Part shown: in pieces, positions 1 through 64,000 of the stretch
How positions within the stretch are numbered: position 1 is the first letter of the stretch
How the letters are laid out: each line of letters begins with the position of its first letter
Source: Thalassospira lucentensis
GTDB taxonomy: Bacteria; Pseudomonadota; Alphaproteobacteria; Rhodospirillales; Thalassospiraceae
Length of the DNA stretch: 64,000 nt
Reading direction: 5' to 3'
Assembly: GCF_011806425.1 (NCBI RefSeq)
Contig: NZ_JAATOV010000008.1
Span: 1 to 64,000 of the forward strand
Position numbers and translations under genes: made by a program
The notes under the pieces: model-generated
What the model saw: the letters and a program-made list of their open reading frames with translations, nothing else
Told to the model about the DNA's origin: nothing
Database searches by the model: none

Positions 1-34
1 CTGTGCTCATAACTTGAAGGCTGAGGCTGTTAAG

Positions 35-57
35 AAATCGCTCCAGTGGAGCGATTT
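35..57. repeat. Near-perfect short inverted repeat (stem-loop)
   Basis: Two 11-base arms centred on base 46 are exact reverse complements, giving a 9-bp stem with a 5-base loop. The segment from here to about 130 contains further complementary blocks and looks like structured RNA or the tail of a transcript entering from the left. It ends at the terminator at 135-159. I do not recognise a family. Confidence 0.5.
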
Positions 58-134
58 TAAGCCGAAGGTCGAGCACGACGAAGTCGCGCGCAGACTGCGT
101 TGCGCCACATGCTCCAAACCATCCATCATCATCC

Positions 135-159
135 GCTCGCCCTTGTGGCGGGCTTTTTT
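135..159 (+). terminator. Rho-independent terminator
   Basis: A 7-bp stem (GCTCGCC/GGCGGGC with one T-G pair, loop CTTGT) is followed directly by six T residues. It ends whatever is transcribed from beyond the left edge and insulates the kinase gene that follows. Confidence 0.75.
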
Positions 160-212
160 AGTTCACCTATCGGATCGCTCCGACACAAACCACAACTCGT
201 GTGAAATTTCTT

Positions 213-240
213 GGAACTTTTTCCCGCTGAAGGTTACTTA
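213..240 (+). promoter_or_regulatory. ECF-type promoter box for the anti-sigma/kinase gene
   Basis: GGAACT (213-218), a 15-base spacer and TTACTTA (234-240). Both halves are identical to the box at 22038-22065 ahead of the main T3SS operon. The layout resembles promoters of HrpL-type ECF sigma factors. It implies transcription starting near 247 and a leader of about 170-230 bases. Confidence 0.65.
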
Positions 241-476
241 TTTCTTTGCTTGCGTGGCATCGAATTTCTTTCTCTTCTAAGAGAACGCTGGCACGGTTGA
301 ATGACGGTGTTTTTGTTTGATTTAGATGGTCATACGGAACGGGTTTGATTGTCCACGCAGATGTTGTCGGTATATGTGATGGCGTTGTCTTGACTTTATG
401 AGGCCGACGCAGTGCAATGAAGAAATGCGAACCGCAATGGTTCGGCCTTTATCATTTTGTCTGGGAAATACTTAAT

Positions 477-905
477 ATGGGTCAGTACCCCACCTGCATC
501 CATTCCGTGATTTCAAACAATCCAAAAGATTTGAACCAATTTTTGGAAACACTCGGAAGTCGGCTTGAAGAGATCGAGTTGGAGCTTGTCGTTGCGACAC
601 GTGTGCAGGTTTGCCTTGATGAAATGCTGTCAAATGCGATCAAGTATGGCTATCCACCCGAAAAAACAGGTCAGATCGAGGTTTCTATTACCTATGAGAC
701 CGATGAAATCGTCGTTTCTGTGACAGATGACGGGGTGCCATTTGATCCGTTTACCCGTGATGACCTTGATAGCCTGGATCTTGATATTGAAGATCGGGAA
801 ATTGGCGGTCTAGGAATACATATCGTCAAAAACATGGCCAGTCGCGTTGACCATCAGCGACAAACTAACCGTAATATCAATCGGTTCTGGATTCCCCTGT
901 CATAA
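477..905 (+). CDS. HATPase anti-sigma factor / serine kinase (RsbW/BtrW-like)
   Basis: A 142-residue single-domain GHKL ATPase of the RsbW/SpoIIAB type. Such proteins bind a sigma factor and phosphorylate a STAS antagonist. The N box (DEMLSNAIKYGY, residues 48-59) holds the expected Glu and Asn, the G1 box is TDDGVPFD (83-90) and the G2 box is GGLGI (110-114). I start at 477 because families of this type begin just before the first beta strand. An in-frame ATG at 417 would add 20 aromatic residues and cannot be excluded. The gene converges on the PP2C phosphatase gene, and its partners STAS and sigma lie at 36.4-37.4 kb. The T3SS context matches Bordetella BtrW; the role is inferred. Confidence 0.85.
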   Translation: MGQYPTCIHSVISNNPKDLNQFLETLGSRLEEIELELVVATRVQVCLDEMLSNAIKYGYPPEKTGQIEVSITYETDEIVVSVTDDGVPFDPFTRDDLDSLDLDIEDREIGGLGIHIVKNMASRVDHQRQTNRNINRFWIPLS

Positions 906-924
906 ACTGCTGGATGGCAAACGG

Positions 925-950
925 GAACGCACCTCCAAATAGGGGCGTTC
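925..950. terminator. Possible hairpin between convergent genes
   Basis: GAACGC and GCGTTC arms enclose a further 3-bp stem after one mismatch. It sits in the 90-base gap between the convergent kinase and phosphatase genes. No T run follows, so terminator function is only suggested by position. Confidence 0.3.
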
Positions 951-994
951 GCCGGTTTGCGCAGTGCTATGGGTATTTGGGGGCGCGTATTTGG

Positions 995-3088
995 TCAGCC
1001 CTGCTGAGGTTTCCGATACTCAAACGTCACACAGGTAATGTCATCAGCCTGTGGCGCGCCATCGGCAAATGTTTTGACCGTCGATACAACGTTTTCCTGA
1101 AGGCTTGAGACGTCCTTAAACGCGCTGGACAATGTCGCTTCCAGACGGTCTGTACCAAATTCTTCTTGTTTTGGATTAGTGGCTTCGTTCACCCCGTCGG
1201 TGAACAGGAAGACGCGATCGCCACTTTTAATGTCAAAGCTTGCATTTGAGTAGGGCATTGCATCCATAACGCCAAGGGCCATGTCACCTGTTCCGGGAAT
1301 TGGAGAGCAGGTGGACGAACCGGATGGCAGATGATAGGGCGGATTGTGACCGGCATTGCAATATGTGAAGGTGCCCGAGGTAAGGTGCAAAATACCATAG
1401 AACATCGTTACGAAGAGTTCCTCGCTATTGTTCTGGCACAGAGCATCATTTAAAGCTGCGATGCAGTCGGACGGGTTGGCAAAGCGTGGTGCAATCGCGC
1501 GCATAATCGAACGCGCAATGGCCATGAAGAGTGCAGCTGGAACACCTTTGCCCGATACATCTGCAACAACAACAGCGAGCCTGTCATCATCGAGATAGAA
1601 GAAGTCATAGAAATCACCCCCAACATCTTTTGCCGGCACCATTAATCCTGAGATGCTGAGACGTTCACTGGGCGGCAATTGTTCGGGCAACATGGCAAGT
1701 TGGACACGCCCGGCGATATCGAGTTCCTGTTGAAGCGAAAGATAGGCTGTCTTTGATTTAAGCGCGTCTTCCAGTTCGGAAATCGTTGATTGCAACGTAC
1801 CATGCTGCTGGTGAATGCGTTCCTTCAGGCTGGTTAATGTCAGGGTAACAACGGCAAGTTCGCTTGCAGCTTTAACATCCTCATTCTCGGTGAGGGCTGT
1901 ATCGGCATTTAGACGTTCTTCAATGCGGTGCAAATCGCCCAGAATTTGGTCTCTTGCCTCGGTATCAAGCGTTTCGGCAAGTTGTGTCATTTGCTCGCGA
2001 ATGACCTGCGCCTGACGCTGGCTTCGATTGCGACGTGAACGTGTCATACGGTCCAAGCGCATCAAATCATTACGAAGCTTTACGATTGCATTGGAAATTT
2101 CGGCAACTTCGTCGTTGCTGTTGGGTTGCTCAAGATGTTTGGAAAAGTCACCTTCTGAAACGCCAGAAAGGACGCCAATAACGCCTTCAAGCGGACTAAG
2201 CGAGCGACGAATATAAAACCATAACCCAAGTGCAGAACAGATTAGGAAGCTGATCGCGCCGGCAAAGATGATTTGTTCAAAACGTGCAAAGCTATGGAAG
2301 CTCTTGCTGATATCCTGGGCACTGACCACATAGCCGACCTGATCAGAAAACCCGTAAACAGGGTTGCTTGTAACGCCAAACATTTGATTTCCAAGGGCGA
2401 TACGTTCTTCTGCCGAGGTGCTAAATTCAACTTTGTCGCGGATGTCTTGCCAAAGCGCCTCGTCCTGTCCGGTAAGATAGCGGCCGCGGCGATTGATTAG
2501 AAACGTCTTGCTTTTTTGCAGCTCGGATAACTCATCAAGCAATCGTTCAATACGAACAGCAACGACCACAACGGGACTTTTTTCCGCGTCAGTCAACAGA
2601 GGGACTGCGAAGGCGATGAATGTCTGACGGTTACTTGTTGCGGATGCACCAGAAAACCTTTTGCGAACTCCAGTTTCCAAAAAGAATAGCTGGTCCTTGT
2701 TAATCAGTGGACTGGGGAAATAGCTTGCCTCGGACGTATATGCGAGCTGCCCGTCATATTGATAAATCTCGATCCGGTCGAAGTAGTTGTTTTCAGTAAT
2801 GGCACCGCGGGCAATTTTACGTGCGGCAGTATGGATAGCTTTTGTATCTTGTTTTTCAAGGGCATCAATCAGGTCCTTGTCTTCACGCAAAAGCCAGATT
2901 TTATCGGTAAGTGACAGAATTGCACCGTCGACAATTTTGCTCCAGAGGCTACCTTGCTGATGGGCGGCTGATCTGCCAAATTCAACCTGAAGCAGATTTT
3001 CGCGATAGCTGAATGCCCAAAATAGGCCGCATGCGACAATTAGCAGGCTTACACATGAAAAGACGCTTAGACGGTTCCGCAGCAGCAT
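995..3088 (-). CDS. Membrane PP2C/SpoIIE phosphatase (RsbU/BtrU-like)
   Basis: 697 residues. Membrane segments at about 10-26 and 272-293 flank a large periplasmic sensor region. A HAMP domain (about 293-345), a long coiled coil (about 345-465) and a C-terminal SpoIIE-type PP2C phosphatase domain follow. The metal-binding motifs are intact: DVGGDFYDF, VADVSGKGVPAALFMA, CNAGHNPP, LFTDGVNEA and DDITCV. Family knowledge: such enzymes dephosphorylate a STAS anti-anti-sigma factor and so free sigma from its HATPase inhibitor. It is the last gene of a five-gene minus-strand operon, and its start abuts the stop of the MFS fusion gene. The periplasmic domain presumably senses the signal. Confidence 0.9.
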   Translation of the reverse strand: MLLRNRLSVFSCVSLLIVACGLFWAFSYRENLLQVEFGRSAAHQQGSLWSKIVDGAILSLTDKIWLLREDKDLIDALEKQDTKAIHTAARKIARGAITENNYFDRIEIYQYDGQLAYTSEASYFPSPLINKDQLFFLETGVRKRFSGASATSNRQTFIAFAVPLLTDAEKSPVVVVAVRIERLLDELSELQKSKTFLINRRGRYLTGQDEALWQDIRDKVEFSTSAEERIALGNQMFGVTSNPVYGFSDQVGYVVSAQDISKSFHSFARFEQIIFAGAISFLICSALGLWFYIRRSLSPLEGVIGVLSGVSEGDFSKHLEQPNSNDEVAEISNAIVKLRNDLMRLDRMTRSRRNRSQRQAQVIREQMTQLAETLDTEARDQILGDLHRIEERLNADTALTENEDVKAASELAVVTLTLTSLKERIHQQHGTLQSTISELEDALKSKTAYLSLQQELDIAGRVQLAMLPEQLPPSERLSISGLMVPAKDVGGDFYDFFYLDDDRLAVVVADVSGKGVPAALFMAIARSIMRAIAPRFANPSDCIAALNDALCQNNSEELFVTMFYGILHLTSGTFTYCNAGHNPPYHLPSGSSTCSPIPGTGDMALGVMDAMPYSNASFDIKSGDRVFLFTDGVNEATNPKQEEFGTDRLEATLSSAFKDVSSLQENVVSTVKTFADGAPQADDITCVTFEYRKPQQG

Positions 3089-5166
3089 TATTTGCCTCCC
3101 ATCTCAGCGAGGGTGTTTCTGAGGACGGTTGGGCCTGCAATGATCCAGAACCCGACCGCGCCAAGCAACCCAATGGCGCCTATAACCACAACAGCAGTCT
3201 GCGCACCGTAGATGGTCGCAAGGCTGCCTGCGATAAGTGGTCCAACCACATTTCCAAGTCGTTCGACAAACCTAAATAGGCTTAAGCCCTCAGCTGGGGT
3301 GGTTTCGGTCTGACTGTTTAGAATGATGTTTTGAACCAGTGCCAGTTGGGGTGAAATGCTTAGGGCCTGTCCCAAACCGATTAGGCCAACCACACCGACA
3401 ATCGCCCATACGCCATCCCAAACCGAGAGGCTAATGGCACCAAGGCCGGCCAGAACCCCACCCAAAATGACAAAGAATGCATGCTGATGACGTCTGTCGG
3501 CAATTTGTGATGCTTGAGGCATCAAAACGACAACCGCAATGCCATACATCATCACCACACGGCCGATGGCGGAATCGCCGGTATCCAATCCCGACAGATA
3601 GATCGGAACGAGCAGGAAAATCACGCCGGTTAGCATGATCTTTGATGGAATGGCGCATAAAACGGTCAATGCGGTAAAGCGCATATTTCCCAATAGCGAG
3701 AAGTTTGGCAAAGCTGGAATTCTACGGCGTCGTGTACGGCTGGCTTTTGGTGGAGCGATGTGGTTATCAAGGGTGGATCCCAAGAGGAATCCTGACGTTA
3801 AAGCCAGTCCGGCTGACACCAGGAAGGTGGATGCATATCCAATTCGATCGGCTAAAATACCACCGATTGCCGGCCCACAAATCCCTGCAACAAGAATAGC
3901 GCCAACAAAAATCGCCATGTTGGTTGCGCGGTTTTCTGGTTCTGAACGTGCGGCAACGTAGCTTTGGCAGGCGACAAATATGAACCCGTACCCAAGTGCT
4001 GACAGCATCCGAGATGTGACAAAAAGGGTGAAATCGGTCGATATATAACTTCCGACATAGCCCGCGACCGCTGGTATCAGACCAATCAGGAACATTTTTC
4101 GCGACCCAATCCGGTCTGCAATTGGTGCAGTTAACAGCGATACGGCGGCGAGAACCGCCATAAAGGCCATGATCGGAAGACCGGCAGCAAAATCAGGTAC
4201 GTCTTGCAATGAGACTGGCAGTCCAAGTTTTTTGACATAGACCGGCAAGAACGCGCGTGAGAGTTCCTCGGCGAACATGAACAGGAAAAGTGGCAACCGA
4301 AGAGATCGAATATTGCTGGCTTCACGTTCCCGGAATTCGAACGGATTGGCAAATTCGAATTTCGTGCGAATGGTTTGAATTGCCTGATCAATACGTTTGG
4401 TCTTTTCGGGGGCAATTTGGGCTGCGCGCAATTCGCTGGAATCATCAAAAAACAGCCGTGCACGCACTGCTATCAGATACAACACTTTGTTCAGGATGCT
4501 TTCAACCCGGGTAAGCTCTGCCGTTGCGGAAGCATGTACCGAATGCGAAAAACGTCCGATAGCGCCGTCTTTAAGGACGCTCACCACCGATTGTAAAGGA
4601 TTGAGCAAACGCCCATAAATCAAAAATGCCAAGAGTTCGTACGTGACAAGCATGGTGATCAGAAGTGTCGTTAAAACCTCGTAGGTTACTTCTTCGCGCT
4701 GACGGCTGATATGGTCCGGGTTTAGGGCGATTTCTATGCGGGCGACGGTAGCGCCTTTAAAGCGGATGTCTTGAGAAACACCCGGTGCATCAGAGTCAAA
4801 CTGCCCCGCGTTGTAGGTGAAGTTTGGCTGAACATCTTCCGCAGGGGAGATTATTCGAATGGCCGCGATATCTGAGTTCTCAGCCAATATATTTGACAAA
4901 TATTCCTCAACACCAACCAGCTTGCGCGGTTCAATTCCGACGGAAACGGCACGTTCGATATCTCTGCTGATGTTGCTGGCAACAAGTTCGGCCTTGTTTT
5001 GGAATTCCGGTACGAGGCGTGCCTCGAATGTTGTCAAAGCCCGGTAAGAGAATGTCGCAAGCGTCAGGCAAAGCAGACCAAGTGAGCCAACCAGAAGCCA
5101 AATAAGCAACTGCGATTTATAACGCGCAAGATCGGTGGTTTTTGACGACAGAGTAGGCTTGCTCAT
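3088..5166 (-). CDS. MFS transporter fused to an N-terminal sensor/HAMP-like module
   Basis: 692 residues. The N-terminus resembles a signalling protein: a membrane helix (about 19-40), a periplasmic region of about 125 residues, a second helix (about 165-186) and a HAMP-like linker (about 186-235). A complete 12-helix major facilitator domain follows (about 288-685), with the usual loop motif ADRIGSRK between helices 2 and 3. Ordinary MFS carriers are about 400 residues, so the first 290 are extra. The start overlaps the preceding stop by 4 bases, indicating translational coupling. It may act as a transporter-type receptor feeding the PP2C phosphatase; the substrate is unknown. Confidence 0.8.
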   Translation of the reverse strand: MSKPTLSSKTTDLARYKSQLLIWLLVGSLGLLCLTLATFSYRALTTFEARLVPEFQNKAELVASNISRDIERAVSVGIEPRKLVGVEEYLSNILAENSDIAAIRIISPAEDVQPNFTYNAGQFDSDAPGVSQDIRFKGATVARIEIALNPDHISRQREEVTYEVLTTLLITMLVTYELLAFLIYGRLLNPLQSVVSVLKDGAIGRFSHSVHASATAELTRVESILNKVLYLIAVRARLFFDDSSELRAAQIAPEKTKRIDQAIQTIRTKFEFANPFEFREREASNIRSLRLPLFLFMFAEELSRAFLPVYVKKLGLPVSLQDVPDFAAGLPIMAFMAVLAAVSLLTAPIADRIGSRKMFLIGLIPAVAGYVGSYISTDFTLFVTSRMLSALGYGFIFVACQSYVAARSEPENRATNMAIFVGAILVAGICGPAIGGILADRIGYASTFLVSAGLALTSGFLLGSTLDNHIAPPKASRTRRRRIPALPNFSLLGNMRFTALTVLCAIPSKIMLTGVIFLLVPIYLSGLDTGDSAIGRVVMMYGIAVVVLMPQASQIADRRHQHAFFVILGGVLAGLGAISLSVWDGVWAIVGVVGLIGLGQALSISPQLALVQNIILNSQTETTPAEGLSLFRFVERLGNVVGPLIAGSLATIYGAQTAVVVIGAIGLLGAVGFWIIAGPTVLRNTLAEMGGK

Positions 5167-5978
5167 AGCCCGATCTCCCCGTCAATTTTGCGAAGTTCCG
5201 CTTCTGCCTGATTGATCGTGTCGTGTGCCTTGCAATAACCCTTTGCAAAGCCAAAATCATCGGTGTCAGTTGCTGCTGCTGCGGCGATAGAAGGTTCTTG
5301 CAACGTCGGTGCTTGCTGCGGGCCAGCCTGTTCGAGAAGCTTTGACAAATGAGTACTCAAGCCATTGAGATAAGAACTGATGGGGTAGGTTACAAAAAAC
5401 ACAAGGGCCGCCATGGCGGCGAAACCGCCGCCCCAAATCCAGATACCATCATGAATTAGATCTTGGTTCACCGTTGAAACAAGAGCGGTTTGTTTTTCCG
5501 GAGAATAGCGCAAAACGATACTTCCTGCCGGATTACCAAGGGTATCGGTAATGCCAAGTCCAAGCACCTTTGCACCCCGGGATTCGGCAACTGACCAGCC
5601 TGAATGCTTGTGCGCTTTCCACGCTTCTTCCCAGCTGGTTGGGATGATATCGCCAACAAAGCTTGGTTCGGTACTTAGAACCGTCTGGCCGTTATGATCG
5701 AAAACCTCAATTGAAAGGATGGCATCGTCCTGGCCCTTGGCGGCAAGAAGTTGCTGGGTGCCCGTCGTTAGGCGAGCCAAGAGAACGCCACTTAAGCTCA
5801 TCTCGGTCTCAAGCGAACTACGTACACCTTCCATCAGAAAGTAAAACCGATCATTCACAACCTGATCGATTGCTTTTTCGAATTTATACATATTGATCAT
5901 CAGCATCAGTGCCATGGCGGCGATGCTGACGACCAGAAGATTGACCACGATGAGGACAGGAAGCTTTTTGAACAGCAT
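5163..5978 (-). CDS. Two-helix membrane protein with a periplasmic sensor-like domain
   Basis: 271 residues: a membrane helix at about 8-28, a periplasmic region of roughly 150 residues that looks like a single Cache/PAS-like fold, a second helix near 179-198 and a short charged cytoplasmic tail of about 70 residues. No catalytic output domain is visible. It lies between a solute-binding protein gene (3-base gap) and the MFS fusion (4-base overlap). A receptor relay between the binding protein and the downstream signalling proteins is plausible but inferred. I do not recognise the family. Confidence 0.7.
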   Translation of the reverse strand: MLFKKLPVLIVVNLLVVSIAAMALMLMINMYKFEKAIDQVVNDRFYFLMEGVRSSLETEMSLSGVLLARLTTGTQQLLAAKGQDDAILSIEVFDHNGQTVLSTEPSFVGDIIPTSWEEAWKAHKHSGWSVAESRGAKVLGLGITDTLGNPAGSIVLRYSPEKQTALVSTVNQDLIHDGIWIWGGGFAAMAALVFFVTYPISSYLNGLSTHLSKLLEQAGPQQAPTLQEPSIAAAAATDTDDFGFAKGYCKAHDTINQAEAELRKIDGEIGL

Positions 5979-5981
5979 TTT

Positions 5982-7127
5982 TTAGTTTCCTGGCGCGTGA
6001 AGGAGTTCGGCAAATGACAGCAAACCCAACGGTGGATATCTGTCCAGTTCGCGCGCGACGTCCATATTGATTTTTAGGGTGAATTGCGGAAGCGCGTCAA
6101 AGGGGATATCGCGTGGTTGGGTGTGATCGCTTAGAATTCGGATGGCTTTTTCCGCGCAATATTGACCGGCGATATAATAGTTTCCAACCAGTCCAAACAA
6201 TGCCTGCCCCTGCGAGAGGAATGGATCCGCAGCCGCAAAAGTTGGCAGCTCATATTTGGCAATGGCATCAAAAAGCGTCTTTTGATTGCGCAACAGAAAC
6301 GTATCAGGGCCGATATAGACAATATCAGGGGCGGATTTCGCTAGAGTATCCACGGTTTCAGCGATTGCATCGATACGTGATGCGCCATTTTCATCGACAG
6401 GAATTGGGAACTTTTCGACCTCAAGCCCCAGTTTTGCTGCGTTTGCCTCAAGGGATCTAACCGCGCTTCTGGGACTGGATTGGGTAGAATCATAGATTGC
6501 CGCTATTTTTTTTACATTCATATAGCTTTGGATTGTCTGTAGCTGCGCTGACGTCTGGGGAATATGTGAAACACCAGTCATATTGCGTCCCGACGTTTTC
6601 CAGTCTTTTGTCAGACCTCCGACAACGGGATCGGAGACCATGCAGTTAACCGTCGGGATGTCGGATATGAAATCTGCGCTGGCCAAGTCGTCCATCTTGC
6701 CTGAGATATTCTGCGCGCTTGCCATACTCCAGGTATAGACAAGGTCAGGACGCGTTTTACGAATTTCGGCACGGATCTCTTCGAACTCGGCTGGGTTTTG
6801 TGCCGGATTTCGAATAACGGTTTCAATCGGAATATGCCGGTTGGCGAAATAGTCAATGAACCCCTGATCCGTGACCGTATTCCCACGCCATTGAACCATG
6901 AAAATCCTAAATGGTCGTTCATGTCCTGCTTCGGAAACTTGCTGGGGGACGTCGGCGGGTGTGGAGGTCGCTGTTTTTACCTCAGGGGAGCTAGAATAAC
7001 TTTCCTGGGCCCAGAGGGGTATCGACACGAGGCAAGATATCCCGAAGGCTAAGGCAAAAAGTTTGCCTCTAAAAAGGGGTGGCGTACAAAAATCTGGTTT
7101 GGAAAAAAACAGAATTCTGGCCATCAT
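5982..7127 (-). CDS. Periplasmic ABC-type solute-binding protein, orphan
   Basis: 381 residues. A hydrophobic signal region (about 23-41) ends near LWAQ, and the rest resembles the ABC_sub_bind (PF04392-type) periplasmic binding fold, with segments such as FRIFMVQWRGNTVTD and DIVYIGPDTFLLRNQ. No cognate permease or ATPase gene is nearby. It is translationally coupled to the GNAT gene (ATGA overlap) and followed by membrane sensor-like genes and a PP2C phosphatase. I infer a ligand-sensing role for the partner switch rather than transport. The ligand cannot be read from the sequence. Confidence 0.75.
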   Translation of the reverse strand: MMARILFFSKPDFCTPPLFRGKLFALAFGISCLVSIPLWAQESYSSSPEVKTATSTPADVPQQVSEAGHERPFRIFMVQWRGNTVTDQGFIDYFANRHIPIETVIRNPAQNPAEFEEIRAEIRKTRPDLVYTWSMASAQNISGKMDDLASADFISDIPTVNCMVSDPVVGGLTKDWKTSGRNMTGVSHIPQTSAQLQTIQSYMNVKKIAAIYDSTQSSPRSAVRSLEANAAKLGLEVEKFPIPVDENGASRIDAIAETVDTLAKSAPDIVYIGPDTFLLRNQKTLFDAIAKYELPTFAAADPFLSQGQALFGLVGNYYIAGQYCAEKAIRILSDHTQPRDIPFDALPQFTLKINMDVARELDRYPPLGLLSFAELLHAPGN

Positions 7128-7981
7128 TCGGGGCGTACCTGATCCGTGTCGGACACGATGCTGTCTGGGGAAGCCATAAGAAGCTCGTAGTTCTTTTCTT
7201 CGGTGCGATGAACGTCAAAACCTACAAGACCTTGGTCAAGATAGCGGTTTACGGTTTCAAAATCGTCTACCGGACATTTTACAACGCGATCAGAACCGTC
7301 CACCACGCGGTGATTGGTGGTCGGGATGCCATCGCGATGAATGATGTAGCGGCGCATATCACCATAGCAAATGGCATGTGCCTTCACCCGGAAACCAGTT
7401 CGAAGGTGGTTGCCAAGGCTATATGGGTTAAGCGGCGATACGGTGCCCATCAAATGATGATAGCCGGCCAAAAGAGCGTAGTGACCGCGAATACGGTTCA
7501 TTGTTTGATGAAGGCTGCTTCCACGAAAGTTGGGATGCACTGCTGCACCGTCAAAATGAGCGACCCGCAATGCGGACTGCGCAGAAAGTTCGGTAAACCG
7601 CGACAGGTTGTCCGCATCTTTATGAGGAAAGGATACAATCGCATAGCCGATCAACTGATTGCCGACAAATGATCCTACTGTCGCGCCGCGACGTGAAATA
7701 TGGTCTGCGATGAAATCAGGCCGATCCGCACGAAAGATCTCTCGGTCAGGCAGATTTTCAACGACTTTCCGGTGCAAATCAACCAGTTCAGCAAGGTCGT
7801 CGTGCGATAGAAAGCGTAAAACGACGTCGTGATGTTTGTCCGACGGTTCTGTACGTTTTGAAACTTGGCTGTGCCATTGATCTTCGCGGAACGCAAATAA
7901 TGCGGCGTCATCAATTGGCCATGGCGGCGGAATCCTGGCATCTTGCGGTTCGGTAATTTTGGGGTTCAGTAAATACGTCAC
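7124..7981 (-). CDS. GNAT-family N-acetyltransferase-like protein
   Basis: 285 residues. The central part has GNAT features: the strand and loop of VGSFVGNQLIGYAIVSF, then HFDGAAVHPNFRGSSLHQ where the acetyl-CoA pyrophosphate loop (here NFRGSSLH) would lie, and a C-terminal SPLNPYSLGNHLRTGFRV helix typical of the fold. The substrate is unknown. It is the first gene of the operon ending in the PP2C phosphatase and has an ECF-type box about 200 bases upstream. A role in small-molecule or protein acetylation linked to secretion control is only a guess. Confidence 0.7.
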   Translation of the reverse strand: MTYLLNPKITEPQDARIPPPWPIDDAALFAFREDQWHSQVSKRTEPSDKHHDVVLRFLSHDDLAELVDLHRKVVENLPDREIFRADRPDFIADHISRRGATVGSFVGNQLIGYAIVSFPHKDADNLSRFTELSAQSALRVAHFDGAAVHPNFRGSSLHQTMNRIRGHYALLAGYHHLMGTVSPLNPYSLGNHLRTGFRVKAHAICYGDMRRYIIHRDGIPTTNHRVVDGSDRVVKCPVDDFETVNRYLDQGLVGFDVHRTEEKNYELLMASPDSIVSDTDQVRPE

Positions 7982-8349
7982 GTTTTTAATCCTGCTCCCA
8001 GATCAGAGCACTGTGCACGGTGGTGCGAGTGAATTTTGGCAATCAGTGAAAGAGTGTAATTCGGCCAGTTTGTGGGACTTCAATATGTGCCGTCGTGAGT
8101 GGTTATTCGGGCAACATGGTGTTTACGTTCAAGGCCGTGCATGTACTGCTATTTCCTGAGATCAAATAAGCGCCTGATCATTAAGTGGCAGGTATGGCAG
8201 TGTTAGTTCCCAGAAATGTTTGGAAATTACAGTTTTTTTGGCGTGAACCACTGGCCGCGTGTTCTATATGCGGTTGTCAGGTCGCAAAGGACTAAAACCC
8301 GACAAATCTGCCAATCCAATCGGAATGCAGCTTTAGCTGCCATGCAACG
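7982..8349. other. Intergenic region between the phosphatase operon and sctU
   Basis: 368 bases without a convincing gene. They hold the minus-strand promoter box at 8182-8210, a leader of about 195 bases before the GNAT start, and near 8327-8340 a small GCAGC/GCTGC hairpin just beyond the sctU stop that might mark the end of the long T3SS operon. Confidence 0.5.
8182..8210 (-). promoter_or_regulatory. ECF-type promoter box for the GNAT-to-phosphatase operon
   Basis: On the minus strand: GGAACT (8210-8205), a 16-base spacer and CCACTTA (8188-8182). It matches the shared box of the island and places the signalling operon under the same sigma factor, which would form a feedback loop. Confidence 0.6.
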
Positions 8350-9393
8350 CTAGTGAGGGGTTGCTTCGTTCTCAAGCCACCGCAATATTTCCGCAACCGG
8401 TTCGATCAGATCGCCGGGAATATATTGATCAATTGTCGCTGTTTCATAGAGCGAGCGGGCAAGCGGAACATTGCGCATGATAGGGATGCCTTCTTGTTCC
8501 GCAACCTCCATCATGCGTTTGGCAACAGCACCTTCGCCTGCGGATATAACAACGGGCAAAGGTGTTTCTTCTGCGTCGTAATATAATGCGATTGCGATAT
8601 GTGTTGGATTGGTCACAAGAACTTTTGCCTTTCGGGTGCGTTCGATGGTCGAATTCTGCATCATTTCTTGATGAAGCTGTTTCCGCTTGCCTTTGATATG
8701 CGGGTCGCCCTCAGATTCCTTGTATTCGCGTTTGACCTCATCCTTTGTCATCATCAACTGCTTTTTGTGCTGGAAACGCTGAAAGGCGATGTCGAAAAAG
8801 CCGACGATCATATAAGCCAGTGCGGTATAAATCATGACCTGTGTGACCGTCTCGGCAAGGACAGCTGTGACCCCAGAAAGTCCGCTTGGCGGCACCTTCA
8901 TGAGGGGGCCGAGTGAATTATAGACAACCAGATAGATCAGGATCGACAGGAAGATAACCTTGATCAGGTTCTTCAGGAATTCGACCATGTTTTTGGCCGA
9001 AACCATGTTCTTGGCGTTTGCACCAATATTGAGTTTCTTTGCACTTGGCTTAAGCGATTCAAATGCAAATAAAACCCCGGTTTGAACCATTTCCGCAAAA
9101 ACACCCAAGATCAGTGCAATCAGGATCGGTGGGACAATAATCGTAATGGCACGATTTAGGATTTCGGTGGTGATCGGTGCGATCATTGCGCGCACCGGAT
9201 GGCCGTACATTTCAGCGGGCAAAACCATCATCGCCATTAGTTCTTCGATAATGTTGGCACCGTTGGCGATAAAATAACCCATCAGCGCAATCAACAGGAC
9301 TGTTTGGGTAAAGTCCTTTGATTTCGCGACTTGGCCCTTGTTGCGGGCGTCGCGTAGTTTCTTGGGAGTTGGATCTTCTGTCTTTTCATTCAT
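8350..9393 (-). CDS. sctU: T3SS export apparatus switch protein SctU
   Basis: 347 residues. The FlhB/YscU family start (MNEKTEDPTPKKLRDARNKG) is followed by four membrane helices and a cytoplasmic autocleavage domain with an intact NPTH site (VLVTNPTHIAIALYYD, near residue 263). After self-cleavage this domain switches secretion from needle to translocator substrates. It is the last gene of the long operon. The surrounding needle, translocator and chaperone genes identify an injectisome, not a flagellum. Confidence 0.97.
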   Translation of the reverse strand: MNEKTEDPTPKKLRDARNKGQVAKSKDFTQTVLLIALMGYFIANGANIIEELMAMMVLPAEMYGHPVRAMIAPITTEILNRAITIIVPPILIALILGVFAEMVQTGVLFAFESLKPSAKKLNIGANAKNMVSAKNMVEFLKNLIKVIFLSILIYLVVYNSLGPLMKVPPSGLSGVTAVLAETVTQVMIYTALAYMIVGFFDIAFQRFQHKKQLMMTKDEVKREYKESEGDPHIKGKRKQLHQEMMQNSTIERTRKAKVLVTNPTHIAIALYYDAEETPLPVVISAGEGAVAKRMMEVAEQEGIPIMRNVPLARSLYETATIDQYIPGDLIEPVAEILRWLENEATPH

Positions 9394-9398
9394 GCCAT

Positions 9399-10205
9399 TT
9401 ATTCCAGTACGCCGCGTAATTGCTGGAACTGTTCGGTAATGGCACGGAGTTCCGGGCCAAGATATTCAAACAGAAACCCGACATACAGGATCAGGACGAA
9501 AAGGCCGACGGCACTTTTAATCGGCATCGACAGGAAAAATACCTGAAGCTGCGGGGCAAAGCGGCTGATCATGGCAAGTCCCAACTCGGACAGGAACATG
9601 GCAATCAGTACCGGTGCAGCCATGATCATCGCGATATACATGAAACGATCAAGCTGCTGGAGGAAGAACAGCCCGTTACCGTTGGAAAATTGCGGCCAGA
9701 ATGACCCTATCGGCCAATAGATATAGCTTTCGTAGATCGCACGCAGGAGCACAAGTAACCCACCACTGACCAGAAAGAATACGCTGGCGGCCTGATTAAG
9801 CAGGATCGCAAGAGGGGATGTCGTGACTCCGGTCAAGGGGCTCATCGAACTCGACATCGTTGCACCGCGTTGGTTGTCGATGATGAAACCGATCGCCTCA
9901 ATCGCCCAAAAAAGGATCGCGACCAGATACCCCATGACAAAGCCGACAAAGGCTTCTTTGCCGATAATCGCCATGACCATCAGGGGGCTGTCCTTGGTTT
10001 CGATGACCACAGGAATTGTTAGCGGAATAACGGCCAACGCAAAAACAGCGGCAATGCTGTTGCGCAATAAACCCGGCAAGATTGCTTTGCCAAACATTGG
10101 CAGAACAATGAACAAGCCCAAAAAACGGGCCACTGCAAACGACAGCGCAACTGCAACCGTGTGCAGGTCATAAACACCCCAATTTTGAAGCTGTCCGATT
10201 ACCAT
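9399..10205 (-). CDS. sctT: T3SS export apparatus protein SctT
   Basis: 268 residues, a polytopic protein of the FliR/YscT/SpaR family. It forms part of the SctRST export gate in the inner membrane. Hydrophobic helices run through nearly the whole length, and FLSELGLAMISRFAPQLQVF is a typical family segment. It sits between sctS and sctU in the canonical R-S-T-U order with a 5-base gap to sctU. Confidence 0.96.
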   Translation of the reverse strand: MVIGQLQNWGVYDLHTVAVALSFAVARFLGLFIVLPMFGKAILPGLLRNSIAAVFALAVIPLTIPVVIETKDSPLMVMAIIGKEAFVGFVMGYLVAILFWAIEAIGFIIDNQRGATMSSSMSPLTGVTTSPLAILLNQAASVFFLVSGGLLVLLRAIYESYIYWPIGSFWPQFSNGNGLFFLQQLDRFMYIAMIMAAPVLIAMFLSELGLAMISRFAPQLQVFFLSMPIKSAVGLFVLILYVGFLFEYLGPELRAITEQFQQLRGVLE

Positions 10206-10232
10206 GTGTATGTGTGCGCCATTTTCACAGTG

Positions 10233-10502
10233 TCAGCTTGTCAGATGCGGAAAATCGGTAAAGATGCTTAGGGCGAAGCGATATAATTCCCCGCCAATCC
10301 ACGTTGCTGTCATAAAAATAACAATTCCAACGGCAGCGAGTTTGAAGCCAAAGGAAAGTGTCTGTTCCTGCACCTGTGTTAGCGCCTGCAGAAGGCTGAC
10401 AAGTGTGCCAACAACGGCCGCTGCGATAATGGGGGGTAATGACAACATCAATGTCAAAACCAGTGCACGGGTTAGAAAACTAATAATGTCGCCTTCGAAC
10501 AT
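10233..10502 (-). CDS. sctS: T3SS export apparatus protein SctS
   Basis: 89 residues with two membrane helices, the standard size of the FliQ/YscS family. The segment LPPIIAAAVVGTLVSLLQAL and the following QEQTLSFGFKL are characteristic. It is the smallest component of the SctRST gate. Position and size leave little doubt. Confidence 0.96.
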   Translation of the reverse strand: MFEGDIISFLTRALVLTLMLSLPPIIAAAVVGTLVSLLQALTQVQEQTLSFGFKLAAVGIVIFMTATWIGGELYRFALSIFTDFPHLTS

Positions 10503-10518
10503 TTGCTGTTCCCTACCG

Positions 10519-11172
10519 CTAGTTCACGTAACTTAGGACAAGCCCGTGGATCAGGCGTGACCAACCATCAATCATCACAAACAAAAACAGTTTGAGAGGT
10601 AGCGAAATCGTCATGGGTGAGACCATCATCATGCCCATGGCAAGCAAGATGTTCGAGACGATCAAATCAATGACCACGAACGGCAGATAGAGCAAGAAAC
10701 CGACTTCAAATGCGGATGTCAGCTCGGCAACCGTAAAGGCAGGTGCAAGGACAAGAAAGCTGTCTGAGCCAAGCTTTGCTGCAAGGTCGGCCGGCCATAT
10801 TTGCGCAATGGTCTGAACAAAGAATTCCCGCTGGCTTTCATCGGTGTGCTGCAAAAGAAAATAACGGAATGGCTCAAACGCCTGCGCCAAAAGGTCAAAC
10901 AGATTGCTGGTGTCATCAAACGATATATTGCTGTCGCGCAGAATGTCGAAGACCGACACGCCGACAGGGGCCATTATGTAAACCGTTAGAATAAGCGCCA
11001 GACCATAAAGTGCCATGTTTGGCGGGATCTGCTGAACACCCAGTGCGTTCCGGACCAGCGAGAGCACAACAGCGATTTTGACAAACGACGTCGTGATCAC
11101 GATGACAAACGGAATGAGCGCCAGCATGGCGAGGAGTAGCGCAAGGGTTAACGGATCAGGAATATTGAACAT
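10519..11172 (-). CDS. sctR: T3SS export apparatus protein SctR
   Basis: 217 residues of the FliP/YscR family: an N-terminal hydrophobic pair, the conserved SFVKIAVVLSLVRNALGVQQ region, a periplasmic loop, and C-terminal helices with the family segment GMMMVSPMTISLPLKLFLF. It forms the core of the export gate with SctS and SctT. It lies 9 bases after sctQ in the operon. Confidence 0.97.
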   Translation of the reverse strand: MFNIPDPLTLALLLAMLALIPFVIVITTSFVKIAVVLSLVRNALGVQQIPPNMALYGLALILTVYIMAPVGVSVFDILRDSNISFDDTSNLFDLLAQAFEPFRYFLLQHTDESQREFFVQTIAQIWPADLAAKLGSDSFLVLAPAFTVAELTSAFEVGFLLYLPFVVIDLIVSNILLAMGMMMVSPMTISLPLKLFLFVMIDGWSRLIHGLVLSYVN

Positions 11173-11181
11173 CTTGTGAGC

Positions 11182-12294
11182 TTAATCCTTTTCGCCGTCT
11201 GGCGTGATGTTCCACCGGGTGATACGCAGCCCAATACGGTCGTCAATATTGACCATCTCGCCACGCCCAATTGCCGCGCCGTTCGCACGGATTGTCACCA
11301 TATTTTCTGCTTCGCGACCGGTCTCAAAAACACTACCAACGCCGGTTTTTTGAAGATCGGCCAACGATATTTCATGATGACCAAGATCAAAGGTCAAGCG
11401 CACGGGAATATCGGCGAAGCTGCTGAGTTCTAGTGGATCGGACCCTGACGGGGGTTCACCGTCTATTTCTGGAATGTCACTGTCTTCATCGACAATTTCA
11501 GGTGCATCAGAAGGCGGCAAGCTCACGGTAATGACCTCTTGGATTGTGATTTGGCTTCCGTGCCAGACGCCACGCAAGCCGAGTTTTTTTGAAACCCGCA
11601 ACAAAATCCCGCCTGCACTGTCAGGAACGTTGATTGTGTCGGGAAAAATCGCATCGCCAGCGCGAAGACCGCGCAAGTCAGAAAGTGAAATATTGCTTTC
11701 GCCAACTTCAAGGCGAAGCATTGTCGGAATGTTTGGTACGTCAAGGACGTCATCGGCAGGCATGCGTCCATAAAGAGACGCCAGCGCTGGCAAAGCGCCA
11801 TCCGATGCAAACACCAAAATACGGTTGGCTGTACTTTCGTCCAGTGTCACATCTGTCAATGAAACAGACAGTATATGTTCTTGATCGGGAAGGACGTCAT
11901 TTTGTGTCAGTCCCCGCAATTCAAAACCTATCCCAACTGCCGACAGGTGTGCCACCAGTTCACCCAGTGCCATTTCAATCAGGGCCAATGACAATGATTC
12001 CGGTATGTGGCTGATCGGGGTGCCAGCAGGCAACGTTGCACCAAGCAGGGTAGCCAGTATGCAGGTCGGAACACGTAAAGAAATATCATGCCCGGACAAA
12101 GTGGCTTCAAGCGTGAAGGCTGCTTCAAGCTGCTTTTGATCGAGATCGGCACGGACCACCATGCGACTTTGGACCTGCCACGCATGACCGGCGAAAGTGA
12201 CGTCGATGCCATGACGCGGTGTCGCAAGAATGTTCAATGCCTTATGGGTTTCGGCGTTGATCCTTCGGGTCACAAGTGAACGCATTTCACTCAT
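11182..12294 (-). CDS. sctQ: T3SS cytoplasmic sorting-platform (C-ring) protein SctQ
   Basis: 370 residues. The C-terminal 75 or so form a SpoA (surface presentation of antigens) domain, with IPVRLTFDLGHHEISLADLQ and a later IGRGEMVNIDDRIGLRITR stretch. A second, weaker SpoA-like region occupies about 190-260. SctQ builds the sorting-platform pods with SctK, SctL and SctN. The start overlaps the sctP stop by 4 bases (ATGA). Confidence 0.93.
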   Translation of the reverse strand: MSEMRSLVTRRINAETHKALNILATPRHGIDVTFAGHAWQVQSRMVVRADLDQKQLEAAFTLEATLSGHDISLRVPTCILATLLGATLPAGTPISHIPESLSLALIEMALGELVAHLSAVGIGFELRGLTQNDVLPDQEHILSVSLTDVTLDESTANRILVFASDGALPALASLYGRMPADDVLDVPNIPTMLRLEVGESNISLSDLRGLRAGDAIFPDTINVPDSAGGILLRVSKKLGLRGVWHGSQITIQEVITVSLPPSDAPEIVDEDSDIPEIDGEPPSGSDPLELSSFADIPVRLTFDLGHHEISLADLQKTGVGSVFETGREAENMVTIRANGAAIGRGEMVNIDDRIGLRITRWNITPDGEKD

Positions 12295-13016
12295 AGGCCG
12301 ACATCTCCATCGTCATTTTCCTCTTCGTCGTTCTCACGCTGATATTCCTGACTGGAGCGACGATTGGGATCGCCTTCATTATTTCCTGTGCCGCTATCTT
12401 GAATGGTGATGACCTCAACGTCTTTTTGCAGCACCTTGGAAAGACGTGCGGCCAAATCATCCTGCCTTTGATTTAGGAAATTGGCACTGTCGGCGTTGCT
12501 GATGATAAATTCCGCGACAAGTTTCCCATCACGCTCGGCAATGCGGACTTCCGTACCCGGCAAAATGGCGTCATTTAGTTGGATGCGAACTTCGGCGATG
12601 CCATTGGTTTCACCGACCAAAATGCGAGACGTTAAATTTTGGGCGAGTTCACCAATGCGGCTTTCACCTGTCATTGCTGCAGAAGGTTGCACAGGATTAA
12701 CCGGCTGGTTTTGCGGTGTTTTGCCAAAGAGCTGCATGGGTGAGAGTGGTTCACCGGCTGCTTCACCGGTTTTGTGACGGTCTTGCTGTTTGCCGTCACG
12801 GCCTTGATCGCCACCTTTTTCGCCAGACTGCTCGTCAGATTGACGTCCATTCTGTTCTTGTTGACCCTGTTCGCGCCGTTCCAAGGAATCATTGAAACGT
12901 TTGACGTCACCCTGACCTGGGGCTTCGCGCTCGACACTGGTGCTGGTGTCGGTTGACGTCTCTTTGCTTGATGACGTTGGGGTTGCTGGTGGGGTCGGTC
13001 CGCTTGTACTTACCAT
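12291..13016 (-). CDS. sctP: T3SS needle-length / substrate-switch protein SctP
   Basis: 241 residues. The first 110 are disordered and rich in Ser, Thr, Pro, Gln and Glu. A folded C-terminal domain (about 118-205) of the HpaP/YscP/FliK type follows, including IAEVRIQLNDAILPGTEVRI. The acidic tail is low-complexity. Position between sctO and sctQ is canonical. The protein would set needle length and trigger the SctU switch. It overlaps sctO by 7 bases and sctQ by 4. Sequence conservation is weak in this family, so the call leans on synteny. Confidence 0.82.
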   Translation of the reverse strand: MVSTSGPTPPATPTSSSKETSTDTSTSVEREAPGQGDVKRFNDSLERREQGQQEQNGRQSDEQSGEKGGDQGRDGKQQDRHKTGEAAGEPLSPMQLFGKTPQNQPVNPVQPSAAMTGESRIGELAQNLTSRILVGETNGIAEVRIQLNDAILPGTEVRIAERDGKLVAEFIISNADSANFLNQRQDDLAARLSKVLQKDVEVITIQDSGTGNNEGDPNRRSSQEYQRENDEEENDDGDVGL

Positions 13017-13510
13017 CCATGTTGCTCCTCTTCCCAGCTTTCGATCATGACCGGGGAAGTGAACTCTTCCATTTCCATTTCTTCCTTATAGGCAAGTGCC
13101 TCGCGCAGTTCGGTATCGTAGCTTTCGGCTAAATCTTCGAACTTTTCGCGCTGTCGGGTGGCCTCTTTCAGGCGCTGCTCGCAGGAATGGACTTCTTCTA
13201 GTGCGGCCTGATGGGCTTTGCGGGCGTCATCAATAGATGTTTCGATAATTTGCTCTTCGTCACGCAGCATCAATATTCGGGTGCGCAGCTCTTCGATGGC
13301 GCGCACCTTGACTGTTTTCTCGCAAATATCGTCGAACATCTGATCCTGACGTTCGACCATCCAGTCTCGGTATTCTTGAAGTCGGGTTTCAAGTTTTGTC
13401 ACGTTTTCAGCAGCGTTTCTTGCCTCTAGCCGCGACAGGATAAGGCGACGTTCCGCACCTTGTTCGCGCCGGATCTTTAGCTGCAATAATTCTGCGAAGA
13501 CGTTCGACAT
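13010..13510 (-). CDS. sctO: T3SS central-stalk protein SctO
   Basis: 166 residues, predicted almost entirely as a long antiparallel coiled coil rich in Glu, Arg and Lys, as expected for the YscO/FliJ family that inserts into the SctN hexamer. It follows sctN directly with a TAATG stop-start overlap and precedes sctP with a 7-base overlap. Identification rests on structure and the fixed N-O-P-Q gene order. Confidence 0.9.
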   Translation of the reverse strand: MSNVFAELLQLKIRREQGAERRLILSRLEARNAAENVTKLETRLQEYRDWMVERQDQMFDDICEKTVKVRAIEELRTRILMLRDEEQIIETSIDDARKAHQAALEEVHSCEQRLKEATRQREKFEDLAESYDTELREALAYKEEMEMEEFTSPVMIESWEEEQHGW

Positions 13511-14835
13511 TAACCGACGACCTCCTGCAAGCGTTTTAGGGTTTCGTCAAATGGCATCAGTTCGTCTGTTTTTTGCTGCAGGAATTCACGAATAGGGCCG
13601 ATTTTATCAAGGGCCTCATCTGTGGCAGGGTCGGTTCCACGTTGATATTCACCAACCTTGACCAGAAGTTCGATCTCTTGAAATTTCGCCATCAATTCAC
13701 GCAGGCGACCCGCGGCAGCACGGTGCTCTGGCGTAATCACTGCATTCATGACCCGGCTGGCGGACGCCATCACATCAACAGCAGGATAATGGTTTGCTGA
13801 CGCAAGTTTGCGTGACAGAACGATGTGACCGTCAAGAATCGAACGGGTTTCGTCGGCGATCGGTTCGTTCATATCATCGCCTTCGACCAGAACGGTATAA
13901 AGTGCGGTGATCGAGCCTTTGTCATTCATGCCGACCCGCTCCATCAATTTGGGCAAGGTGGCAAAAACCGATGGCGGATAACCGCGTCTGGTCGGCGGCT
14001 CGCCCGCAGCAAGGCCGATTTCGCGTTGTGCACGGCCAAAACGGGTGACGGAATCCATCAGGAAAAGAACCTTTTTACCCTGATCCCTGAAATATTCGGC
14101 AATCGCCGTGGCAACATAGGCGGCCTTGGCACGCTCCATCGACGATTTATCCGATGTCGCAACGACCAGAACGGACTTACGGCGGCCTTCTTCACCAAGT
14201 TCGTGTTCGATAAATTCGCGGACTTCTCGACCACGTTCACCAATTAGGGCAATAACCGTAACATCAACGTCAGCCCCCTTCACCAACATGCCAAGTAGGG
14301 TACTTTTCCCCCCGCCAGCAGCGGCAAATACACCGATCCTTTGACCTTCACCGCACGTCAGTACGCCGTCAAGAACCCGCACTCCTAACGACAACGGTGA
14401 GGAAATAATCCGGCGTGTCAGCGGATCTGGGGCTTCTTGATAAACAGGATAATACTGTTCGACGCTCAGCGGCCCGCGTTCTGCCGCGTCAAGGGGGCGG
14501 CCAAGGCCGTCAAGAGTCCGCCCGAGAAGTCCTGGGCCAACCGGCACCATATGCGCACGCCCTGTCGGAATGACTTCGGTCGCTGTTGAAATGCCATACA
14601 TATCCCCGATGGGCGTCAAAAGCGCCGCGTCCTTGGCAAAACCGACAACCTCAGCCTGCAATTCAAACGGCTCGCCGGGGGTGCGCAGGATACAGATTTC
14701 CCCAATCCGGACAGACGGTACAACCGCGCGAATGATGGTTCCAACCACCTGCGCGACCCGGCCCTTGATTGTCAGCGTCTGAGCTTCGTTCAAGGCAAGC
14801 GCCATCATGTCCGTGATATAGGAAAAATCACGCAT
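13510..14835 (-). CDS. sctN: T3SS ATPase SctN
   Basis: About 441 residues of the FliI/YscN rotary ATPase family. The Walker A loop is [17 protein letters not shown] (about residue 160), Walker B is [15 protein letters not shown], and the family stretch [19 protein letters not shown] follows. It energises unfolding of substrates at the export gate. I use the ATG at 14835, which overlaps the sctL stop as TGATG; a GTG one codon earlier is also possible. Confidence 0.97.
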
Positions 14836-15494
14836 CACTTTCTCCCGCTAACCATGGGTTTGGTGACGGTAGGGTCCTGACTTCCCAGAACGCGTTCAAA
14901 TGAATTTCGAATGGCCTGAAGTTGGGTGTCGATGCCTGCTTCGACGGTTCCAATATCGGTTTCCAGAATGCAGTCACCTGAGGACAGGCGGATATCGGGC
15001 TCAACCGACAGATAAGAAATCGCTGGATAAAGTGTCAGCAAGTCATTCAATTTTTCTTTGACCGCTTCGCATTCGGACGGATTAAGACGCACTGTGACCT
15101 GATTTTGGGTGCGAACTGCTGCAAGCGCATTGCGTACAATCCTGAAAATGACGTCATGGTCGTCAAGTTCACCAATGACTTTGCCGACGGCTGTGGTTAC
15201 CAGATCAACAATATTGGTTTCGACTTTTTCGAAGTAATTGACCATGCGCGAGACGTTATCAAGCATCCGTTCCGCTTCTTCCATGCGGGCCTCCGCGATG
15301 CCCTGTTCAAAGCCACGTTTCTTCTCGGCTTCAAATGCGTCTTGTGCATCTTTTCGGATCTGTTCTGCCTGCTCTTCTGCTTTGGCGATAATATCCTTGG
15401 CGCTGGCAATCGCGTTCACTTGGTCACCCTTCATGACGCGGGCAGACGGATCAACCGATGCAGTGCTCAGGCTGTTTCTTATGCGGAATGCCAT
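14835..15494 (-). CDS. sctL: T3SS stator protein SctL
   Basis: 219 residues of the FliH/YscL family. A helical N-terminal half ([20 protein letters not shown] onward) contains the heptad-like EQ and AE repeats typical of the stator. The C-terminal domain contains [19 protein letters not shown] and the conserved [20 protein letters not shown] segment. SctL anchors the ATPase to SctQ. It overlaps the sctK stop by 16 bases. Confidence 0.94.
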
Positions 15495-16165
15495 TGCGGG
15501 GCGACCTCTCGTATTACGCGTTTGATAATCCCGCTTGCAACAGAATGAGACAGATCGATATCCCCGGATTCTAGCAAAACTGTTTTGGGAAGCTTCAGTT
15601 CCAGACGTCGCATTAACGCATCAGAACAGGGTTCAATACCGCATTTGAGTACGGCAGCACCGCTTGCCAGCAGATTTTCATTGGTGATCTCGTCAATGGG
15701 CATGTTGCTTTCGGGCAGGATTTTTTGCGGCGCAATCAGGGGTGATTTACTCAGAACAAAGTCGAATTCTGCGGTGCCGATTTGTTTGCGACATTGGCGA
15801 ACGTCATCCGGGATCATCAAATTCCGGATGGTTTGCCCAGCACTACATAGCCCAAGAAAACGAACCACATCGTTAAACAAACTCGACGGCATCAGAGCCA
15901 GCGCGCGCGACAAAGCGTTATCAAAACCGGTAATCCATCGTCCCAAAAGATCAAATTCTTCGAGCAGATATTTGTTCAGATGACCTGAAACTGACGCTGA
16001 TTGACCAGCGGCTTTTATGACGGAGACGCCAAGCGTTTCGGGCAGGCGCGTTTGATGGATATATTCCAGAGGGAGGAAGTTAAACGCATATGTTTGCTGC
16101 CAATCACCCGATTGGCGCAGTGCTGCTGAGAAGTCGAACTGAGATTGGGAATGATCATTCGGCAT
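15479..16165 (-). CDS. sctK: T3SS sorting-platform adaptor SctK
   Basis: About 228 residues. Sequence similarity in the YscK/PscK family is low. The segment YAFNFLPLEYIHQTRLP near the N-terminus, the size and the fixed J-K-L gene order support the call. SctK links SctD at the inner membrane ring to SctQ pods. I choose the ATG at 16165, which has GAGG six bases upstream and overlaps the end of sctJ by 11 bases; a GTG at 16177 is an alternative. Confidence 0.85.
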   Translation of the reverse strand: MPNDHSQSQFDFSAALRQSGDWQQTYAFNFLPLEYIHQTRLPETLGVSVIKAAGQSASVSGHLNKYLLEEFDLLGRWITGFDNALSRALALMPSSLFNDVVRFLGLCSAGQTIRNLMIPDDVRQCRKQIGTAEFDFVLSKSPLIAPQKILPESNMPIDEITNENLLASGAAVLKCGIEPCSDALMRRLELKLPKTVLLESGDIDLSHSVASGIIKRVIREVAPQWHSA

Positions 16166-16955
16166 TGGCAGCCTCACGCCCAGCAGACTTGAAGTTCAAT
16201 AAAGCCGGTTTTTTCCAAAGAATTGCCAAAACGCCAATAGCGATGAAGCTGGCAAACAAGGTTACAAGCAAACCGATCATCGCAATGTTTAAGTCCCTGG
16301 CCGATGATATCGCGACATCAAACCCCATAACCCGGGTCACAGGGCGCATATCGGTATTCCCCGATGGCGGCATGACTGCTGCTGGCACAAGAATGACCGA
16401 TACATTGTCATAGGCCAGTTGCGAAATGCTGTTCACCACCAGTCGTTTGATCTGAGGTACGACGTTTTCCACAACAGAGTTGGGTTCATGTTTGATGAAA
16501 ACGGATGCTGAGGCGGGGTCGCTGGCGGCTGACAGACCGGTACTTTCACTGGGCAGAACCACATGAACACGTGCGGTTACAACGCCGTCGATCTGGGAAA
16601 TGGTCTCGGAAAGTTCCTGCGACAGCGCATAGATGTAGCGAACTTTTTCCTCAAGCGGCGAGGAAATCAGGCCTTCCTTTTTGAAGACATCCCCCATTTT
16701 AACGAATTGCTGTTGTGGCAATCCCTTGGCACGCATAATGCCAAGCGCCTCAGCAACTTCTTCGGACTCAACCGAAATAACCATGCCTTCGGCACCGGTC
16801 GTTTTTTGCGCAGCAATGCCTGTATTGAGAAGCACAGAAAGAATTTGGTTGGCTTCATCTTCTTTAAGACCGGAAACCAATTCGACCTGCTCACTACAGG
16901 CAGCGAGTGTCAGTGTCATTAAAACAGCAAGGATCGACTTTCTGAGCATCTTCAA
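16155..16955 (-). CDS. sctJ: T3SS inner-membrane ring lipoprotein SctJ
   Basis: 266 residues. A lipoprotein signal with lipobox LAAC (Cys about 20) is followed by the two ring-building motifs of the YscJ/PrgK/FliF family, with LVSGLKEDEANQILSVLLN at the start and a second domain around IDGVVTARVHVVLP. A C-terminal membrane helix (about 222-246) anchors it. It forms the inner ring with SctD. Confidence 0.97.
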   Translation of the reverse strand: MKMLRKSILAVLMTLTLAACSEQVELVSGLKEDEANQILSVLLNTGIAAQKTTGAEGMVISVESEEVAEALGIMRAKGLPQQQFVKMGDVFKKEGLISSPLEEKVRYIYALSQELSETISQIDGVVTARVHVVLPSESTGLSAASDPASASVFIKHEPNSVVENVVPQIKRLVVNSISQLAYDNVSVILVPAAVMPPSGNTDMRPVTRVMGFDVAISSARDLNIAMIGLLVTLFASFIAIGVLAILWKKPALLNFKSAGREAANAE

Positions 16956-16956
16956 T

Positions 16957-17433
16957 TTATTGGGCCTTCATCAACTGGTCGACGGTTTGCGTTGATTTGG
17001 AAACGACTTTACTGACCAATTCCTGCTGAATGGCCCAGCCAGTCACCTGCATCTGCAATTCGATCATGTCTTGGACTTGCATCGCACCAGATGAGGACGA
17101 TGTGTGCAGAGTGTTGAGAATGTTGTTTTCTTGTCCACTCATGTCGGCGCGCATTTTTTCCAATCCACCAAGGATATGGTCGCCAATCGATGTGACCTTG
17201 GTTGTCACCTGATCGCCAAGGGCATTGGGCACAATTTCTGTCACCGATGAAACGTTTGCAGCGCTAGCGGCCTCACTCGTCGCGGTTACAGGACCCGTCA
17301 TGGCAGCGTTAAACATCTCGACATCATTTTCCGCCGCAGGAATCAGTGCCTGAGGCAGATTTGCAGCCGCCTCGGTAATTGCACCGGGACCGGAGCCTGG
17401 GATTGAAGTGGCCAAACCGTTGATCAATGCCAT
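16957..17433 (-). CDS. sctI: T3SS inner rod protein SctI
   Basis: 158 residues with a variable Ala-rich N-terminus and a conserved C-terminal amphipathic helix pair (MIELQMQVTGWAIQQELVSK) typical of YscI/PrgJ/HrpB inner rod proteins. It lies directly before sctJ, the standard position. GGAGG seven bases before the ATG supports the start. It connects the export gate to the needle. Confidence 0.9.
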   Translation of the reverse strand: MALINGLATSIPGSGPGAITEAAANLPQALIPAAENDVEMFNAAMTGPVTATSEAASAANVSSVTEIVPNALGDQVTTKVTSIGDHILGGLEKMRADMSGQENNILNTLHTSSSSGAMQVQDMIELQMQVTGWAIQQELVSKVVSKSTQTVDQLMKAQ

Positions 17434-17447
17434 GTGGGTGCCTCCGT

Positions 17448-17825
17448 CTAGACGGTTTCTGATTTGATTGATTTGGCCAACGCAACGGCCTGCGGATCAG
17501 CATCCCGGGCAATCACGTGGTCAAGCGGTTTTTCGCTTTCTGCTGCGCGACCGGCCATCTTCAGGCTCATTCCGTAAAATGCGAGGGCCATATCATGGTC
17601 AGGATCATGGTCCAGAATCTTCTTCTGAAGCGTTATGATTGCCTGATCAAACTTCTTTTCTGCTAAATCAGCAATAGCGAGGCCGATAACGGCCCCGCTT
17701 TCGCTGGGATTAGCTTCCAAGAGAGCTTCCATAATATTTCTGGCAACGCTTGGTAATCCGCGTCCCGCTGCCAGAAATCCTATTTCTGCAAGGAGTTTGC
17801 TTTCCGGTACTTTAAGGGAAGTCAT
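17448..17825 (-). CDS. Small TPR protein of the T3SS operon
   Basis: 125 residues forming about three TPR-like helical hairpins, for example ALLEANPSESGAVIGLAIAD and DHDPDHDMALAFYGMSLK. The gene lies between sctB and sctI, where Bordetella carries a second BcrH-type chaperone as I recall it. It could be a translocator chaperone or a YscG-like co-chaperone for the needle protein SctF, since a YscE-like protein is present at 32453. The exact client cannot be read from the sequence. Confidence 0.7.
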   Translation of the reverse strand: MTSLKVPESKLLAEIGFLAAGRGLPSVARNIMEALLEANPSESGAVIGLAIADLAEKKFDQAIITLQKKILDHDPDHDMALAFYGMSLKMAGRAAESEKPLDHVIARDADPQAVALAKSIKSETV

Positions 17826-17845
17826 CCCGTAACCTCTTGTTATGA

Positions 17846-18832
17846 TCAGATTTGCAGGATGTTGCGCCGGGTCTGGCTGTCCTGCTGGATTTGTTGTTCA
17901 AGCTGCGAACGAATGTCTTTCATCATATCGCGCCATTCGCCCTCTGCCTCGCGCAGATTATCCATTTGCTGGCGGCTGATATCCGAATGGGATTGGTCGG
18001 CTTCTGCGTCGGCCTTGGCAAGTTCAGAATCGCGGCTGAATGCAGCAGACCCGATTTGCCCGAGGCCATTTGCTGCCCCGGACAGGCCCGCACCAATCTG
18101 GACATAGCCTTGTGCTTGGGCACTCAGCGTCGTCGCTTTTTGTGCAGCTTCGGTTGCCTGCTTTGTCATGTTGCTTGATTGCTTCGCCCAACTATCAGAC
18201 ATTTCCTGAAATCTTTTGGAAAGTGAATGTGCTGGGTTTGCGCTTGCTTTGGCGCCAGCCTCGGTCGACATGGCCATTTTTTTTGCGGCGTCACTTGTCA
18301 GGTTGGAAGACTGTTTGCTGAAATCGGCACTTTGATTAGCCGATTTCATCGACATTCCCGATGCCGCGATCTGTATCATGCCAGCACCAATCTGGACAGC
18401 GCCCTGCACAATAGCCGCACTAAAGGCCTTTTCGGCAGACTTGCGCATGTTTTCGACCCGGCTTTCCATTGCCGTGACCATTTCATCCATACGGTTTAAA
18501 CGGTCTTCGCGGTCAGCCATGCGGTTTTCTACAGCAACTTTATGCATCAACGCCATGACAGCGTACATGTCGGTAGATGCGCTGTCACCGCTGCTGGGCA
18601 ATTTGGAAAGCAGCCCGGCGATGTCTTTGGTTATGTTGCCCGTTGGGGGCTCAAGATTTGGGCGGGTTGATCCATTGGCAATGATATCTTCTTGGATGTC
18701 ACCGATTGTGCCTGCACGCGCCGTTGCTGAACGGCCGACGGTTTCTGTTTCTTTTGTCTTTTGCGTTGCGTCAAGCTGATCAAGATTAGCCAGCGGATTT
18801 GATGCATTGGTATTTGATATGGTGTTGCTCAT
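17846..18832 (-). CDS. sctB: T3SS translocator SctB (YopD/BopD-like)
   Basis: About 328 residues. An N-terminus rich in Ser, Asn and Thr typical of secreted proteins is followed by helical segments, one moderately hydrophobic stretch (AAIVQGAVQIGAGMIQIAAS) and a C-terminal coiled coil. This is the layout of the minor translocator that forms the host-membrane pore with SctE. I start at 18832 because AGGA lies seven bases ahead of that ATG; an upstream in-frame ATG lacks such a site. It directly follows sctE and its chaperone gene. Confidence 0.8.
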   Translation of the reverse strand: MSNTISNTNASNPLANLDQLDATQKTKETETVGRSATARAGTIGDIQEDIIANGSTRPNLEPPTGNITKDIAGLLSKLPSSGDSASTDMYAVMALMHKVAVENRMADREDRLNRMDEMVTAMESRVENMRKSAEKAFSAAIVQGAVQIGAGMIQIAASGMSMKSANQSADFSKQSSNLTSDAAKKMAMSTEAGAKASANPAHSLSKRFQEMSDSWAKQSSNMTKQATEAAQKATTLSAQAQGYVQIGAGLSGAANGLGQIGSAAFSRDSELAKADAEADQSHSDISRQQMDNLREAEGEWRDMMKDIRSQLEQQIQQDSQTRRNILQI

Positions 18833-18875
18833 AATCTCGTCCTTTCCGGGGGGCACCCCCAACCAGATCGCGTGA

Positions 18876-19883
18876 TCAAATCATTCGGCGCGTGATCTGC
18901 ATTTTGGTTTCGGCAGTCGATGAAATCATCGACGCGACCTTTTGCATGCTGTCTTGGGCCTGTTCGACAATTTCCTGCAGGCGTTCGCTGTCTTCCTCCA
19001 TCAGGGCTTGCAGCTTGGACAGGAACTTTTTGATATCAATCTGGTCAGCTGCCAATTGGTCAGCATCACGTTTATCGGCAGCTGCGGCGATTCCGACACC
19101 ACCTGCTGTTGCATTGGCCGTACCGCCAACCACGCCTGCCGCGATTGAAATCTTTGCGAACATGGCGGGGACCTCGGCCAGTGCACTTGCACCGACAACA
19201 GCTGCACCGAGTCCGGCGACGGCAACGCCGACCGTCAAGGTAATCCCCATGATCATTCCGAATTTTTGCGCCTTTTCTTCATCATTGGGATAAATCGCCT
19301 GCCCAAGCTTGCTCGCACCGGCCTGAAGCGAGAAGTCAGGGCCGCCCGCGGTGACAGAAATGGTAGAGGCCAGATCTACAACCGAAATCGCCGAAACGGC
19401 GATGAGAATACCTGTGACCGCAGGAGCCGCGGCCCCTGCCGTTATGACGGCGAGTGCGACAGACGCAACCACAGCGGCAATCTTGCCGATAATGCCAAAA
19501 ATCTTGCCGATTTTGCTCTTCTTATTGGATTCAGCGATTTTATCCCACTGTTCTTCCATCTTCTTCAGGAGCTTTTCGTTGTGCTCTTTCTTGATCTCGC
19601 CGTTGTTGCGCACTTCCTCTGATGTGGCCTTGGACATCGCGTCATTGAGTTTCGACTTGGCCTGCTGCAACAGCATCACCAGACTTTCGAAATCCTGCGT
19701 GACGGGGGCCTCAAGCGTCGGTGCGCTGGACGGTCCGGTCAGTTCCGGGGGGAGAACGTTGGAAACCCCGAATGTTGATCCTGCCTTGGCCGTCTGGGCT
19801 GATTGGATACCTTCAGGGGTTTCGGTACCGCGATTCCCCGGAAGCGGTGTGGCACTGTTGGTATTGACGCCGATGGTACTCAT
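18876..19883 (-). CDS. sctE: T3SS major translocator SctE (YopB/BopB-like)
   Basis: 335 residues. A disordered N-terminus (1-60) leads to a coiled coil (about 66-125), then two hydrophobic regions (about 127-175 and 209-269) rich in Ala, Val and Gly that would span the target membrane, then a C-terminal helical region. This is the hallmark layout of the YopB/IpaB/SipB family. The chaperone gene lies directly upstream and sctB downstream. Confidence 0.87.
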   Translation of the reverse strand: MSTIGVNTNSATPLPGNRGTETPEGIQSAQTAKAGSTFGVSNVLPPELTGPSSAPTLEAPVTQDFESLVMLLQQAKSKLNDAMSKATSEEVRNNGEIKKEHNEKLLKKMEEQWDKIAESNKKSKIGKIFGIIGKIAAVVASVALAVITAGAAAPAVTGILIAVSAISVVDLASTISVTAGGPDFSLQAGASKLGQAIYPNDEEKAQKFGMIMGITLTVGVAVAGLGAAVVGASALAEVPAMFAKISIAAGVVGGTANATAGGVGIAAAADKRDADQLAADQIDIKKFLSKLQALMEEDSERLQEIVEQAQDSMQKVASMISSTAETKMQITRRMI

Positions 19884-19919
19884 TGGTTTTCCTCACAGAT
19901 CAGGGCAAGAACGGACGGA

Positions 19920-20402
19920 TTAGATGCCTTCTAGAGCGTCAAGTAGGACATTGGCGCGATCACGAACCGGGCTTTCGCCAATGTCTTCGACTTCCTCAAG
20001 CACATAGGCAAGCATTTCCTTGGCATCGTCAATTTCACCAATCGCAATCAGGCATTCCGCGATGTGAAGTTTCGGATCGGCATCCAACGGGGCCAGCGTT
20101 AAGGCTGCGCCATAGGACTGGATCGCTTCGGGGAACATTTGCAACATCTGGCAGCATGCGCCCAAGCCCTTGTGGTATTTGGGCTCGAGATGGTTATAGA
20201 CGCTGAGCATCGAAAATGTTTGTGCCGCATCGTGATATTTGCCCTGCGAATAGGCGTTGAAGCCCAAGGTATAGATCGCTTCAAGCTCGTCCTCGCCCAT
20301 GCCCCGCAGGGCGGCGATGGTACTTTTGTTGTCGAACAATTCCTGCGTCATCGTTTCGAGGACTTCAGGGTTGAATGCTTCGGCAGTTTGCTCGGTGGTC
20401 AT
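19920..20402 (-). CDS. T3SS translocator chaperone (SycD/LcrH/BcrH family)
   Basis: 160 residues with three tandem TPRs typical of class II chaperones; GFNAYSQGKYHDAAQTFSML and YNHLEPKYHKGLGACCQML are strongly family-like. Such proteins keep SctE and SctB soluble and apart before export. Position immediately before sctE fits. The N-terminal helix before the TPRs would mediate dimerisation. Confidence 0.92.
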   Translation of the reverse strand: MTTEQTAEAFNPEVLETMTQELFDNKSTIAALRGMGEDELEAIYTLGFNAYSQGKYHDAAQTFSMLSVYNHLEPKYHKGLGACCQMLQMFPEAIQSYGAALTLAPLDADPKLHIAECLIAIGEIDDAKEMLAYVLEEVEDIGESPVRDRANVLLDALEGI

Positions 20403-20423
20403 AATATTGTTTCCTTCCGCGGA

Positions 20424-21038
20424 TCAACGCATGTTGCCGACGACTGAGTCGAGTGTCTTTTGAACTTTCTGCAACAGGTTCGATAGCGTATCGAAGGCTT
20501 CGTTGCGTTTGTTCATCAGGCTCTGCATACGGATCATGTCGAGCTGGCCGGTTGAATTCAGGCTGTCAATTTTGCCCTTGATGTCATTGACCCAAGTATC
20601 GATGGTATTCTGACGCGCATCGAACTTCCCCGTGCCAGGCATACTCAAGCGGGCTTTATCCTTGCTGTCGGTATTAACGTTCGGATAGCCTTTCAGCTCA
20701 TCTAAACTGCCGTCCTTGGGCAACTGGATATCGATATTAACGCCGGCTTTTGCGAGCTGCATAACCATCTCGGTGGCTTGCTTTTCTGTCGCACCAAGGT
20801 CTGCCCATTTATCGGGGTTGTCACCAGATGGGCGCACCGCACGCAAAGAGCTCAGCAGGTCGTTGAGTTGACTTACCTGTTGGTTGCGAGACTGAATTTC
20901 CTTGATCTGGTCAGCCATCTGACTTTCAAGATTTTCGGCCCGTTGGGCCTGCACAAGCATCATCATTTCTTCGATGCCAAGGCCCTGTTCAAGGCCTGAT
21001 ACGCTGCTGGCGCCATTCACACCAATGCCATCAATCAT
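20424..21038 (-). CDS. SctA/Bsp22-like filament or tip protein, copy 1
   Basis: 204 residues, mostly helical. A conserved N-terminal helix (IEEMMMLVQAQRAENLE) and a C-terminal coiled coil ending GNMR flank a variable middle (about 65-145). I recall similar ends in Bordetella Bsp22, which polymerises on the needle tip; EspA/SseB proteins have analogous long terminal helices. The gene precedes the translocator chaperone and translocators, as bsp22 does in Bordetella. The neighbour at 21068 is a close paralogue. Role as tip filament is inferred from synteny and shape. Confidence 0.7.
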   Translation of the reverse strand: MIDGIGVNGASSVSGLEQGLGIEEMMMLVQAQRAENLESQMADQIKEIQSRNQQVSQLNDLLSSLRAVRPSGDNPDKWADLGATEKQATEMVMQLAKAGVNIDIQLPKDGSLDELKGYPNVNTDSKDKARLSMPGTGKFDARQNTIDTWVNDIKGKIDSLNSTGQLDMIRMQSLMNKRNEAFDTLSNLLQKVQKTLDSVVGNMR

Positions 21039-21067
21039 CTTCGTGCACCCTTTCCTATCCGCAAAAA

Positions 21068-21571
21068 CTAGCGCATGTTGCCGACGATTGAATCGAGCGT
21101 CTTCTGAACTTTTTGCAGCAGGTTCGATAATGTATCGAAGGCTTCGTTGCGTTTGTTCATCAGGCTCTGCATGCGGATCATATCGAGTTGGCCGGTTGAA
21201 TTCAGGCTGTCAATTTTGCCCTTGATATCATTGATATAAGTATCAATCGTTTTTTGATCGATTTCGGTCGCCTTCTTGTCCGCGCCTGTAACCCCGGCAT
21301 CAGCAAGAGCGCTAGCGGTGCTCATAGCGTAGGTGGCCTTTTTATCCGGGTTGTCCCCCGAAGGTCGATCCGCACGTAAAGAACTTAGCAAGTTGTTGAG
21401 CTGACCTACCTGCTCGTTGCGAGACTGAATTTCCTTGATCTGGTCAGCCATCTGCTTTTCGAGATTGTCGGCCCGTTGGGCCTGCACAAGCATCATCATC
21501 TCTTCGATGCCCATACCAGGCTCAAACCCCTGAACGCCGGCGGCGGCGTTTGTTCCGTTCACGGTTGTCAT
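21068..21571 (-). CDS. SctA/Bsp22-like filament or tip protein, copy 2
   Basis: About 167 residues. Its first 60 or so and last 55 residues are nearly identical to the neighbour at 20424; in the C-terminal block only one Val/Ile difference is visible. The middle segment is unrelated and shorter. I start at the second of two adjacent ATGs, six bases after AGGAG. Being first of the pair it may be made in larger amount. Whether both subunits share one filament is unknown. Confidence 0.7.
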   Translation of the reverse strand: MTTVNGTNAAAGVQGFEPGMGIEEMMMLVQAQRADNLEKQMADQIKEIQSRNEQVGQLNNLLSSLRADRPSGDNPDKKATYAMSTASALADAGVTGADKKATEIDQKTIDTYINDIKGKIDSLNSTGQLDMIRMQSLMNKRNEAFDTLSNLLQKVQKTLDSIVGNMR

Positions 21572-21651
21572 CATAAGCTCCTGCGAAAATCGACTAACTG
21601 GGAGTGCCAATAATTGTTTGTTTGCCTGCGTTCCGATAACCCGCGTGGGTC

Positions 21652-21951
21652 TCAGATCATGCGGCGCATGCGTTTCATTGATGTACCCGCTTTGGCATTT
21701 ACTTGCCCCAAGCTCTGCCGGGCTGCGTTGACTTCTTTCTCGATCTCTTCAAGATCGGCAGCCACAGCTTCTTGACCTTTGGAACGCCCGTCACTTGGCA
21801 TGTTTGCGAAGGCCTTCGTCATCGTTTCGCGGCTGACACCACTTTTTTCCAGAAGCGCATCGGTTTCTGCGATCGCACTTTCTGCCTGAGAGCAAATCTC
21901 TTCGAGTTGCTTAACGATTTCCAGTGCCTGTACTTCTGGTTCAACAGACAT
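21652..21951 (-). CDS. Small helical protein at the head of the main T3SS operon
   Basis: 99 residues, predicted wholly alpha-helical with Glu-rich and Ala-rich stretches (KQLEEICSQAESAIAETDAL) and a basic tail (KRMRRMI). No signal peptide or membrane helix is present. It is the first gene after the ECF-type box at 22038-22065 and precedes the two filament candidates, so it could be their chaperone, as CesA/CesAB is for EspA, or a secreted helical subunit. Not recognised by family. Confidence 0.6.
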   Translation of the reverse strand: MSVEPEVQALEIVKQLEEICSQAESAIAETDALLEKSGVSRETMTKAFANMPSDGRSKGQEAVAADLEEIEKEVNAARQSLGQVNAKAGTSMKRMRRMI

Positions 21952-22037
21952 TTTCAGTCCTCTTGGTTTGCTTTTCGAAAACGTATTGTCATTGCCAGAC
22001 CTCTATTTCGAAAAGCCCAGCAAAACTTTCTGCTGAT

Positions 22038-22065
22038 TAAGTAACAGCCCGTTACGATCAGTTCC
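22038..22065 (-). promoter_or_regulatory. ECF-type promoter box for the main T3SS operon
   Basis: On the minus strand: GGAACT (22065-22060), a 15-base spacer and TTACTTA (22044-22038). Both elements are identical to the box at 213-240. It lies about 90 bases before the first gene of the operon that runs to sctU. Confidence 0.65.
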
Positions 22066-22098
22066 GTGCGATGTGTATTTTTTCCGTCAAAAAAGCGG

Positions 22099-22126
22099 GG
22101 AACTGTTTGGCGCAAATGGACACTTA
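22099..22126 (+). promoter_or_regulatory. ECF-type promoter box for the sctW-sctV operon
   Basis: GGAACT (22099-22104), a 15-base spacer and ACACTTA (22120-22126). It lies back to back with the minus-strand box at 22038-22065, giving coordinated divergent transcription of the two structural operons. Confidence 0.65.
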
Positions 22127-22151
22127 CTAAGCAGTACGTGCGTGCGCGAAA

Positions 22152-23282
22152 ATGATTGAAGGGAATTGGCGTCTAATGGTTGGGATTGACAATATTCAGT
22201 CGGCCAGCATTCAGAACCGGAATTCTGCGGCCCAGTCTGATGTTGGTCAGCAGACCGGTTCATGGCATGGGCAGAACATTACGGTCCGTCAGAACCCAAC
22301 GTCTATGCTGGCTGATGCCGCAGAGGAACTGACCTTTGCTGCCTCTGAAAAAGAGGAATCCAAAAACATTCAGGAGCGCACTGTCCAGCAGGCAGCATCG
22401 CGACAGATACCAACTGTCGAGAAGATCAATGAGTACCTTCAAGCCGCGAGTGAAAACCTTAATCAGGGTAAACTTGAACAGCTTGTCGCGAAATTGCGCG
22501 CGGGTGCGACGCCGTATGAAGCGGCGTCGGAATTTGGCGATATTACCGATCAATATGCGGCACTGGCTTCGGCGTATCACAAGCTTGAAGCTGAAGGCGG
22601 GTTTGAGGATGTTCTTGAAAACATTCACGACGCGCTTGAAGAGCTGGACGATGATTTTGGTCCCGATATTCGCGCCGGGTTTAATATCGCCTCAACCGCA
22701 AGCCTGTTTGGCAATGGTGACAGTGCGCGCACGCAGTCATTTCGTGATTGCTATCGTGGTCTGATCGCCGAGGGACAAACTCTGGCGCAGTCGTTCTCTG
22801 ATATTTGTGAACGTTTCGGGCGCGATGATCTGCCCAACGTTGTCGAAAAACTACTTCGCGCGGTGGGCGATGACCTAGGATCGCAGGGGCCGTCCAGCGA
22901 TCCTGTTCTTTTGAAGTCGCTGATTGATGAACTTTATGCCGCAGAAGTTATCGTTACGGGGCTTGATCATTGCGACATGGTGGTCGACAGCATGGAACGT
23001 CGGTTTGACTGCCAGTCTATTGATGCGGTCGGCGTGATGCAGGGACTGCTTGATATCGCCGCGTCAAGTTGGACAAGCAAGGATGCCTTTAACCGACTGG
23101 TCGACAGTGCGGGTATTTCCGATACCGAGGCGCAAATTGGCTTCCTTCAGGAAATCAAAACAGTGGTCCGCGAAATGCCACTCCGAGCGTTTGCTGATCA
23201 GGAAGCGAAGGAGAAGGTGGTAATGGCGCTGCAACAAGGGCTCGATGACGTGATCGAACGCGAAGAGGATGAATTGCTGTGA
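22152..23282 (+). CDS. sctW: T3SS gatekeeper SctW (YopN-TyeA-like fusion)
   Basis: 376 residues. A disordered secretion-signal-like N-terminus is followed by the helical HrpJ/YopN domain (about 60-270, with YEAASEFGDITDQYAALASA) and a C-terminal TyeA-like region (about 275-376). Yersinia has YopN (293) and TyeA (92) as separate proteins; the length here equals their sum. The protein would block effector export until contact. An ATG at 22176 (MVGIDN...) is an alternative start. The following genes reproduce the Yersinia order after yopN. Confidence 0.87.
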   Translation: MIEGNWRLMVGIDNIQSASIQNRNSAAQSDVGQQTGSWHGQNITVRQNPTSMLADAAEELTFAASEKEESKNIQERTVQQAASRQIPTVEKINEYLQAASENLNQGKLEQLVAKLRAGATPYEAASEFGDITDQYAALASAYHKLEAEGGFEDVLENIHDALEELDDDFGPDIRAGFNIASTASLFGNGDSARTQSFRDCYRGLIAEGQTLAQSFSDICERFGRDDLPNVVEKLLRAVGDDLGSQGPSSDPVLLKSLIDELYAAEVIVTGLDHCDMVVDSMERRFDCQSIDAVGVMQGLLDIAASSWTSKDAFNRLVDSAGISDTEAQIGFLQEIKTVVREMPLRAFADQEAKEKVVMALQQGLDDVIEREEDELL

Positions 23283-23665
23283 ATTGGATCGACGACACGC
23301 TTAAACGGTTCGGCGCGGATATCGGGATCAATGAACTCGGTTTGTCGGAAATGCCTGATGGTCGGTTTGGGCTGGTTCTTGATATTGATGATGGCACGCG
23401 CTCAATTTGTTTTGAGAAACAAGATGATGACCTTTTGGTCTATCTGACACGTGAGCTGAGCCATATGGATGATATTGATCTTACTGATGCCCTGTCGGTT
23501 GGTCATTTTCGCAACAACCGTACAGCCGGCGTACAGGCGGCTTTGCGCGGGGAGAAAACGCTGGTGTTTTTAACGCGCATTCCCTCGGTCCAAGTGTCGC
23601 AGACCAACCTGGAACAATCACTTGAAATACTCCAGTCAGCACATGACGCCCTTGATGGCCGATAG
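23279..23665 (+). CDS. T3SS class I-type chaperone (SycN/YscB-like position)
   Basis: 128 residues with the alpha-beta pattern of CesT/SycE-type dimeric chaperones: an N-terminal helix (IDDTLKRFGADIGI), strands around GLVLDIDDGTRSICFE, and a final helix. It starts at GTG overlapping the sctW stop by 4 bases. SycN, which binds YopN, occupies this place in Yersinia, so SctW is the likely client. The gene product is acidic, as such chaperones usually are. Confidence 0.75.
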   Translation: MNWIDDTLKRFGADIGINELGLSEMPDGRFGLVLDIDDGTRSICFEKQDDDLLVYLTRELSHMDDIDLTDALSVGHFRNNRTAGVQAALRGEKTLVFLTRIPSVQVSQTNLEQSLEILQSAHDALDGR

Positions 23666-23702
23666 GCGATCAAGTCATTGAGTAATCGCTAAGCAGGACG
23701 AG

Positions 23703-24101
23703 ATGACCATGGTAGATATCCGAATTGGCGGGTTCAATTTTAATCAAGGAATTGACCGCATCATCAATCAGTCCGAAGACCTCAGCAAGAAGCTGCCTCA
23801 GACAAGCTCTTTGCCACCTGCAGAAGATGTTGGCATGGATCGTTTGGCATCTGTGTTGAACAAGCCTGGTATCAAGGACATACTCGAAGCTGAACTCAAG
23901 CCGGTCATCAACGATCGTGGTTTACTCGCACCCGGGGCCTTTAAGCAGGCGCTTGGTGATGCGATTTCTGAACTTGAAAAACTGCGGACGGAAGACAGTC
24001 AGAATGAAAAAGCATACCGCGCAGCAATTCGGGTTTTGAATGAAAACCGTGAAATAGAGGGTATGCTGCAAAATTATGTGCGTGCCCTGTTCAAGGGCTA
24101 G
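23703..24101 (+). CDS. sctX: YscX-like T3SS protein (SctX)
   Basis: 132 residues, helical, with an N-terminal IGGFNFNQGIDRI stretch and a C-terminal helix (YRAAIRVLNENREIEGMLQN) comparable to the end of YscX. The gene sits between the SctW chaperone and a YscY-like gene, immediately before sctV, which is the exact Yersinia order. YscX is an early substrate that binds YscY and SctV and is needed for secretion. Direct similarity is weak by eye; synteny carries the call. AGGA precedes the ATG. Confidence 0.7.
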   Translation: MTMVDIRIGGFNFNQGIDRIINQSEDLSKKLPQTSSLPPAEDVGMDRLASVLNKPGIKDILEAELKPVINDRGLLAPGAFKQALGDAISELEKLRTEDSQNEKAYRAAIRVLNENREIEGMLQNYVRALFKG

Positions 24102-24113
24102 GGGATTAGTGTT

Positions 24114-24587
24114 TTGGAACAAATAGCTGCAGAACCGGGCGGCGAGATTAAAAAGCGCGATGCGAAGGACAATGGGGATCATGCGACGGACGCGGCAATA
24201 ATGGCAGAGGCCGCTGATGCGGACTTTATCGTTGACCGCAAGGAAAACAGCTGGCGTGTCGTCGACGCGCTGGCTTATTTCTATGCGCAGTATGGCAAAT
24301 CTCGTCACGCGCGCGCCCTGTATGCAGCGCTGTATGCACAGTTTCCGAAAAACCGTCGTTTTGGTCTGGGGCTGGCAAGTGCGCGGCTGGCGTGCGAGGA
24401 TTTCGAAGGGTGTCTGAAATTGGCGACGTATCTTGGCGGATTAGAAAATCCTTCGCCGAGCGCTTTTTTCTTGATGGCGCGCGCGCATCATGCGCTTGGT
24501 CACACGCAGGAAGCCAAAACAGCCGTCGAGGCGTTCTTTGAGCGTACTGAACAACTATCGAACACATCCGGCTCTTCGGGTATTTGA
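24114..24587 (+). CDS. sctY: YscY-like TPR chaperone (SctY)
   Basis: 157 residues from a TTG start with GGGG nine bases upstream. After a charged N-terminal extension of about 40 residues come three TPR-like units, including VVDALAYFYAQYGKSRHARA and FFLMARAHHALGHTQEAKT. YscY (114 residues) is the TPR chaperone of YscX and contacts SctV. Position between sctX and sctV supports it. The N-terminal extension is longer than in Yersinia. Confidence 0.72.
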   Translation: MEQIAAEPGGEIKKRDAKDNGDHATDAAIMAEAADADFIVDRKENSWRVVDALAYFYAQYGKSRHARALYAALYAQFPKNRRFGLGLASARLACEDFEGCLKLATYLGGLENPSPSAFFLMARAHHALGHTQEAKTAVEAFFERTEQLSNTSGSSGI

Positions 24588-24604
24588 GAAAAGAGTAAGA
24601 ACAC

Positions 24605-26713
24605 TTGATGGCAAGACTTCAAAAACTGCTTTTGCTTGCGACCAACCGGACGGATATCGTCCTTGCGATCTTGCTTGTTGCGATCATCTTTATGATGATC
24701 CTGCCATTGCCGACCGGGCTGGTTGATGCACTGATTGCAACCAATATGGGGTTGGCGGCCATTTTGCTGATGGTGGCGATGTATTTGCCAAGCCCGCTGG
24801 CATTTGCTTCTTTCCCGGCTGTTCTTCTCGTTACGACACTTTTCCGGTTGGCGCTGTCGATTTCGACCACCCGCCTTATTCTTTTGCAGGCGGATGCCGG
24901 CAGCATTGTTAAGACCTTTGGTAACTTTGTGGTTGGTGGCAACCTGGTTGTCGGTCTGGTGGTCTTTTTGATCCTGACGATTGTTCAGTTTGTGGTCATC
25001 ACCAAGGGTGCCGAACGTGTGGCCGAAGTTGGCGCGCGTTTCTCGCTTGATGCGATGCCGGGCAAGCAGATGTCTATTGACGGCGACATGCGTGCTGGCG
25101 TGATCGATATGAACGAAGCACGCCGTCGCCGCAGTTTGGTCGAGAAGGAAAGTCAACTTTATGGCGCCATGGATGGTGCCATGAAGTTTGTGAAGGGCGA
25201 TGCGATCGCTGGCCTGATCATTGTTGCCGTCAACCTGATTGGGGGGATGGCAATCGGGGTGATGCAACGCGATCTATCGGCGGGGGGTGCGGTCAACATC
25301 TATTCGATCTTGACCATCGGCGATGGTCTGATTGGGCAGATCCCCGCCCTGTTTATTGCGATTACGGCCGGTATTATCGTTACCCGCGTTTCGACCGACG
25401 AAGACGGTGTCACGCCAAGTAACGTCGGTAAGGACATCGGCGGTCAGATTCTTGCGCAGCCGCGTGCGTTGATCATCGGCGCATGCATCATGATGGGATT
25501 TGGTCTTATCCCGGGCATGCCTACGGGGATATTTGTCATTCTCGCTTTGATCTTTGGCGGGGTTGGGGCTGTACTGTTTAAGACGCAACGCGACATCGAT
25601 ACAAAGAAAGCCGCTGGGGATAATAAGGCGTTGTCATCTATGGCGCCTGCGGGGCAACCCTATTCCGAACGTGACGAGGACGATACCGGTGACGAAGTGG
25701 TCTTGACGGTGCCGTTACTTCTTGATGTTGCGGCCAATGTTAAACAGTCACTCAGTCCTGAAAGCCTCAATAAGGAACTGATGAAAGTCCGACGTGCGCT
25801 TTATTACGATCTTGGCGTCCCGTTCCCGGGTATTCATCTGCGGTTCAATGAAAATTTGGCCAAGGATTCTTATCGGATTTTGCTGCACGAAGTTCCGGTG
25901 TCTCAGGGACGTTTGCGTCCGGAACAGCTTTTGGTCCGCGAGCCAGCTGCAAACCTTCAGGCGCTTAATATCACCTACACGCAAGAAGAACGTTTCTTGC
26001 CAGGCGTTAATACCCTTTGGGTCGACAAGACTAGTCAGGCAGTTCTCGATAGGGGCAAGCTGTCCTATCTGACGCTGGATGGTATTTTGACCTACCATCT
26101 GGCTTTCGTGTTGAAGAAGTATGCGGCGGACTTTGTCGGAATTCAGGAAACACGATATCTTCTGGCCAGTGTTGAAGATCATTTCTCTGAACTGGTTAAG
26201 GAAGTGCAGCGCGTGCTGCCTTTGCAGCGCATTGCCGAGATTTTCCAGCGACTGGTTTCCGAAGAAGTTTCCATCCGGAACCTGCGTGCTATTCTTGAAG
26301 CCTTGATTATTTGGGGGCAAAAAGAAAAGGACACTGTTCTTTTGTCCGAATATATCAGAACGTCGCTAAGCCGCTATATCAGTCACAAATATAGTGGGGG
26401 CAACAATATTCTTCCGGCCTATCTTTTCACACCGGATGTTGAAGACACGATCCGTAACGCGATTCGTCAAACCTCGGCGGGGAGTTACCTGGCACTCGAA
26501 CCAGATGTATCTGCCAGGTTGCTTGAGAATATCAAGAAAACCGTCTCGGACATCTCAAGTTCGTCGCACAAACCGGTCCTGCTGACATCAATGGATATTC
26601 GCAGATATGTCCGAAAGCTGATTGAAGGGGATCTGTATGAGTTGCCTGTACTGTCGTATCAGGAACTGACCGCAGAAATAAACACGCAGCCATTGGGGCG
26701 TGTCACCCTCTAG
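24605..26713 (+). CDS. sctV: T3SS export apparatus protein SctV
   Basis: 702 residues of the FlhA/LcrD/YscV family. Eight membrane helices occupy the first 320 or so residues, with the conserved cytoplasmic stretch [20 protein letters not shown]. The C-terminal cytoplasmic domain (about 360-702), which forms the nonameric ring that docks chaperone-substrate complexes, is complete. It is last in the sctW operon, 17 bases after sctY. Confidence 0.97.
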
Positions 26714-26855
26714 TATGGATCTCACGTCACGTCTTAGTTCGGCGCGCGTGATTGTGTGTCCGGTGGGTGGGGCTGCGAGTTTTCAGGTAGAGAGAAAAGC
26801 CCTATGCTTGATGGACCTTTCAGAGATTACATCAGGTTGATGGTTTTGGCGCAGT

Positions 26856-27446
26856 TCAAGGATTACTTGATACGCTTTTGATGACATCGGCCAAAAGACT
26901 ATAAGCTGTATGGTGATCGATCATCGGCCCGTGATCCGCGCAATATTGCATAAGAGATTGTTCAAGTAACATATCGACGGTTTCGGCTGGAAGGTCCTGG
27001 GCATTTAGACCAAGTTCCTTGCAGCAGGCGACAAACTGTGGCGTTTGGCGGACGGCGGATAATTCCAATCGCGTCGGGAGCATAATCCCTTCGTAAAGCG
27101 ACTGGATTTTCTTCGCGCGCAAAACGGCTTCCTTGATCTCGCTGGATTTAAGAACGCGCGCGTTCGGCTGAACGCTCATGGGGTTGTTCTTAAATGCTAT
27201 GGTGCTGATTTTATCGCCAAAAGCATTTTGCATTTCATTTGTAAATACGTCGTGGGCATCCCGCTCTGCAGTGTTTGGGGTGTGATTGGCGTCGTTGCTG
27301 CGAACCCACTGCACGCGCCGTCCACTGTCGGGAAGTTCACCAATGGCTTCGACCTTTAGCGTTCCATTCGCGGGATGGAAAAAGACATATTTATCTTCTT
27401 GTGCCGCGCTAAGAATTACATCAATTGGCGCCGAGATATTAATCAT
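26856..27446 (-). CDS. Unknown T3SS-linked protein (possible effector or accessory)
   Basis: About 196 residues; no signal peptide or membrane helix. The first part (INISAPIDVILSAAQEDKYV) is beta-like and the second half helical. I start at 27446 because AGGAAAG lies just ahead. It follows the unknown gene at 27492 with a gap of about 45 bases and ends convergent with sctV. Its place behind the secretin and chaperones suggests a secreted or accessory protein, but I recognise no domain. Confidence 0.6.
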   Translation of the reverse strand: MINISAPIDVILSAAQEDKYVFFHPANGTLKVEAIGELPDSGRRVQWVRSNDANHTPNTAERDAHDVFTNEMQNAFGDKISTIAFKNNPMSVQPNARVLKSSEIKEAVLRAKKIQSLYEGIMLPTRLELSAVRQTPQFVACCKELGLNAQDLPAETVDMLLEQSLMQYCADHGPMIDHHTAYSLLADVIKSVSSNP

Positions 27447-27491
27447 TTTCTTTCCTGTAAACCAGGCCCTCAAAAACAAAGGATTGCGAGT

Positions 27492-28073
27492 TTATTCTTT
27501 TGATTCAGTCGAAACAAACTGTCGAATTATCTCTGATGATTTCGCAATCAACAAAGCAGCGTCTGTGATTTCGTTCGCAGGGACATGAGAGTCATGTTTG
27601 AGAAGTTCGTGTAGTCGGTGATCTAGTTCTTCACGTTGATCAAGGTTCAGTGCTTGCGGATCAACCTGTGCCAAGCCGCATGCTGCGACATAACCATCAC
27701 CATTACCGACCGCATTCAAGAAACTGGTGGTGACAAATGATCTATGCATGATTGGATCGGCTTCAAGGGATACCTGCGTAATTACTTTGTCCGATAGTGG
27801 GGCAGCCGCGTTTGAAGATTCCACATGACCGTTCATCTGGGAAAATTCCTGATGTAATTTGGAGATCTTTGATCTCTCGACGGAATCACAGCGGCTGAGC
27901 ACAGTGTCATCCGACCCAAGCATGGCTTGCGTGACAACGCGAACCGACAAACCGCCCATGTGACCGGCTTGGGACGGGGTTTGGGCATCCGCTTTGTCTG
28001 CGCGTGCGGGTCCAATGCTCTCTTGGCTAGAGATGCTTTTTATTGGCGTATTATTGTTATTAATACCGGTCAT
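27492..28073 (-). CDS. Candidate T3SS-secreted protein
   Basis: 193 residues. The first 40 are rich in Asn, Ser, Ile, Gln and Thr and look disordered, as T3SS signals do. The remainder is helical with short motifs repeated nowhere else in the window. It lies after a CesT-type chaperone gene, a common effector arrangement, and has its own weaker ECF-type box at 28131-28159. No catalytic motif is recognised. Effector status is inference. Confidence 0.6.
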   Translation of the reverse strand: MTGINNNNTPIKSISSQESIGPARADKADAQTPSQAGHMGGLSVRVVTQAMLGSDDTVLSRCDSVERSKISKLHQEFSQMNGHVESSNAAAPLSDKVITQVSLEADPIMHRSFVTTSFLNAVGNGDGYVAACGLAQVDPQALNLDQREELDHRLHELLKHDSHVPANEITDAALLIAKSSEIIRQFVSTESKE

Positions 28074-28130
28074 TGATTTATGCTGCGGAAGCCTATGTCA
28101 ATAAAGGGGGTAGGCGGTATCTCTTTGTAC

Positions 28131-28159
28131 TTTGTTACACAAAGGAGCCAATTGGTTCC
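28131..28159 (-). promoter_or_regulatory. Weaker ECF-type promoter box before the candidate effector
   Basis: On the minus strand: GGAACC (28159-28154), a 16-base spacer and TAACAAA (28137-28131). The upstream half matches well and the downstream half partly. It overlaps the end of the chaperone gene and lies about 55 bases before the candidate effector start. Confidence 0.4.
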
Positions 28160-28596
28160 TTTTCTTGTGGTATCAATTCTTGGAAATCGGCGCCTTCTTT
28201 TGTCCAGTCGCGCCATTTTTCTATATTGGCGACGAAAACTTCCAGTTCTTGGGTCATTTTTTGCGCGTCCATTTCCGAAATCGCAAAGGGCTTGGTTAAG
28301 CAAATCGCGCCATCATCTTGATCAAGGGATAACGTCGAACCGCCTGTTGCCCGCCAATAGAAATTTGATTTTAGCAACGTCCGATATGGCTTCATGGCAG
28401 CGTCAACGCTGCCAACATATCCAAAGAACAGCAGTCTTTGATTGGCACGTTCAAACGCTATATTGACAACCACATCATCATCGAACGCCAGCATGCAGCA
28501 CCCAAACGCATCAAATGAAAGCGTATCAATGCCGATGCTTTTGCCGAAATCAGCAATCAGTTTCTGTGCATCTAAATTTTCAATGATTTCTGTCAT
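28135..28596 (-). CDS. CesT/SycE-type T3SS chaperone
   Basis: 153 residues. An N-terminal helix (AQKLIADFGKSIGIDTLSFD), a CMLAFDDDVVVNIAFE strand pair and a central RLLFFGYVG strand match the Tir-chaperone fold; the C-terminus is helical and acidic. It follows sctC with a 2-base gap and precedes the candidate effector gene, its likely client. Such chaperones form dimers that hold the effector N-terminus unfolded for SctN. Confidence 0.8.
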   Translation of the reverse strand: MTEIIENLDAQKLIADFGKSIGIDTLSFDAFGCCMLAFDDDVVVNIAFERANQRLLFFGYVGSVDAAMKPYRTLLKSNFYWRATGGSTLSLDQDDGAICLTKPFAISEMDAQKMTQELEVFVANIEKWRDWTKEGADFQELIPQEKEPIGSFV

Positions 28597-28598
28597 TT

Positions 28599-30344
28599 CT
28601 ATGAAGCTGCTGGAAGGTTAACAATTTTTGGGGTGATCATGAAGAAACGCTCACGCCGCTCGCTGCTTTTCTCTGTGGACCGGAACAGGACGCCAAGGCC
28701 GGGAATATCCCCAAGCAAGGGCACTTTAGACTCGTTATCGACCTCGGTTTCATAGACGTACCCGCCGATCAAAAGGCTTTGATCGCGTCCAACAACGGCT
28801 TGGGTGCTTATCGTGCTGCGTTGGACCGACGGGATTTCATCAACCGTCGTCTGATCATCAATCGATCCATCTTCAATATCGACATTCAACTGAACAGAAT
28901 GCGAATTATTTTGCGAAATCAGCCGCGGCGTTACCCGCAACATAATCCCCGCAGTGACAGGGAAAAGATTTGCGACCCGTTCGCCCGATACCCGAACGTA
29001 AATGGTGCGGCTAAGATCAAGGACAGCCTCAAGATTATCGACCGTCAGGACAGATGGCCGCGATGAAATACGGGCGTCACCACTGTTTTCAAGCGCTCTG
29101 ATTTTGGTCAGGAAATAGCTTCCTGCTGATGTGAGAATTGTATTTAGGTTTGCATCAGGTCCGACCGCGATGGATAGCTCACCGTCACTCGGTTGAGCGG
29201 TATCCATATTGCCAAACCCGCCGGAAACGTTATTTCTTTGACCGCGCCAATCCACACCCAGTTCTTCGAGCTTGGAAACATTGACGTCAACCACTGCCGC
29301 TTCGATTTCAATCAGAGCAACCGGGATATCAATTGTGGCGAGCAGGCTTTCATATTGGCTTATGCGATCCTGCGTATCGCGGATAATCACCGCGTTTAAC
29401 CTTGGGTCTGATTGTATGCGCATTTGTGACGGGCCGGAGCTATTATTGTTTTGTGTGTACCCGTCGTCATTGTTTGCGACATCAACCCGATCTTTACCAT
29501 TCAGGCCGACACCCTTAAGGTGGTCGATCGATTTTTGACCGTCTTGGCGTCCTTGGTTGTCACGGACCTTGATCGCGGCACCGGAATTGCCGGTCTGCAT
29601 CAGGTTCCTAAGGATGGTTGTAACGCCAGGGATGGTGACTTCCTTGTCACGATAATAAAATGTCCGATCCTCGGCTGAGGCATGTTTGAGGCGATACACA
29701 TAAATCGACGTTTCTGCGGATGCGGCATCTTCGGGCAGCATCGTCAGCACTTCACGCACAAGCCCAACATAAGGCGGAGGTCCAGCAACGATAACAGCGT
29801 CGTTTTCAGGGAAAGCCGTGACGCCAAATTGGGGGAAAATTAGACCGAGTTCCTCAAGCGCATTGCGTGCTGTACGCGCAGCCCCGCGCGGTACGTCAAT
29901 GCGGCTTCGGCTCATTTCGCTGCGCGGGTTCACATAAAGTGTGCCGCCGTAATAAAACCAGACCAGACCGTTGGTCTGCGCCAGATCATCAAGAAACTGG
30001 TTGGGGGTCGCTGCAAAGAGGCGCCCGTTGGCTGTGCCAGAAACATTCCGACCGATCTTGATATTAATGCCATAAGCAGCGGCAAACGATTGTAAAATGT
30101 CACGCAGCGGTTCGTTTCGTGCATAAACCGAAAAGCTTGTTTGGGGCCAGTCAGGTTGATTGACCGTGCTTAGATCTGTGGAATCCTGGGCTTTGGACGG
30201 TGCCGACACCGTCAACATGGCCGCAACCGTCATCCCCGCGACAAGCATCGCAGTCACGTGACGCCGTATGGCAGCGAACCGTGTGGTTTTGCACGAAGGG
30301 GTGTGTGGCATGCCCGGTAGTGTGTTGAAGGCGACAAGGGGCAT
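28599..30344 (-). CDS. sctC: T3SS outer membrane secretin SctC
   Basis: 581 residues. A signal sequence (about 28-52, ending SAPSKA) is followed by the N0/N1 domains (from FSVYARNEPLRDILQSFAAA) and the secretin pore domain. The C-terminal signature VPLLGDIPGLGVLFRS and the final FFMITPKIV are typical. It forms the outer membrane ring. It overlaps no gene but starts one base after the stop of the chaperone-like gene at 30345. No pilotin gene was recognised. Confidence 0.96.
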   Translation of the reverse strand: MPLVAFNTLPGMPHTPSCKTTRFAAIRRHVTAMLVAGMTVAAMLTVSAPSKAQDSTDLSTVNQPDWPQTSFSVYARNEPLRDILQSFAAAYGINIKIGRNVSGTANGRLFAATPNQFLDDLAQTNGLVWFYYGGTLYVNPRSEMSRSRIDVPRGAARTARNALEELGLIFPQFGVTAFPENDAVIVAGPPPYVGLVREVLTMLPEDAASAETSIYVYRLKHASAEDRTFYYRDKEVTIPGVTTILRNLMQTGNSGAAIKVRDNQGRQDGQKSIDHLKGVGLNGKDRVDVANNDDGYTQNNNSSGPSQMRIQSDPRLNAVIIRDTQDRISQYESLLATIDIPVALIEIEAAVVDVNVSKLEELGVDWRGQRNNVSGGFGNMDTAQPSDGELSIAVGPDANLNTILTSAGSYFLTKIRALENSGDARISSRPSVLTVDNLEAVLDLSRTIYVRVSGERVANLFPVTAGIMLRVTPRLISQNNSHSVQLNVDIEDGSIDDQTTVDEIPSVQRSTISTQAVVGRDQSLLIGGYVYETEVDNESKVPLLGDIPGLGVLFRSTEKSSERRERFFMITPKIVNLPAAS

Positions 30345-30824
30345 TTATCTGACCAGCATATTCGGGTGTAAAAATTGCATTGGCGTCGTCGTCGCGCTGG
30401 CATTTGGCGCGGATGTGTCAGCCTTCTGGCTACCTACATTGGACTTCCACCAGAAAAGGTCGTTAACGAAATCGCTTACATTTTCTTCGAACACCATCGC
30501 TGCCGTATCAGGGGCGACCAAACGGTGCAAAAACAGAGCGTTGGTTTGCTTGTCGAGGCTTAGGCAAGCTTTGCTTGAACCGGCGCGGCCCAATGCAAAC
30601 TGCATACATTCGCGCACGATCACGTTGCGGGTCGTTTGATCATTTGGCAATCGGGAAAGGCGACCAGCGATCAAGATATCGCCACCGGGAGCAGACGAAA
30701 GTGTGACATTGTGACGATTATCAAAACGTAGTTTGTACGACCCGTCACGACGTTTGGCAGGCACTTCAATCCGAAGAGATCGGGCAAGTTCGGAAACAAG
30801 TGTGTCTAGCGCTTTTTCTGACAT
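30345..30824 (-). CDS. CesT-type chaperone-like protein upstream of sctC
   Basis: 159 residues with the CesT pattern: N-terminal helix (ALDTLVSELARSLRI), strands LRFDNRHNVTLSSAPGGDIL, then SLDKQTNALFLHRLV and a helical end (FVNDLFWW). The last 30 residues are Ser, Ala and Thr rich. It is the first gene of the operon that contains sctC. Client unknown; it might serve the translocators or an effector elsewhere on the chromosome. Confidence 0.7.
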   Translation of the reverse strand: MSEKALDTLVSELARSLRIEVPAKRRDGSYKLRFDNRHNVTLSSAPGGDILIAGRLSRLPNDQTTRNVIVRECMQFALGRAGSSKACLSLDKQTNALFLHRLVAPDTAAMVFEENVSDFVNDLFWWKSNVGSQKADTSAPNASATTTPMQFLHPNMLVR

Positions 30825-30903
30825 GGAACTTCCCGGTTTTCGGTCGATTCAAATTAAAGTGCATTGTGAGTTTTCACTGGGTAGATGGACCCTATCAACC
30901 TCT

Positions 30904-30931
30904 TTAGTGGCAATTCAAACAATAGAGTTCC
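30904..30931 (-). promoter_or_regulatory. ECF-type promoter box for the chaperone-sctC operon
   Basis: On the minus strand: GGAACT (30931-30926), a 15-base spacer and CCACTAA (30910-30904). Close to the HrpL-type CCAC-N2-A pattern. It lies about 80 bases before the first gene. I found no equally good box for the divergent sctD operon. Confidence 0.6.
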
Positions 30932-31010
30932 ACATTTTTTTTCCTTGGTGAGGGACGTCTTGTTTGCGACTATCAAGCTATTGATTCTTTAGATAGTAGT
31001 AGGATTTCAG

Positions 31011-32456
31011 GTGCAGTTTGTCGTTCTGTTTGGGCCTCAGGCTGGGGCGCATGTCACGTTATATTCCGGCTCATATGTTGTTGGGTCAGGCGAGGACGAA
31101 GATGTCGTCGTTATGGGGCGGGGCGTGGCAGAGGCGCATTTTCGATTTGAACTGGATGCTGAAACCGGGCAGCTGACAGTCGGCGCGTGTTCAAGCGATG
31201 TTTTTGCCGAGGGTGCGCGTTCGCTCGCGCCCGGTGATCAGATCAATTTACCACAAAAATTCTGGCTGAGTGACGTTGTCATCGGCATCGGTGATCTTGA
31301 AACGCGTTGGGATGAGCCACAATTTGCGCAGTCGCCTCATGCTGCAAACGCTAAAATGTCGCAAACAGTGTCCTCGTCGGCTGAGGGGGATCAAGTGATA
31401 TCGTCAGCGCCGAAGAATGCTGACAGCAAAGATAGCCTTACGGGTTCGTCACGCCAGGTTGTTGCGCATGATGGCGATGATGCCGCAAATGCAGATAGCT
31501 TTGCGTCCGTCGCGGGGGAGCATCCAATAGCTGAGGCGTCTTCGCCAACCCGGACATGGAAGCCAGGTTTTGTTATTCCGATTTCGATCGTGGCTGTTGC
31601 TGTTATCATTGGTTTGTTGACGGTTCTGTTCGTTGATGATGAACAAACATCAGTCATGCCAGGCCCCAGCGCCGGGGTGGTTGAAGCGGAAAAACAGTTC
31701 GGCGAAATTGAGGGGCTTTTGACCGGCATTGCGGATGTGAGTGATGTTAAGGCAAGCTTGGTCAATGGTGAGGTAAATGTCACCGGTTACGCACCGACAC
31801 CTCAGACGATTAAAATGATTTCAGACGCCGTTTTAAGTGTCGCGCCGGACGCGCAGATCAATGTCATTGCCGATAGCGATCTTGAGCAAAAGGCCGCCAG
31901 CATTCTCGCGCGCCGTGATGCTAAGGTGAATAAGGTTGAGGATGGGGTTGTCTATGTCGAAGGTGTTGTGTCTGATCCCGGTGCGCGCGAGCAGTTGGTC
32001 GCCTTTGCGCAGGAGGAGTTGACTGATGCTGCCGCCATTGATGCGGAAAAAGTTTACGAAATTCGGGAACTGATCGACGTTTTTGGTGACCAATTAAAGC
32101 AGCAGGGGCTTTCTCGGATTTCTTTGCGCAGTTTGCGCGATGAAATTATTGTCTCCGGGCGCTTGCGTTGGGCGCAGCTTGGGGCTTGGGAAAGTCTTCT
32201 GTCAAAGTGGACTGCTGAATATGGACTAAAATTTCGGGATGCGAGCCCGCTCGTTTTGGACGGGGACGACATGCCATTTGAACTGGTGGCGGCAGTCGGG
32301 GGCGAAAATGGTTTTCTGTTTTTGTCAGGACAGAACAAGGTGCATGTGGGTGGGGAAGTGGCCCCCGGCTATATCTTGAAGTCTGTTGCCGATGGTGCCT
32401 TGGTGATTACCCATGCCGCCAGAGATTACATGATTGATATCAGAGAGGCAGAATGA
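31011..32456 (+). CDS. sctD: T3SS inner-membrane ring protein SctD
   Basis: 481 residues from a GTG start with AGGA upstream. A cytoplasmic FHA-like domain (about 1-100), a linker rich in Ser and Ala, one membrane helix (about 185-208) and a long periplasmic part with repeated BON-like ring domains (DVKASLVNGEVNVTGYAPTP and following) match YscD/PrgH. It forms the outer part of the inner membrane ring around SctJ. Confidence 0.94.
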   Translation: MQFVVLFGPQAGAHVTLYSGSYVVGSGEDEDVVVMGRGVAEAHFRFELDAETGQLTVGACSSDVFAEGARSLAPGDQINLPQKFWLSDVVIGIGDLETRWDEPQFAQSPHAANAKMSQTVSSSAEGDQVISSAPKNADSKDSLTGSSRQVVAHDGDDAANADSFASVAGEHPIAEASSPTRTWKPGFVIPISIVAVAVIIGLLTVLFVDDEQTSVMPGPSAGVVEAEKQFGEIEGLLTGIADVSDVKASLVNGEVNVTGYAPTPQTIKMISDAVLSVAPDAQINVIADSDLEQKAASILARRDAKVNKVEDGVVYVEGVVSDPGAREQLVAFAQEELTDAAAIDAEKVYEIRELIDVFGDQLKQQGLSRISLRSLRDEIIVSGRLRWAQLGAWESLLSKWTAEYGLKFRDASPLVLDGDDMPFELVAAVGGENGFLFLSGQNKVHVGGEVAPGYILKSVADGALVITHAARDYMIDIREAE

Positions 32457-32689
32457 ACGAGCAAGCGCCAAAACATGTTCTGGATATCGAAGAAAAGCTT
32501 TCGGGTGATGACCGTGCCGCGAATGCGGATAGTTATTGCGCGCGGCTTGAAGCCGCTGCCCAGCAAGTCAAGCGAGATCTAGACAAGGGGGTTGCGCCCG
32601 ATCAGTACCGTATTCTGTCACGATTGCTTGAATCCTATGAGGCCGCGCAAAAAGTTGTGCGCATTGTCTCTGGCACCGCACAAAAGTAA
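32453..32689 (+). CDS. YscE/EscE/SsaE-like needle co-chaperone
   Basis: 78 residues, two predicted antiparallel helices with the charged, coiled-coil character of YscE-type proteins (RLEAAAQQVKRDLDKG and YRILSRLLESYEAAQKV). It overlaps the sctD stop by 4 bases and lies directly before the needle gene, as yscE does in Yersinia. With a YscG-like partner it would keep SctF from polymerising in the cytoplasm. Confidence 0.8.
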   Translation: MNEQAPKHVLDIEEKLSGDDRAANADSYCARLEAAAQQVKRDLDKGVAPDQYRILSRLLESYEAAQKVVRIVSGTAQK

Positions 32690-32732
32690 TAGTCGTCGAG
32701 GCCCATTCTTTTGGGCACTCTCTAGGTCAACT

Positions 32733-32753
32733 GGCACATTAAACTGATGTGCC
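32733..32753 (+). promoter_or_regulatory. Hairpin upstream of the needle gene
   Basis: GGCACAT and ATGTGCC arms with a 7-base loop lie about 24 bases before the sctF start; a weaker GCCCA hairpin precedes it. It may stabilise or process the needle mRNA, which must be translated in excess. No T run follows, so it is not a simple terminator. Confidence 0.35.
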
Positions 32754-32776
32754 CCATTAAAGAACGGATGATTGCT

Positions 32777-33001
32777 ATGTCGTTGAACTTTAGCTCTGTG
32801 GGTCAGTCGCTTGGCCAGAATATGAAAGCCACCGAGAGCGATTTCGAAAACTTCATGCAAAACATGGATTCTTCGGATCCCAGCCAGATGATCCAAATGC
32901 AGCAAAAAATGCAGGAATGGACCCTTTCGGTTCAAATGCAAACTACGACCATCAAGTCGCTTGGCGACGCATTGCATGGCGTTGTGCAGAAGATGGGCTG
33001 A
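32777..33001 (+). CDS. sctF: T3SS needle subunit SctF
   Basis: 74 residues, two helices joined by a short turn containing DSSDPSQ, the P-(S/D)-(N/D)-P-like bend of the YscF/PrgI/MxiH family. The C-terminal helix ends QKMG. I start at the third in-frame ATG (MSLNFSSV...), which gives the family's usual length; earlier ATGs at 32747 and 32768 would add 10 or 3 residues. It polymerises into the extracellular needle. Confidence 0.93.
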   Translation: MSLNFSSVGQSLGQNMKATESDFENFMQNMDSSDPSQMIQMQQKMQEWTLSVQMQTTTIKSLGDALHGVVQKMG

Positions 33002-33022
33002 TTTGCGTAAGGGTTTCAGGCA

Positions 33023-33874
33023 ATGACTGCAAGACGGCAATCGGTCGTGCTGGCCGCCGATCGACATGCATTTTTGCCTTCGGACGATGGCATTGATGAG
33101 ACCGGCGAAGCAGATATCTTGTCTGCGCTCATGTCTGCGAACGCCGCCCTGTCCAGCAGCGCTGTCACAAAAGACCTTAAAACGGTTGATCAGTTGTCGG
33201 GCCTTTTACGCAACGTTATTGCAAATCACTTTGGCTCGTACCTTTATCGTGCCTCTGTCACGTCGCATGATGGGGGACAGTTTGCACATTTTGCCTCTCG
33301 TGAAGACCTGGTTAAACAGGAGCAGGCCAACTGCGCGATCTGGCTTGCTTTGACGGTTCTTGACGGCGAAGCGCATCGTGTTGCCCTAGCGAAAGATCTG
33401 AAATGGTCTTTTGGGGCGCTCGCATCACGGTTTTGTCCCAATCCTCCGACAGTGAACCAAGTCCTGGCGTGCAGAAACTTGCCGCTTAGCAATGATTTGG
33501 CGAAGATGTATGGATTGGCTCAGCAGATATACGGTGACCTCGGAGTGCGTGCGGGAGATATTCCTTCCGACAAGGCACTTGTCGCGCCAGATGCTACGTG
33601 CCGGGCAATGCTATCGGCGTGTTTCCCGACCTACATCCGTGAATTCAATGGCTTTGTGACCCTTCCTAGCGCGCGCTTAGAGGCCCTTGATACCTTGCCG
33701 CGTAAGCCTGAAATGCGGTCATTTATATCGAAATTCCTTTCGCGGTCTTTGCTGCTCGTAGCCACGATCAGCGTTTTCGTCCTGATCGGTTTTGTGTTGG
33801 GCTGGATGTATCAGGGGCAGCTTATCCTTGCGTCTGCGGGACAGTCCTTCTTTGCGACAGGGATCAGCGCGTGA
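33023..33874 (+). CDS. DotU/TssL-like C-tail-anchored membrane protein
   Basis: 283 residues. A cytoplasmic helical domain (about 25-225) contains CAIWLALTVLDGEAHRVALA, comparable with the conserved helix of TssL, and AKMYGLAQQIYGDLG, comparable with the LYLCLALGF region. A single membrane helix (about 238-260) near the C-terminus leaves a short periplasmic tail, the TssL/DotU topology. It is translationally coupled (ATGAGC, 4-base overlap) to the IcmF/TssM-like gene. TssL and TssM normally form the type VI or IVB membrane complex. Finding them after sctF is unusual. The family call is by eye and moderate. Confidence 0.6.
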   Translation: MTARRQSVVLAADRHAFLPSDDGIDETGEADILSALMSANAALSSSAVTKDLKTVDQLSGLLRNVIANHFGSYLYRASVTSHDGGQFAHFASREDLVKQEQANCAIWLALTVLDGEAHRVALAKDLKWSFGALASRFCPNPPTVNQVLACRNLPLSNDLAKMYGLAQQIYGDLGVRAGDIPSDKALVAPDATCRAMLSACFPTYIREFNGFVTLPSARLEALDTLPRKPEMRSFISKFLSRSLLLVATISVFVLIGFVLGWMYQGQLILASAGQSFFATGISA

Positions 33875-36309
33875 GCAAGTGGTTCTTTCATTTCTGCCCA
33901 GGTGTCAGTCGCCGTCAGATCATGCGTGATCTGGAAGATCGTGGTGCGCCGAGTTGGTTTGTTGCCGATCAGATCCTGCGACGCGCCGGAACCACCAAAA
34001 AGGCGAGAAAGTACCGCGGTCTTGTGATTGTACTTCCGACCGATGGTTTGCGCGCTGCAGATTATATTTCCCAGCTTGGGGCACGTGTTCATAAACTGGC
34101 AGCCTCCTTTGAGGCCATTGGGCGCCCAATTATTCTGCTGCTATGTGGGCGTGGTGACCGCGAAGTCGCAGATTGCCTGCGCGGCGGTGGCGTTTTGCCA
34201 TCCGGAACAAATGTCATTGGCTGGCTGGGATCGAGTGTTACCAGCGGGATTAAGGCGCTTGCATTAACCAGCAATCATAAGGCCGGAGTATCCGAGTCTT
34301 CATCGCTATATCTTTGTGGACCCGATAACATATCCAATCAGGATGACGCGCCACCCCGCGACGTAATTGTAGGGTGCCAATCTGTCTTTCGAGGGCTGGA
34401 GTTTCTGCTTGAAACGGCTAAGCCTGCTTGGCAGGCGTCTGGTGTTTTCATGACTGGCGATGTTGCTCTTGGTGCTGTCGCGCCTGGACGTTTGGTGCGA
34501 CTTCATCAGGAACTTGAACATTTTGCAGGGCCGTATCGCCACGTTCCGCGTGATAGTGGTTTTAAAACCCGCCATCTGGTTGTGGCATCTGCATTCCTTG
34601 CATTGGCCTGCGGCGGCGTTTTGGCGTGGAAGCATGGGGCAGCTTTGCGCGGCGAAACATCCCGTCCTGCCCGGGCCGATGACATTGATCATCTATGGTC
34701 GTTGGTGGCGAGCTTGGCTGCGACACCGGGAAGTGATTTGATTTCAGTTGTTCCAGGTACTCCATTTGAAGATCTGAACGCCCGGATTAGCAATTTGACA
34801 GATCGGGTTTTGTTGACGCCTGCACGCGATGCGCTTGAATTACGGTTGGAAAGGGTCGAGAAAGGTGCCCTGACAGCAACATCGGACGTGGTGGTCGCGC
34901 GTGCTGTGAAATTACTGGCGGATGTAAGCCTCTTTTCTGCCGGTCCGGTGCTGCGCGATAAACCTGCGGCTTTTTCTGATGATGGTGAAGTTGAGCCGAA
35001 CCGCAGTTGGTGGTCCTTACTGGCGGAGAACGGAGTAATTGACCATTCACTACTTTCGAGCGTTTCTCCCCTTCTTTCGGAGATCGTGGGCAAAAGGCCG
35101 ATCAGTCCACCTGAATGGCAGAACGAGTTTGTCGTACGTATTCGCACTTTGCTCGAAACTGTGGTTGGTTATCATTGGGGGATTGGCCGGGGGCCAGAAA
35201 TTGTTTCAGCAGGGCAGTTGTTTAATAATTTGGGTCTGCAGATTTCGACAAGTCCCGATGACGTTACGCATGAAAATATCCGTGATTTAATTACAGCCTA
35301 TGCGACAGTTGAAGATAGCCGCAGGCAACTGAGTATGCTGTCCGAAGATGCTAAAAAGCCTGATGAACTTTTTGCAATGTTAGATGGTACGCCGCTCATT
35401 GGCCAAAATTGGCTGTATGGTTTGCGCCTTAAGGCTAGCCTTGAGCTTGAAGCGGCACTCAATCAGGTTGATCTTTCATCTACTTGGGCTAGGGGCTCGG
35501 ACGGTTTTGGATTGGCGGGCGATTATGGAGATGGTCGTCGTGCCGTTGCGCCATTGATATCGTTGAACGAAGACCGGTTGGGGCGCGACATTTTGGCGCA
35601 CATTGGCATGAATGTCGTGACACCGACGAGCTCAGGTTTGCCTGGTCTTGATGGCCTTGATGATGCGTTAGAACTTGCAAAATATTTTAAGGCTGTGCGT
35701 TCACAGCTAGAAATCAGCGAACACTCGCTATCGGGTGTTCTTGAAAATGCCGCATATGCCGCAATCACGGATCATCTGTTTGGTTCGGACATGGTGCCAC
35801 GGCAAATTAAGCCGGACGACTACAGGCACTATTTTTCAAGCGCGATGAGATTGCGCGATATGACACGTTCATATTCAGCAGATATTGCCGAAGATTATCA
35901 GTGGGCGCTGATTGTTACGGTAATGCACGAGCTCGAGCATGTTGACCAAAAAGGGCAGAATTTAATGCGGAGCATTGAGCTGCCCCACTCGACTGCGTTA
36001 GATGATGGCCCACAGCAATCGGTTGCGTCTGAAGACATGGCCAATGCAGCGCGTGGGATTGATAAACTCGCCCTTGCAGCAAAGCCTTTGTTGTCTGTAA
36101 TTGCGCAACTTGATCGGCAAGGTGAGCTTGCCAATTCCCCGGTTGTGCTGCGTTGGAAAGATGCTGTTCCTATGGGGGATGTCATGGCGCGATCTAACGG
36201 CGATGAGCATCTCGGCATGTGCGCAGTCTTTGGCGCGAACCGGTCATTGGCGATGAATTTGGCCAATGAAAAACTTAAAATGCAAATGGCGGAAGAAGCA
36301 TGTCCGTAG
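33871..36309 (+). CDS. IcmF/TssM-like protein, N-terminally short, in the T3SS operon
   Basis: 812 residues. The segment YRGLVIVLPTDGL, then LGARVHKLAASFEAIGRPII and a following LLLCGRGD, parallels the TssM stretch of the form GVLVTLSVADLL...LGIRFPVYVLVTKTD, with NVIGWLG in place of QVWG. One membrane helix (about 236-255) then leads to a large periplasmic helical region. Standard TssM is 1,100-1,200 residues with two earlier membrane helices and often a Walker A motif; both are missing here. The upstream TssL-like gene and 4-base overlap support a complex. It may brace the injectisome envelope ring. Function is inferred. Confidence 0.6.
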   Translation: MSKWFFHFCPGVSRRQIMRDLEDRGAPSWFVADQILRRAGTTKKARKYRGLVIVLPTDGLRAADYISQLGARVHKLAASFEAIGRPIILLLCGRGDREVADCLRGGGVLPSGTNVIGWLGSSVTSGIKALALTSNHKAGVSESSSLYLCGPDNISNQDDAPPRDVIVGCQSVFRGLEFLLETAKPAWQASGVFMTGDVALGAVAPGRLVRLHQELEHFAGPYRHVPRDSGFKTRHLVVASAFLALACGGVLAWKHGAALRGETSRPARADDIDHLWSLVASLAATPGSDLISVVPGTPFEDLNARISNLTDRVLLTPARDALELRLERVEKGALTATSDVVVARAVKLLADVSLFSAGPVLRDKPAAFSDDGEVEPNRSWWSLLAENGVIDHSLLSSVSPLLSEIVGKRPISPPEWQNEFVVRIRTLLETVVGYHWGIGRGPEIVSAGQLFNNLGLQISTSPDDVTHENIRDLITAYATVEDSRRQLSMLSEDAKKPDELFAMLDGTPLIGQNWLYGLRLKASLELEAALNQVDLSSTWARGSDGFGLAGDYGDGRRAVAPLISLNEDRLGRDILAHIGMNVVTPTSSGLPGLDGLDDALELAKYFKAVRSQLEISEHSLSGVLENAAYAAITDHLFGSDMVPRQIKPDDYRHYFSSAMRLRDMTRSYSADIAEDYQWALIVTVMHELEHVDQKGQNLMRSIELPHSTALDDGPQQSVASEDMANAARGIDKLALAAKPLLSVIAQLDRQGELANSPVVLRWKDAVPMGDVMARSNGDEHLGMCAVFGANRSLAMNLANEKLKMQMAEEACP

Positions 36310-36380
36310 CCATTCGTTTATAAAAATCGATAGGGCGTCCGGGGTTGTTGCCTTTGGGACGCTGGAAAAAGGAGTAAAAA

Positions 36381-36716
36381 ATGGCTGTTGAAAACAAGTC
36401 CGACGGTGACATTCAAATCATTGTCATGACCGGGCGCCTGGACAGCTCATCTGCGGGTGAGGCGGAAAGCAACGTAAAAAGAGTACTTGATCTGGGCGCC
36501 ACCAAGCTTTTGGTTGATATGTCTGATTTGGCATATATTTCGAGCGCCGGGCTACGCGTGGTGCTGATTGCCGCCAAGAGCTTGCATAAAGCCGGTGGAG
36601 CTATGGCGATTTGCGGCATGTCGCCGTCGGTGCGTGAAGTGTTCGAAATGACAGGCTTTTTGAAAATACTTCAAGTTTTCGATACAGAGACTGAAGCAAA
36701 GGCCGCACTTGCGTAA
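36381..36716 (+). CDS. STAS-domain anti-anti-sigma factor (SpoIIAA/BtrV-like)
   Basis: 111 residues, a single STAS domain. The segment LLVDMSDLAYISSAGLRVVL contains the conserved DxSxxxxISSAGL motif whose serine (about residue 57) is phosphorylated by the HATPase kinase and dephosphorylated by the PP2C enzyme. AAGGAG precedes the ATG. The gene lies 71 bases after the TssM-like gene, probably in the same transcript, and converges on the sigma factor gene. In Bordetella the equivalent BtrV controls the Bsc T3SS. Confidence 0.92.
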   Translation: MAVENKSDGDIQIIVMTGRLDSSSAGEAESNVKRVLDLGATKLLVDMSDLAYISSAGLRVVLIAAKSLHKAGGAMAICGMSPSVREVFEMTGFLKILQVFDTETEAKAALA

Positions 36717-36788
36717 TTTTAGTGCTTCAAAATCGAAAGTCTGACGGTGCAGGAACTTCAAATGATAATGGGGATCTTGGTTACGTTG

Positions 36789-37391
36789 CTAAGCAAGAAG
36801 CTCATCGATTTCGGGCATTTTTTCTTTGAGCGACTTTCTGACGCGAGACAAACGCGACCTTACGGTTCCAATTGGAACCGACAACATGGTTGCAACTTCT
36901 TCATAGGTCAGGCCGTCAACGGCAACCAATAACAGCATCTTACGTAGATCATCAGGAATACATTGCAATTCAGCATCAAGGTCGCGCATGACCTTTTCAA
37001 ATGCAATCTTCTCATCCTGACCAACGGCTTCTTGGGCATGATAGGACAGCACGTCATCGCTAACAAAATTGTATTTTTTGTGCGGACTGCGCTGAATGAA
37101 ATTACGAACAATGTTCATCGCAATTCCAAAAAGCCACGTTGCCAGTTCGGATTCACCCTTGAATTTCGCAAGTGACCTATAAGCTTCTGTCAACGCCTGC
37201 TGCGTAATATCCTGCGCATCGGTTGGGTTGCCAATATGCTTTAGAACAAAGTGGTACAAGCTGGCCTGGCAGTCCTTAACGCACGAAACATACGTGTCAT
37301 CAGAAACTTCCACAGTGTCATGCTGTCGTGTTTGTTCTGCGAGTCCTGCTCGTTGCTCGACCGTCATTTCAGCACCGCTGCTTAAATCCAC
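36789..37391 (-). CDS. ECF-type RNA polymerase sigma factor (BtrS/HrpL-like role)
   Basis: 200 residues. Region 2 (VLKHIGNPTDAQDITQQALT ... ELATWLFGIAMNIVRNFIQR) and region 4 (MLLLVAVDGLTYEEVATMLS, then GTVRSRLSRVRKSLKE) are intact and no region 3 is present. The N-terminus has about 30 extra residues. It converges with the STAS gene. The kinase, phosphatase and STAS partners in the same island suggest that it is the sigma factor held by the HATPase protein, and that it reads the GGAACT-type boxes. Both points are inferred. Confidence 0.93.
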   Translation of the reverse strand: MDLSSGAEMTVEQRAGLAEQTRQHDTVEVSDDTYVSCVKDCQASLYHFVLKHIGNPTDAQDITQQALTEAYRSLAKFKGESELATWLFGIAMNIVRNFIQRSPHKKYNFVSDDVLSYHAQEAVGQDEKIAFEKVMRDLDAELQCIPDDLRKMLLLVAVDGLTYEEVATMLSVPIGTVRSRLSRVRKSLKEKMPEIDELLA

Positions 37392-37778
37392 ATGCTTCTA
37401 AACGAGGGGCAGAACAACCCCAACCACGCCATTGCTATTTCCGCAAAGGCTGTTCTTGCTTGTTTTGAATTTGTGAACGCTACCACCAGATGTACGTATT
37501 GGTGAATGTATATTATTTATCATTTTTGAAAGGTTTATCATTTTTGCTTCAGAAAAATATGATTACAATTATTAGTTATTAATAATATTGGATGGATAGC
37601 CTATAGGTTTATAGAATTAGCTTTGGCACTTTTCTTATTCTAAATATTTGGATTCAATATTCACCCGAGGGAGGCTTTCTGACGCTGTGAACTGCGTTTG
37701 CGTGCTGCGTATCGGGCAAGACTGACAGATATTCGACGACATAAACACGCTTGCCAGCGATGTCTGCTTGCGGTTGTC
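37392..37778. other. AT-rich intergenic region upstream of the sigma gene
   Basis: 387 bases, strongly AT-rich between about 37490 and 37660. No credible gene and no GGAACT-type box were seen. It should hold the sigma gene promoter. The base composition differs from the surrounding genes. Confidence 0.5.
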
Positions 37779-38711
37779 TCAGATGCGCGACCTTAAGGCG
37801 ATGCGTGAAGGTACTTCACCATATCTTTGGCTATAAGCACGGCTGAAATTGCTAAGGTGATTATAGCCGACACTTTGTGCGATCTGACTGATTGTCATTG
37901 TTGTATTTTGAAGCGCAGAATGGGCTGCTTCTAGCCTTTTTTCACGGACATAATCGCTATAAGTCTGGCCGGTACGTTTGACGAACATCCGGTTCAAGTT
38001 GCTTTCGGAAATGCTAAATTTTGCAGCTAACAATGCCCGTGACAGTGGGTTTCCAAGATTTGCATCAATATATGCTTTCAAGTCCGAAAACACATGAGTT
38101 TCCCAATCAAGTACAGAGTCAGGTTTGGTATGGCATTGCCCGCAAAGTGCTGAAATTATCTCGGCAATGAAAAGAGATGCCAAGCCGTTAGCAATAAGGT
38201 TTTGGGTGATATCGGTGCTATTTGTCATGAAAAGCTTGTTGGCAAGTCCATGAATTTTCCTGTTAGATGCCACCGTACTCACGTGGCAAATATCGTCCTG
38301 TTCCGATACGAACGGAGATAGCACAGGCGGAACGTTGGGGCCAATTTGTTGAGACAAGACACGTGCTGGTATCATCACCGAAGCGTAGCGGATCGTTTGC
38401 CCCTTTTCGATGCTGTAGGTGGTCTCGATTTTATCAACGCGCCTGATAAAAGTTACATGCGGGCTTTGAGGAATAGACTGCTGAGTTGGGACGGTTAGAA
38501 CGGACTCGCCCACCAAATATTTACTTAAGATTACACTTGGTTCTACATGTGGAGGTCGAGCCGCAATTTCGCAGTCTTCGAGCGCTCTAAGTTCCGCCCT
38601 ATAAAGCGTGAGTTCATTTTTAAATACTGAACGGCCGACGCAGCCGCGCGTCCCCGAAACGCTAAAGATTGAGCCTTCACCGTCATGGCCAATACTCGTA
38701 TGATGTTTCAT
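37779..38711 (-). CDS. AraC-family transcriptional regulator
   Basis: 310 residues. The C-terminal 100 carry two helix-turn-helix units of the AraC/XylS type: LLAAKFSISESNLNRMFVKR, then IAQSVGYNHLSNFSRAYSQR followed by GEVPSRIAL. The N-terminal domain is beta-rich, resembling PchR-type regulators rather than ExsA. It stands alone between two AT-rich gaps at the edge of the T3SS island. It might feed into T3SS control or belong to an unrelated system; the effector ligand is unknown. Confidence 0.85.
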   Translation of the reverse strand: MKHHTSIGHDGEGSIFSVSGTRGCVGRSVFKNELTLYRAELRALEDCEIAARPPHVEPSVILSKYLVGESVLTVPTQQSIPQSPHVTFIRRVDKIETTYSIEKGQTIRYASVMIPARVLSQQIGPNVPPVLSPFVSEQDDICHVSTVASNRKIHGLANKLFMTNSTDITQNLIANGLASLFIAEIISALCGQCHTKPDSVLDWETHVFSDLKAYIDANLGNPLSRALLAAKFSISESNLNRMFVKRTGQTYSDYVREKRLEAAHSALQNTTMTISQIAQSVGYNHLSNFSRAYSQRYGEVPSRIALRSRI

Positions 38712-39237
38712 AACATACCTGAGCGTTTAAATTTTTCGTTTATGGGGTGGTAGATCATTTAATGCACTTAAGTTCGTGCAATTTGATATTTTGAATATCT
38801 AATAATCCAAGCGACATGCATAATTGATAATATGATTGTTTGAAGAAGATAATTTAAATAAAATAATAACAGTGTTAAATATTATACTATAATTATATGT
38901 GGATGTTTTGCTCTCATCTGCAATTGATATAATGGTTGTCTGTGTTGCTAATGATTTGTCTCTTTTAGCTGGAGAGAACTCTGCTTTGGAGCGGTTGGCT
39001 GCGCAGGTGCAATTTACACTGATCAATGTCCGTCCTGATCAAGGGATAACTATCCCTTATCCGCCATTTTCCCCGTACATATTTCTTCAATGACGTTTCT
39101 TGGGTCTTGGACAATGGCCGCATTGCGCGCATCATAACTGTGCGATTTCGCCGCGTTAAACAGGACCGCTATAAAAACGCTTTAAGCTTCAATAGCGCCG
39201 TCTGACAACATCGAAAAGCGTTTTTTATAATTGCATT
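38712..39237. other. AT-rich intergenic region
   Basis: 526 bases, markedly AT-rich from about 38720 to 38900. Short open frames here (38799-39026 minus, 38899-39093 plus) have no convincing ribosome site or domain. The right end holds the hairpin at 39171-39228. Confidence 0.5.
39171..39228 (-). terminator. Terminator-like inverted repeat after the repeat protein gene
   Basis: Arms ATAAAAACGCTTT (39171-39183) and AAAGCGTTTTTTAT (39215-39228) pair over 13 bp with one bulge and a 31-base loop. Lying just beyond the stop of the minus-strand gene at 39238, it would give a stem followed by T-rich sequence on that strand. Confidence 0.45.
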
Positions 39238-39729
39238 CTAATCGCCTTTGTCATTGAGAGCTGCAAAATCCTCTGCATCGAAGCCCCGGCGTAGTTCCAT
39301 TCTTGCGTCATCACTCAAAGATTCACTAAAGCGCATTTGTGGGGCTTCTTGTTCTTCGAGCGCGGCAAAATCATCTCCATCGAAGCCACCGCGGACCGCT
39401 GTTCTAACGTCATCGCGCAGGGAGTTCAGTTCTTTGGTGGAGAACAGTTTTGTGGACTTCGCGCTGTCCAAGTTACTTGTCGATATTTTGTTGTTTAGCG
39501 CCGCAAGACCGGCTTCGCCCATTTCCTGTTGAACCTGCGCCTTGAGGTTTGTGAGCTGCTGCGTATGCGCGGCTCCAGCTTGGCCCGTGAGGTGTAAAAA
39601 GGCTCTTTTCATAATGCCGACACCGCGCGCGATGATACCGTCATTTTGGTCGCCGGTATTGTGAGCCGGTTCGTTCATCACCTGCAGCAGATTACTGCTC
39701 GAGTTTGAGCCGTTAATAGAGCCTACCAT
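39238..39729 (-). CDS. Candidate T3SS-secreted protein with a duplicated motif
   Basis: 163 residues. The N-terminus is rich in Ser, Asn and Gly (MVGSINGSNSSSNLL), like a T3SS signal. The C-terminal 60 residues contain two copies of a pattern D-D-x-R-x3-R-x-G-F-D-x2-D-F-A-A-L (about 106-125 and 141-159). A strong site, AGAGGAGAG, precedes the ATG, and a weak ECF-type box lies upstream at 39790-39818. No known domain is recognised. It may be an effector or regulator of the island. Confidence 0.6.
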   Translation of the reverse strand: MVGSINGSNSSSNLLQVMNEPAHNTGDQNDGIIARGVGIMKRAFLHLTGQAGAAHTQQLTNLKAQVQQEMGEAGLAALNNKISTSNLDSAKSTKLFSTKELNSLRDDVRTAVRGGFDGDDFAALEEQEAPQMRFSESLSDDARMELRRGFDAEDFAALNDKGD

Positions 39730-41122
<1,393 letters not shown>

Positions 41123-41153
41123 TTGGTGCAGGTCATCGCGGGCCGACGCCGTG

Positions 41154-42152
41154 TTATTGAATCTTGCGGATGGCGCGGATGGCGCGGATGGTGGTGTTAA
41201 AGGTTTTCGAAAAGGCGCGGCTAAGTGTCGCGCTGCTGGTAAAGCCGGTTTGAAGGGCAATTGTACTCAGCGGCAGGTCGGTTGCCCGTGCAAGGTCGCG
41301 GGCGCGCCCGAGCCGCAGCATTTGATAATATTTGCCCGGGGACATGTGCAAATTGTTCTGAAATATCCGATCAAGGGTACGCAGCGAGCATCCGGCTTTT
41401 TTTGCGATATCGGCAAGCGGGACGGGCGTTTCGATGGATGACATCATCGCGCCAACCGCACGGCGCAAGTCATCACCACCTGAACCATGTAGGCGGTCCG
41501 CCCCCCGGGTCAGGTGATATTGGTTTTCCGCGTCATAGACAAATAGGTTGCTGACATCAAAGGCGACTGCGGGCCCAAATTGCTGTGCCAGAATATGAAG
41601 CATCAGTTCCATCACTGTGGATGCCCCACCAGAGGTGATTAGTTTCCCATCCTGAACAAAACGATCGTGAGATACCGCGATATCAGGAAAATGCTCGGCG
41701 AATTGATCAAGTTCCTGCCAGTGAATGGTTGCGGCCCTGCCGCGTAGCATGTCGCAGCGGCCAAGTATCCAAGCCGCGGTATCAAGGCCGATAATGTTGC
41801 GCGCATGCTGCGCAGCATTTTGAAGACGCGCGCGCACTTTTGCCGTGGCATGGTCGCGCATGCCATAGCCCGATACGATCACAAGATAATCTACATTCGA
41901 TGCGTTTGATATCTTTGGCAGCGCGCTCTGCGGCGTGATGATCAGGCCGCTGGAGCTGATAACAGGCGCACCGTCAATCGTACAGATATCCCAGTTGATA
42001 CCCGGCCCATTCGGCAATCCCTTCGCCGCGCGAAGCGGTTCAAGGGCGCTGGCCAGGACCATATTGGAAAAACCGTCAAACAGGACAAAAACAAATCTTT
42101 GCGGATCATTTGGCATGAATAGCAAAATAAGCGGCGGGATTGGCAAAATCAA
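41154..42152 (-). CDS. cdhR: GlxA-type AraC regulator, probable carnitine regulator (CdhR-like)
   Basis: 332 residues. An N-terminal DJ-1/PfpI-like domain (about 15-180; VFVLFDGFSNMVLASALEPL) is followed by a C-terminal AraC DNA-binding domain (about 225-325). This is the GlxA/CdhR layout. It is divergent from the BKACE and carnitine dehydrogenase genes; in Pseudomonas CdhR is divergent from cdhCAB and activates it with carnitine. The last residues are encoded by a 9-base tandem repeat, giving AIRAIRAIRK. Confidence 0.83.
   Translation of the reverse strand: MILPIPPLILLFMPNDPQRFVFVLFDGFSNMVLASALEPLRAAKGLPNGPGINWDICTIDGAPVISSSGLIITPQSALPKISNASNVDYLVIVSGYGMRDHATAKVRARLQNAAQHARNIIGLDTAAWILGRCDMLRGRAATIHWQELDQFAEHFPDIAVSHDRFVQDGKLITSGGASTVMELMLHILAQQFGPAVAFDVSNLFVYDAENQYHLTRGADRLHGSGGDDLRRAVGAMMSSIETPVPLADIAKKAGCSLRTLDRIFQNNLHMSPGKYYQMLRLGRARDLARATDLPLSTIALQTGFTSSATLSRAFSKTFNTTIRAIRAIRKIQ
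41163..41190. repeat. 9-base tandem repeat in a gene end
   Basis: Three copies of GCGGATGGC (the last imperfect) near the 3' end of the regulator gene produce an Ala-Ile-Arg repeat. In-frame and probably neutral; could vary in number between strains. Confidence 0.6.
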
Positions 42153-42209
42153 TCGAGTTGTGTTTGGATACTATTGCTTCAGATTTTTTCAGATAAAGCT
42201 GAGGTCCAA

Positions 42210-43124
42210 ATGCCGCTTACCATGAACCGTGAGGTTTTCATCACTGCTGCCGTCACCGGATCAGGTGCTACGCAAGATAAATCCCAGCATGTGCCACGAT
42301 CACCCGAACAAATCGCGGCAAGTGCGATTGATGCGGCCAAGGCCGGGGCAGCGGTTGTGCATTGCCATGTGCGCGATCCTAAAACCGGTGCACCATCACG
42401 TGATTTGGGTCATTACCGGGAATTGACCGAACGGGTGCGTGCCGCTGACGTCGATGTTGTCTTGAACCTGACGGCAGGTATGGGCGGTGATATCGTTTTT
42501 GGATCGACCGAGGCGCCACTGCCGGTCAACCAAGAGGCCACTGATATGATCGGGGCCACTGAACGTATGGCCCATATTGCCGATTGTCTGCCGGAAATCT
42601 GCACGCTTGATTGTGGGACGATGAATTTCGCCGAAGCGGACTATGTCATGACCAATACACCGGGCATGTTGCGCGCAATGGGGCAGATGATGACCGATCT
42701 TGGCGTAAAGCCCGAGATTGAAGCATTTGATACCGGCCATCTTTGGTTTGCCAAGCAGCTGGTTGACGAAGGCATCCTGACCAGCCCGGCATTGGTACAG
42801 CTTTGTATGGGGATCCCGTGGGGGGCGCCCAACGATTTGAACACCTTTATGGCGATGGTCAATAATGTGCCATCCAATTGGAATTGGTCAGCCTTTTCGA
42901 TCGGGCGTGATCAGATGCCCTATGTTGCGGCATCGGTTTTGGCCGGCGGCAATGTCCGTGTCGGTCTTGAAGATAATATTTATCTTTCCAAAGGTGTTCT
43001 TGCGACCAACGCCCAACTGGTCGAACGCGCAGCGGGTATTATTGAAGGCATGGGGGCAAAATTGATCGGCCCAGAAGCCGTTCGCGAGAAACTTGGTCTG
43101 ACCAAGCGTGAGCCGCGCTCATGA
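42210..43124 (+). CDS. cdhC: BKACE-family enzyme, probable dehydrocarnitine cleavage (CdhC-like)
   Basis: 304 residues of the beta-keto acid cleavage enzyme (DUF849) family. These Zn enzymes move the acetyl part of a beta-keto acid onto acetyl-CoA or a similar acceptor. VFITAAVTGSG at the start, the zinc HCHVRD motif (VVHCHVRDPKTG) and the LNLTAGMGGD loop are typical. The adjoining carnitine dehydrogenase gene (4-base overlap) indicates 3-dehydrocarnitine as substrate, giving betainyl-CoA. I start at 42210 with GAGG upstream; an earlier in-frame ATG at 42174 is less likely. Confidence 0.88.
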   Translation: MPLTMNREVFITAAVTGSGATQDKSQHVPRSPEQIAASAIDAAKAGAAVVHCHVRDPKTGAPSRDLGHYRELTERVRAADVDVVLNLTAGMGGDIVFGSTEAPLPVNQEATDMIGATERMAHIADCLPEICTLDCGTMNFAEADYVMTNTPGMLRAMGQMMTDLGVKPEIEAFDTGHLWFAKQLVDEGILTSPALVQLCMGIPWGAPNDLNTFMAMVNNVPSNWNWSAFSIGRDQMPYVAASVLAGGNVRVGLEDNIYLSKGVLATNAQLVERAAGIIEGMGAKLIGPEAVREKLGLTKREPRS

Positions 43125-44578
43125 CCCATCGTTCACAGTCAAAAAAGGCAGTAATCATCGGCGGTGGCGTCATTGGTGGTGGCTGGGCAGCGCGCTTTTT
43201 GCTTAACGGTTGGGACGTGTCAGTATTTGATCCCGATCCGCAAGCCGAACGCAAAATTGGTGAAGTAATTGAAAATGCCCGGCGGAGTTTGCCAGCCCTG
43301 TATGACCGGGCGTTGCCGCGCGAAGGTGTTTTGACATTCCATGATGATCTGGCAGAGGCGGTGTCGAATGCGGATTGGATTCAGGAAAGCGCGCCAGAGC
43401 AACTGGCGCTAAAGCGTAAGATCCTTGGCGACATTCAAAAACATGCGCCGACCGACTGTCTGATCGGGTCGTCGACATCTGGGTTTAAACCAAGCGAATT
43501 GCAGGAGGGGTCATCCAATCCGGGGCAGATCGTTGTCGCCCATCCATTTAACCCGGTTTACCTGTTGCCATTGATCGAAGTGGTACCGTCCAAGGCAACC
43601 GATCCCAGTGCGGTTGAAGCAGGATGCAATATCCTGAAATCGGTTGGGCTAAAGCCGCTTGTCGTGCGCAAGGAAATTGATGCGCATATCGCCGACCGTT
43701 TGCTTGAAGCGGTTTGGCGCGAAGGTCTGTGGCTGGTGAATGACGGGGTTGCGACCACGCAGGAAATTGATGATGCGATCCGGTTTGGCTTTGGCCTGCG
43801 CTGGGCGCAGATGGGGCTTTTTGAAACCTATCGCATTGCCGGCGGCGAAGCAGGGATGGAGCACTTTATCAGTCAATTTGGCCCGGCCTTGAAATGGCCA
43901 TGGACCAAATTGATGGATGTGCCGGACCTGACCCCGGAATTAATCGCCCGGATAGCTCAGCAATCTGATGATCAATCTGGCCATATGTCGATCCGCGAAC
44001 TGGAACGTCTGCGTGATGACAATCTGGTAGGGATGATGCGTGCGCTTAAAAAATCCGGCAGTGGCGCCGGGGGCACGATCAACGATCACGAAGCAATTTT
44101 GCAAAGTGACGCAGAAATCGACGACCTGCCGGTGACGGTGGATCGCCAAATCCCGCAAAGCTGGACAGATTATAACGGGCATATGAACGAAGCCCATTAT
44201 ATCGAAATCAGTTCCCAAGCCAGCGATCGCTTCATGGAGATGATTGGTGCAGACGCCGCGTATATTGCCAGTGGTAGCAGCTATTTCACGGTGGAAAACC
44301 ACGTTTGTTATCTACAGGAAATTACGGCTGGTGATCGCATTTGCGTGACCACGCAGGTTATCGCCGGGGAAGGGAAAAAACTGCATTTATTCCATCGTCT
44401 GATCACCACGTCAGGTGTGGTTGCGGCAACGGTCGAAACCATGCTGCTGCATGTTGACCTTGGCACGCGCAGGACGTCCGTCCCAGCTGGGGCCGTTCAG
44501 GCCAAGCTGGCCGATGTGACAGAAAAGCATCGTGCAATGCCCCGACCCGAGCAGATTGGTCGTGCGATTGGCGCATAG
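43121..44578 (+). CDS. cdhA: L-carnitine 3-dehydrogenase fused to a thioesterase (CdhA-CdhB-like)
   Basis: 485 residues. The N-terminal part (about 1-320) is a 3-hydroxyacyl-CoA dehydrogenase-type fold with NAD loop IGGGVIGGGWAARFLLNGW and VAHPFNPVYLLPLIEVVPS. The C-terminal part (about 340-470) is a hotdog thioesterase with NGHMNEAHYIEISS. It would oxidise L-carnitine to 3-dehydrocarnitine and hydrolyse betainyl-CoA to glycine betaine. The two activities are separate proteins in Pseudomonas aeruginosa. The start overlaps cdhC by 4 bases. Confidence 0.9.
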   Translation: MTHRSQSKKAVIIGGGVIGGGWAARFLLNGWDVSVFDPDPQAERKIGEVIENARRSLPALYDRALPREGVLTFHDDLAEAVSNADWIQESAPEQLALKRKILGDIQKHAPTDCLIGSSTSGFKPSELQEGSSNPGQIVVAHPFNPVYLLPLIEVVPSKATDPSAVEAGCNILKSVGLKPLVVRKEIDAHIADRLLEAVWREGLWLVNDGVATTQEIDDAIRFGFGLRWAQMGLFETYRIAGGEAGMEHFISQFGPALKWPWTKLMDVPDLTPELIARIAQQSDDQSGHMSIRELERLRDDNLVGMMRALKKSGSGAGGTINDHEAILQSDAEIDDLPVTVDRQIPQSWTDYNGHMNEAHYIEISSQASDRFMEMIGADAAYIASGSSYFTVENHVCYLQEITAGDRICVTTQVIAGEGKKLHLFHRLITTSGVVAATVETMLLHVDLGTRRTSVPAGAVQAKLADVTEKHRAMPRPEQIGRAIGA

Positions 44579-44608
44579 CTAGAACGCGGCGTTTACAACA
44601 ATAATGGT

Positions 44609-44646
44609 CGTATGCCCCCTGCAGTCTTTAACTGCGGGGGCATACG
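44609..44646 (+). repeat. Strong stem-loop between carnitine and esterase genes
   Basis: A 15-bp stem with one bulged T (arms 44609-44624 and 44632-44646) and a 7-base loop. No T run follows on the plus strand, so it could be a stability or processing element, or a weak terminator, between cdhA and the esterase gene. Confidence 0.6.
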
Positions 44647-44686
44647 CGTTACGCTGATGCAACTTGTCCCCAAAGAGGTCCCGGTG

Positions 44687-45622
44687 ATGTCGAATTCTGA
44701 TCAGGTTTCTTCAGGCGTGATGTACGACCCAATGCCCGAAGAAGAAGGCATTCGTTCGTTTATCGCCAAATGCGATGGCTTCTTTCCCCCAGATGCGGTT
44801 GCGGCAGGGATCGATCAGCAACGCAAATGGTACGATGCCCTTTGTGCGCAATTTTCCTTTCCGCATCCTGGCGGAATGCAGGTCGATGACGATATGATCG
44901 CCGGAGTCCCGGTGCGCCATTATCGTCCCGCAGAAATGAAATCCGCGCATAAGATTGTTTACATGCATGGTGGCGGTTTTGTCGTCGGATCACGAGACAG
45001 CCATGATTCAATCTGTGCTGAAATTGCCCAAGCTGCCGCGGCGGAACTGATCGCAATCGATTATCGACTGGCCCCGGAACATGTCTGGCCCGCACAGCAT
45101 GATGATTGCTTTAACGTGGCGCAAAGCTTTTTGTCCGATGGCCATAAGTTGGTTTTGGTGGGCGATAGTGCCGGGGGAATGTTGGCCGCTGGTCTTGCCG
45201 TTCGTGCACGCGAAGAGGGATTTGGCGACCAGATTTTAGGGCAGGCCTTAATATACCCGGCCCTTGGCGGCGATTTGAACTGGCCAAGCTATGGCCAGAT
45301 GGCGAATGCGCCGGGATTAAGCACGGATGACGTGATTTATTACCGCGATGTGCTTAAGGCGCCGATGGATGATCCATTTGCGCATGCGCTGTCAGTCGAT
45401 GATTTGCGCGGTCTTCCGCCAACCTATATTACCACGGCTTATTTTGATCCTTTGCGCGATGATGGGCGTGAATTTACCGCCCAACTGGCCCGAGCCGGCA
45501 TTTCAGTTCAATACCGTGAAGAACCGCAAATGATTCATGGCTGGCTGCGTGCCCGGCATATGAGCCCAGGGGCGAAAACAGCTTTCGGGCATCTGTGCAA
45601 AGCCATTTCGGATATGCTTTAA
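44687..45622 (+). CDS. Alpha/beta hydrolase (HSL-type esterase)
   Basis: 311 residues of the hormone-sensitive-lipase-like alpha/beta hydrolase group. The oxyanion motif is HGGGFVVGS, the nucleophile elbow is VGDSAGGML, and the late FDPLRDDG and IHGWLR segments provide the catalytic Asp and His. I start at 44687, where AGAGG lies eight bases upstream. Its place after the carnitine genes suggests that it may hydrolyse carnitine esters, but a general esterase is equally possible. Confidence 0.85.
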   Translation: MSNSDQVSSGVMYDPMPEEEGIRSFIAKCDGFFPPDAVAAGIDQQRKWYDALCAQFSFPHPGGMQVDDDMIAGVPVRHYRPAEMKSAHKIVYMHGGGFVVGSRDSHDSICAEIAQAAAAELIAIDYRLAPEHVWPAQHDDCFNVAQSFLSDGHKLVLVGDSAGGMLAAGLAVRAREEGFGDQILGQALIYPALGGDLNWPSYGQMANAPGLSTDDVIYYRDVLKAPMDDPFAHALSVDDLRGLPPTYITTAYFDPLRDDGREFTAQLARAGISVQYREEPQMIHGWLRARHMSPGAKTAFGHLCKAISDML

Positions 45623-45702
45623 ATCGCATACAATACCGGCTAAGCGACCTTGGGTTGAATATGTGCTCCCGGCCAAAAAAGCGACAGAGGGCCTAAAGTC
45701 TG

Positions 45703-45730
45703 CGCGCGGTTGAACCGCGCGTTGTTTTTT
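45703..45730 (+). terminator. Rho-independent terminator
   Basis: CGCGCGGT and ACCGCGCG arms with a 3-base loop are followed by TTGTTTTTT. It ends the esterase transcript. Confidence 0.75.
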
Positions 45731-45842
45731 GTTGCTTATAAAATGTTGATCTCAATAATAACTTTAGTTATTTAGGCTACGATGCAATGCAGGGTTGCCT
45801 GCGATTAAGCTGTTGGGTGCGGAATGGTTCGGGGGAGCCAGT

Positions 45843-47669
45843 ATGATCAATATCGTTAAATTGCCATCGTCGCTGCTTTTGGCGATGATCATCTTTTGTG
45901 GCTTTATGATCGGTGATGGGCGTGACGCATTTGCGGCAACGACGACAATCCCCTGCACCAACCTCGCAGCAGCCAATGCACCGATCTCTCGTGTGTTCTA
46001 CGACGACAGTGCCGGTACCTGCGTCGCAGTAAACGGTAGTGGCTCCAGCAATGATTCGCGCGACATCGTCTTCGAAGTCAACAACAACAACCTCGTAGAC
46101 GAGCAATTCAAGATCGGAATCGGCAGTGGCAGCAACAATACAGCGCATAGCGGATGTAGCATGGGTGGTTTTAACGCCGCCGCTGGTACTGCTTGCCAAA
46201 GCGATCGCGCTGGTACTGATGAAACCGCGACGGTCACGATTGATGGGGAGAACGGGGCGACGATCCGGATGACCGTCAATTATGAGCTTACCGGATCAGG
46301 GGCAACAGGTACTGTGAACTTCAAAAGTGCATTGGTCACAATCACGACTGCTGATGCTGCGTCTTCGGGCACCTCGGCCGCGGCGCTGCGCGCGCTTCAA
46401 GGTTCGGCAACACGGGCGCAATCCGTGATACTCGGGCAGAATTTTGGGGCGCGGGTGGCCAATGCGACGACCGGTCGAGATCTCGGAACAGTGACAGATA
46501 CCGCGGCACCGACACAGCAATTCGGTTTTGCTTCATCAAGCTTGCTTGATGATCCAATGGGCAGGAAAACGCGCACGGAGGGGACAACCCTAAGCGGGCT
46601 GGCGATGCTTGCGTCTTTCGATACGTCGCGTGTGCTTGCGGCGGCGCAAACCGCTGATAGTCCGACGGATGGGCCGGAACAACGGACGCTGCTGTCTCGC
46701 GAAAGTCCGATTACGATCTGGGGGCATGGGTCCTTTACCGATATCGAGAATACGCGCAACCGGACGGGCGATGACAGCCGTTATGACGGTAGCGTCTGGG
46801 GGTACAACCTCGGTGCGGACTATCGTTTTTCGCCCGCACTTGTGGCGGGTATGTCTGTCGGCTACGCTCAAACCGACATTACGACCACCTTTGATGGCGG
46901 CACGTATGACGAGGATACGTGGAACCTTTCGCCTTATGTGATCTATAGACCGTCGGACATGCTAAACTTCTCGGCTATTGGGGGGTATGCGTTCGGGGAT
47001 GTTGCCAGAAGCCGCAATAGCACTGTGACGGGAAACACCGACAGCCAGACCTGGTATCTGCAGGTTGATGCACGCCAGACTTTCCAGCCGATTGCAGATC
47101 GCCCGTTTCGTGTGACGGGTGGGCTGGGGGCGTTGACGTCGCGCAATACGCTTGATGCCTACACCGAAAGTGACGGAAACCGGGTCGCGGAATCCTCGGT
47201 CAATACCGTTCAGTTAAAGCCGAATGCCGAGCTGGCTTATGATTTCCAGATAAGCGAGACGTCTCTGACGCCATATGTGAAGGCGGGCTATATCCACGAT
47301 TTTGCTGACCAGACCAATGGTGATGCCGGGGCCTTTGACCTTGGCGGTGGTTTGCGGTTTGCCTCGGGCGGGACTGGTCTGTCGGGTTCAATCGAAGGCA
47401 CGCGCATGGTCGGGCGTGATGATTACCGCGAATATACGCTGAGCGGTTTGGTTGCTTATGGCATTTCGTTTAGCGGTCGGGATGGAAGCTTTGCCGGAAC
47501 TGCGTCGCCTTATGTACGCACCAGCCTGTCTGATAGTGGCACGCCTGAAATTTCCGCTGGCGCGACGCTGACGGATATTGATGAAAGATTTTCCAGCAAA
47601 CTGAATGTCACCGGTGATCCGGCCACACGCAGAGCCAATATGCTGATCACTCTTGATCTGAAGTTCTGA
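45843..47669 (+). CDS. Autotransporter-like outer membrane beta-barrel protein
   Basis: 608 residues. A signal peptide (about 1-31, ending DAFA) leads to a short passenger-like region with paired Cys residues, a helical linker (AALRALQGSATRAQSVILGQ) and a C-terminal barrel of about 290 residues with alternating beta strands, ending ...ITLDLKF with a terminal Phe. This is the autotransporter beta-domain pattern. The passenger is only about 170 residues. GGGGGAG precedes the ATG at 45843. Surface role (adhesion, stability) is unknown. Confidence 0.8.
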   Translation: MINIVKLPSSLLLAMIIFCGFMIGDGRDAFAATTTIPCTNLAAANAPISRVFYDDSAGTCVAVNGSGSSNDSRDIVFEVNNNNLVDEQFKIGIGSGSNNTAHSGCSMGGFNAAAGTACQSDRAGTDETATVTIDGENGATIRMTVNYELTGSGATGTVNFKSALVTITTADAASSGTSAAALRALQGSATRAQSVILGQNFGARVANATTGRDLGTVTDTAAPTQQFGFASSSLLDDPMGRKTRTEGTTLSGLAMLASFDTSRVLAAAQTADSPTDGPEQRTLLSRESPITIWGHGSFTDIENTRNRTGDDSRYDGSVWGYNLGADYRFSPALVAGMSVGYAQTDITTTFDGGTYDEDTWNLSPYVIYRPSDMLNFSAIGGYAFGDVARSRNSTVTGNTDSQTWYLQVDARQTFQPIADRPFRVTGGLGALTSRNTLDAYTESDGNRVAESSVNTVQLKPNAELAYDFQISETSLTPYVKAGYIHDFADQTNGDAGAFDLGGGLRFASGGTGLSGSIEGTRMVGRDDYREYTLSGLVAYGISFSGRDGSFAGTASPYVRTSLSDSGTPEISAGATLTDIDERFSSKLNVTGDPATRRANMLITLDLKF

Positions 47670-47711
47670 AACTTGCGCAAAGTTATTGGTGTGGCGATCG
47701 ATCAAGCATAA

Positions 47712-47739
47712 AAAAAGGGCCGGATAACCGGCCCTTTTT
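47712..47739. terminator. Bidirectional terminator
   Basis: A perfect 12-bp stem (arms 47712-47723 and 47728-47739, loop ATAA) with A-rich and T-rich ends. It lies between the convergent autotransporter and CocE-type genes and can serve both. Confidence 0.85.
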
Positions 47740-47757
47740 CTAATTGGCGTTTGGGGA

Positions 47758-49764
47758 TCACATGAAATTACGGGGAATGGTTTTGTCCCATCGTTTTTCA
47801 AAGATCTGCTGACCATCTTCGTAGGCGATGACCCATGCACTGACAAACCAGTTGTCGCGATCACAGCTGAGTTCGGCATGGCAGTCCGTGCGCACTGACC
47901 AGTCATCGCGCTCAAGATCGCATGTCCACGCCGCTTCGCCGCGCATGCTGTTGGGATCAAGCGGATTGATCGTCCAAGTCTCGCTGCGCACTTCACGGGT
48001 CGAAAGCCGGGAGTCAGGATGTTCAAACAAGCCGGTATCTTCGTAAATCCGATAACGGGTTTCGTTTTGGGTCAGGTTGCGTTGAACGCTGCGGTCCGTT
48101 CGGCTTGGCTTATGTTCGATATAGGTCGGCAACGGATTGGGATTATCGGGTTGCTTAACATCTATCTTTTCGTGTTCACCCAAAAGCGGCAAATCAAATT
48201 GGATCGATGATGGCGCAATGGTCAGGCCGGCATCAAAGGGGGGCGGCAAGATCATCGGCCAATAGGATGTCGACAATGCCAGACGCATGCGATGCCCCGG
48301 TTTGAAGCGATAGCCACATGCATCAAGTGTCAGCGTAATGGTGACTTTTTTGCCGCGTGGCATCGGTTCAGGGTTGTCGTAATTGCCTGCGGGATCGCGA
48401 TGCGCAAGGTTTAACACCCCAAATGAAACACGGTGTGCCGTTCCATCGGGATGCACATCGACCAGACGCGCACACAGATTGGACCAATCTGCATCGCATT
48501 CAAGATCAACTGTTAGAACCGGGCGGCCCAACAGGTCGACCTCGACATCAAGTGGAGCGGTTTCAAACACCAAGGACCCGGCATCATCCCCGCGTTGGTC
48601 AATGGCCATTTCAACGTCAGGCTTTAGGGTGAAATATTCCCCGGCAGCCGTGCCGGTATCGAGCGGTGACTTCAAATAGATATCGCCTGCGGGCATTTCA
48701 TCGTCACCTGCTTCAAACGATAGCTTGCCGTCTGCGACATACATCGAACAGGTTTCAGGTGTGCTCCAGCTGTCTTTGGCAATCCAGAAGCCCGGATCAA
48801 AATTGCGGCGAGGTGCTGGTTTGATACCTTCAAGGATATAGGCGCGCATTTGCGGTAGGGCATCCGCGCCATTATCCTCGTCACGCAGCCATTTGTTCCA
48901 CCACTTGATCGCTTCACCGGTAAAGTCAGCGCGCGGCTTGGGCCATGCGAAATGTGGATATTTGTGCACCCATGGGCCGATCAGTGCCTTGGAACGATCG
49001 GGCATGCCTTCAATGGCGCGTATAGGCGTATTGCGATAGCCATCCGCCCACCCGGCCAATACCATTGACGGGATTTTGACCGCGTCGAAATCTTCGCAGA
49101 TTGACGCATGTTTCCAAAATTCATCACGGGTCTGATGGGACAGCCATTCCTCCATGAAGAAGGGTTCTTCTTCAAGGCGATGCAGCCACATTTTCCGCCA
49201 ATCATCGCCGACCAATGCCGGGTCGGGTGTCCGCGATTGATAGGCCAGCATGGTTGCCGCCCACGAAAGCTGCACGGCCAGTTGGCAGCCATTTTTATAG
49301 TGAATGTCATCGTTATAGCGATCGACACTCGACGCAATTGAAATCACGGCCTTAAGTGCAGGGGGATTAAGGGCCGCAACCTGCAGGCAGTTAAATCCGC
49401 CCCATGAAATCCCCATCATGCCAACTGATCCGTTGCACCAGGGTTGGTCCGCAAGCCATGCAATCAGTTCGCAGGCATTGGCCAGTTCAAGTTCGGTATA
49501 TTCACCATCAATCACGCCATCTGATTCACCCGATCCACGGATATCAATTCGGACACCGGCAATCCCGGCCTTGGCAAATTCGGGATATGTCGATTCATCG
49601 CGTGAACAGGTCCCATCGCCCTTGCGATAAGGCAGGAATTCGAAAACGGCTGGAACCGGATCGGTATCCGCACCATCGGGCATCCACATGCGCGCAGCAA
49701 GTCGGGTGCCATCATTTAAGGTGACGAAGGTGTTTTCAATAACGGTAAAATTACGTTCGGACAT
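47758..49764 (-). CDS. CocE/NonD-family hydrolase
   Basis: 668 residues. The N-terminal alpha/beta hydrolase (X-Pro dipeptidyl-peptidase S15 type) has VRIDIRGSGESDG and nucleophile motif GISWGGF (Ser about 149). A cap region follows, then the C-terminal jelly-roll domain (about 400-540) seen in cocaine esterase and glutaryl acylases. Substrates in this family are esters, amides or peptides. The gene follows the peptide-type ABC operon in the same direction, suggesting action on what that system imports. Confidence 0.85.
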   Translation of the reverse strand: MSERNFTVIENTFVTLNDGTRLAARMWMPDGADTDPVPAVFEFLPYRKGDGTCSRDESTYPEFAKAGIAGVRIDIRGSGESDGVIDGEYTELELANACELIAWLADQPWCNGSVGMMGISWGGFNCLQVAALNPPALKAVISIASSVDRYNDDIHYKNGCQLAVQLSWAATMLAYQSRTPDPALVGDDWRKMWLHRLEEEPFFMEEWLSHQTRDEFWKHASICEDFDAVKIPSMVLAGWADGYRNTPIRAIEGMPDRSKALIGPWVHKYPHFAWPKPRADFTGEAIKWWNKWLRDEDNGADALPQMRAYILEGIKPAPRRNFDPGFWIAKDSWSTPETCSMYVADGKLSFEAGDDEMPAGDIYLKSPLDTGTAAGEYFTLKPDVEMAIDQRGDDAGSLVFETAPLDVEVDLLGRPVLTVDLECDADWSNLCARLVDVHPDGTAHRVSFGVLNLAHRDPAGNYDNPEPMPRGKKVTITLTLDACGYRFKPGHRMRLALSTSYWPMILPPPFDAGLTIAPSSIQFDLPLLGEHEKIDVKQPDNPNPLPTYIEHKPSRTDRSVQRNLTQNETRYRIYEDTGLFEHPDSRLSTREVRSETWTINPLDPNSMRGEAAWTCDLERDDWSVRTDCHAELSCDRDNWFVSAWVIAYEDGQQIFEKRWDKTIPRNFM

Positions 49765-49818
49765 CGTGGGGCGTCCTTTGGGGCTTAAAATGTTGTCGTT
49801 CAGGGTGACTTATTAGAA

Positions 49819-49846
49819 AAGGCGGCCCGTTGGCATGGGCCGCCTT
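49819..49846 (-). terminator. Rho-independent terminator of the ABC operon
   Basis: Arms AAGGCGGCCC and GGGCCGCCTT with an 8-base loop. On the minus strand the stem is followed by TTTTCT, so it ends the ABC transporter transcript before the hydrolase gene. Confidence 0.7.
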
Positions 49847-49870
49847 GTTATGCGTATTTGCGCCGGTTCA

Positions 49871-51502
49871 TCAGTGACCAGCACTTTCCATTTTGCGCGT
49901 GGCAAGAACGTTTTCGAGCCAACCCAGTTTCATTTCCGGCACCGACTTCAACAAAAGGTCCGTGTAATCGTCAAATGGCGGGTTGAGCACTTCGGATCTT
50001 GGGCCGAAATCGACGAGCTTGCCTTGCAGCATTACTGCAACGGAATCGGCAATTGCGCGCACAATGGCGATGTCGTGGGTGATGAACAGATAGGACACCT
50101 GATAGTTCTTTTGCAGGCGCATCAGCAGATCCAAAATCCCCTCGGCCACCAGTGGGTCAAGGGCGGATGTTGGCTCATCACACAAGATCAATTCCGGTTT
50201 GGCTGCAAGCGCACGGGCAATCGCGACGCGCTGCTTTTGACCGCCGGAAAGCTCGGCTGGGTAGCGATCATAAAACTCCGCACCCATTTCGATCTCATCA
50301 AGCAATTCGATGACTTTTGCTTTGCGCTTAGCACCCCGCATGCCGAAATAAAATTGCAGGGGGCGACCAATGATTTGCCCCACGGTTTGGCGCGGATTCA
50401 TTGCTGTATCAGCCATTTGATAAATCAACTGAATGCGGCGCAGATGATCGCGCGATCGTTTGTTTTGCCCTGCTGACAGTTCTTCATCACAAAAAGTAAC
50501 CTTGCCTTCAAACGGTGGCAAAAGACCCGTGATGACACGTGCAAGCGTTGATTTGCCTGAACCAGATTCGCCGACAACCGCAAGGGTTTGCCCCCGCGGC
50601 ACATGCAGCGATACGTCATGAAGAACCTGCACACCGTTGCCATAAGCCGCCGAAATGTTTTCGACCTTAAGCAAAGCATCGGTCTGGTCGCGGGCCTCGG
50701 CCAATTTGGTTTGACGGACATTGACCAGCGCCTTGGTATAATCTTGGCGCGGGTTTTCAATGATCTGCTGGACCGGGCCGTATTCAACCGTATCCCCATT
50801 GCGCAGGACCATGATGTCATCAGAAACCTGGGCGACAACGGCAAGGTCATGGGTGATGTAAAGTGCGGCTGTTCCGGTTTTCTCAATCGCGTTTTTGATC
50901 GCGGCCAGAACGTCAATCTGGGTGGTTACGTCCAGTGCCGTGGTTGGTTCGTCAAAGACAATAAGTTCCGGATTGGAACACAGTGCCATTGCCGTCATGG
51001 CGCGCTGAAGCTGACCACCAGAAACCTGATGGGGATAACGATCGCCAAAGTTGTGGGGATCAGGAAGGCCAAGAATCTCAAACAGGTAATCTGCCCGTTT
51101 GCGAGCCTCTTCGCGGGTCATCAGGCCATGCTCAAGCGAGCTTTCGATTACCTGATCGCCCAGCTTGTGCGCCGGGTTAAAGGATGCGGCGGCTGACTGG
51201 GCAACGTAACAAACACGTGCGCCCCGGATGCTGCGGATACCCTTTTTATTCATCGACAGGATGTCTTCGCCATCGAGTAAGACCTGCCCGCCGGTGATGC
51301 GTACACCACCTCGACCATAGGCAAGGGCGGCCAAGCCAATGGTCGATTTACCTGCGCCAGATTCGCCGATCAGGCCAAGAACCTTGCCCTTTTGCAGATC
51401 AAAGGAAACTCCGTGCACAATGTCGATATCCTGCGGTTCTTCGCCCGGTGGAAAGATGGTCGCGCCAATGCGCAGATCGCGTACCGATAAAAGATCAGAC
51501 AT
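49871..51502 (-). CDS. Dipeptide/oligopeptide-type ABC transporter, fused dual ATPase
   Basis: 543 residues carrying two complete ABC ATPase domains. The first has Walker A GESGAGKST (about 39) and signature VSGGQLQRAM; the second has Walker A GESGSGKST (about 312) and LSGGQKQRVA. This fuses DppD-like and DppF-like halves, as in GsiA or YejF. It drives the importer formed with the two permeases upstream. It overlaps the upstream permease gene by 8 bases. Confidence 0.94.
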   Translation of the reverse strand: MSDLLSVRDLRIGATIFPPGEEPQDIDIVHGVSFDLQKGKVLGLIGESGAGKSTIGLAALAYGRGGVRITGGQVLLDGEDILSMNKKGIRSIRGARVCYVAQSAAASFNPAHKLGDQVIESSLEHGLMTREEARKRADYLFEILGLPDPHNFGDRYPHQVSGGQLQRAMTAMALCSNPELIVFDEPTTALDVTTQIDVLAAIKNAIEKTGTAALYITHDLAVVAQVSDDIMVLRNGDTVEYGPVQQIIENPRQDYTKALVNVRQTKLAEARDQTDALLKVENISAAYGNGVQVLHDVSLHVPRGQTLAVVGESGSGKSTLARVITGLLPPFEGKVTFCDEELSAGQNKRSRDHLRRIQLIYQMADTAMNPRQTVGQIIGRPLQFYFGMRGAKRKAKVIELLDEIEMGAEFYDRYPAELSGGQKQRVAIARALAAKPELILCDEPTSALDPLVAEGILDLLMRLQKNYQVSYLFITHDIAIVRAIADSVAVMLQGKLVDFGPRSEVLNPPFDDYTDLLLKSVPEMKLGWLENVLATRKMESAGH

Positions 51503-52322
51503 CGCCGCGTCCTCCTTTTAGGCTGGACGTACGTTTAAGCAACCAGTCCACTACCATGTTCACACAGACAGCTAATGCGGCAATCGCCCCGCCCGGGATA
51601 AGGGCGGCTTGAATGCCGAAAATGATGCCGTCTTTGTTATCTTTAACCATGCCACCCCAGTCGGCTGCTGGCGGCTGAATGCCAAGTCCAAGGAACGACA
51701 GGGTCGACAGGAACAGGATCGAAAATGCGAAACGCAGGCCAAATTCTGCCAGCAAGGGCGAAAGCGCATTGGGCAGAATTTCGCGGAAAATGATCCACAT
51801 CCGGCCTTCACCGCGCAGTTTGGCGGCTTCGACAAATTCCATCACAGCGATATCAAGTGCAACGGCACGGCCCAAACGATACACCCGCGTTGAATCCAAA
51901 ATGGCCATCACCGCAATCAGGATGAAGATGTTTTGCGGCAGAACAGCTAAGACGACCAAGGCAAAGATCAATGTCGGGATCGACATCATCAAGTCGTTTA
52001 AACGCGACAACCCTTGGTCAATCGGGCCCCCGGAAACGGCGGCCGTGAAGCTTAGGAAGATGCCGATTGAAAAGGACAGGATCGATGCGGCAAGCGAGAC
52101 AAACAAGGTTGTCTGTGCGCCGTAAATCAAACGCGACAACAAATCACGTCCAAGGTTGTCCGTGCCCAGGAGGTACAGGTCACTGGCTGGTTCCCAAACG
52201 CCCGCGACAATTTCGCGTTCGCCATACGGCGCGATAAGGGATGCAAAAACAGCACAGAAAAATGCAAACAGAATGCCCAGAATTCCGATCCAGGCGGTCA
52301 GCGGGATTTCACGTAATCTCAT
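51495..52322 (-). CDS. ABC transporter permease, DppC-like
   Basis: 275 residues with about six membrane helices, an N-terminal extension helix and the EAA loop typical of the family (VEAAKLRGEGRMWIIFREIL). Together with the DppB-like partner it forms the channel. It overlaps that partner's stop by 4 bases. Confidence 0.93.
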   Translation of the reverse strand: MRLREIPLTAWIGILGILFAFFCAVFASLIAPYGEREIVAGVWEPASDLYLLGTDNLGRDLLSRLIYGAQTTLFVSLAASILSFSIGIFLSFTAAVSGGPIDQGLSRLNDLMMSIPTLIFALVVLAVLPQNIFILIAVMAILDSTRVYRLGRAVALDIAVMEFVEAAKLRGEGRMWIIFREILPNALSPLLAEFGLRFAFSILFLSTLSFLGLGIQPPAADWGGMVKDNKDGIIFGIQAALIPGGAIAALAVCVNMVVDWLLKRTSSLKGGRGDV

Positions 52323-53332
52323 CGCGGGTGCCTCAGTCTCGGATTGGCGACAATGGCGACAAGGTCAGCCACCATGTTCAAAAGAATGTAAACCGCGGCA
52401 AAGATTAGGCCACAGGCCTGAACCACGGGCATGTCGCGTACCGTCACGGCATCGACCATATATTGCCCCATGCCGGGATAGACAAAGACCACCTCAACCA
52501 CGACAACACCGACCACCAGATAGGCCAGGTTCAGGGCAACGACATTGACGATTGGTGCAATGGCGTTGGGCGCAGCATGTTTAATGATCGCCTTAAAGGC
52601 GCCAAGGCCTTTAAGCTCGGCGGTTTCCATGTAGGCCGATGACATCACACTGATGATGGCAGCACGTGTCATGCGCATCATGTGGGCCAAGACCACCATA
52701 ACCAACGTCGCAGTTGGCAGGGCAATCGCCGCAAGGCGTTCGGTCCATGGCATGCCGTCATAGACAGTGGATGGGAACGTCGCGACCCCCATTTGCACAG
52801 CAAACACCACAATCAGCAAATAACCGATGAAAAATTCCGGCAACGAAATTGCCGCAAGCGAGATGATGTTAATGACCCGGTCCGGGATACGGTTGCGGAA
52901 ATGAACGGCCACCATGCCTAGGCCAACCGCAAGCGGTACTGAAATTGCCGCTGCAAAAAATGCAAGAAATAGCGAGTTGCCAAGACGTTTGGTGATTTGT
53001 TCGGTTACCGGTGCGCCACTGGCCCAGCTATTGCCGAAGTCACCTTGAACAACCCCGCCCAGCCATTCGAAGTAACGGGTTGTGATTGGACGATCCAGGC
53101 CAAGGTCGGCCCGGATATTGGCAATTGCCTGTGGTGTGGCAGATTGGCCAAGATACGTTTGGGCAAAATCGCCCGGCAGGGCTTCGACCCCTGCGAAAAT
53201 CAGGACTGAAACAGCCCAAAGCAACAACACACTCAAACCCAGCCGTTCAACGATAAGAACCGTTAAGGGATGGTTTTCTTTCAGTCTGTGTCGCGCGGCG
53301 TGCACGCCGGCCAAAGGGTTGGCCATAAACAC
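52319..53332 (-). CDS. ABC transporter permease, DppB-like
   Basis: 337 residues. Membrane helix near residue 30, the DppB-family segment LPGDFAQTYLGQSATPQAIA with the long periplasmic loop, then five further helices and the EAA-type loop METAELKGLGAFKAIIKHAA. An AGGAG-like site precedes the ATG. The neighbouring solute-binding gene lies 182 bases upstream across a strong hairpin. Confidence 0.93.
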   Translation of the reverse strand: MFMANPLAGVHAARHRLKENHPLTVLIVERLGLSVLLLWAVSVLIFAGVEALPGDFAQTYLGQSATPQAIANIRADLGLDRPITTRYFEWLGGVVQGDFGNSWASGAPVTEQITKRLGNSLFLAFFAAAISVPLAVGLGMVAVHFRNRIPDRVINIISLAAISLPEFFIGYLLIVVFAVQMGVATFPSTVYDGMPWTERLAAIALPTATLVMVVLAHMMRMTRAAIISVMSSAYMETAELKGLGAFKAIIKHAAPNAIAPIVNVVALNLAYLVVGVVVVEVVFVYPGMGQYMVDAVTVRDMPVVQACGLIFAAVYILLNMVADLVAIVANPRLRHPR

Positions 53333-53454
53333 ATTCTCCTTTTAAGGGGCTGAGCGGAAATTCAAGACGGATGGGACTGCAAAGAACCTTCTTGGCAACC
53401 ATCTGGAATTTTCGATCAGACCGTCGATCAATCGATTAATCAAACAGCACTTAA

Positions 53455-53479
53455 GGGATCACGGCAAAGCCGTGATCCC
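53455..53479 (-). promoter_or_regulatory. Intercistronic hairpin between binding-protein and permease genes
   Basis: A perfect 11-bp stem (GGGATCACGGC, loop AAA) without a T run. Such hairpins after solute-binding genes often protect the upstream mRNA and lower permease expression, which would fit the need for excess binding protein. Confidence 0.6.
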
Positions 53480-53514
53480 ACATATCTTTAGACGGGATAA
53501 TTCCCGATCAAAGC

Positions 53515-55104
53515 TTAGCTATTGAGCCACAGACGCGTTGCGACATAGCCGTTCGACATGTCGTTACCAATGTCCTGTACGAACCCAGAAACATTCGTCG
53601 TGGTTGCGTTCACAAAGTCGTTAAACATCGGCAGGATAAGACCGCCGGTATCGCGCACCATCAGTGCCATGTCGCGATACATTTCTTTACGTTTGTTCTG
53701 GTCAAGTTCCGCACGCGCTTCGAGCAGGATTTTGTCAAAGTCGGTGTTAAAGAAGCGGGTGTCGTTCCAGTCAGCAGACGACAGGTAGGCTGTCGAATAC
53801 ATCTGATCCTGGGTAGGACGACCACCCCAGTAAGAGGTGCTGAACGGTTTAACGTTCCAGACGTTTGACCAGTAACCATCACCTGGCTCGCGTTTGATTT
53901 CGATGTCGATCCCGGCTTTTTTCGCGGTTTCCTGGTACAGAACAGCTGCATCAACAGCACCCGGGAAGGCGACATCCGAGGTCCGCAGAAGAACCGAGCC
54001 GTCATGGCCGGATTTCTTAAAGTGGAACGCAGCTTTGTCGGGATCGTAGGTGCGCTGTTCGATGCCTTCTGGGAACAGGGCATAGGTTTCGTTGATCGGG
54101 AAGTCGTTACCGACTTTACCGTAACCACCGAGAATTTTTTCGACCATCGTTTCACGGTCCATCGCATATTTCAGCGCAAGACGCAGGTCGTTATTATCAA
54201 ACGGTGCGGTATTGCAATGCATGATGAAGACATAGTGACCACGGCCAGACGTGGTCTGAATTTCAACATTCGGTGCACGCTTAAGAAGGTTCACGGTTTT
54301 CGGATCAACGCGATTGATAAAGTGAACCTGACCCGATGAAAGGGCTGCCATACGGGCGGTGGCATCGTTCATCACGATCATTTCAACAGAATCAACATAG
54401 CCACGGTCGCTGCGCCAGTCGTTTTCGTTTTTAACGAAGGTCGCACGAACACCGGCTTCGAAATTGTCAATCTTGAACGGCCCGGTACCGATACCGGCAT
54501 TCGGATCATCAAAACCGCCGCCCGGCTGGATTACAAGGTGATAATCGCTCAGAAGCAGCGGAAGATCAGCGTTGCCTTCGGAAAGGGTGATGACAAGATC
54601 GCCGCCCTTGTTCTCAATACCTTTGATCGAGCCAAGAACGCCCAAGGCACCAGATTCTGATTTTTCATCGGTGTGACGTTGAAGGGTTTTGACAACGTCA
54701 TCAATCGTCAGTTCCGCGCCGTCATGGAATTCCACACCTTTGCGGATTTTAAAGGTCCATACGGATGCGTCGGCATTTGGTTCCCACGATTCAGCAAGTG
54801 CAGGAACAGCAAGGCCGCTTGAGGGATGGGATTCAACCAGGGTATCGCCCCAGTTTCTGTTCATCGCAAAGGTAAACTGCGAAGACGATTTCGCCGGATC
54901 AATGACATCGGTTGAAGAACCGCCTTCAAGGCCAAGCTTCAGATGTCCGCCGCGCTTTGGCTCCTGCGCCATGGCGGATTTGCCATAAAGGCTGGTTGCG
55001 GCGGCAAGGGTCAGACCCGCAGCCATCGAACGACCGATAAATTCACGGCGGTTCATTTCATGGGCGCTAACGCGTGACGAAAAATACTTAATAGGATCAG
55101 TCAT
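53515..55104 (-). CDS. Peptide-type ABC transporter solute-binding protein (family 5)
   Basis: 529 residues. A twin-arginine-like signal (NRREFIGRSMAAGLTLAAA, cleavage after SAMA about residue 46) precedes an SBP_bac_5 domain with typical segments such as TFKIRKGVEFHDGAELTIDD. It captures a peptide or peptide-like solute for the DppBC-like importer. The presence of a hydrolase gene nearby hints at amide or ester substrates. The exact ligand is not visible. Confidence 0.93.
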   Translation of the reverse strand: MTDPIKYFSSRVSAHEMNRREFIGRSMAAGLTLAAATSLYGKSAMAQEPKRGGHLKLGLEGGSSTDVIDPAKSSSQFTFAMNRNWGDTLVESHPSSGLAVPALAESWEPNADASVWTFKIRKGVEFHDGAELTIDDVVKTLQRHTDEKSESGALGVLGSIKGIENKGGDLVITLSEGNADLPLLLSDYHLVIQPGGGFDDPNAGIGTGPFKIDNFEAGVRATFVKNENDWRSDRGYVDSVEMIVMNDATARMAALSSGQVHFINRVDPKTVNLLKRAPNVEIQTTSGRGHYVFIMHCNTAPFDNNDLRLALKYAMDRETMVEKILGGYGKVGNDFPINETYALFPEGIEQRTYDPDKAAFHFKKSGHDGSVLLRTSDVAFPGAVDAAVLYQETAKKAGIDIEIKREPGDGYWSNVWNVKPFSTSYWGGRPTQDQMYSTAYLSSADWNDTRFFNTDFDKILLEARAELDQNKRKEMYRDMALMVRDTGGLILPMFNDFVNATTTNVSGFVQDIGNDMSNGYVATRLWLNS

Positions 55105-55952
55105 CCCAGTTCCTTCTCTGATGCTTTTGTCTTGCTGAATTTATGTGATGGTGTGGCTGCCTGCCCTGATCGTTTGTGTTGCTTATGAAAGCAGGCGTAT
55201 GGAGCATGGTGCAGTTTTAAATCTGCGATACCGTGTCATGCCGCTGCTGGTGTGCAGCCGGTGATAACCCCCCATTTTTTGGCCACAAAATTAATCCCTG
55301 ATGGGCATACGTACCAATCGTCGACGCTGACCAACGCGGTCAGATCATCGGGCACCTTAAACGCGGCGAAACAATAAAAGTTTCCGCGCAAGCGTCATAA
55401 GATGTGAAACCGATAGTGCGTAAATCGCGTGCATATTGACATGAGTGCTTATTATTCATCAACCCGGTGGCGGCACCTGCCAATAGGTTTTTGCATCTTA
55501 AAATAGTTTCATGGATATTTTTATCTTTAAAAAAGAGTATCGAAAGCCGATATAATTTTTACCGTTATTCCTTGTGCTACAAGGTGTTGTCGCGTTTTAC
55601 GCCCGGCTTAAAAATCATTGAAACAAGAAGCGCTAAAAATTTTTCGTATTTTCGTATTTTGTATACATGAACTGCTCAGCCTCCTGACAAAAGTCAGCAG
55701 TACGGTCGAAAAAATAATCGATGATGCGATTCGGACCACCCGCCAAACTAAATGTTTTCGCTCATCAATTGTCGCTGTGAAACGACTTCAATGAATGCGC
55801 GAAGATAATTTTCAAAATATTTCGGCTTAATCATCATTGGACTTGGATCTTTGGAATTTTGCTTTATTTTCCGCGCGATGTTACCCTGCGAAAATTGGCT
55901 TAGTGACCGCAATTCATTGTGTATGTTGGTGCTATAAATAACGGAGGAATGT
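55105..55952. other. Long intergenic region between divergent transporter genes
   Basis: 848 bases, AT-rich from about 55490 to 55680. It must hold promoters for the ABC operon (left) and the stress protein gene (right). A 67-codon frame at 55467-55670 has no ribosome site or protein-like pattern. I recognise no RNA gene or riboswitch here. Confidence 0.5.
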
Positions 55953-56366
55953 ATGTATCAAAAGATACTCGTGCCTATCGATTTGGCCCACGCTGAGAAA
56001 TTGGAAAAAGCAATTCAAACGGCTGTCGATCTAGCGTCGCATTATAAGGCGGAAATTTGTTTTCTGAGTGTGGGGAGTAACACGCCGTCGCAAGTGGCAC
56101 ACACACCCAAAGAATTTGAACAAAAGTTATCCGCCTTCGCAAAGGAACAGAGTGAGAAATCTGGCGTTGTTGCCAAAGCGTGTGCACACATTACGCACGA
56201 TCCTTCAGTTGATCTAAGCAAGGCACTTGTTGCCAAAGCCGACGATCTTGAAGCTGATCTGATCGTGATGGCAACACATGTTCCGGGGATCGCAGATCAC
56301 ATTTTCACCTCGCATGGTGGATATGTTGCGTCGCACTCGGATCTTTCTGTGATGCTTGTGCGTTAG
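55953..56366 (+). CDS. Universal stress protein (UspA family)
   Basis: 137 residues: MYQKILVPIDLAHAEKLEKA is the typical first strand and helix, and ADLIVMATHVPGI near the end is the usual strand-loop. The expected G-x2-G-x9-G-S/T ATP loop is altered (HVPGIADHIFTSHGGYVASH), so nucleotide binding is possible but non-canonical. A GGAGG site precedes the ATG. It lies 63 bases before the BCCT gene and may be co-expressed with it. Confidence 0.9.
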   Translation: MYQKILVPIDLAHAEKLEKAIQTAVDLASHYKAEICFLSVGSNTPSQVAHTPKEFEQKLSAFAKEQSEKSGVVAKACAHITHDPSVDLSKALVAKADDLEADLIVMATHVPGIADHIFTSHGGYVASHSDLSVMLVR

Positions 56367-56429
56367 AGACACGCCTTATGACTGTTCGGCTAGGGGTAGC
56401 TGTGCATTTTATAACCTAGGGAGTTTTTT

Positions 56430-58100
56430 ATGGGGTCAGAAGCTGACACGGGCATTGAAAGCCCGGATGGTGCGGCAAACCCGATCGATACAGATTATGA
56501 GATCGGGCAAGACAACATCCAAAAAGAAATTGGGCCGTTTGGCCTTGATGTGCACAATCCGGTCTTTTTGATTTCCGGTTTGTCGATCGTTGCATTCGTC
56601 TTTTTGACACTGGCCTTTCAGGAAAGCGTCGGGCCGATGTTTAACGATTTGCGTAATTGGCTGACATCAACGTTTGATTGGTTCTTCTTATCCGTTGCCA
56701 ATGTCTTTGTTGTATTGTGCCTGTTTTTGATCGTTTCGCCGCTTGGCCGGGTGCGCCTTGGTGGTGCGGATGCCACTCCGGATTATTCATATTCCGGTTG
56801 GTTTGCGATGCTGTTTGCCGCAGGCATGGGCATTGGCTTGATGTTTTACGGCGTATCTGAGCCGATCTCGCACTACTCGTCTTCGTTTGGTGGGATGACA
56901 TTTGGTGATGATGGTCTTCGAACCGACTGGGCGCCGCTTGGCGCAGCCGGCGGGAGCGAGGGCGCGGCCTTTGATCTTGGTATGGCTGCGACCATTTTCC
57001 ACTGGGGTCTTCATCCGTGGGCAATCTATGCCACGGTTGCACTGGCCCTTGCGCTGTTTTCGTTTAACAAGGGTCTGCCACTGACCATGCGGTCGGTTTT
57101 TTATCCGATTTTTGGTGAGCGCGTTTGGGGCTGGACCGGCCACGTCATTGATATCTTGGCTGTGTTTGCAACCTTGTTTGGTTTGGCAACGTCGCTTGGG
57201 TTTGGTGCGGAGCAAGCCAATGCAGGTCTGAATTTCCTGTTTGGTATTCCTGTCAGTGATGTCTCGAAAGTCTTGCTGATTATTGGCATCACCGGGATTG
57301 CACTGATTTCCGTTTTGGCCGGGCTTGATGCCGGTGTTAAACGGTTGTCGGAAATCAACATGGTTCTGGCGGCATTGCTGTTGCTGTTTGTTGTGCTCGT
57401 TGGTCCGACAATGGACATTATCAAGGGCTTCTTCACCAGTTTGGTGGCGTATGTTGAATATCTTCCGGCATTGTCCAACCCAGTTGGACGTGTGGACGAC
57501 AACTTCCGTCAGGGCTGGACGTCATTCTATTGGGCGTGGTGGATTTCTTGGTCACCGTTTGTCGGCATGTTCATCGCGCGCGTTTCGCGTGGGCGTACGG
57601 TCCGTGAATTCATTACCTGTGTGCTGATCATTCCGTCACTCGTCTGTGTCCTTTGGATGACGACATTTGGTGGTACGGCCGTGCACATGGTGCAAGAAGG
57701 TGTTTCTGCAATCGCCGAGGCAGGTCTACCGATTAAGCTGTTTACCATGCTTGAACAGATGCCATTGCAGTCGATTACGTCCTTCCTTGGGATTGTTCTT
57801 GTGATCGTTTTCTTTGTCACCTCGTCGGATTCCGGGTCACTTGTGATCGATACGATCACGGCTGGCGGTAAGGTTGATGCGCCGGTTCCACAGCGTGTCT
57901 TCTGGTGTACCTTTGAAGGCTTGGTTGCGATTGCGCTTCTTCTGGGTGGTGGTCTTGGATCGTTGCAGGCAATGGCCGTTTCAACAGGCTTCCCGTTTGC
58001 GATCGTGCTGTTGCTGGCGTGTTATTCGATCATTCAAGGGCTGCGTTCGGAACCCAAAGCCGTTGGTGCAAATTCCGAGGCCACCGACGACAACAACTGA
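56430..58100 (+). CDS. BCCT-family transporter (betaine/carnitine/choline)
   Basis: 556 residues with 12 membrane helices and the family Trp box WAWWISWSPFVGMFIAR (from about residue 366). Members import quaternary amines such as glycine betaine, choline or carnitine by Na+ or H+ symport. The cytoplasmic N-terminus of about 45 residues is acidic; the C-terminal tail is short, without the long osmosensing tail of BetP. The carnitine-degradation genes at 42-45 kb suggest carnitine or betaine as substrate, though they are 12 kb away. Confidence 0.93.
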   Translation: MGSEADTGIESPDGAANPIDTDYEIGQDNIQKEIGPFGLDVHNPVFLISGLSIVAFVFLTLAFQESVGPMFNDLRNWLTSTFDWFFLSVANVFVVLCLFLIVSPLGRVRLGGADATPDYSYSGWFAMLFAAGMGIGLMFYGVSEPISHYSSSFGGMTFGDDGLRTDWAPLGAAGGSEGAAFDLGMAATIFHWGLHPWAIYATVALALALFSFNKGLPLTMRSVFYPIFGERVWGWTGHVIDILAVFATLFGLATSLGFGAEQANAGLNFLFGIPVSDVSKVLLIIGITGIALISVLAGLDAGVKRLSEINMVLAALLLLFVVLVGPTMDIIKGFFTSLVAYVEYLPALSNPVGRVDDNFRQGWTSFYWAWWISWSPFVGMFIARVSRGRTVREFITCVLIIPSLVCVLWMTTFGGTAVHMVQEGVSAIAEAGLPIKLFTMLEQMPLQSITSFLGIVLVIVFFVTSSDSGSLVIDTITAGGKVDAPVPQRVFWCTFEGLVAIALLLGGGLGSLQAMAVSTGFPFAIVLLLACYSIIQGLRSEPKAVGANSEATDDNN

Positions 58101-58139
58101 TCCCCGTTTCGGGACGTTGTGAACAAATGACATCATAAA

Positions 58140-58169
58140 AAAACGGGGCGCAAATTTGCGCCCCGTTTT
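58140..58169. terminator. Bidirectional terminator
   Basis: A perfect 30-base palindrome (15-base arms ending AAAA/TTTT) between convergent genes. It can end both the BCCT and the META-protein transcripts. Confidence 0.85.
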
Positions 58170-58219
58170 GCTTTCTTGCCGCTTTAAGTCGCTATCGCGG
58201 TGGTGCCGTGGACGTTGGC

Positions 58220-58690
58220 TTATGGCCTAATCGGTTCAAATTTCAGGATGGCTTTCCCGTCCGTGTCATCCAAAACGAGCGTGCTATTATCTTTGTGCCA
58301 ATGGGTTACTTTCGCCATTGCGTTGGTAAAGGCATCTTCAATCGCCATGGCGTCCTCGACGCACATCATCCGCGTCGAACCAAGCGGCGACAGGTCCAAT
58401 TTACTGCCACTTTGCTTATACGTTCCAAAGTACCGGTTGCAGCCGGTTGATCCACTGACTTTGCCGCCTGTTGCAAAATTCACGCTGGCAAGAACCGGTG
58501 ACATTGGGCGAAGCGTATGATCGCCGTCCGACACCATGGCAAGTTGCCATTCCTTGTCGGCCACGGCAGACCAATTTGTCGCAATGTCGTTCTGCGCATT
58601 TGGATTTGTCGTGTTGCAGGCTGCCAGTAACAAAGCACTTGCAACAGCAACGGAAGAAAGCATCATCGTTCTAACGGTGGGCATATTCAT
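58220..58690 (-). CDS. META-domain lipoprotein (HslJ-like)
   Basis: 156 residues. I start at 58690 (GGGA five bases upstream, TATAAT just before it), which places a lipoprotein signal with lipobox LAAC (Cys about 25) at the N-terminus. The rest is a META domain: VNFATGGKVSGSTGCNRYFG and the paired Cys in MMCVEDAM. HslJ-type proteins are envelope stress or drug-tolerance proteins of unclear mechanism. A longer frame to 58810 lacks signal features. Confidence 0.87.
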   Translation of the reverse strand: MNMPTVRTMMLSSVAVASALLLAACNTTNPNAQNDIATNWSAVADKEWQLAMVSDGDHTLRPMSPVLASVNFATGGKVSGSTGCNRYFGTYKQSGSKLDLSPLGSTRMMCVEDAMAIEDAFTNAMAKVTHWHKDNSTLVLDDTDGKAILKFEPIRP

Positions 58691-58957
58691 ATTTCCCGTA
58701 TTATATCGCTGTTCCGCGACGTCATTTTGGGCGCCACGGTTTGTTCTTGAGCGACAAGTGCCTGTCACAACTTTGCGGCAAGAATTTAGCACTGTGTCGA
58801 AAACGCTCAATTCGCCCCGTTAAACCCCGCATCAGAAAACACCTTTGCGCAAGATGGCTGCTTCTGGCTATTGTGTCGGTTCAGCGATACTGAAGCGTTC
58901 TTTGCGCGGCAGCCTGCCTTCGAACATCCATGCCCCCATGCCCAAGGCCACATCATT

Positions 58958-59953
58958 ATGAAAATGTCCCTGTCTGATGCCCATGCGCTTATCAGCAATG
59001 CCCTGATCCGTTCCAAGGTCAGTAAAGAAAACGCACATTCGGTCGCGCATGCTTTGGTGACGGCTGAGGCATCCGGGCAGGGCGGGCATGGTTTTCGCCG
59101 TGTCGTTGCGTATTGCGCACAGGCGCGTGCGGGAAAAGTGGATGGTTTTGCGGTCCCGATACTGGAAAAGCCAACACCCGGCGTTTTGCGCATTGATGCA
59201 CAATTTGGTTTTGCCTATCCGGCTTTGGATTTGATGGCGGCACATTTGCCCGACATGGCGCGCCGTCAGGGGATTGCGATCGCATCAATTCACAAATCCC
59301 ACCACGCGGGGGTGATGGGCCTGACGGTTGAACGGCTGGCCGAAATGGGTTTGGCATCAATGATGTTTGCAAATGCCCCGTCGGCAATGGCTGCTTGGGG
59401 TGGACGCCGTCCGATGTTTGGCACCAATCCGATTGCCTTTGGGGTGCCGGTTGGTGATGCGGGTGACCCGATTGTTATTGATATGGCCCTGTCCAAGGTG
59501 GCGCGTGGTAAAATCATGGCAGCCAAACAAAAAGGTGCGGTCATTCCCGATGACTGGGCGCTTGATGCGGATGGCAATCCGACAACCGATCCGATTAAGG
59601 CCCTGGATGGCACAATGGTTCCTGCGGGCGGTGTAAAGGGCGCAGCACTTGCCATGATGGTGGAGCTTTTGGCGGCCGGTCTTACCGGGGCTCAATTCGG
59701 GCATCAGTCTTCGTCGCTGTTTGATGACAAAGGTAAGCCACCCGCGTTGGGGCAGATGATTATTGCGATTGATCCCCAAGCAACCGGTGGACCAAATGTT
59801 TCCGATCATTTGGCCGAGATTGCCAACGAGATTTCCGCCGAAGAAGGTGTCAGACTTCCGGGGCGGCGTGGAAAGATCGCAAGGCAACAAGCAGAGCTCG
59901 ATGGACTTGATGTCGAAGACGACATCCTTAATGAAATTAATAAAATAGAATAA
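58958..59953 (+). CDS. Ldh-family (malate/L-lactate/sulfolactate) dehydrogenase
   Basis: 331 residues of the PF02615 NAD(P)-dependent oxidoreductase family, unrelated to classical LDH. Characteristic segments are ASGQGGHGFRRVVAYC, HKSHHAGVMGLTVERLAE, containing the His pair, and FGTNPIAFGVP. Substrates in the family include malate, ureidoglycolate, sulfolactate and Delta1-piperideine-2-carboxylate. I start at the ATG at 58958; an upstream frame from 58871 is less protein-like. Confidence 0.88.
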   Translation: MKMSLSDAHALISNALIRSKVSKENAHSVAHALVTAEASGQGGHGFRRVVAYCAQARAGKVDGFAVPILEKPTPGVLRIDAQFGFAYPALDLMAAHLPDMARRQGIAIASIHKSHHAGVMGLTVERLAEMGLASMMFANAPSAMAAWGGRRPMFGTNPIAFGVPVGDAGDPIVIDMALSKVARGKIMAAKQKGAVIPDDWALDADGNPTTDPIKALDGTMVPAGGVKGAALAMMVELLAAGLTGAQFGHQSSSLFDDKGKPPALGQMIIAIDPQATGGPNVSDHLAEIANEISAEEGVRLPGRRGKIARQQAELDGLDVEDDILNEINKIE

Positions 59954-60050
59954 TTTCGGGCGGTGGCGACGTTTTATAGTCATTCGACTATATTTTTCGC
60001 GTTCTGATATTATTTGTATTCATTTATTCTGAGTTGGGATGTTTTTTCAT

Positions 60051-60099
60051 AAATCGTAATGTCGTATTTTTAATTTTAAACATGAATATTACGATTTTT
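60051..60099 (+). terminator. Weak terminator-like hairpin
   Basis: Arms AAATCGTAAT and ATTACGATTT (10 bp, loop 27) followed by TT. Could end the dehydrogenase transcript. Confidence 0.4.
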
Positions 60100-60171
60100 C
60101 GTTTCGGTTTAATTTGATGTATAGACAAGTTTGATTGTTGTTGGGGGAATTATTCCCGCGTAATCATCGAA

Positions 60172-60189
60172 CTGTAACATCAGTGTCAC
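60172..60189 (+). promoter_or_regulatory. Pho-box-like PhoB binding site before phnC
   Basis: CTGTAAC-N4-GTGTCAC matches the 7-4-7 direct-repeat form of the PhoB site (consensus CTGTCAT repeats) with a few mismatches. It lies about 60 bases before phnC, as expected if phosphonate uptake is induced by phosphate limitation. Confidence 0.5.
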
Positions 60190-60251
60190 CGTAGAGTCGC
60201 CATTCGTGCGTAGTTTCATCTTCCAGCGAAACATATGCAGGCGATTGTTTG

Positions 60252-61097
60252 ATGCTGGTTGTAGATATCTCTGGACTGAACAAAAGCTTTACCCGTGACA
60301 AGCGTGCCCTGAAGGATGTCAGGCTGCAAGTTCGGGAAGGCGAAATGGTTGCACTGATTGGTGCGTCCGGTTCGGGGAAGTCCACCCTTATTCGTCACAT
60401 TGCCGGATTGCTGCGCGGGGATCGTGATGGCGGCAAGATTGCCGTGTTTGGCGAAACCATTCAGGAAAATGGCAAAATCGCCCGTGGCGCGCGCAAGGTG
60501 CGGGCCGATATCGGTGTGATCTTTCAGCAATTCAATCTTGTCAGCCGGCTTACGGTTTTGACCAACGTTTTGATGGGCTTGCTTGGTCGTGTGCCATCAT
60601 GGCGCGGATCATTTTGTATGTTCACCAAATCCGAACGCATGCGGGCCATGGGGGCACTTGCCCGTGTCGGTATTGATGGGCACGCCACGAAAAAGGCGCG
60701 TCATCTTTCAGGTGGGCAGCAGCAGCGCGCAGCAATCGCACGCACGATTACCCAAGGTGCACGTCTTATTCTTGCGGATGAGCCGATTGCATCCCTTGAT
60801 CCGGCATCGTCGCGCAAGGTGATGAATACGCTTGATCGGGTAAACCGCGAAGACAACGTGACCGTGATCGTATCGCTCCATCAAGTTGATTACGCCAAGG
60901 ATTATTGCAAACGCACCATCGCCATGCGCGATGGTGAAGTTGTGTTTGACGGGCCGTCGACACAACTGACACCGGCGTTCTTACAAGAACTTTACGGTGA
61001 ATATTCTTCCGAGCTTTTTGCAAATGGTTCCGATGACGCGGCAAAGCCCGTGGCCGAACCGGCTGCAAGAAAGGATCTGGCTGTGGCGACGAGCTAG
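60252..61097 (+). CDS. phnC: Phosphonate ABC transporter ATP-binding protein PhnC
   Basis: 281 residues with Walker A GASGSGKST (about 35-43), the family phrase FQQFNLVSRLTVLTNVLMG, signature LSGGQQQRAA and Walker B RLILADEPIASLDP. It is the ATPase of the PhnCDE importer. I start at the ATG at 60252; a TTG one codon earlier is possible. phnD follows 70 bases downstream. Confidence 0.95.
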   Translation: MLVVDISGLNKSFTRDKRALKDVRLQVREGEMVALIGASGSGKSTLIRHIAGLLRGDRDGGKIAVFGETIQENGKIARGARKVRADIGVIFQQFNLVSRLTVLTNVLMGLLGRVPSWRGSFCMFTKSERMRAMGALARVGIDGHATKKARHLSGGQQQRAAIARTITQGARLILADEPIASLDPASSRKVMNTLDRVNREDNVTVIVSLHQVDYAKDYCKRTIAMRDGEVVFDGPSTQLTPAFLQELYGEYSSELFANGSDDAAKPVAEPAARKDLAVATS

Positions 61098-61167
61098 CCG
61101 GGTCACTGATGTGAACTGCCTTACCTTTTTAAATTCATGCCGAAACAAATCTGACAGGGGACTTCCC

Positions 61168-62184
61168 ATGATCCGTAAAACAATTGCGTCTGTTGCACTT
61201 GCAGCCAGCATGCTTGCTTCGGGCTTAGCACAAGCCGACGTCGACTTTAAGCCGCTTGAAAAAGATCCCGATACCATTGTGTTTGGTTTCATCTCGACTG
61301 AGTCGAGCGCAAACCTGAAAGCTCAGTGGCAGCCAATGATCGACGATATGGAAGAAGCACTTGGCAAAAAAGTCGATGCATTCTTTGCCCCTGATTATGC
61401 TGGCATCATCGAAGGCATGCGTTTTGGTAAAGTGCATGTTGGGTGGTTCGGCAACAAATCCGCAATGGAAGCCGTTGATCGTGCAGGTGGCGAAGTTTTC
61501 GTTCAGACATCAAAAAGCGATGGCAGCAACGGCTATTATTCCCACATCATTACCCAGGCCGATAACGACAAGCTAAACTCGCTTGAAGATCTGCTGAAAT
61601 GCGATGGTTCGCTGAACTTTGGTATTGGTGATCCGAACTCGACCTCGGGCTTCTTGGTGCCGTCTTATTACGTCTTCGCCCAGAACGGTGTTGATCCAAA
61701 AGATTGCTTTAAAACCGTGCGGAATGCGAACCACGAAACCAACCTGATGGCGACCGCCAACAAACAGGTTGATGCAGCCGCCAACAACTCAGAGCAGCTT
61801 GCACGGACCAACATGGTGAAGCCGGAAATCACCGACAAAGTCAAAGTGATCTGGACATCGCCGCTGATCCCGTCTGACCCGATGGTTTATCGTAAGGATC
61901 TGTCGCGCGAACTGAAATCTGAAATCAAGGCGTTCTTCCTGGGCTATGGTCGCATTGGCAATGTTGAAGAAGCCAACAAGGTCTTGGCTGGTATTCAAGA
62001 CGGCATGGGTAAATTCATGGAAAGCTCCAACGCGCAGCTTTACCCGATCCGTCAGCTTGCCCTGTTCAAAGACAAGCTGAAAATCCAGAACACCGAGGAA
62101 CTTTCTGCTGACGACAAAGCAGAACGTATTGCCTTCATCGATAAGAAACTGGCTGAACTCGACATACTGGTTTCTTACGAATAA
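61168..62184 (+). CDS. phnD: Phosphonate ABC transporter substrate-binding protein PhnD
   Basis: 338 residues. A Sec signal peptide (about 1-23, ending AQA) precedes a periplasmic binding fold of the PhnD type: FGFISTESSANLKAQWQPMI, VHVGWFGNKSAMEAVDRAGG and the NDPNSTSGFLVPSYYVF-like segment. AGGGGA precedes the ATG at 61168. A longer frame overlapping phnC is spurious. It binds phosphonates such as 2-aminoethylphosphonate. Confidence 0.95.
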   Translation: MIRKTIASVALAASMLASGLAQADVDFKPLEKDPDTIVFGFISTESSANLKAQWQPMIDDMEEALGKKVDAFFAPDYAGIIEGMRFGKVHVGWFGNKSAMEAVDRAGGEVFVQTSKSDGSNGYYSHIITQADNDKLNSLEDLLKCDGSLNFGIGDPNSTSGFLVPSYYVFAQNGVDPKDCFKTVRNANHETNLMATANKQVDAAANNSEQLARTNMVKPEITDKVKVIWTSPLIPSDPMVYRKDLSRELKSEIKAFFLGYGRIGNVEEANKVLAGIQDGMGKFMESSNAQLYPIRQLALFKDKLKIQNTEELSADDKAERIAFIDKKLAELDILVSYE

Positions 62185-62253
62185 TCGACCTTTCGACAGG
62201 GAGCGCGCGTTTTGCGGGCTCCCTGTTTGCATTTACCATCCGGGATTAACACG

Positions 62254-63066
62254 ATGAACAGCAGCGTTTCTTCGACATCACTTGCCGCACCGGTTCTTCC
62301 GCCGCGTGACCTGAAACGGTCGATGGGAAGTATGCTTCTTTGGGCCTTTATTTTTGGTCTTTTGGCATTGTCGTGGGAAGGGGCGGATATGCGCCCAATG
62401 GCCCTGATCGAAAACAGCGGCAATATGGTCGATTTCGCAGATGGCTTTTTCCCGCCGGATTTCATGATGTGGAAAAGCTATGTCAGTGAAATGTGGATCA
62501 CGATCCAGATCGCGATCTGGGGGACGGCGCTTGCGATTGTGTGTTCGATCCCGTTTGGCATTTTATGTTCTGAAAACATTGTACCGTTCTGGGTCTATCA
62601 GCCGGTGCGTCGTTTGATGGACTCCTTTCGCGCGATCAACGAAATGGTTTTTGCCATGTTGTTTGTAGTCGCGGTGGGGCTTGGTCCATTCGCCGGTGTG
62701 CTTGCCCTTTGGATTCATACGACGGGCGTATTGGCAAAACTATTTTCCGAGGCGGTTGAGGCAATTGATCCTGAACCGGTCGAAGGTATCCGTGCCACCG
62801 GGGCCAATGGCCTGCAGGAAGTTATATTTGGGGTGATCCCCCAGGTGTTGCCACTTTGGATTTCATACTCGCTATATCGGTTTGAAAGCAACGTGCGGTC
62901 CGCCACGGTTCTTGGCATCGTTGGTGCGGGCGGCATTGGCATGGTTTTGTGGGAATATATCCGCGCGTTCTATTACGCAGAAACCGCCGCCGTCATGATC
63001 ATTATTATCATCTCTGTCAGCTTGCTCGACATTGTGTCGCAGCGCCTGCGTAAATTGGTGACCTGA
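62254..63066 (+). CDS. phnE: Phosphonate ABC transporter permease PhnE
   Basis: 270 residues with about six membrane helices and the EAA loop [20 protein letters not shown] of binding-protein-dependent permeases. It follows phnD by 69 bases. I start at the ATG at 62254; a TTG at 62212 in frame would add 14 residues. Confidence 0.94.
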
Positions 63067-63069
63067 TCA

Positions 63070-63717
63070 GTGGGCTTTAAAGTAACGCAGAGCAAACCGG
63101 CCATGAAGCAATTGTCTAAGAAGCCAACGATTGATGAAAGCGCGGTGGTTGTCGATTGCGAACTGGGGGCTTGGACCGAAATTGGACCACGCACCTGTGT
63201 GCGCGAAACGGTGATGGGCGATTATTCCTATGTCGTCAATGACAGCGAGATCATCTATTCAGACATCGGAAAATTCGTAAATATCGCCGCCCATACCCGG
63301 ATTAATCCCGGCCAGCATCCGATGGACCGGGCATCCATGCATCACTTTCAGTATCGATCCAGTGCTTATGATTTGGGGGATGATGATCCGGCCTTTTTTG
63401 ACTGGCGCCGTGAAAAGCGGGTCAAGCTGGATCAAGATGTTTGGATCGGACATGGGGCCATTGTGCAAGGTGGTGTTACCATCGGGATCGGGGCCGTTGT
63501 CGGATCGGGGGCCGTGGTGACCAAGGATGTTGCGCCCTATACGATTGTGACAGGCATCCCAGCCGCGCCGCTGCGGCCTCGCTTTGATGCGGACATCGTT
63601 GATGCGTTGATGCGGATCCGCTGGTGGGATTGGAGCCACGATATGCTGGCTGAACACCTTAACGATTTTCGCACCCTTCCGGTCCGCGATTTTTGCATGA
63701 AATTCGATACCGTTTGA
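63070..63717 (+). CDS. Hexapeptide-repeat transferase of phosphonate clusters
   Basis: 215 residues with left-handed beta-helix repeats (I-G/V-x4 pattern; SIIG-like turns at VWIGHGAIVQGGVTIGIGAVV) of the xenobiotic/chloramphenicol acetyltransferase fold. It belongs to a subfamily found in phn operons (TIGR03308-type, from memory), substrate unknown. It starts at GTG, three bases after phnE; ATG at 63103 is an alternative. Acetylation of an aminophosphonate is plausible but inferred. Confidence 0.85.
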   Translation: MGFKVTQSKPAMKQLSKKPTIDESAVVVDCELGAWTEIGPRTCVRETVMGDYSYVVNDSEIIYSDIGKFVNIAAHTRINPGQHPMDRASMHHFQYRSSAYDLGDDDPAFFDWRREKRVKLDQDVWIGHGAIVQGGVTIGIGAVVGSGAVVTKDVAPYTIVTGIPAAPLRPRFDADIVDALMRIRWWDWSHDMLAEHLNDFRTLPVRDFCMKFDTV

Positions 63718-63727
63718 CAGAGTTATC

Positions 63728-63762
63728 GCGCAGAGCCTGCTATCCGTGGTTCTGCGCTTTTT
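63728..63762 (+). terminator. Rho-independent terminator
   Basis: GCGCAGAGCC and GGTTCTGCGC arms (one G-T pair, 10-base loop) followed by five T. It probably ends the phnCDE-transferase transcript; the next gene may start its own or depend on read-through. Confidence 0.75.
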
Positions 63763-63799
63763 ATGGGCGCGGCGGATCACTTCTTTGTTGCGCAATTGG

Positions 63800-63838
63800 C
63801 ACGGGCTTCTCAAGATGCCTGTCTGTCTTAAGCCCGTG
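63800..63838 (+). promoter_or_regulatory. Second hairpin before the DUF1045 gene
   Basis: CACGGGCTT and AAGCCCGTG arms (9 bp) with a 21-base loop, ending 16 bases before the start codon. Could be a processing or translational control element. No T run. Confidence 0.4.
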
Positions 63839-63853
63839 AGTTAAAAAGTCTTC

Positions 63854-64000
63854 ATGACCGACTATCACCGCTACGCACTTTATTATGCCCCGTCTGCCCA
63901 AAGTGACCTTGGCCTGTTTGGCAATGCGTGGCTTGGTCGCGACCCGGTCCGGGATGTTGAACTGGTCCGGCCTATGATTGATGGTCTTGATCAGGATGAA
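63854..64000 (+). CDS. DUF1045 phosphonate-operon protein, N-terminal fragment (runs off the edge)
   Basis: 49 codons from an ATG to the window end. The start (MTDYHRYALYYAPSAQSDLG) and WLGRDPVRD are typical of the DUF1045 family of 2H-phosphoesterase-like proteins common in phn operons (TIGR03223-type, from memory). Function unproven; PhnP-like or PhnN-like steps have been considered for neighbours. The remainder lies outside the window. Confidence 0.75.
   Translation, partial: MTDYHRYALYYAPSAQSDLGLFGNAWLGRDPVRDVELVRPMIDGLDQDE

Follow-up and report, generated by a model that had tools for sequence, protein, structure and literature searches.

A TssM/IcmF-related protein and a probable small membrane partner encoded behind the needle gene of a Thalassospira type III secretion cluster

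Directly behind the needle gene of a type III secretion system (T3SS) cluster in Thalassospira lucentensis lie two overlapping, intact genes, which are conserved in a second genome and of which the larger encodes a protein similar to TssM/IcmF above the level of control sequences. TssM/IcmF-type proteins occur in the type VI (T6SS) and type IVB (T4BSS) secretion systems. We lean toward the explanation that the pair comprises a TssM/IcmF-derived envelope protein and a TssL-like partner that now act as an injectisome accessory, as a brace or positioning factor.

The gene pair and its injectisome cluster

The window, meaning the whole stretch of 64,000 nucleotides analyzed, holds a T3SS cluster of the Ysc/Bordetella type with the full core gene set. 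The matches for SctD, SctY, SycN, Btc22, and BspR lie under the NCBI cutoffs. The features of the cluster and of the pair are as follows.

31011..32456, plus strand: sctD (TIGR02500 at E 7e-22, 77.9 bits against a cutoff of 86; PF16697 above cutoff)
32453..32689, plus strand: sctE, YscE-like (PF08988; TIGR02501 at E 1e-9)
32747..33001, plus strand: sctF, needle subunit (PF09392 at E 7.5e-19)
33023..33874, plus strand: small partner ("TssL-like"), 283 amino acids, helical, C-tail anchored (open reading frame, membrane helix, AF2 model, ortholog)
33749..33805, plus strand: membrane helix of the small partner, residues 243-261 (Kyte-Doolittle)
33871..36309, plus strand: large protein, TssM/IcmF-related, 812 amino acids (profile-profile match to TssM, ortholog)
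33871..34287, plus strand: N-terminal alpha/beta domain of the large protein, residues 1-139, small-GTPase-like fold (low confidence)
33895..33918, plus strand: probable degenerate P-loop, residues 9-16, CPGVSRRQ (CPGVDRKT in the ortholog), placed by one global alignment of the N domain on TssM GPPGSGKT
34441..34461, plus strand: GVFMTGD motif, residues 191-197, corresponding to GVYFTSG or GIYFTGD before membrane helix 3 of TssM (profile alignments)
34573..34629, plus strand: lone membrane helix of the large protein, residues 235-253, corresponding to TssM helix 3 (Kyte-Doolittle, profile alignment)
34630..36306, plus strand: predicted periplasmic part of the large protein, about 559 residues, helical (AF2 secondary structure, low confidence)
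36381..36716, plus strand: BtrV-like STAS protein, 3' of the large gene (PF01740)
10233-10502: SctS (position only)
Minus strand: SctU, SctT, SctR, SctQ, SctP, SctN, SctL, SctJ, SctI, SctO, SctK (family matches)
Minus strand, same cluster: translocon and SycD-like chaperone genes
Plus strand: SctW, SycN-like, SctX, SctY-like, SctV (family matches)
Minus strand: SctC (family match)

The four bases shared by the two genes, GTGA, contain the stop codon of the small gene and the GTG start of the large one, and Kyte-Doolittle peaks indicate one clear membrane helix per protein (residues 243-261 of 283 and 235-253 of 812). Basic residues lie N-terminal to the single C-terminal helix of the small protein, as in TssL/DotU. 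An initial annotation, made from the DNA alone, had described a small C-tail-anchored helical protein overlapping a large one-helix protein by 4 bases and following sctD, a YscE-like gene, and sctF. The open reading frames, the overlap, and the hydropathy peaks agree with the first of these statements, and the matches to TIGR02500/PF16697, TIGR02501/PF08988, and PF09392 agree with the second.

The cluster resembles the Bordetella bsc/btr injectisome, as tabulated in PMC7498569, in its gene order Btc22-SctW-SycN-like-SctX-SctY-SctV and SctD-E-F and in its regulators of the BtrS/BtrV/BtrW/BtrU/BspR type. These regulators of the btr kind are an RsbW-like kinase, a SpoIIE phosphatase, a STAS protein, an ECF sigma factor, and a BspR-like anti-sigma factor. 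The Bordetella order continues as BscD-BscE-BscF-Orf1, in which Orf1 is tabulated as a T3SS chaperone, and the table rows covered list no TssM-like gene (PMC7498569). In the window, in contrast, the small and large genes occupy the place of Orf1, directly behind sctD-sctE-sctF on the same strand, and SctV is separated from SctD by SctC and chaperones.

A sister genome (G007, the metagenome-assembled genome of Thalassospira sp. isolate SP131; NZ_PAQR01000007) shares this T3SS cluster and its gene order, with SctE-SctF-small-large-STAS-sigma around the pair. Both orthologs are full length and intact, stand in that order, and are 43% (small protein) and 47% (large protein; 44% by BLAST) identical, which shows that both open reading frames are real genes. 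Compared with SctV (90% identical between the two Thalassospira genomes) and SctD (58%), the pair is thus fast evolving yet intact.

The large protein turned up in two of 29 Thalassospira genomes (its own included), and a full-length SctC like the one described here was found in the same two. The co-occurrence of the pair with a T3SS in relatives, which the initial annotation had put forward for a survey, was thereby observed for the large protein and this T3SS. Partial SctC matches with 25 to 29% identity were present in G021, in G006, and elsewhere in G007. Searches with the large protein matched, with E values better than 0.01, 2 of 100 relatives, 2 of 317 genomes of the order, 1 of 337 of the class, and 1 of 398 of the phylum; the order, class, and phylum samples overlap, and the matches were always to its own genome and, where sampled, to the sister genome. 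Four matches in the phylum, with E 0.03 to 0.09 over 36 to 65 model positions, were dismissed as chance.

Nine other alphaproteobacterial genomes encode an SctV that is 46 to 64% identical at E 1e-140 or better. In 16 regions of these genomes, some of them ending at contig ends, the large protein had no match at E up to 5, and the best match of the small protein (E 0.044) fell in a 92-amino-acid open reading frame. The large protein was also missing from the families of the alphaproteobacteria G423 and G546 (0/1 and 0/2 genomes). Searches with the pair in four plasmid T3SS loci reached E 0.49 and 0.38 at best, and plasmid tblastn with the small protein, the large protein, and SctD gave no match. 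Scanning of genome contigs with a single sequence returned nothing, and scanning with two poor peptide patterns returned only the known ortholog; neither scan is a sign that the pair is lacking in other genomes. The absence of the pair elsewhere applies to these limited genome samples and is not proof. Seven alphaproteobacteria with small genomes (1.5 to 2.2 Mb; G423, G546, G490, G369, G513, G487, and G399; L109-L120) carry an SctV with 53 to 64% identity and other T3SS genes nearby.

Similarity of the large protein to TssM/IcmF

Alignments of TssM and TssL were built from T6SS-type loci of other genomes and compared by hhalign with two-sequence alignments of the large protein (A1) and the small protein (A2). 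The first TssM results for the large protein were promising and unstable. Two rows of the first 30-row TssM set (L082 and L083) we take to be ClpV, from a reading of the alignment; the earlier TssM comparisons include both, except those with a 14-row alphaproteobacterial profile, and the main test was redone without them (28 rows). With this cleaned profile (first 620 residues), query residues 1-340 scored 40.9 (Prob 60%), and the best of 24 shuffles scored 24.0. The query also exceeded the same 24 shuffles with each of 13 random 18-sequence TssM subsets, narrowly so in two (22.8 versus 22.3 and 25.2 versus 23.6). All 14 profile alignments spanned GVFMTGD, and 12 of them extended beyond the membrane helix; the remaining two were short, with 12 and 23 columns.

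As decoys, we used 39 open reading frame pairs common to the window and the sister genome, of which two were the pair itself and a few were antisense. Only SctN scored similarly, owing to its genuine P-loop, and the next score was 24.9. With the full-length 28-row profile, the query scored 32.8, which was reached by 1 of 400 shuffles. Before ClpV removal, 0 of 400 shuffles scored as high as the query. No match to the large protein came from a full-length profile of the 16 mostly classical rows that do not belong to the 14-row alphaproteobacterial set, ClpV accounting for two of the 16. The similarity above shuffles and decoys supports a relationship of the large protein to TssM/IcmF at the sequence level.

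Neither TssM in the large protein nor TssL in the small one was recognized by any of four family collections (Pfam, NCBIfam, PADLOC, and PHROGs). Pfam at E up to 10 returned no family for the large protein or its ortholog, and phmmer with the pair against the PDB gave chance-level matches only (best E 0.25). The description of the large protein as TssM/IcmF-like in the initial annotation is thus backed by the profile comparison with shuffles and decoys, and weakly by the predicted fold of residues 1-139, and is not matched by any of the four family collections.

The strongest similarity to TssM covers residues 184-339. The motif pattern G-[VIFL]-Y-[FL]-T-[SG] precedes helix 3 in 16 of the 28 TssM rows and is missing in its strict form from the other 12; the large protein carries a motif of this type before its membrane helix, GVFMTGD in the window and GVFLTGD in the sister genome. 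The initial annotation had instead set the first 130 residues parallel to the post-Walker part of TssM. This placement probably does not hold, since the start of the protein aligned with the Walker-A strand itself, WFFHF-CPGVSR lying over PWYL-GPPGSGKT, in one global run of the domain only, with a profile that included the two ClpV rows. Given this start, the N terminus of the large protein seems to contain a P-loop in degenerate form. An intact Walker A motif, GxxxxGK[ST], occurs in 25 of 28 TssM rows, and the aligned CPGVSRRQ (CPGVDRKT in the ortholog) is not intact. The two N-terminal membrane helices of TssM are also missing by Kyte-Doolittle analysis. The earlier statement that the protein lacks both these helices and Walker A agrees with this.

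The AF2 model of the large protein has a mean pLDDT of 40.7, with values under 36 just beyond residue 110, and residues 1-139 are modeled with low confidence as small-GTPase-like. Foldseek gave a best E of 0.15 and mixed alpha/beta folds, including TIR and flavodoxin. A GTPase-like fold with a degenerate P-loop is weakly supported by the model and the alignment.

In the account given in PMC3213119, TssM of enteroaggregative Escherichia coli (EAEC) has a helical stretch (residues 386-930) followed by a beta domain (931-1129), and its C-terminal domain binds TssJ. Residues 723-766 of the large protein showed a weak 44-column match to the TssM segment before IcmF_C (score 29.8, with 25.6 for the best of 25 shuffles; Prob 2%), and the protein terminates 46 residues farther on, where AF2 predicts helices at low confidence. 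No IcmF_C beta domain was found by Pfam or in the low-confidence AF2 model. Judged from where the match ends and from the model, the protein most likely has no C-terminal TssJ-binding beta domain.

The large protein thus shares with TssM of T6SS and IcmF of T4BSS a putative P-loop-like domain, a GxYFTSG-type motif, helix 3, and a predicted long helical periplasmic part, in this order, as well as a gene directly behind that of a small tail-anchored protein. Unlike them, it lacks helices 1 and 2 and a Pfam match, has an apparently degenerate P-loop and no visible C-terminal beta domain, and is encoded in a T3SS operon. Since it lacks several defining features of TssM, we name it a TssM/IcmF-related protein of the T3SS and not TssM.

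The small partner and the origin of the pair

The small protein matched a single family in Pfam, NCBIfam, PADLOC, and PHROGs, a PHROGs family of unknown function (E 0.033). The hhalign comparison with the TssL profile gave no signal above shuffles, and PF09850 did not match. By eye, its segment AIWLALTVLDGEA...W looks similar to the TssL core, YALCATLDEAV...W; a PSSM of this core did not support the likeness, ranking the small protein 16th and its ortholog 107th of 268. The AF2 model is helical, of moderate confidence (mean pLDDT 60.4), and fold searches with it returned generic helical bundles; TssL structures were absent among the matches listed, which is no evidence against TssL. The protein shares with TssL/DotU a predicted helical cytoplasmic part, a single C-terminal membrane helix, and a gene just before the TssM-like one, and differs in having no sequence or fold match found and no significant TssL core motif. 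Neither sequence comparison nor fold search supports TssL homology. Of the TssL/DotU likeness proposed initially, the position, tail anchor, and helical content fit, and the searches do not.

The small protein could instead be a membrane-anchored stand-in for the missing needle chaperone of the SctG/Orf1 type, pairing with SctE, while the large protein would still derive from TssM. SctG is about 115 amino acids in size. The lack of a TssL signal would suit such a stand-in, as would the absence of any other likely gene between sctF and the pair, the gene for a TPR protein after sctF in N. vulgaris, and the row after BscF in Bordetella, which is occupied by the chaperone Orf1 in the table of PMC7498569. 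A tail-anchored protein of 283 residues is, however, unlike the short soluble SctG, and the 4-base overlap suggests that the small and large genes are a joint unit, so that we regard the chaperone role as unlikely.

It is similarly improbable, in our view, that both are fast-evolving envelope proteins specific to the T3SS, sharing no descent with TssM or TssL, in which a convergent layout is combined with a generic P-loop-like or Rossmann-like domain. Convergence would account for the failure of the curated HMMs, the low fold confidence, the nonsignificant Foldseek result with its admixture of TIR and flavodoxin folds, and the instability of the score with full-length TssM profiles. Against it stand the single diagonal, anchored in all 14 profile versions by a TssM motif that adjoins the membrane helix, and the weak second match, which is collinear far downstream. 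A decaying T6SS remnant lying by chance in the T3SS operon might explain why the large protein is shorter than TssM at both ends and has apparently lost its P-loop. Yet both frames are intact and in the same order in two species differing at over half of the positions, and PF06761, PF14331, and PF09850 had no match in the whole genome, which makes decay highly improbable. For these three marker families, the initial claim that no other T6SS gene is present was upheld genome-wide. A T6SS-type PF06761 protein occurs in 4 of the 29 genus genomes and is absent from both genomes that carry the pair.

Proposed role of the pair and further genes of the cluster

In the explanation that we favor, an injectisome accessory derived from TssM/IcmF, the large protein would be a far-diverged, shortened relative that retained the cytoplasmic P-loop-type domain, the GVFxTGD motif, the third membrane helix, and a helical periplasmic region some 559 residues long. 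It would have lost membrane helices 1 and 2 and the C-terminal beta domain that contacts the outer membrane lipoprotein TssJ, and, as a pseudo-NTPase, probably nucleotide binding as well. The small tail-anchored protein is most likely its inner membrane partner and would take the role of TssL/DotU. Together, the two would most likely form a complex, a ring or a set of inner membrane struts surrounding the base of the injectisome, which may help to seed, position, or stabilize the SctD/SctC rings.

This role is proposed by analogy with DotU and IcmF, for which PMC7029142 describes polar localization, stabilization of Dot/Icm, and enhancement of its polar assembly. Because the P-loop and the TssJ-binding domain have apparently been lost, we infer that the role would be structural and not energy driven and that it would involve no link to an outer membrane lipoprotein.

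A cut-down TssM relative and a small membrane partner behind a needle gene suggest that parts have been borrowed between machines. More tentatively, the injectisome may have taken over the TssL-TssM/DotU-IcmF module, minus the NTPase and the outer membrane connection. The module would then give the T3SS a new layer for structure or positioning, and the T3SS would be a third machine class that uses it, beside T6SS and T4BSS. If this is true, the envelope module serves a third, unrelated export machine, and a minimal version, apparently devoid of NTPase and TssJ contact, offers a means to probe its core job, be it seeding, positioning, or bracing a trans-envelope complex. No description of a TssM/TssL-like pair in a T3SS was found in the portions of the open-licence literature covered.

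Several other genes of the window are of note. The RsbW-like kinase, the SpoIIE phosphatase, and an MFS gene (417-5166) are arranged like BtrW, BtrU, and BtrO of Bordetella. The clearer BspR-like anti-sigma match (26856-27479, E 5e-21, below cutoff) lies beside a second, weak BspR-family match (27492-28073, minus strand, E 1.1e-4), and the two are a possible paralog pair. On the minus strand, 20424-21038 and 21068-21610 encode tandem paralogs with nearly identical C-terminal 50 residues and chance-level family matches only, adjoined by a Btc22-family chaperone (21652-21951, minus strand, E 2e-8, below cutoff). This arrangement fits a putative two-copy needle-tip filament protein of the Bsp22-like kind. 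Just beyond the T3SS genes, a 163-amino-acid protein with an internal repeat and no family match (39238-39729, minus strand) is a possible secreted substrate.
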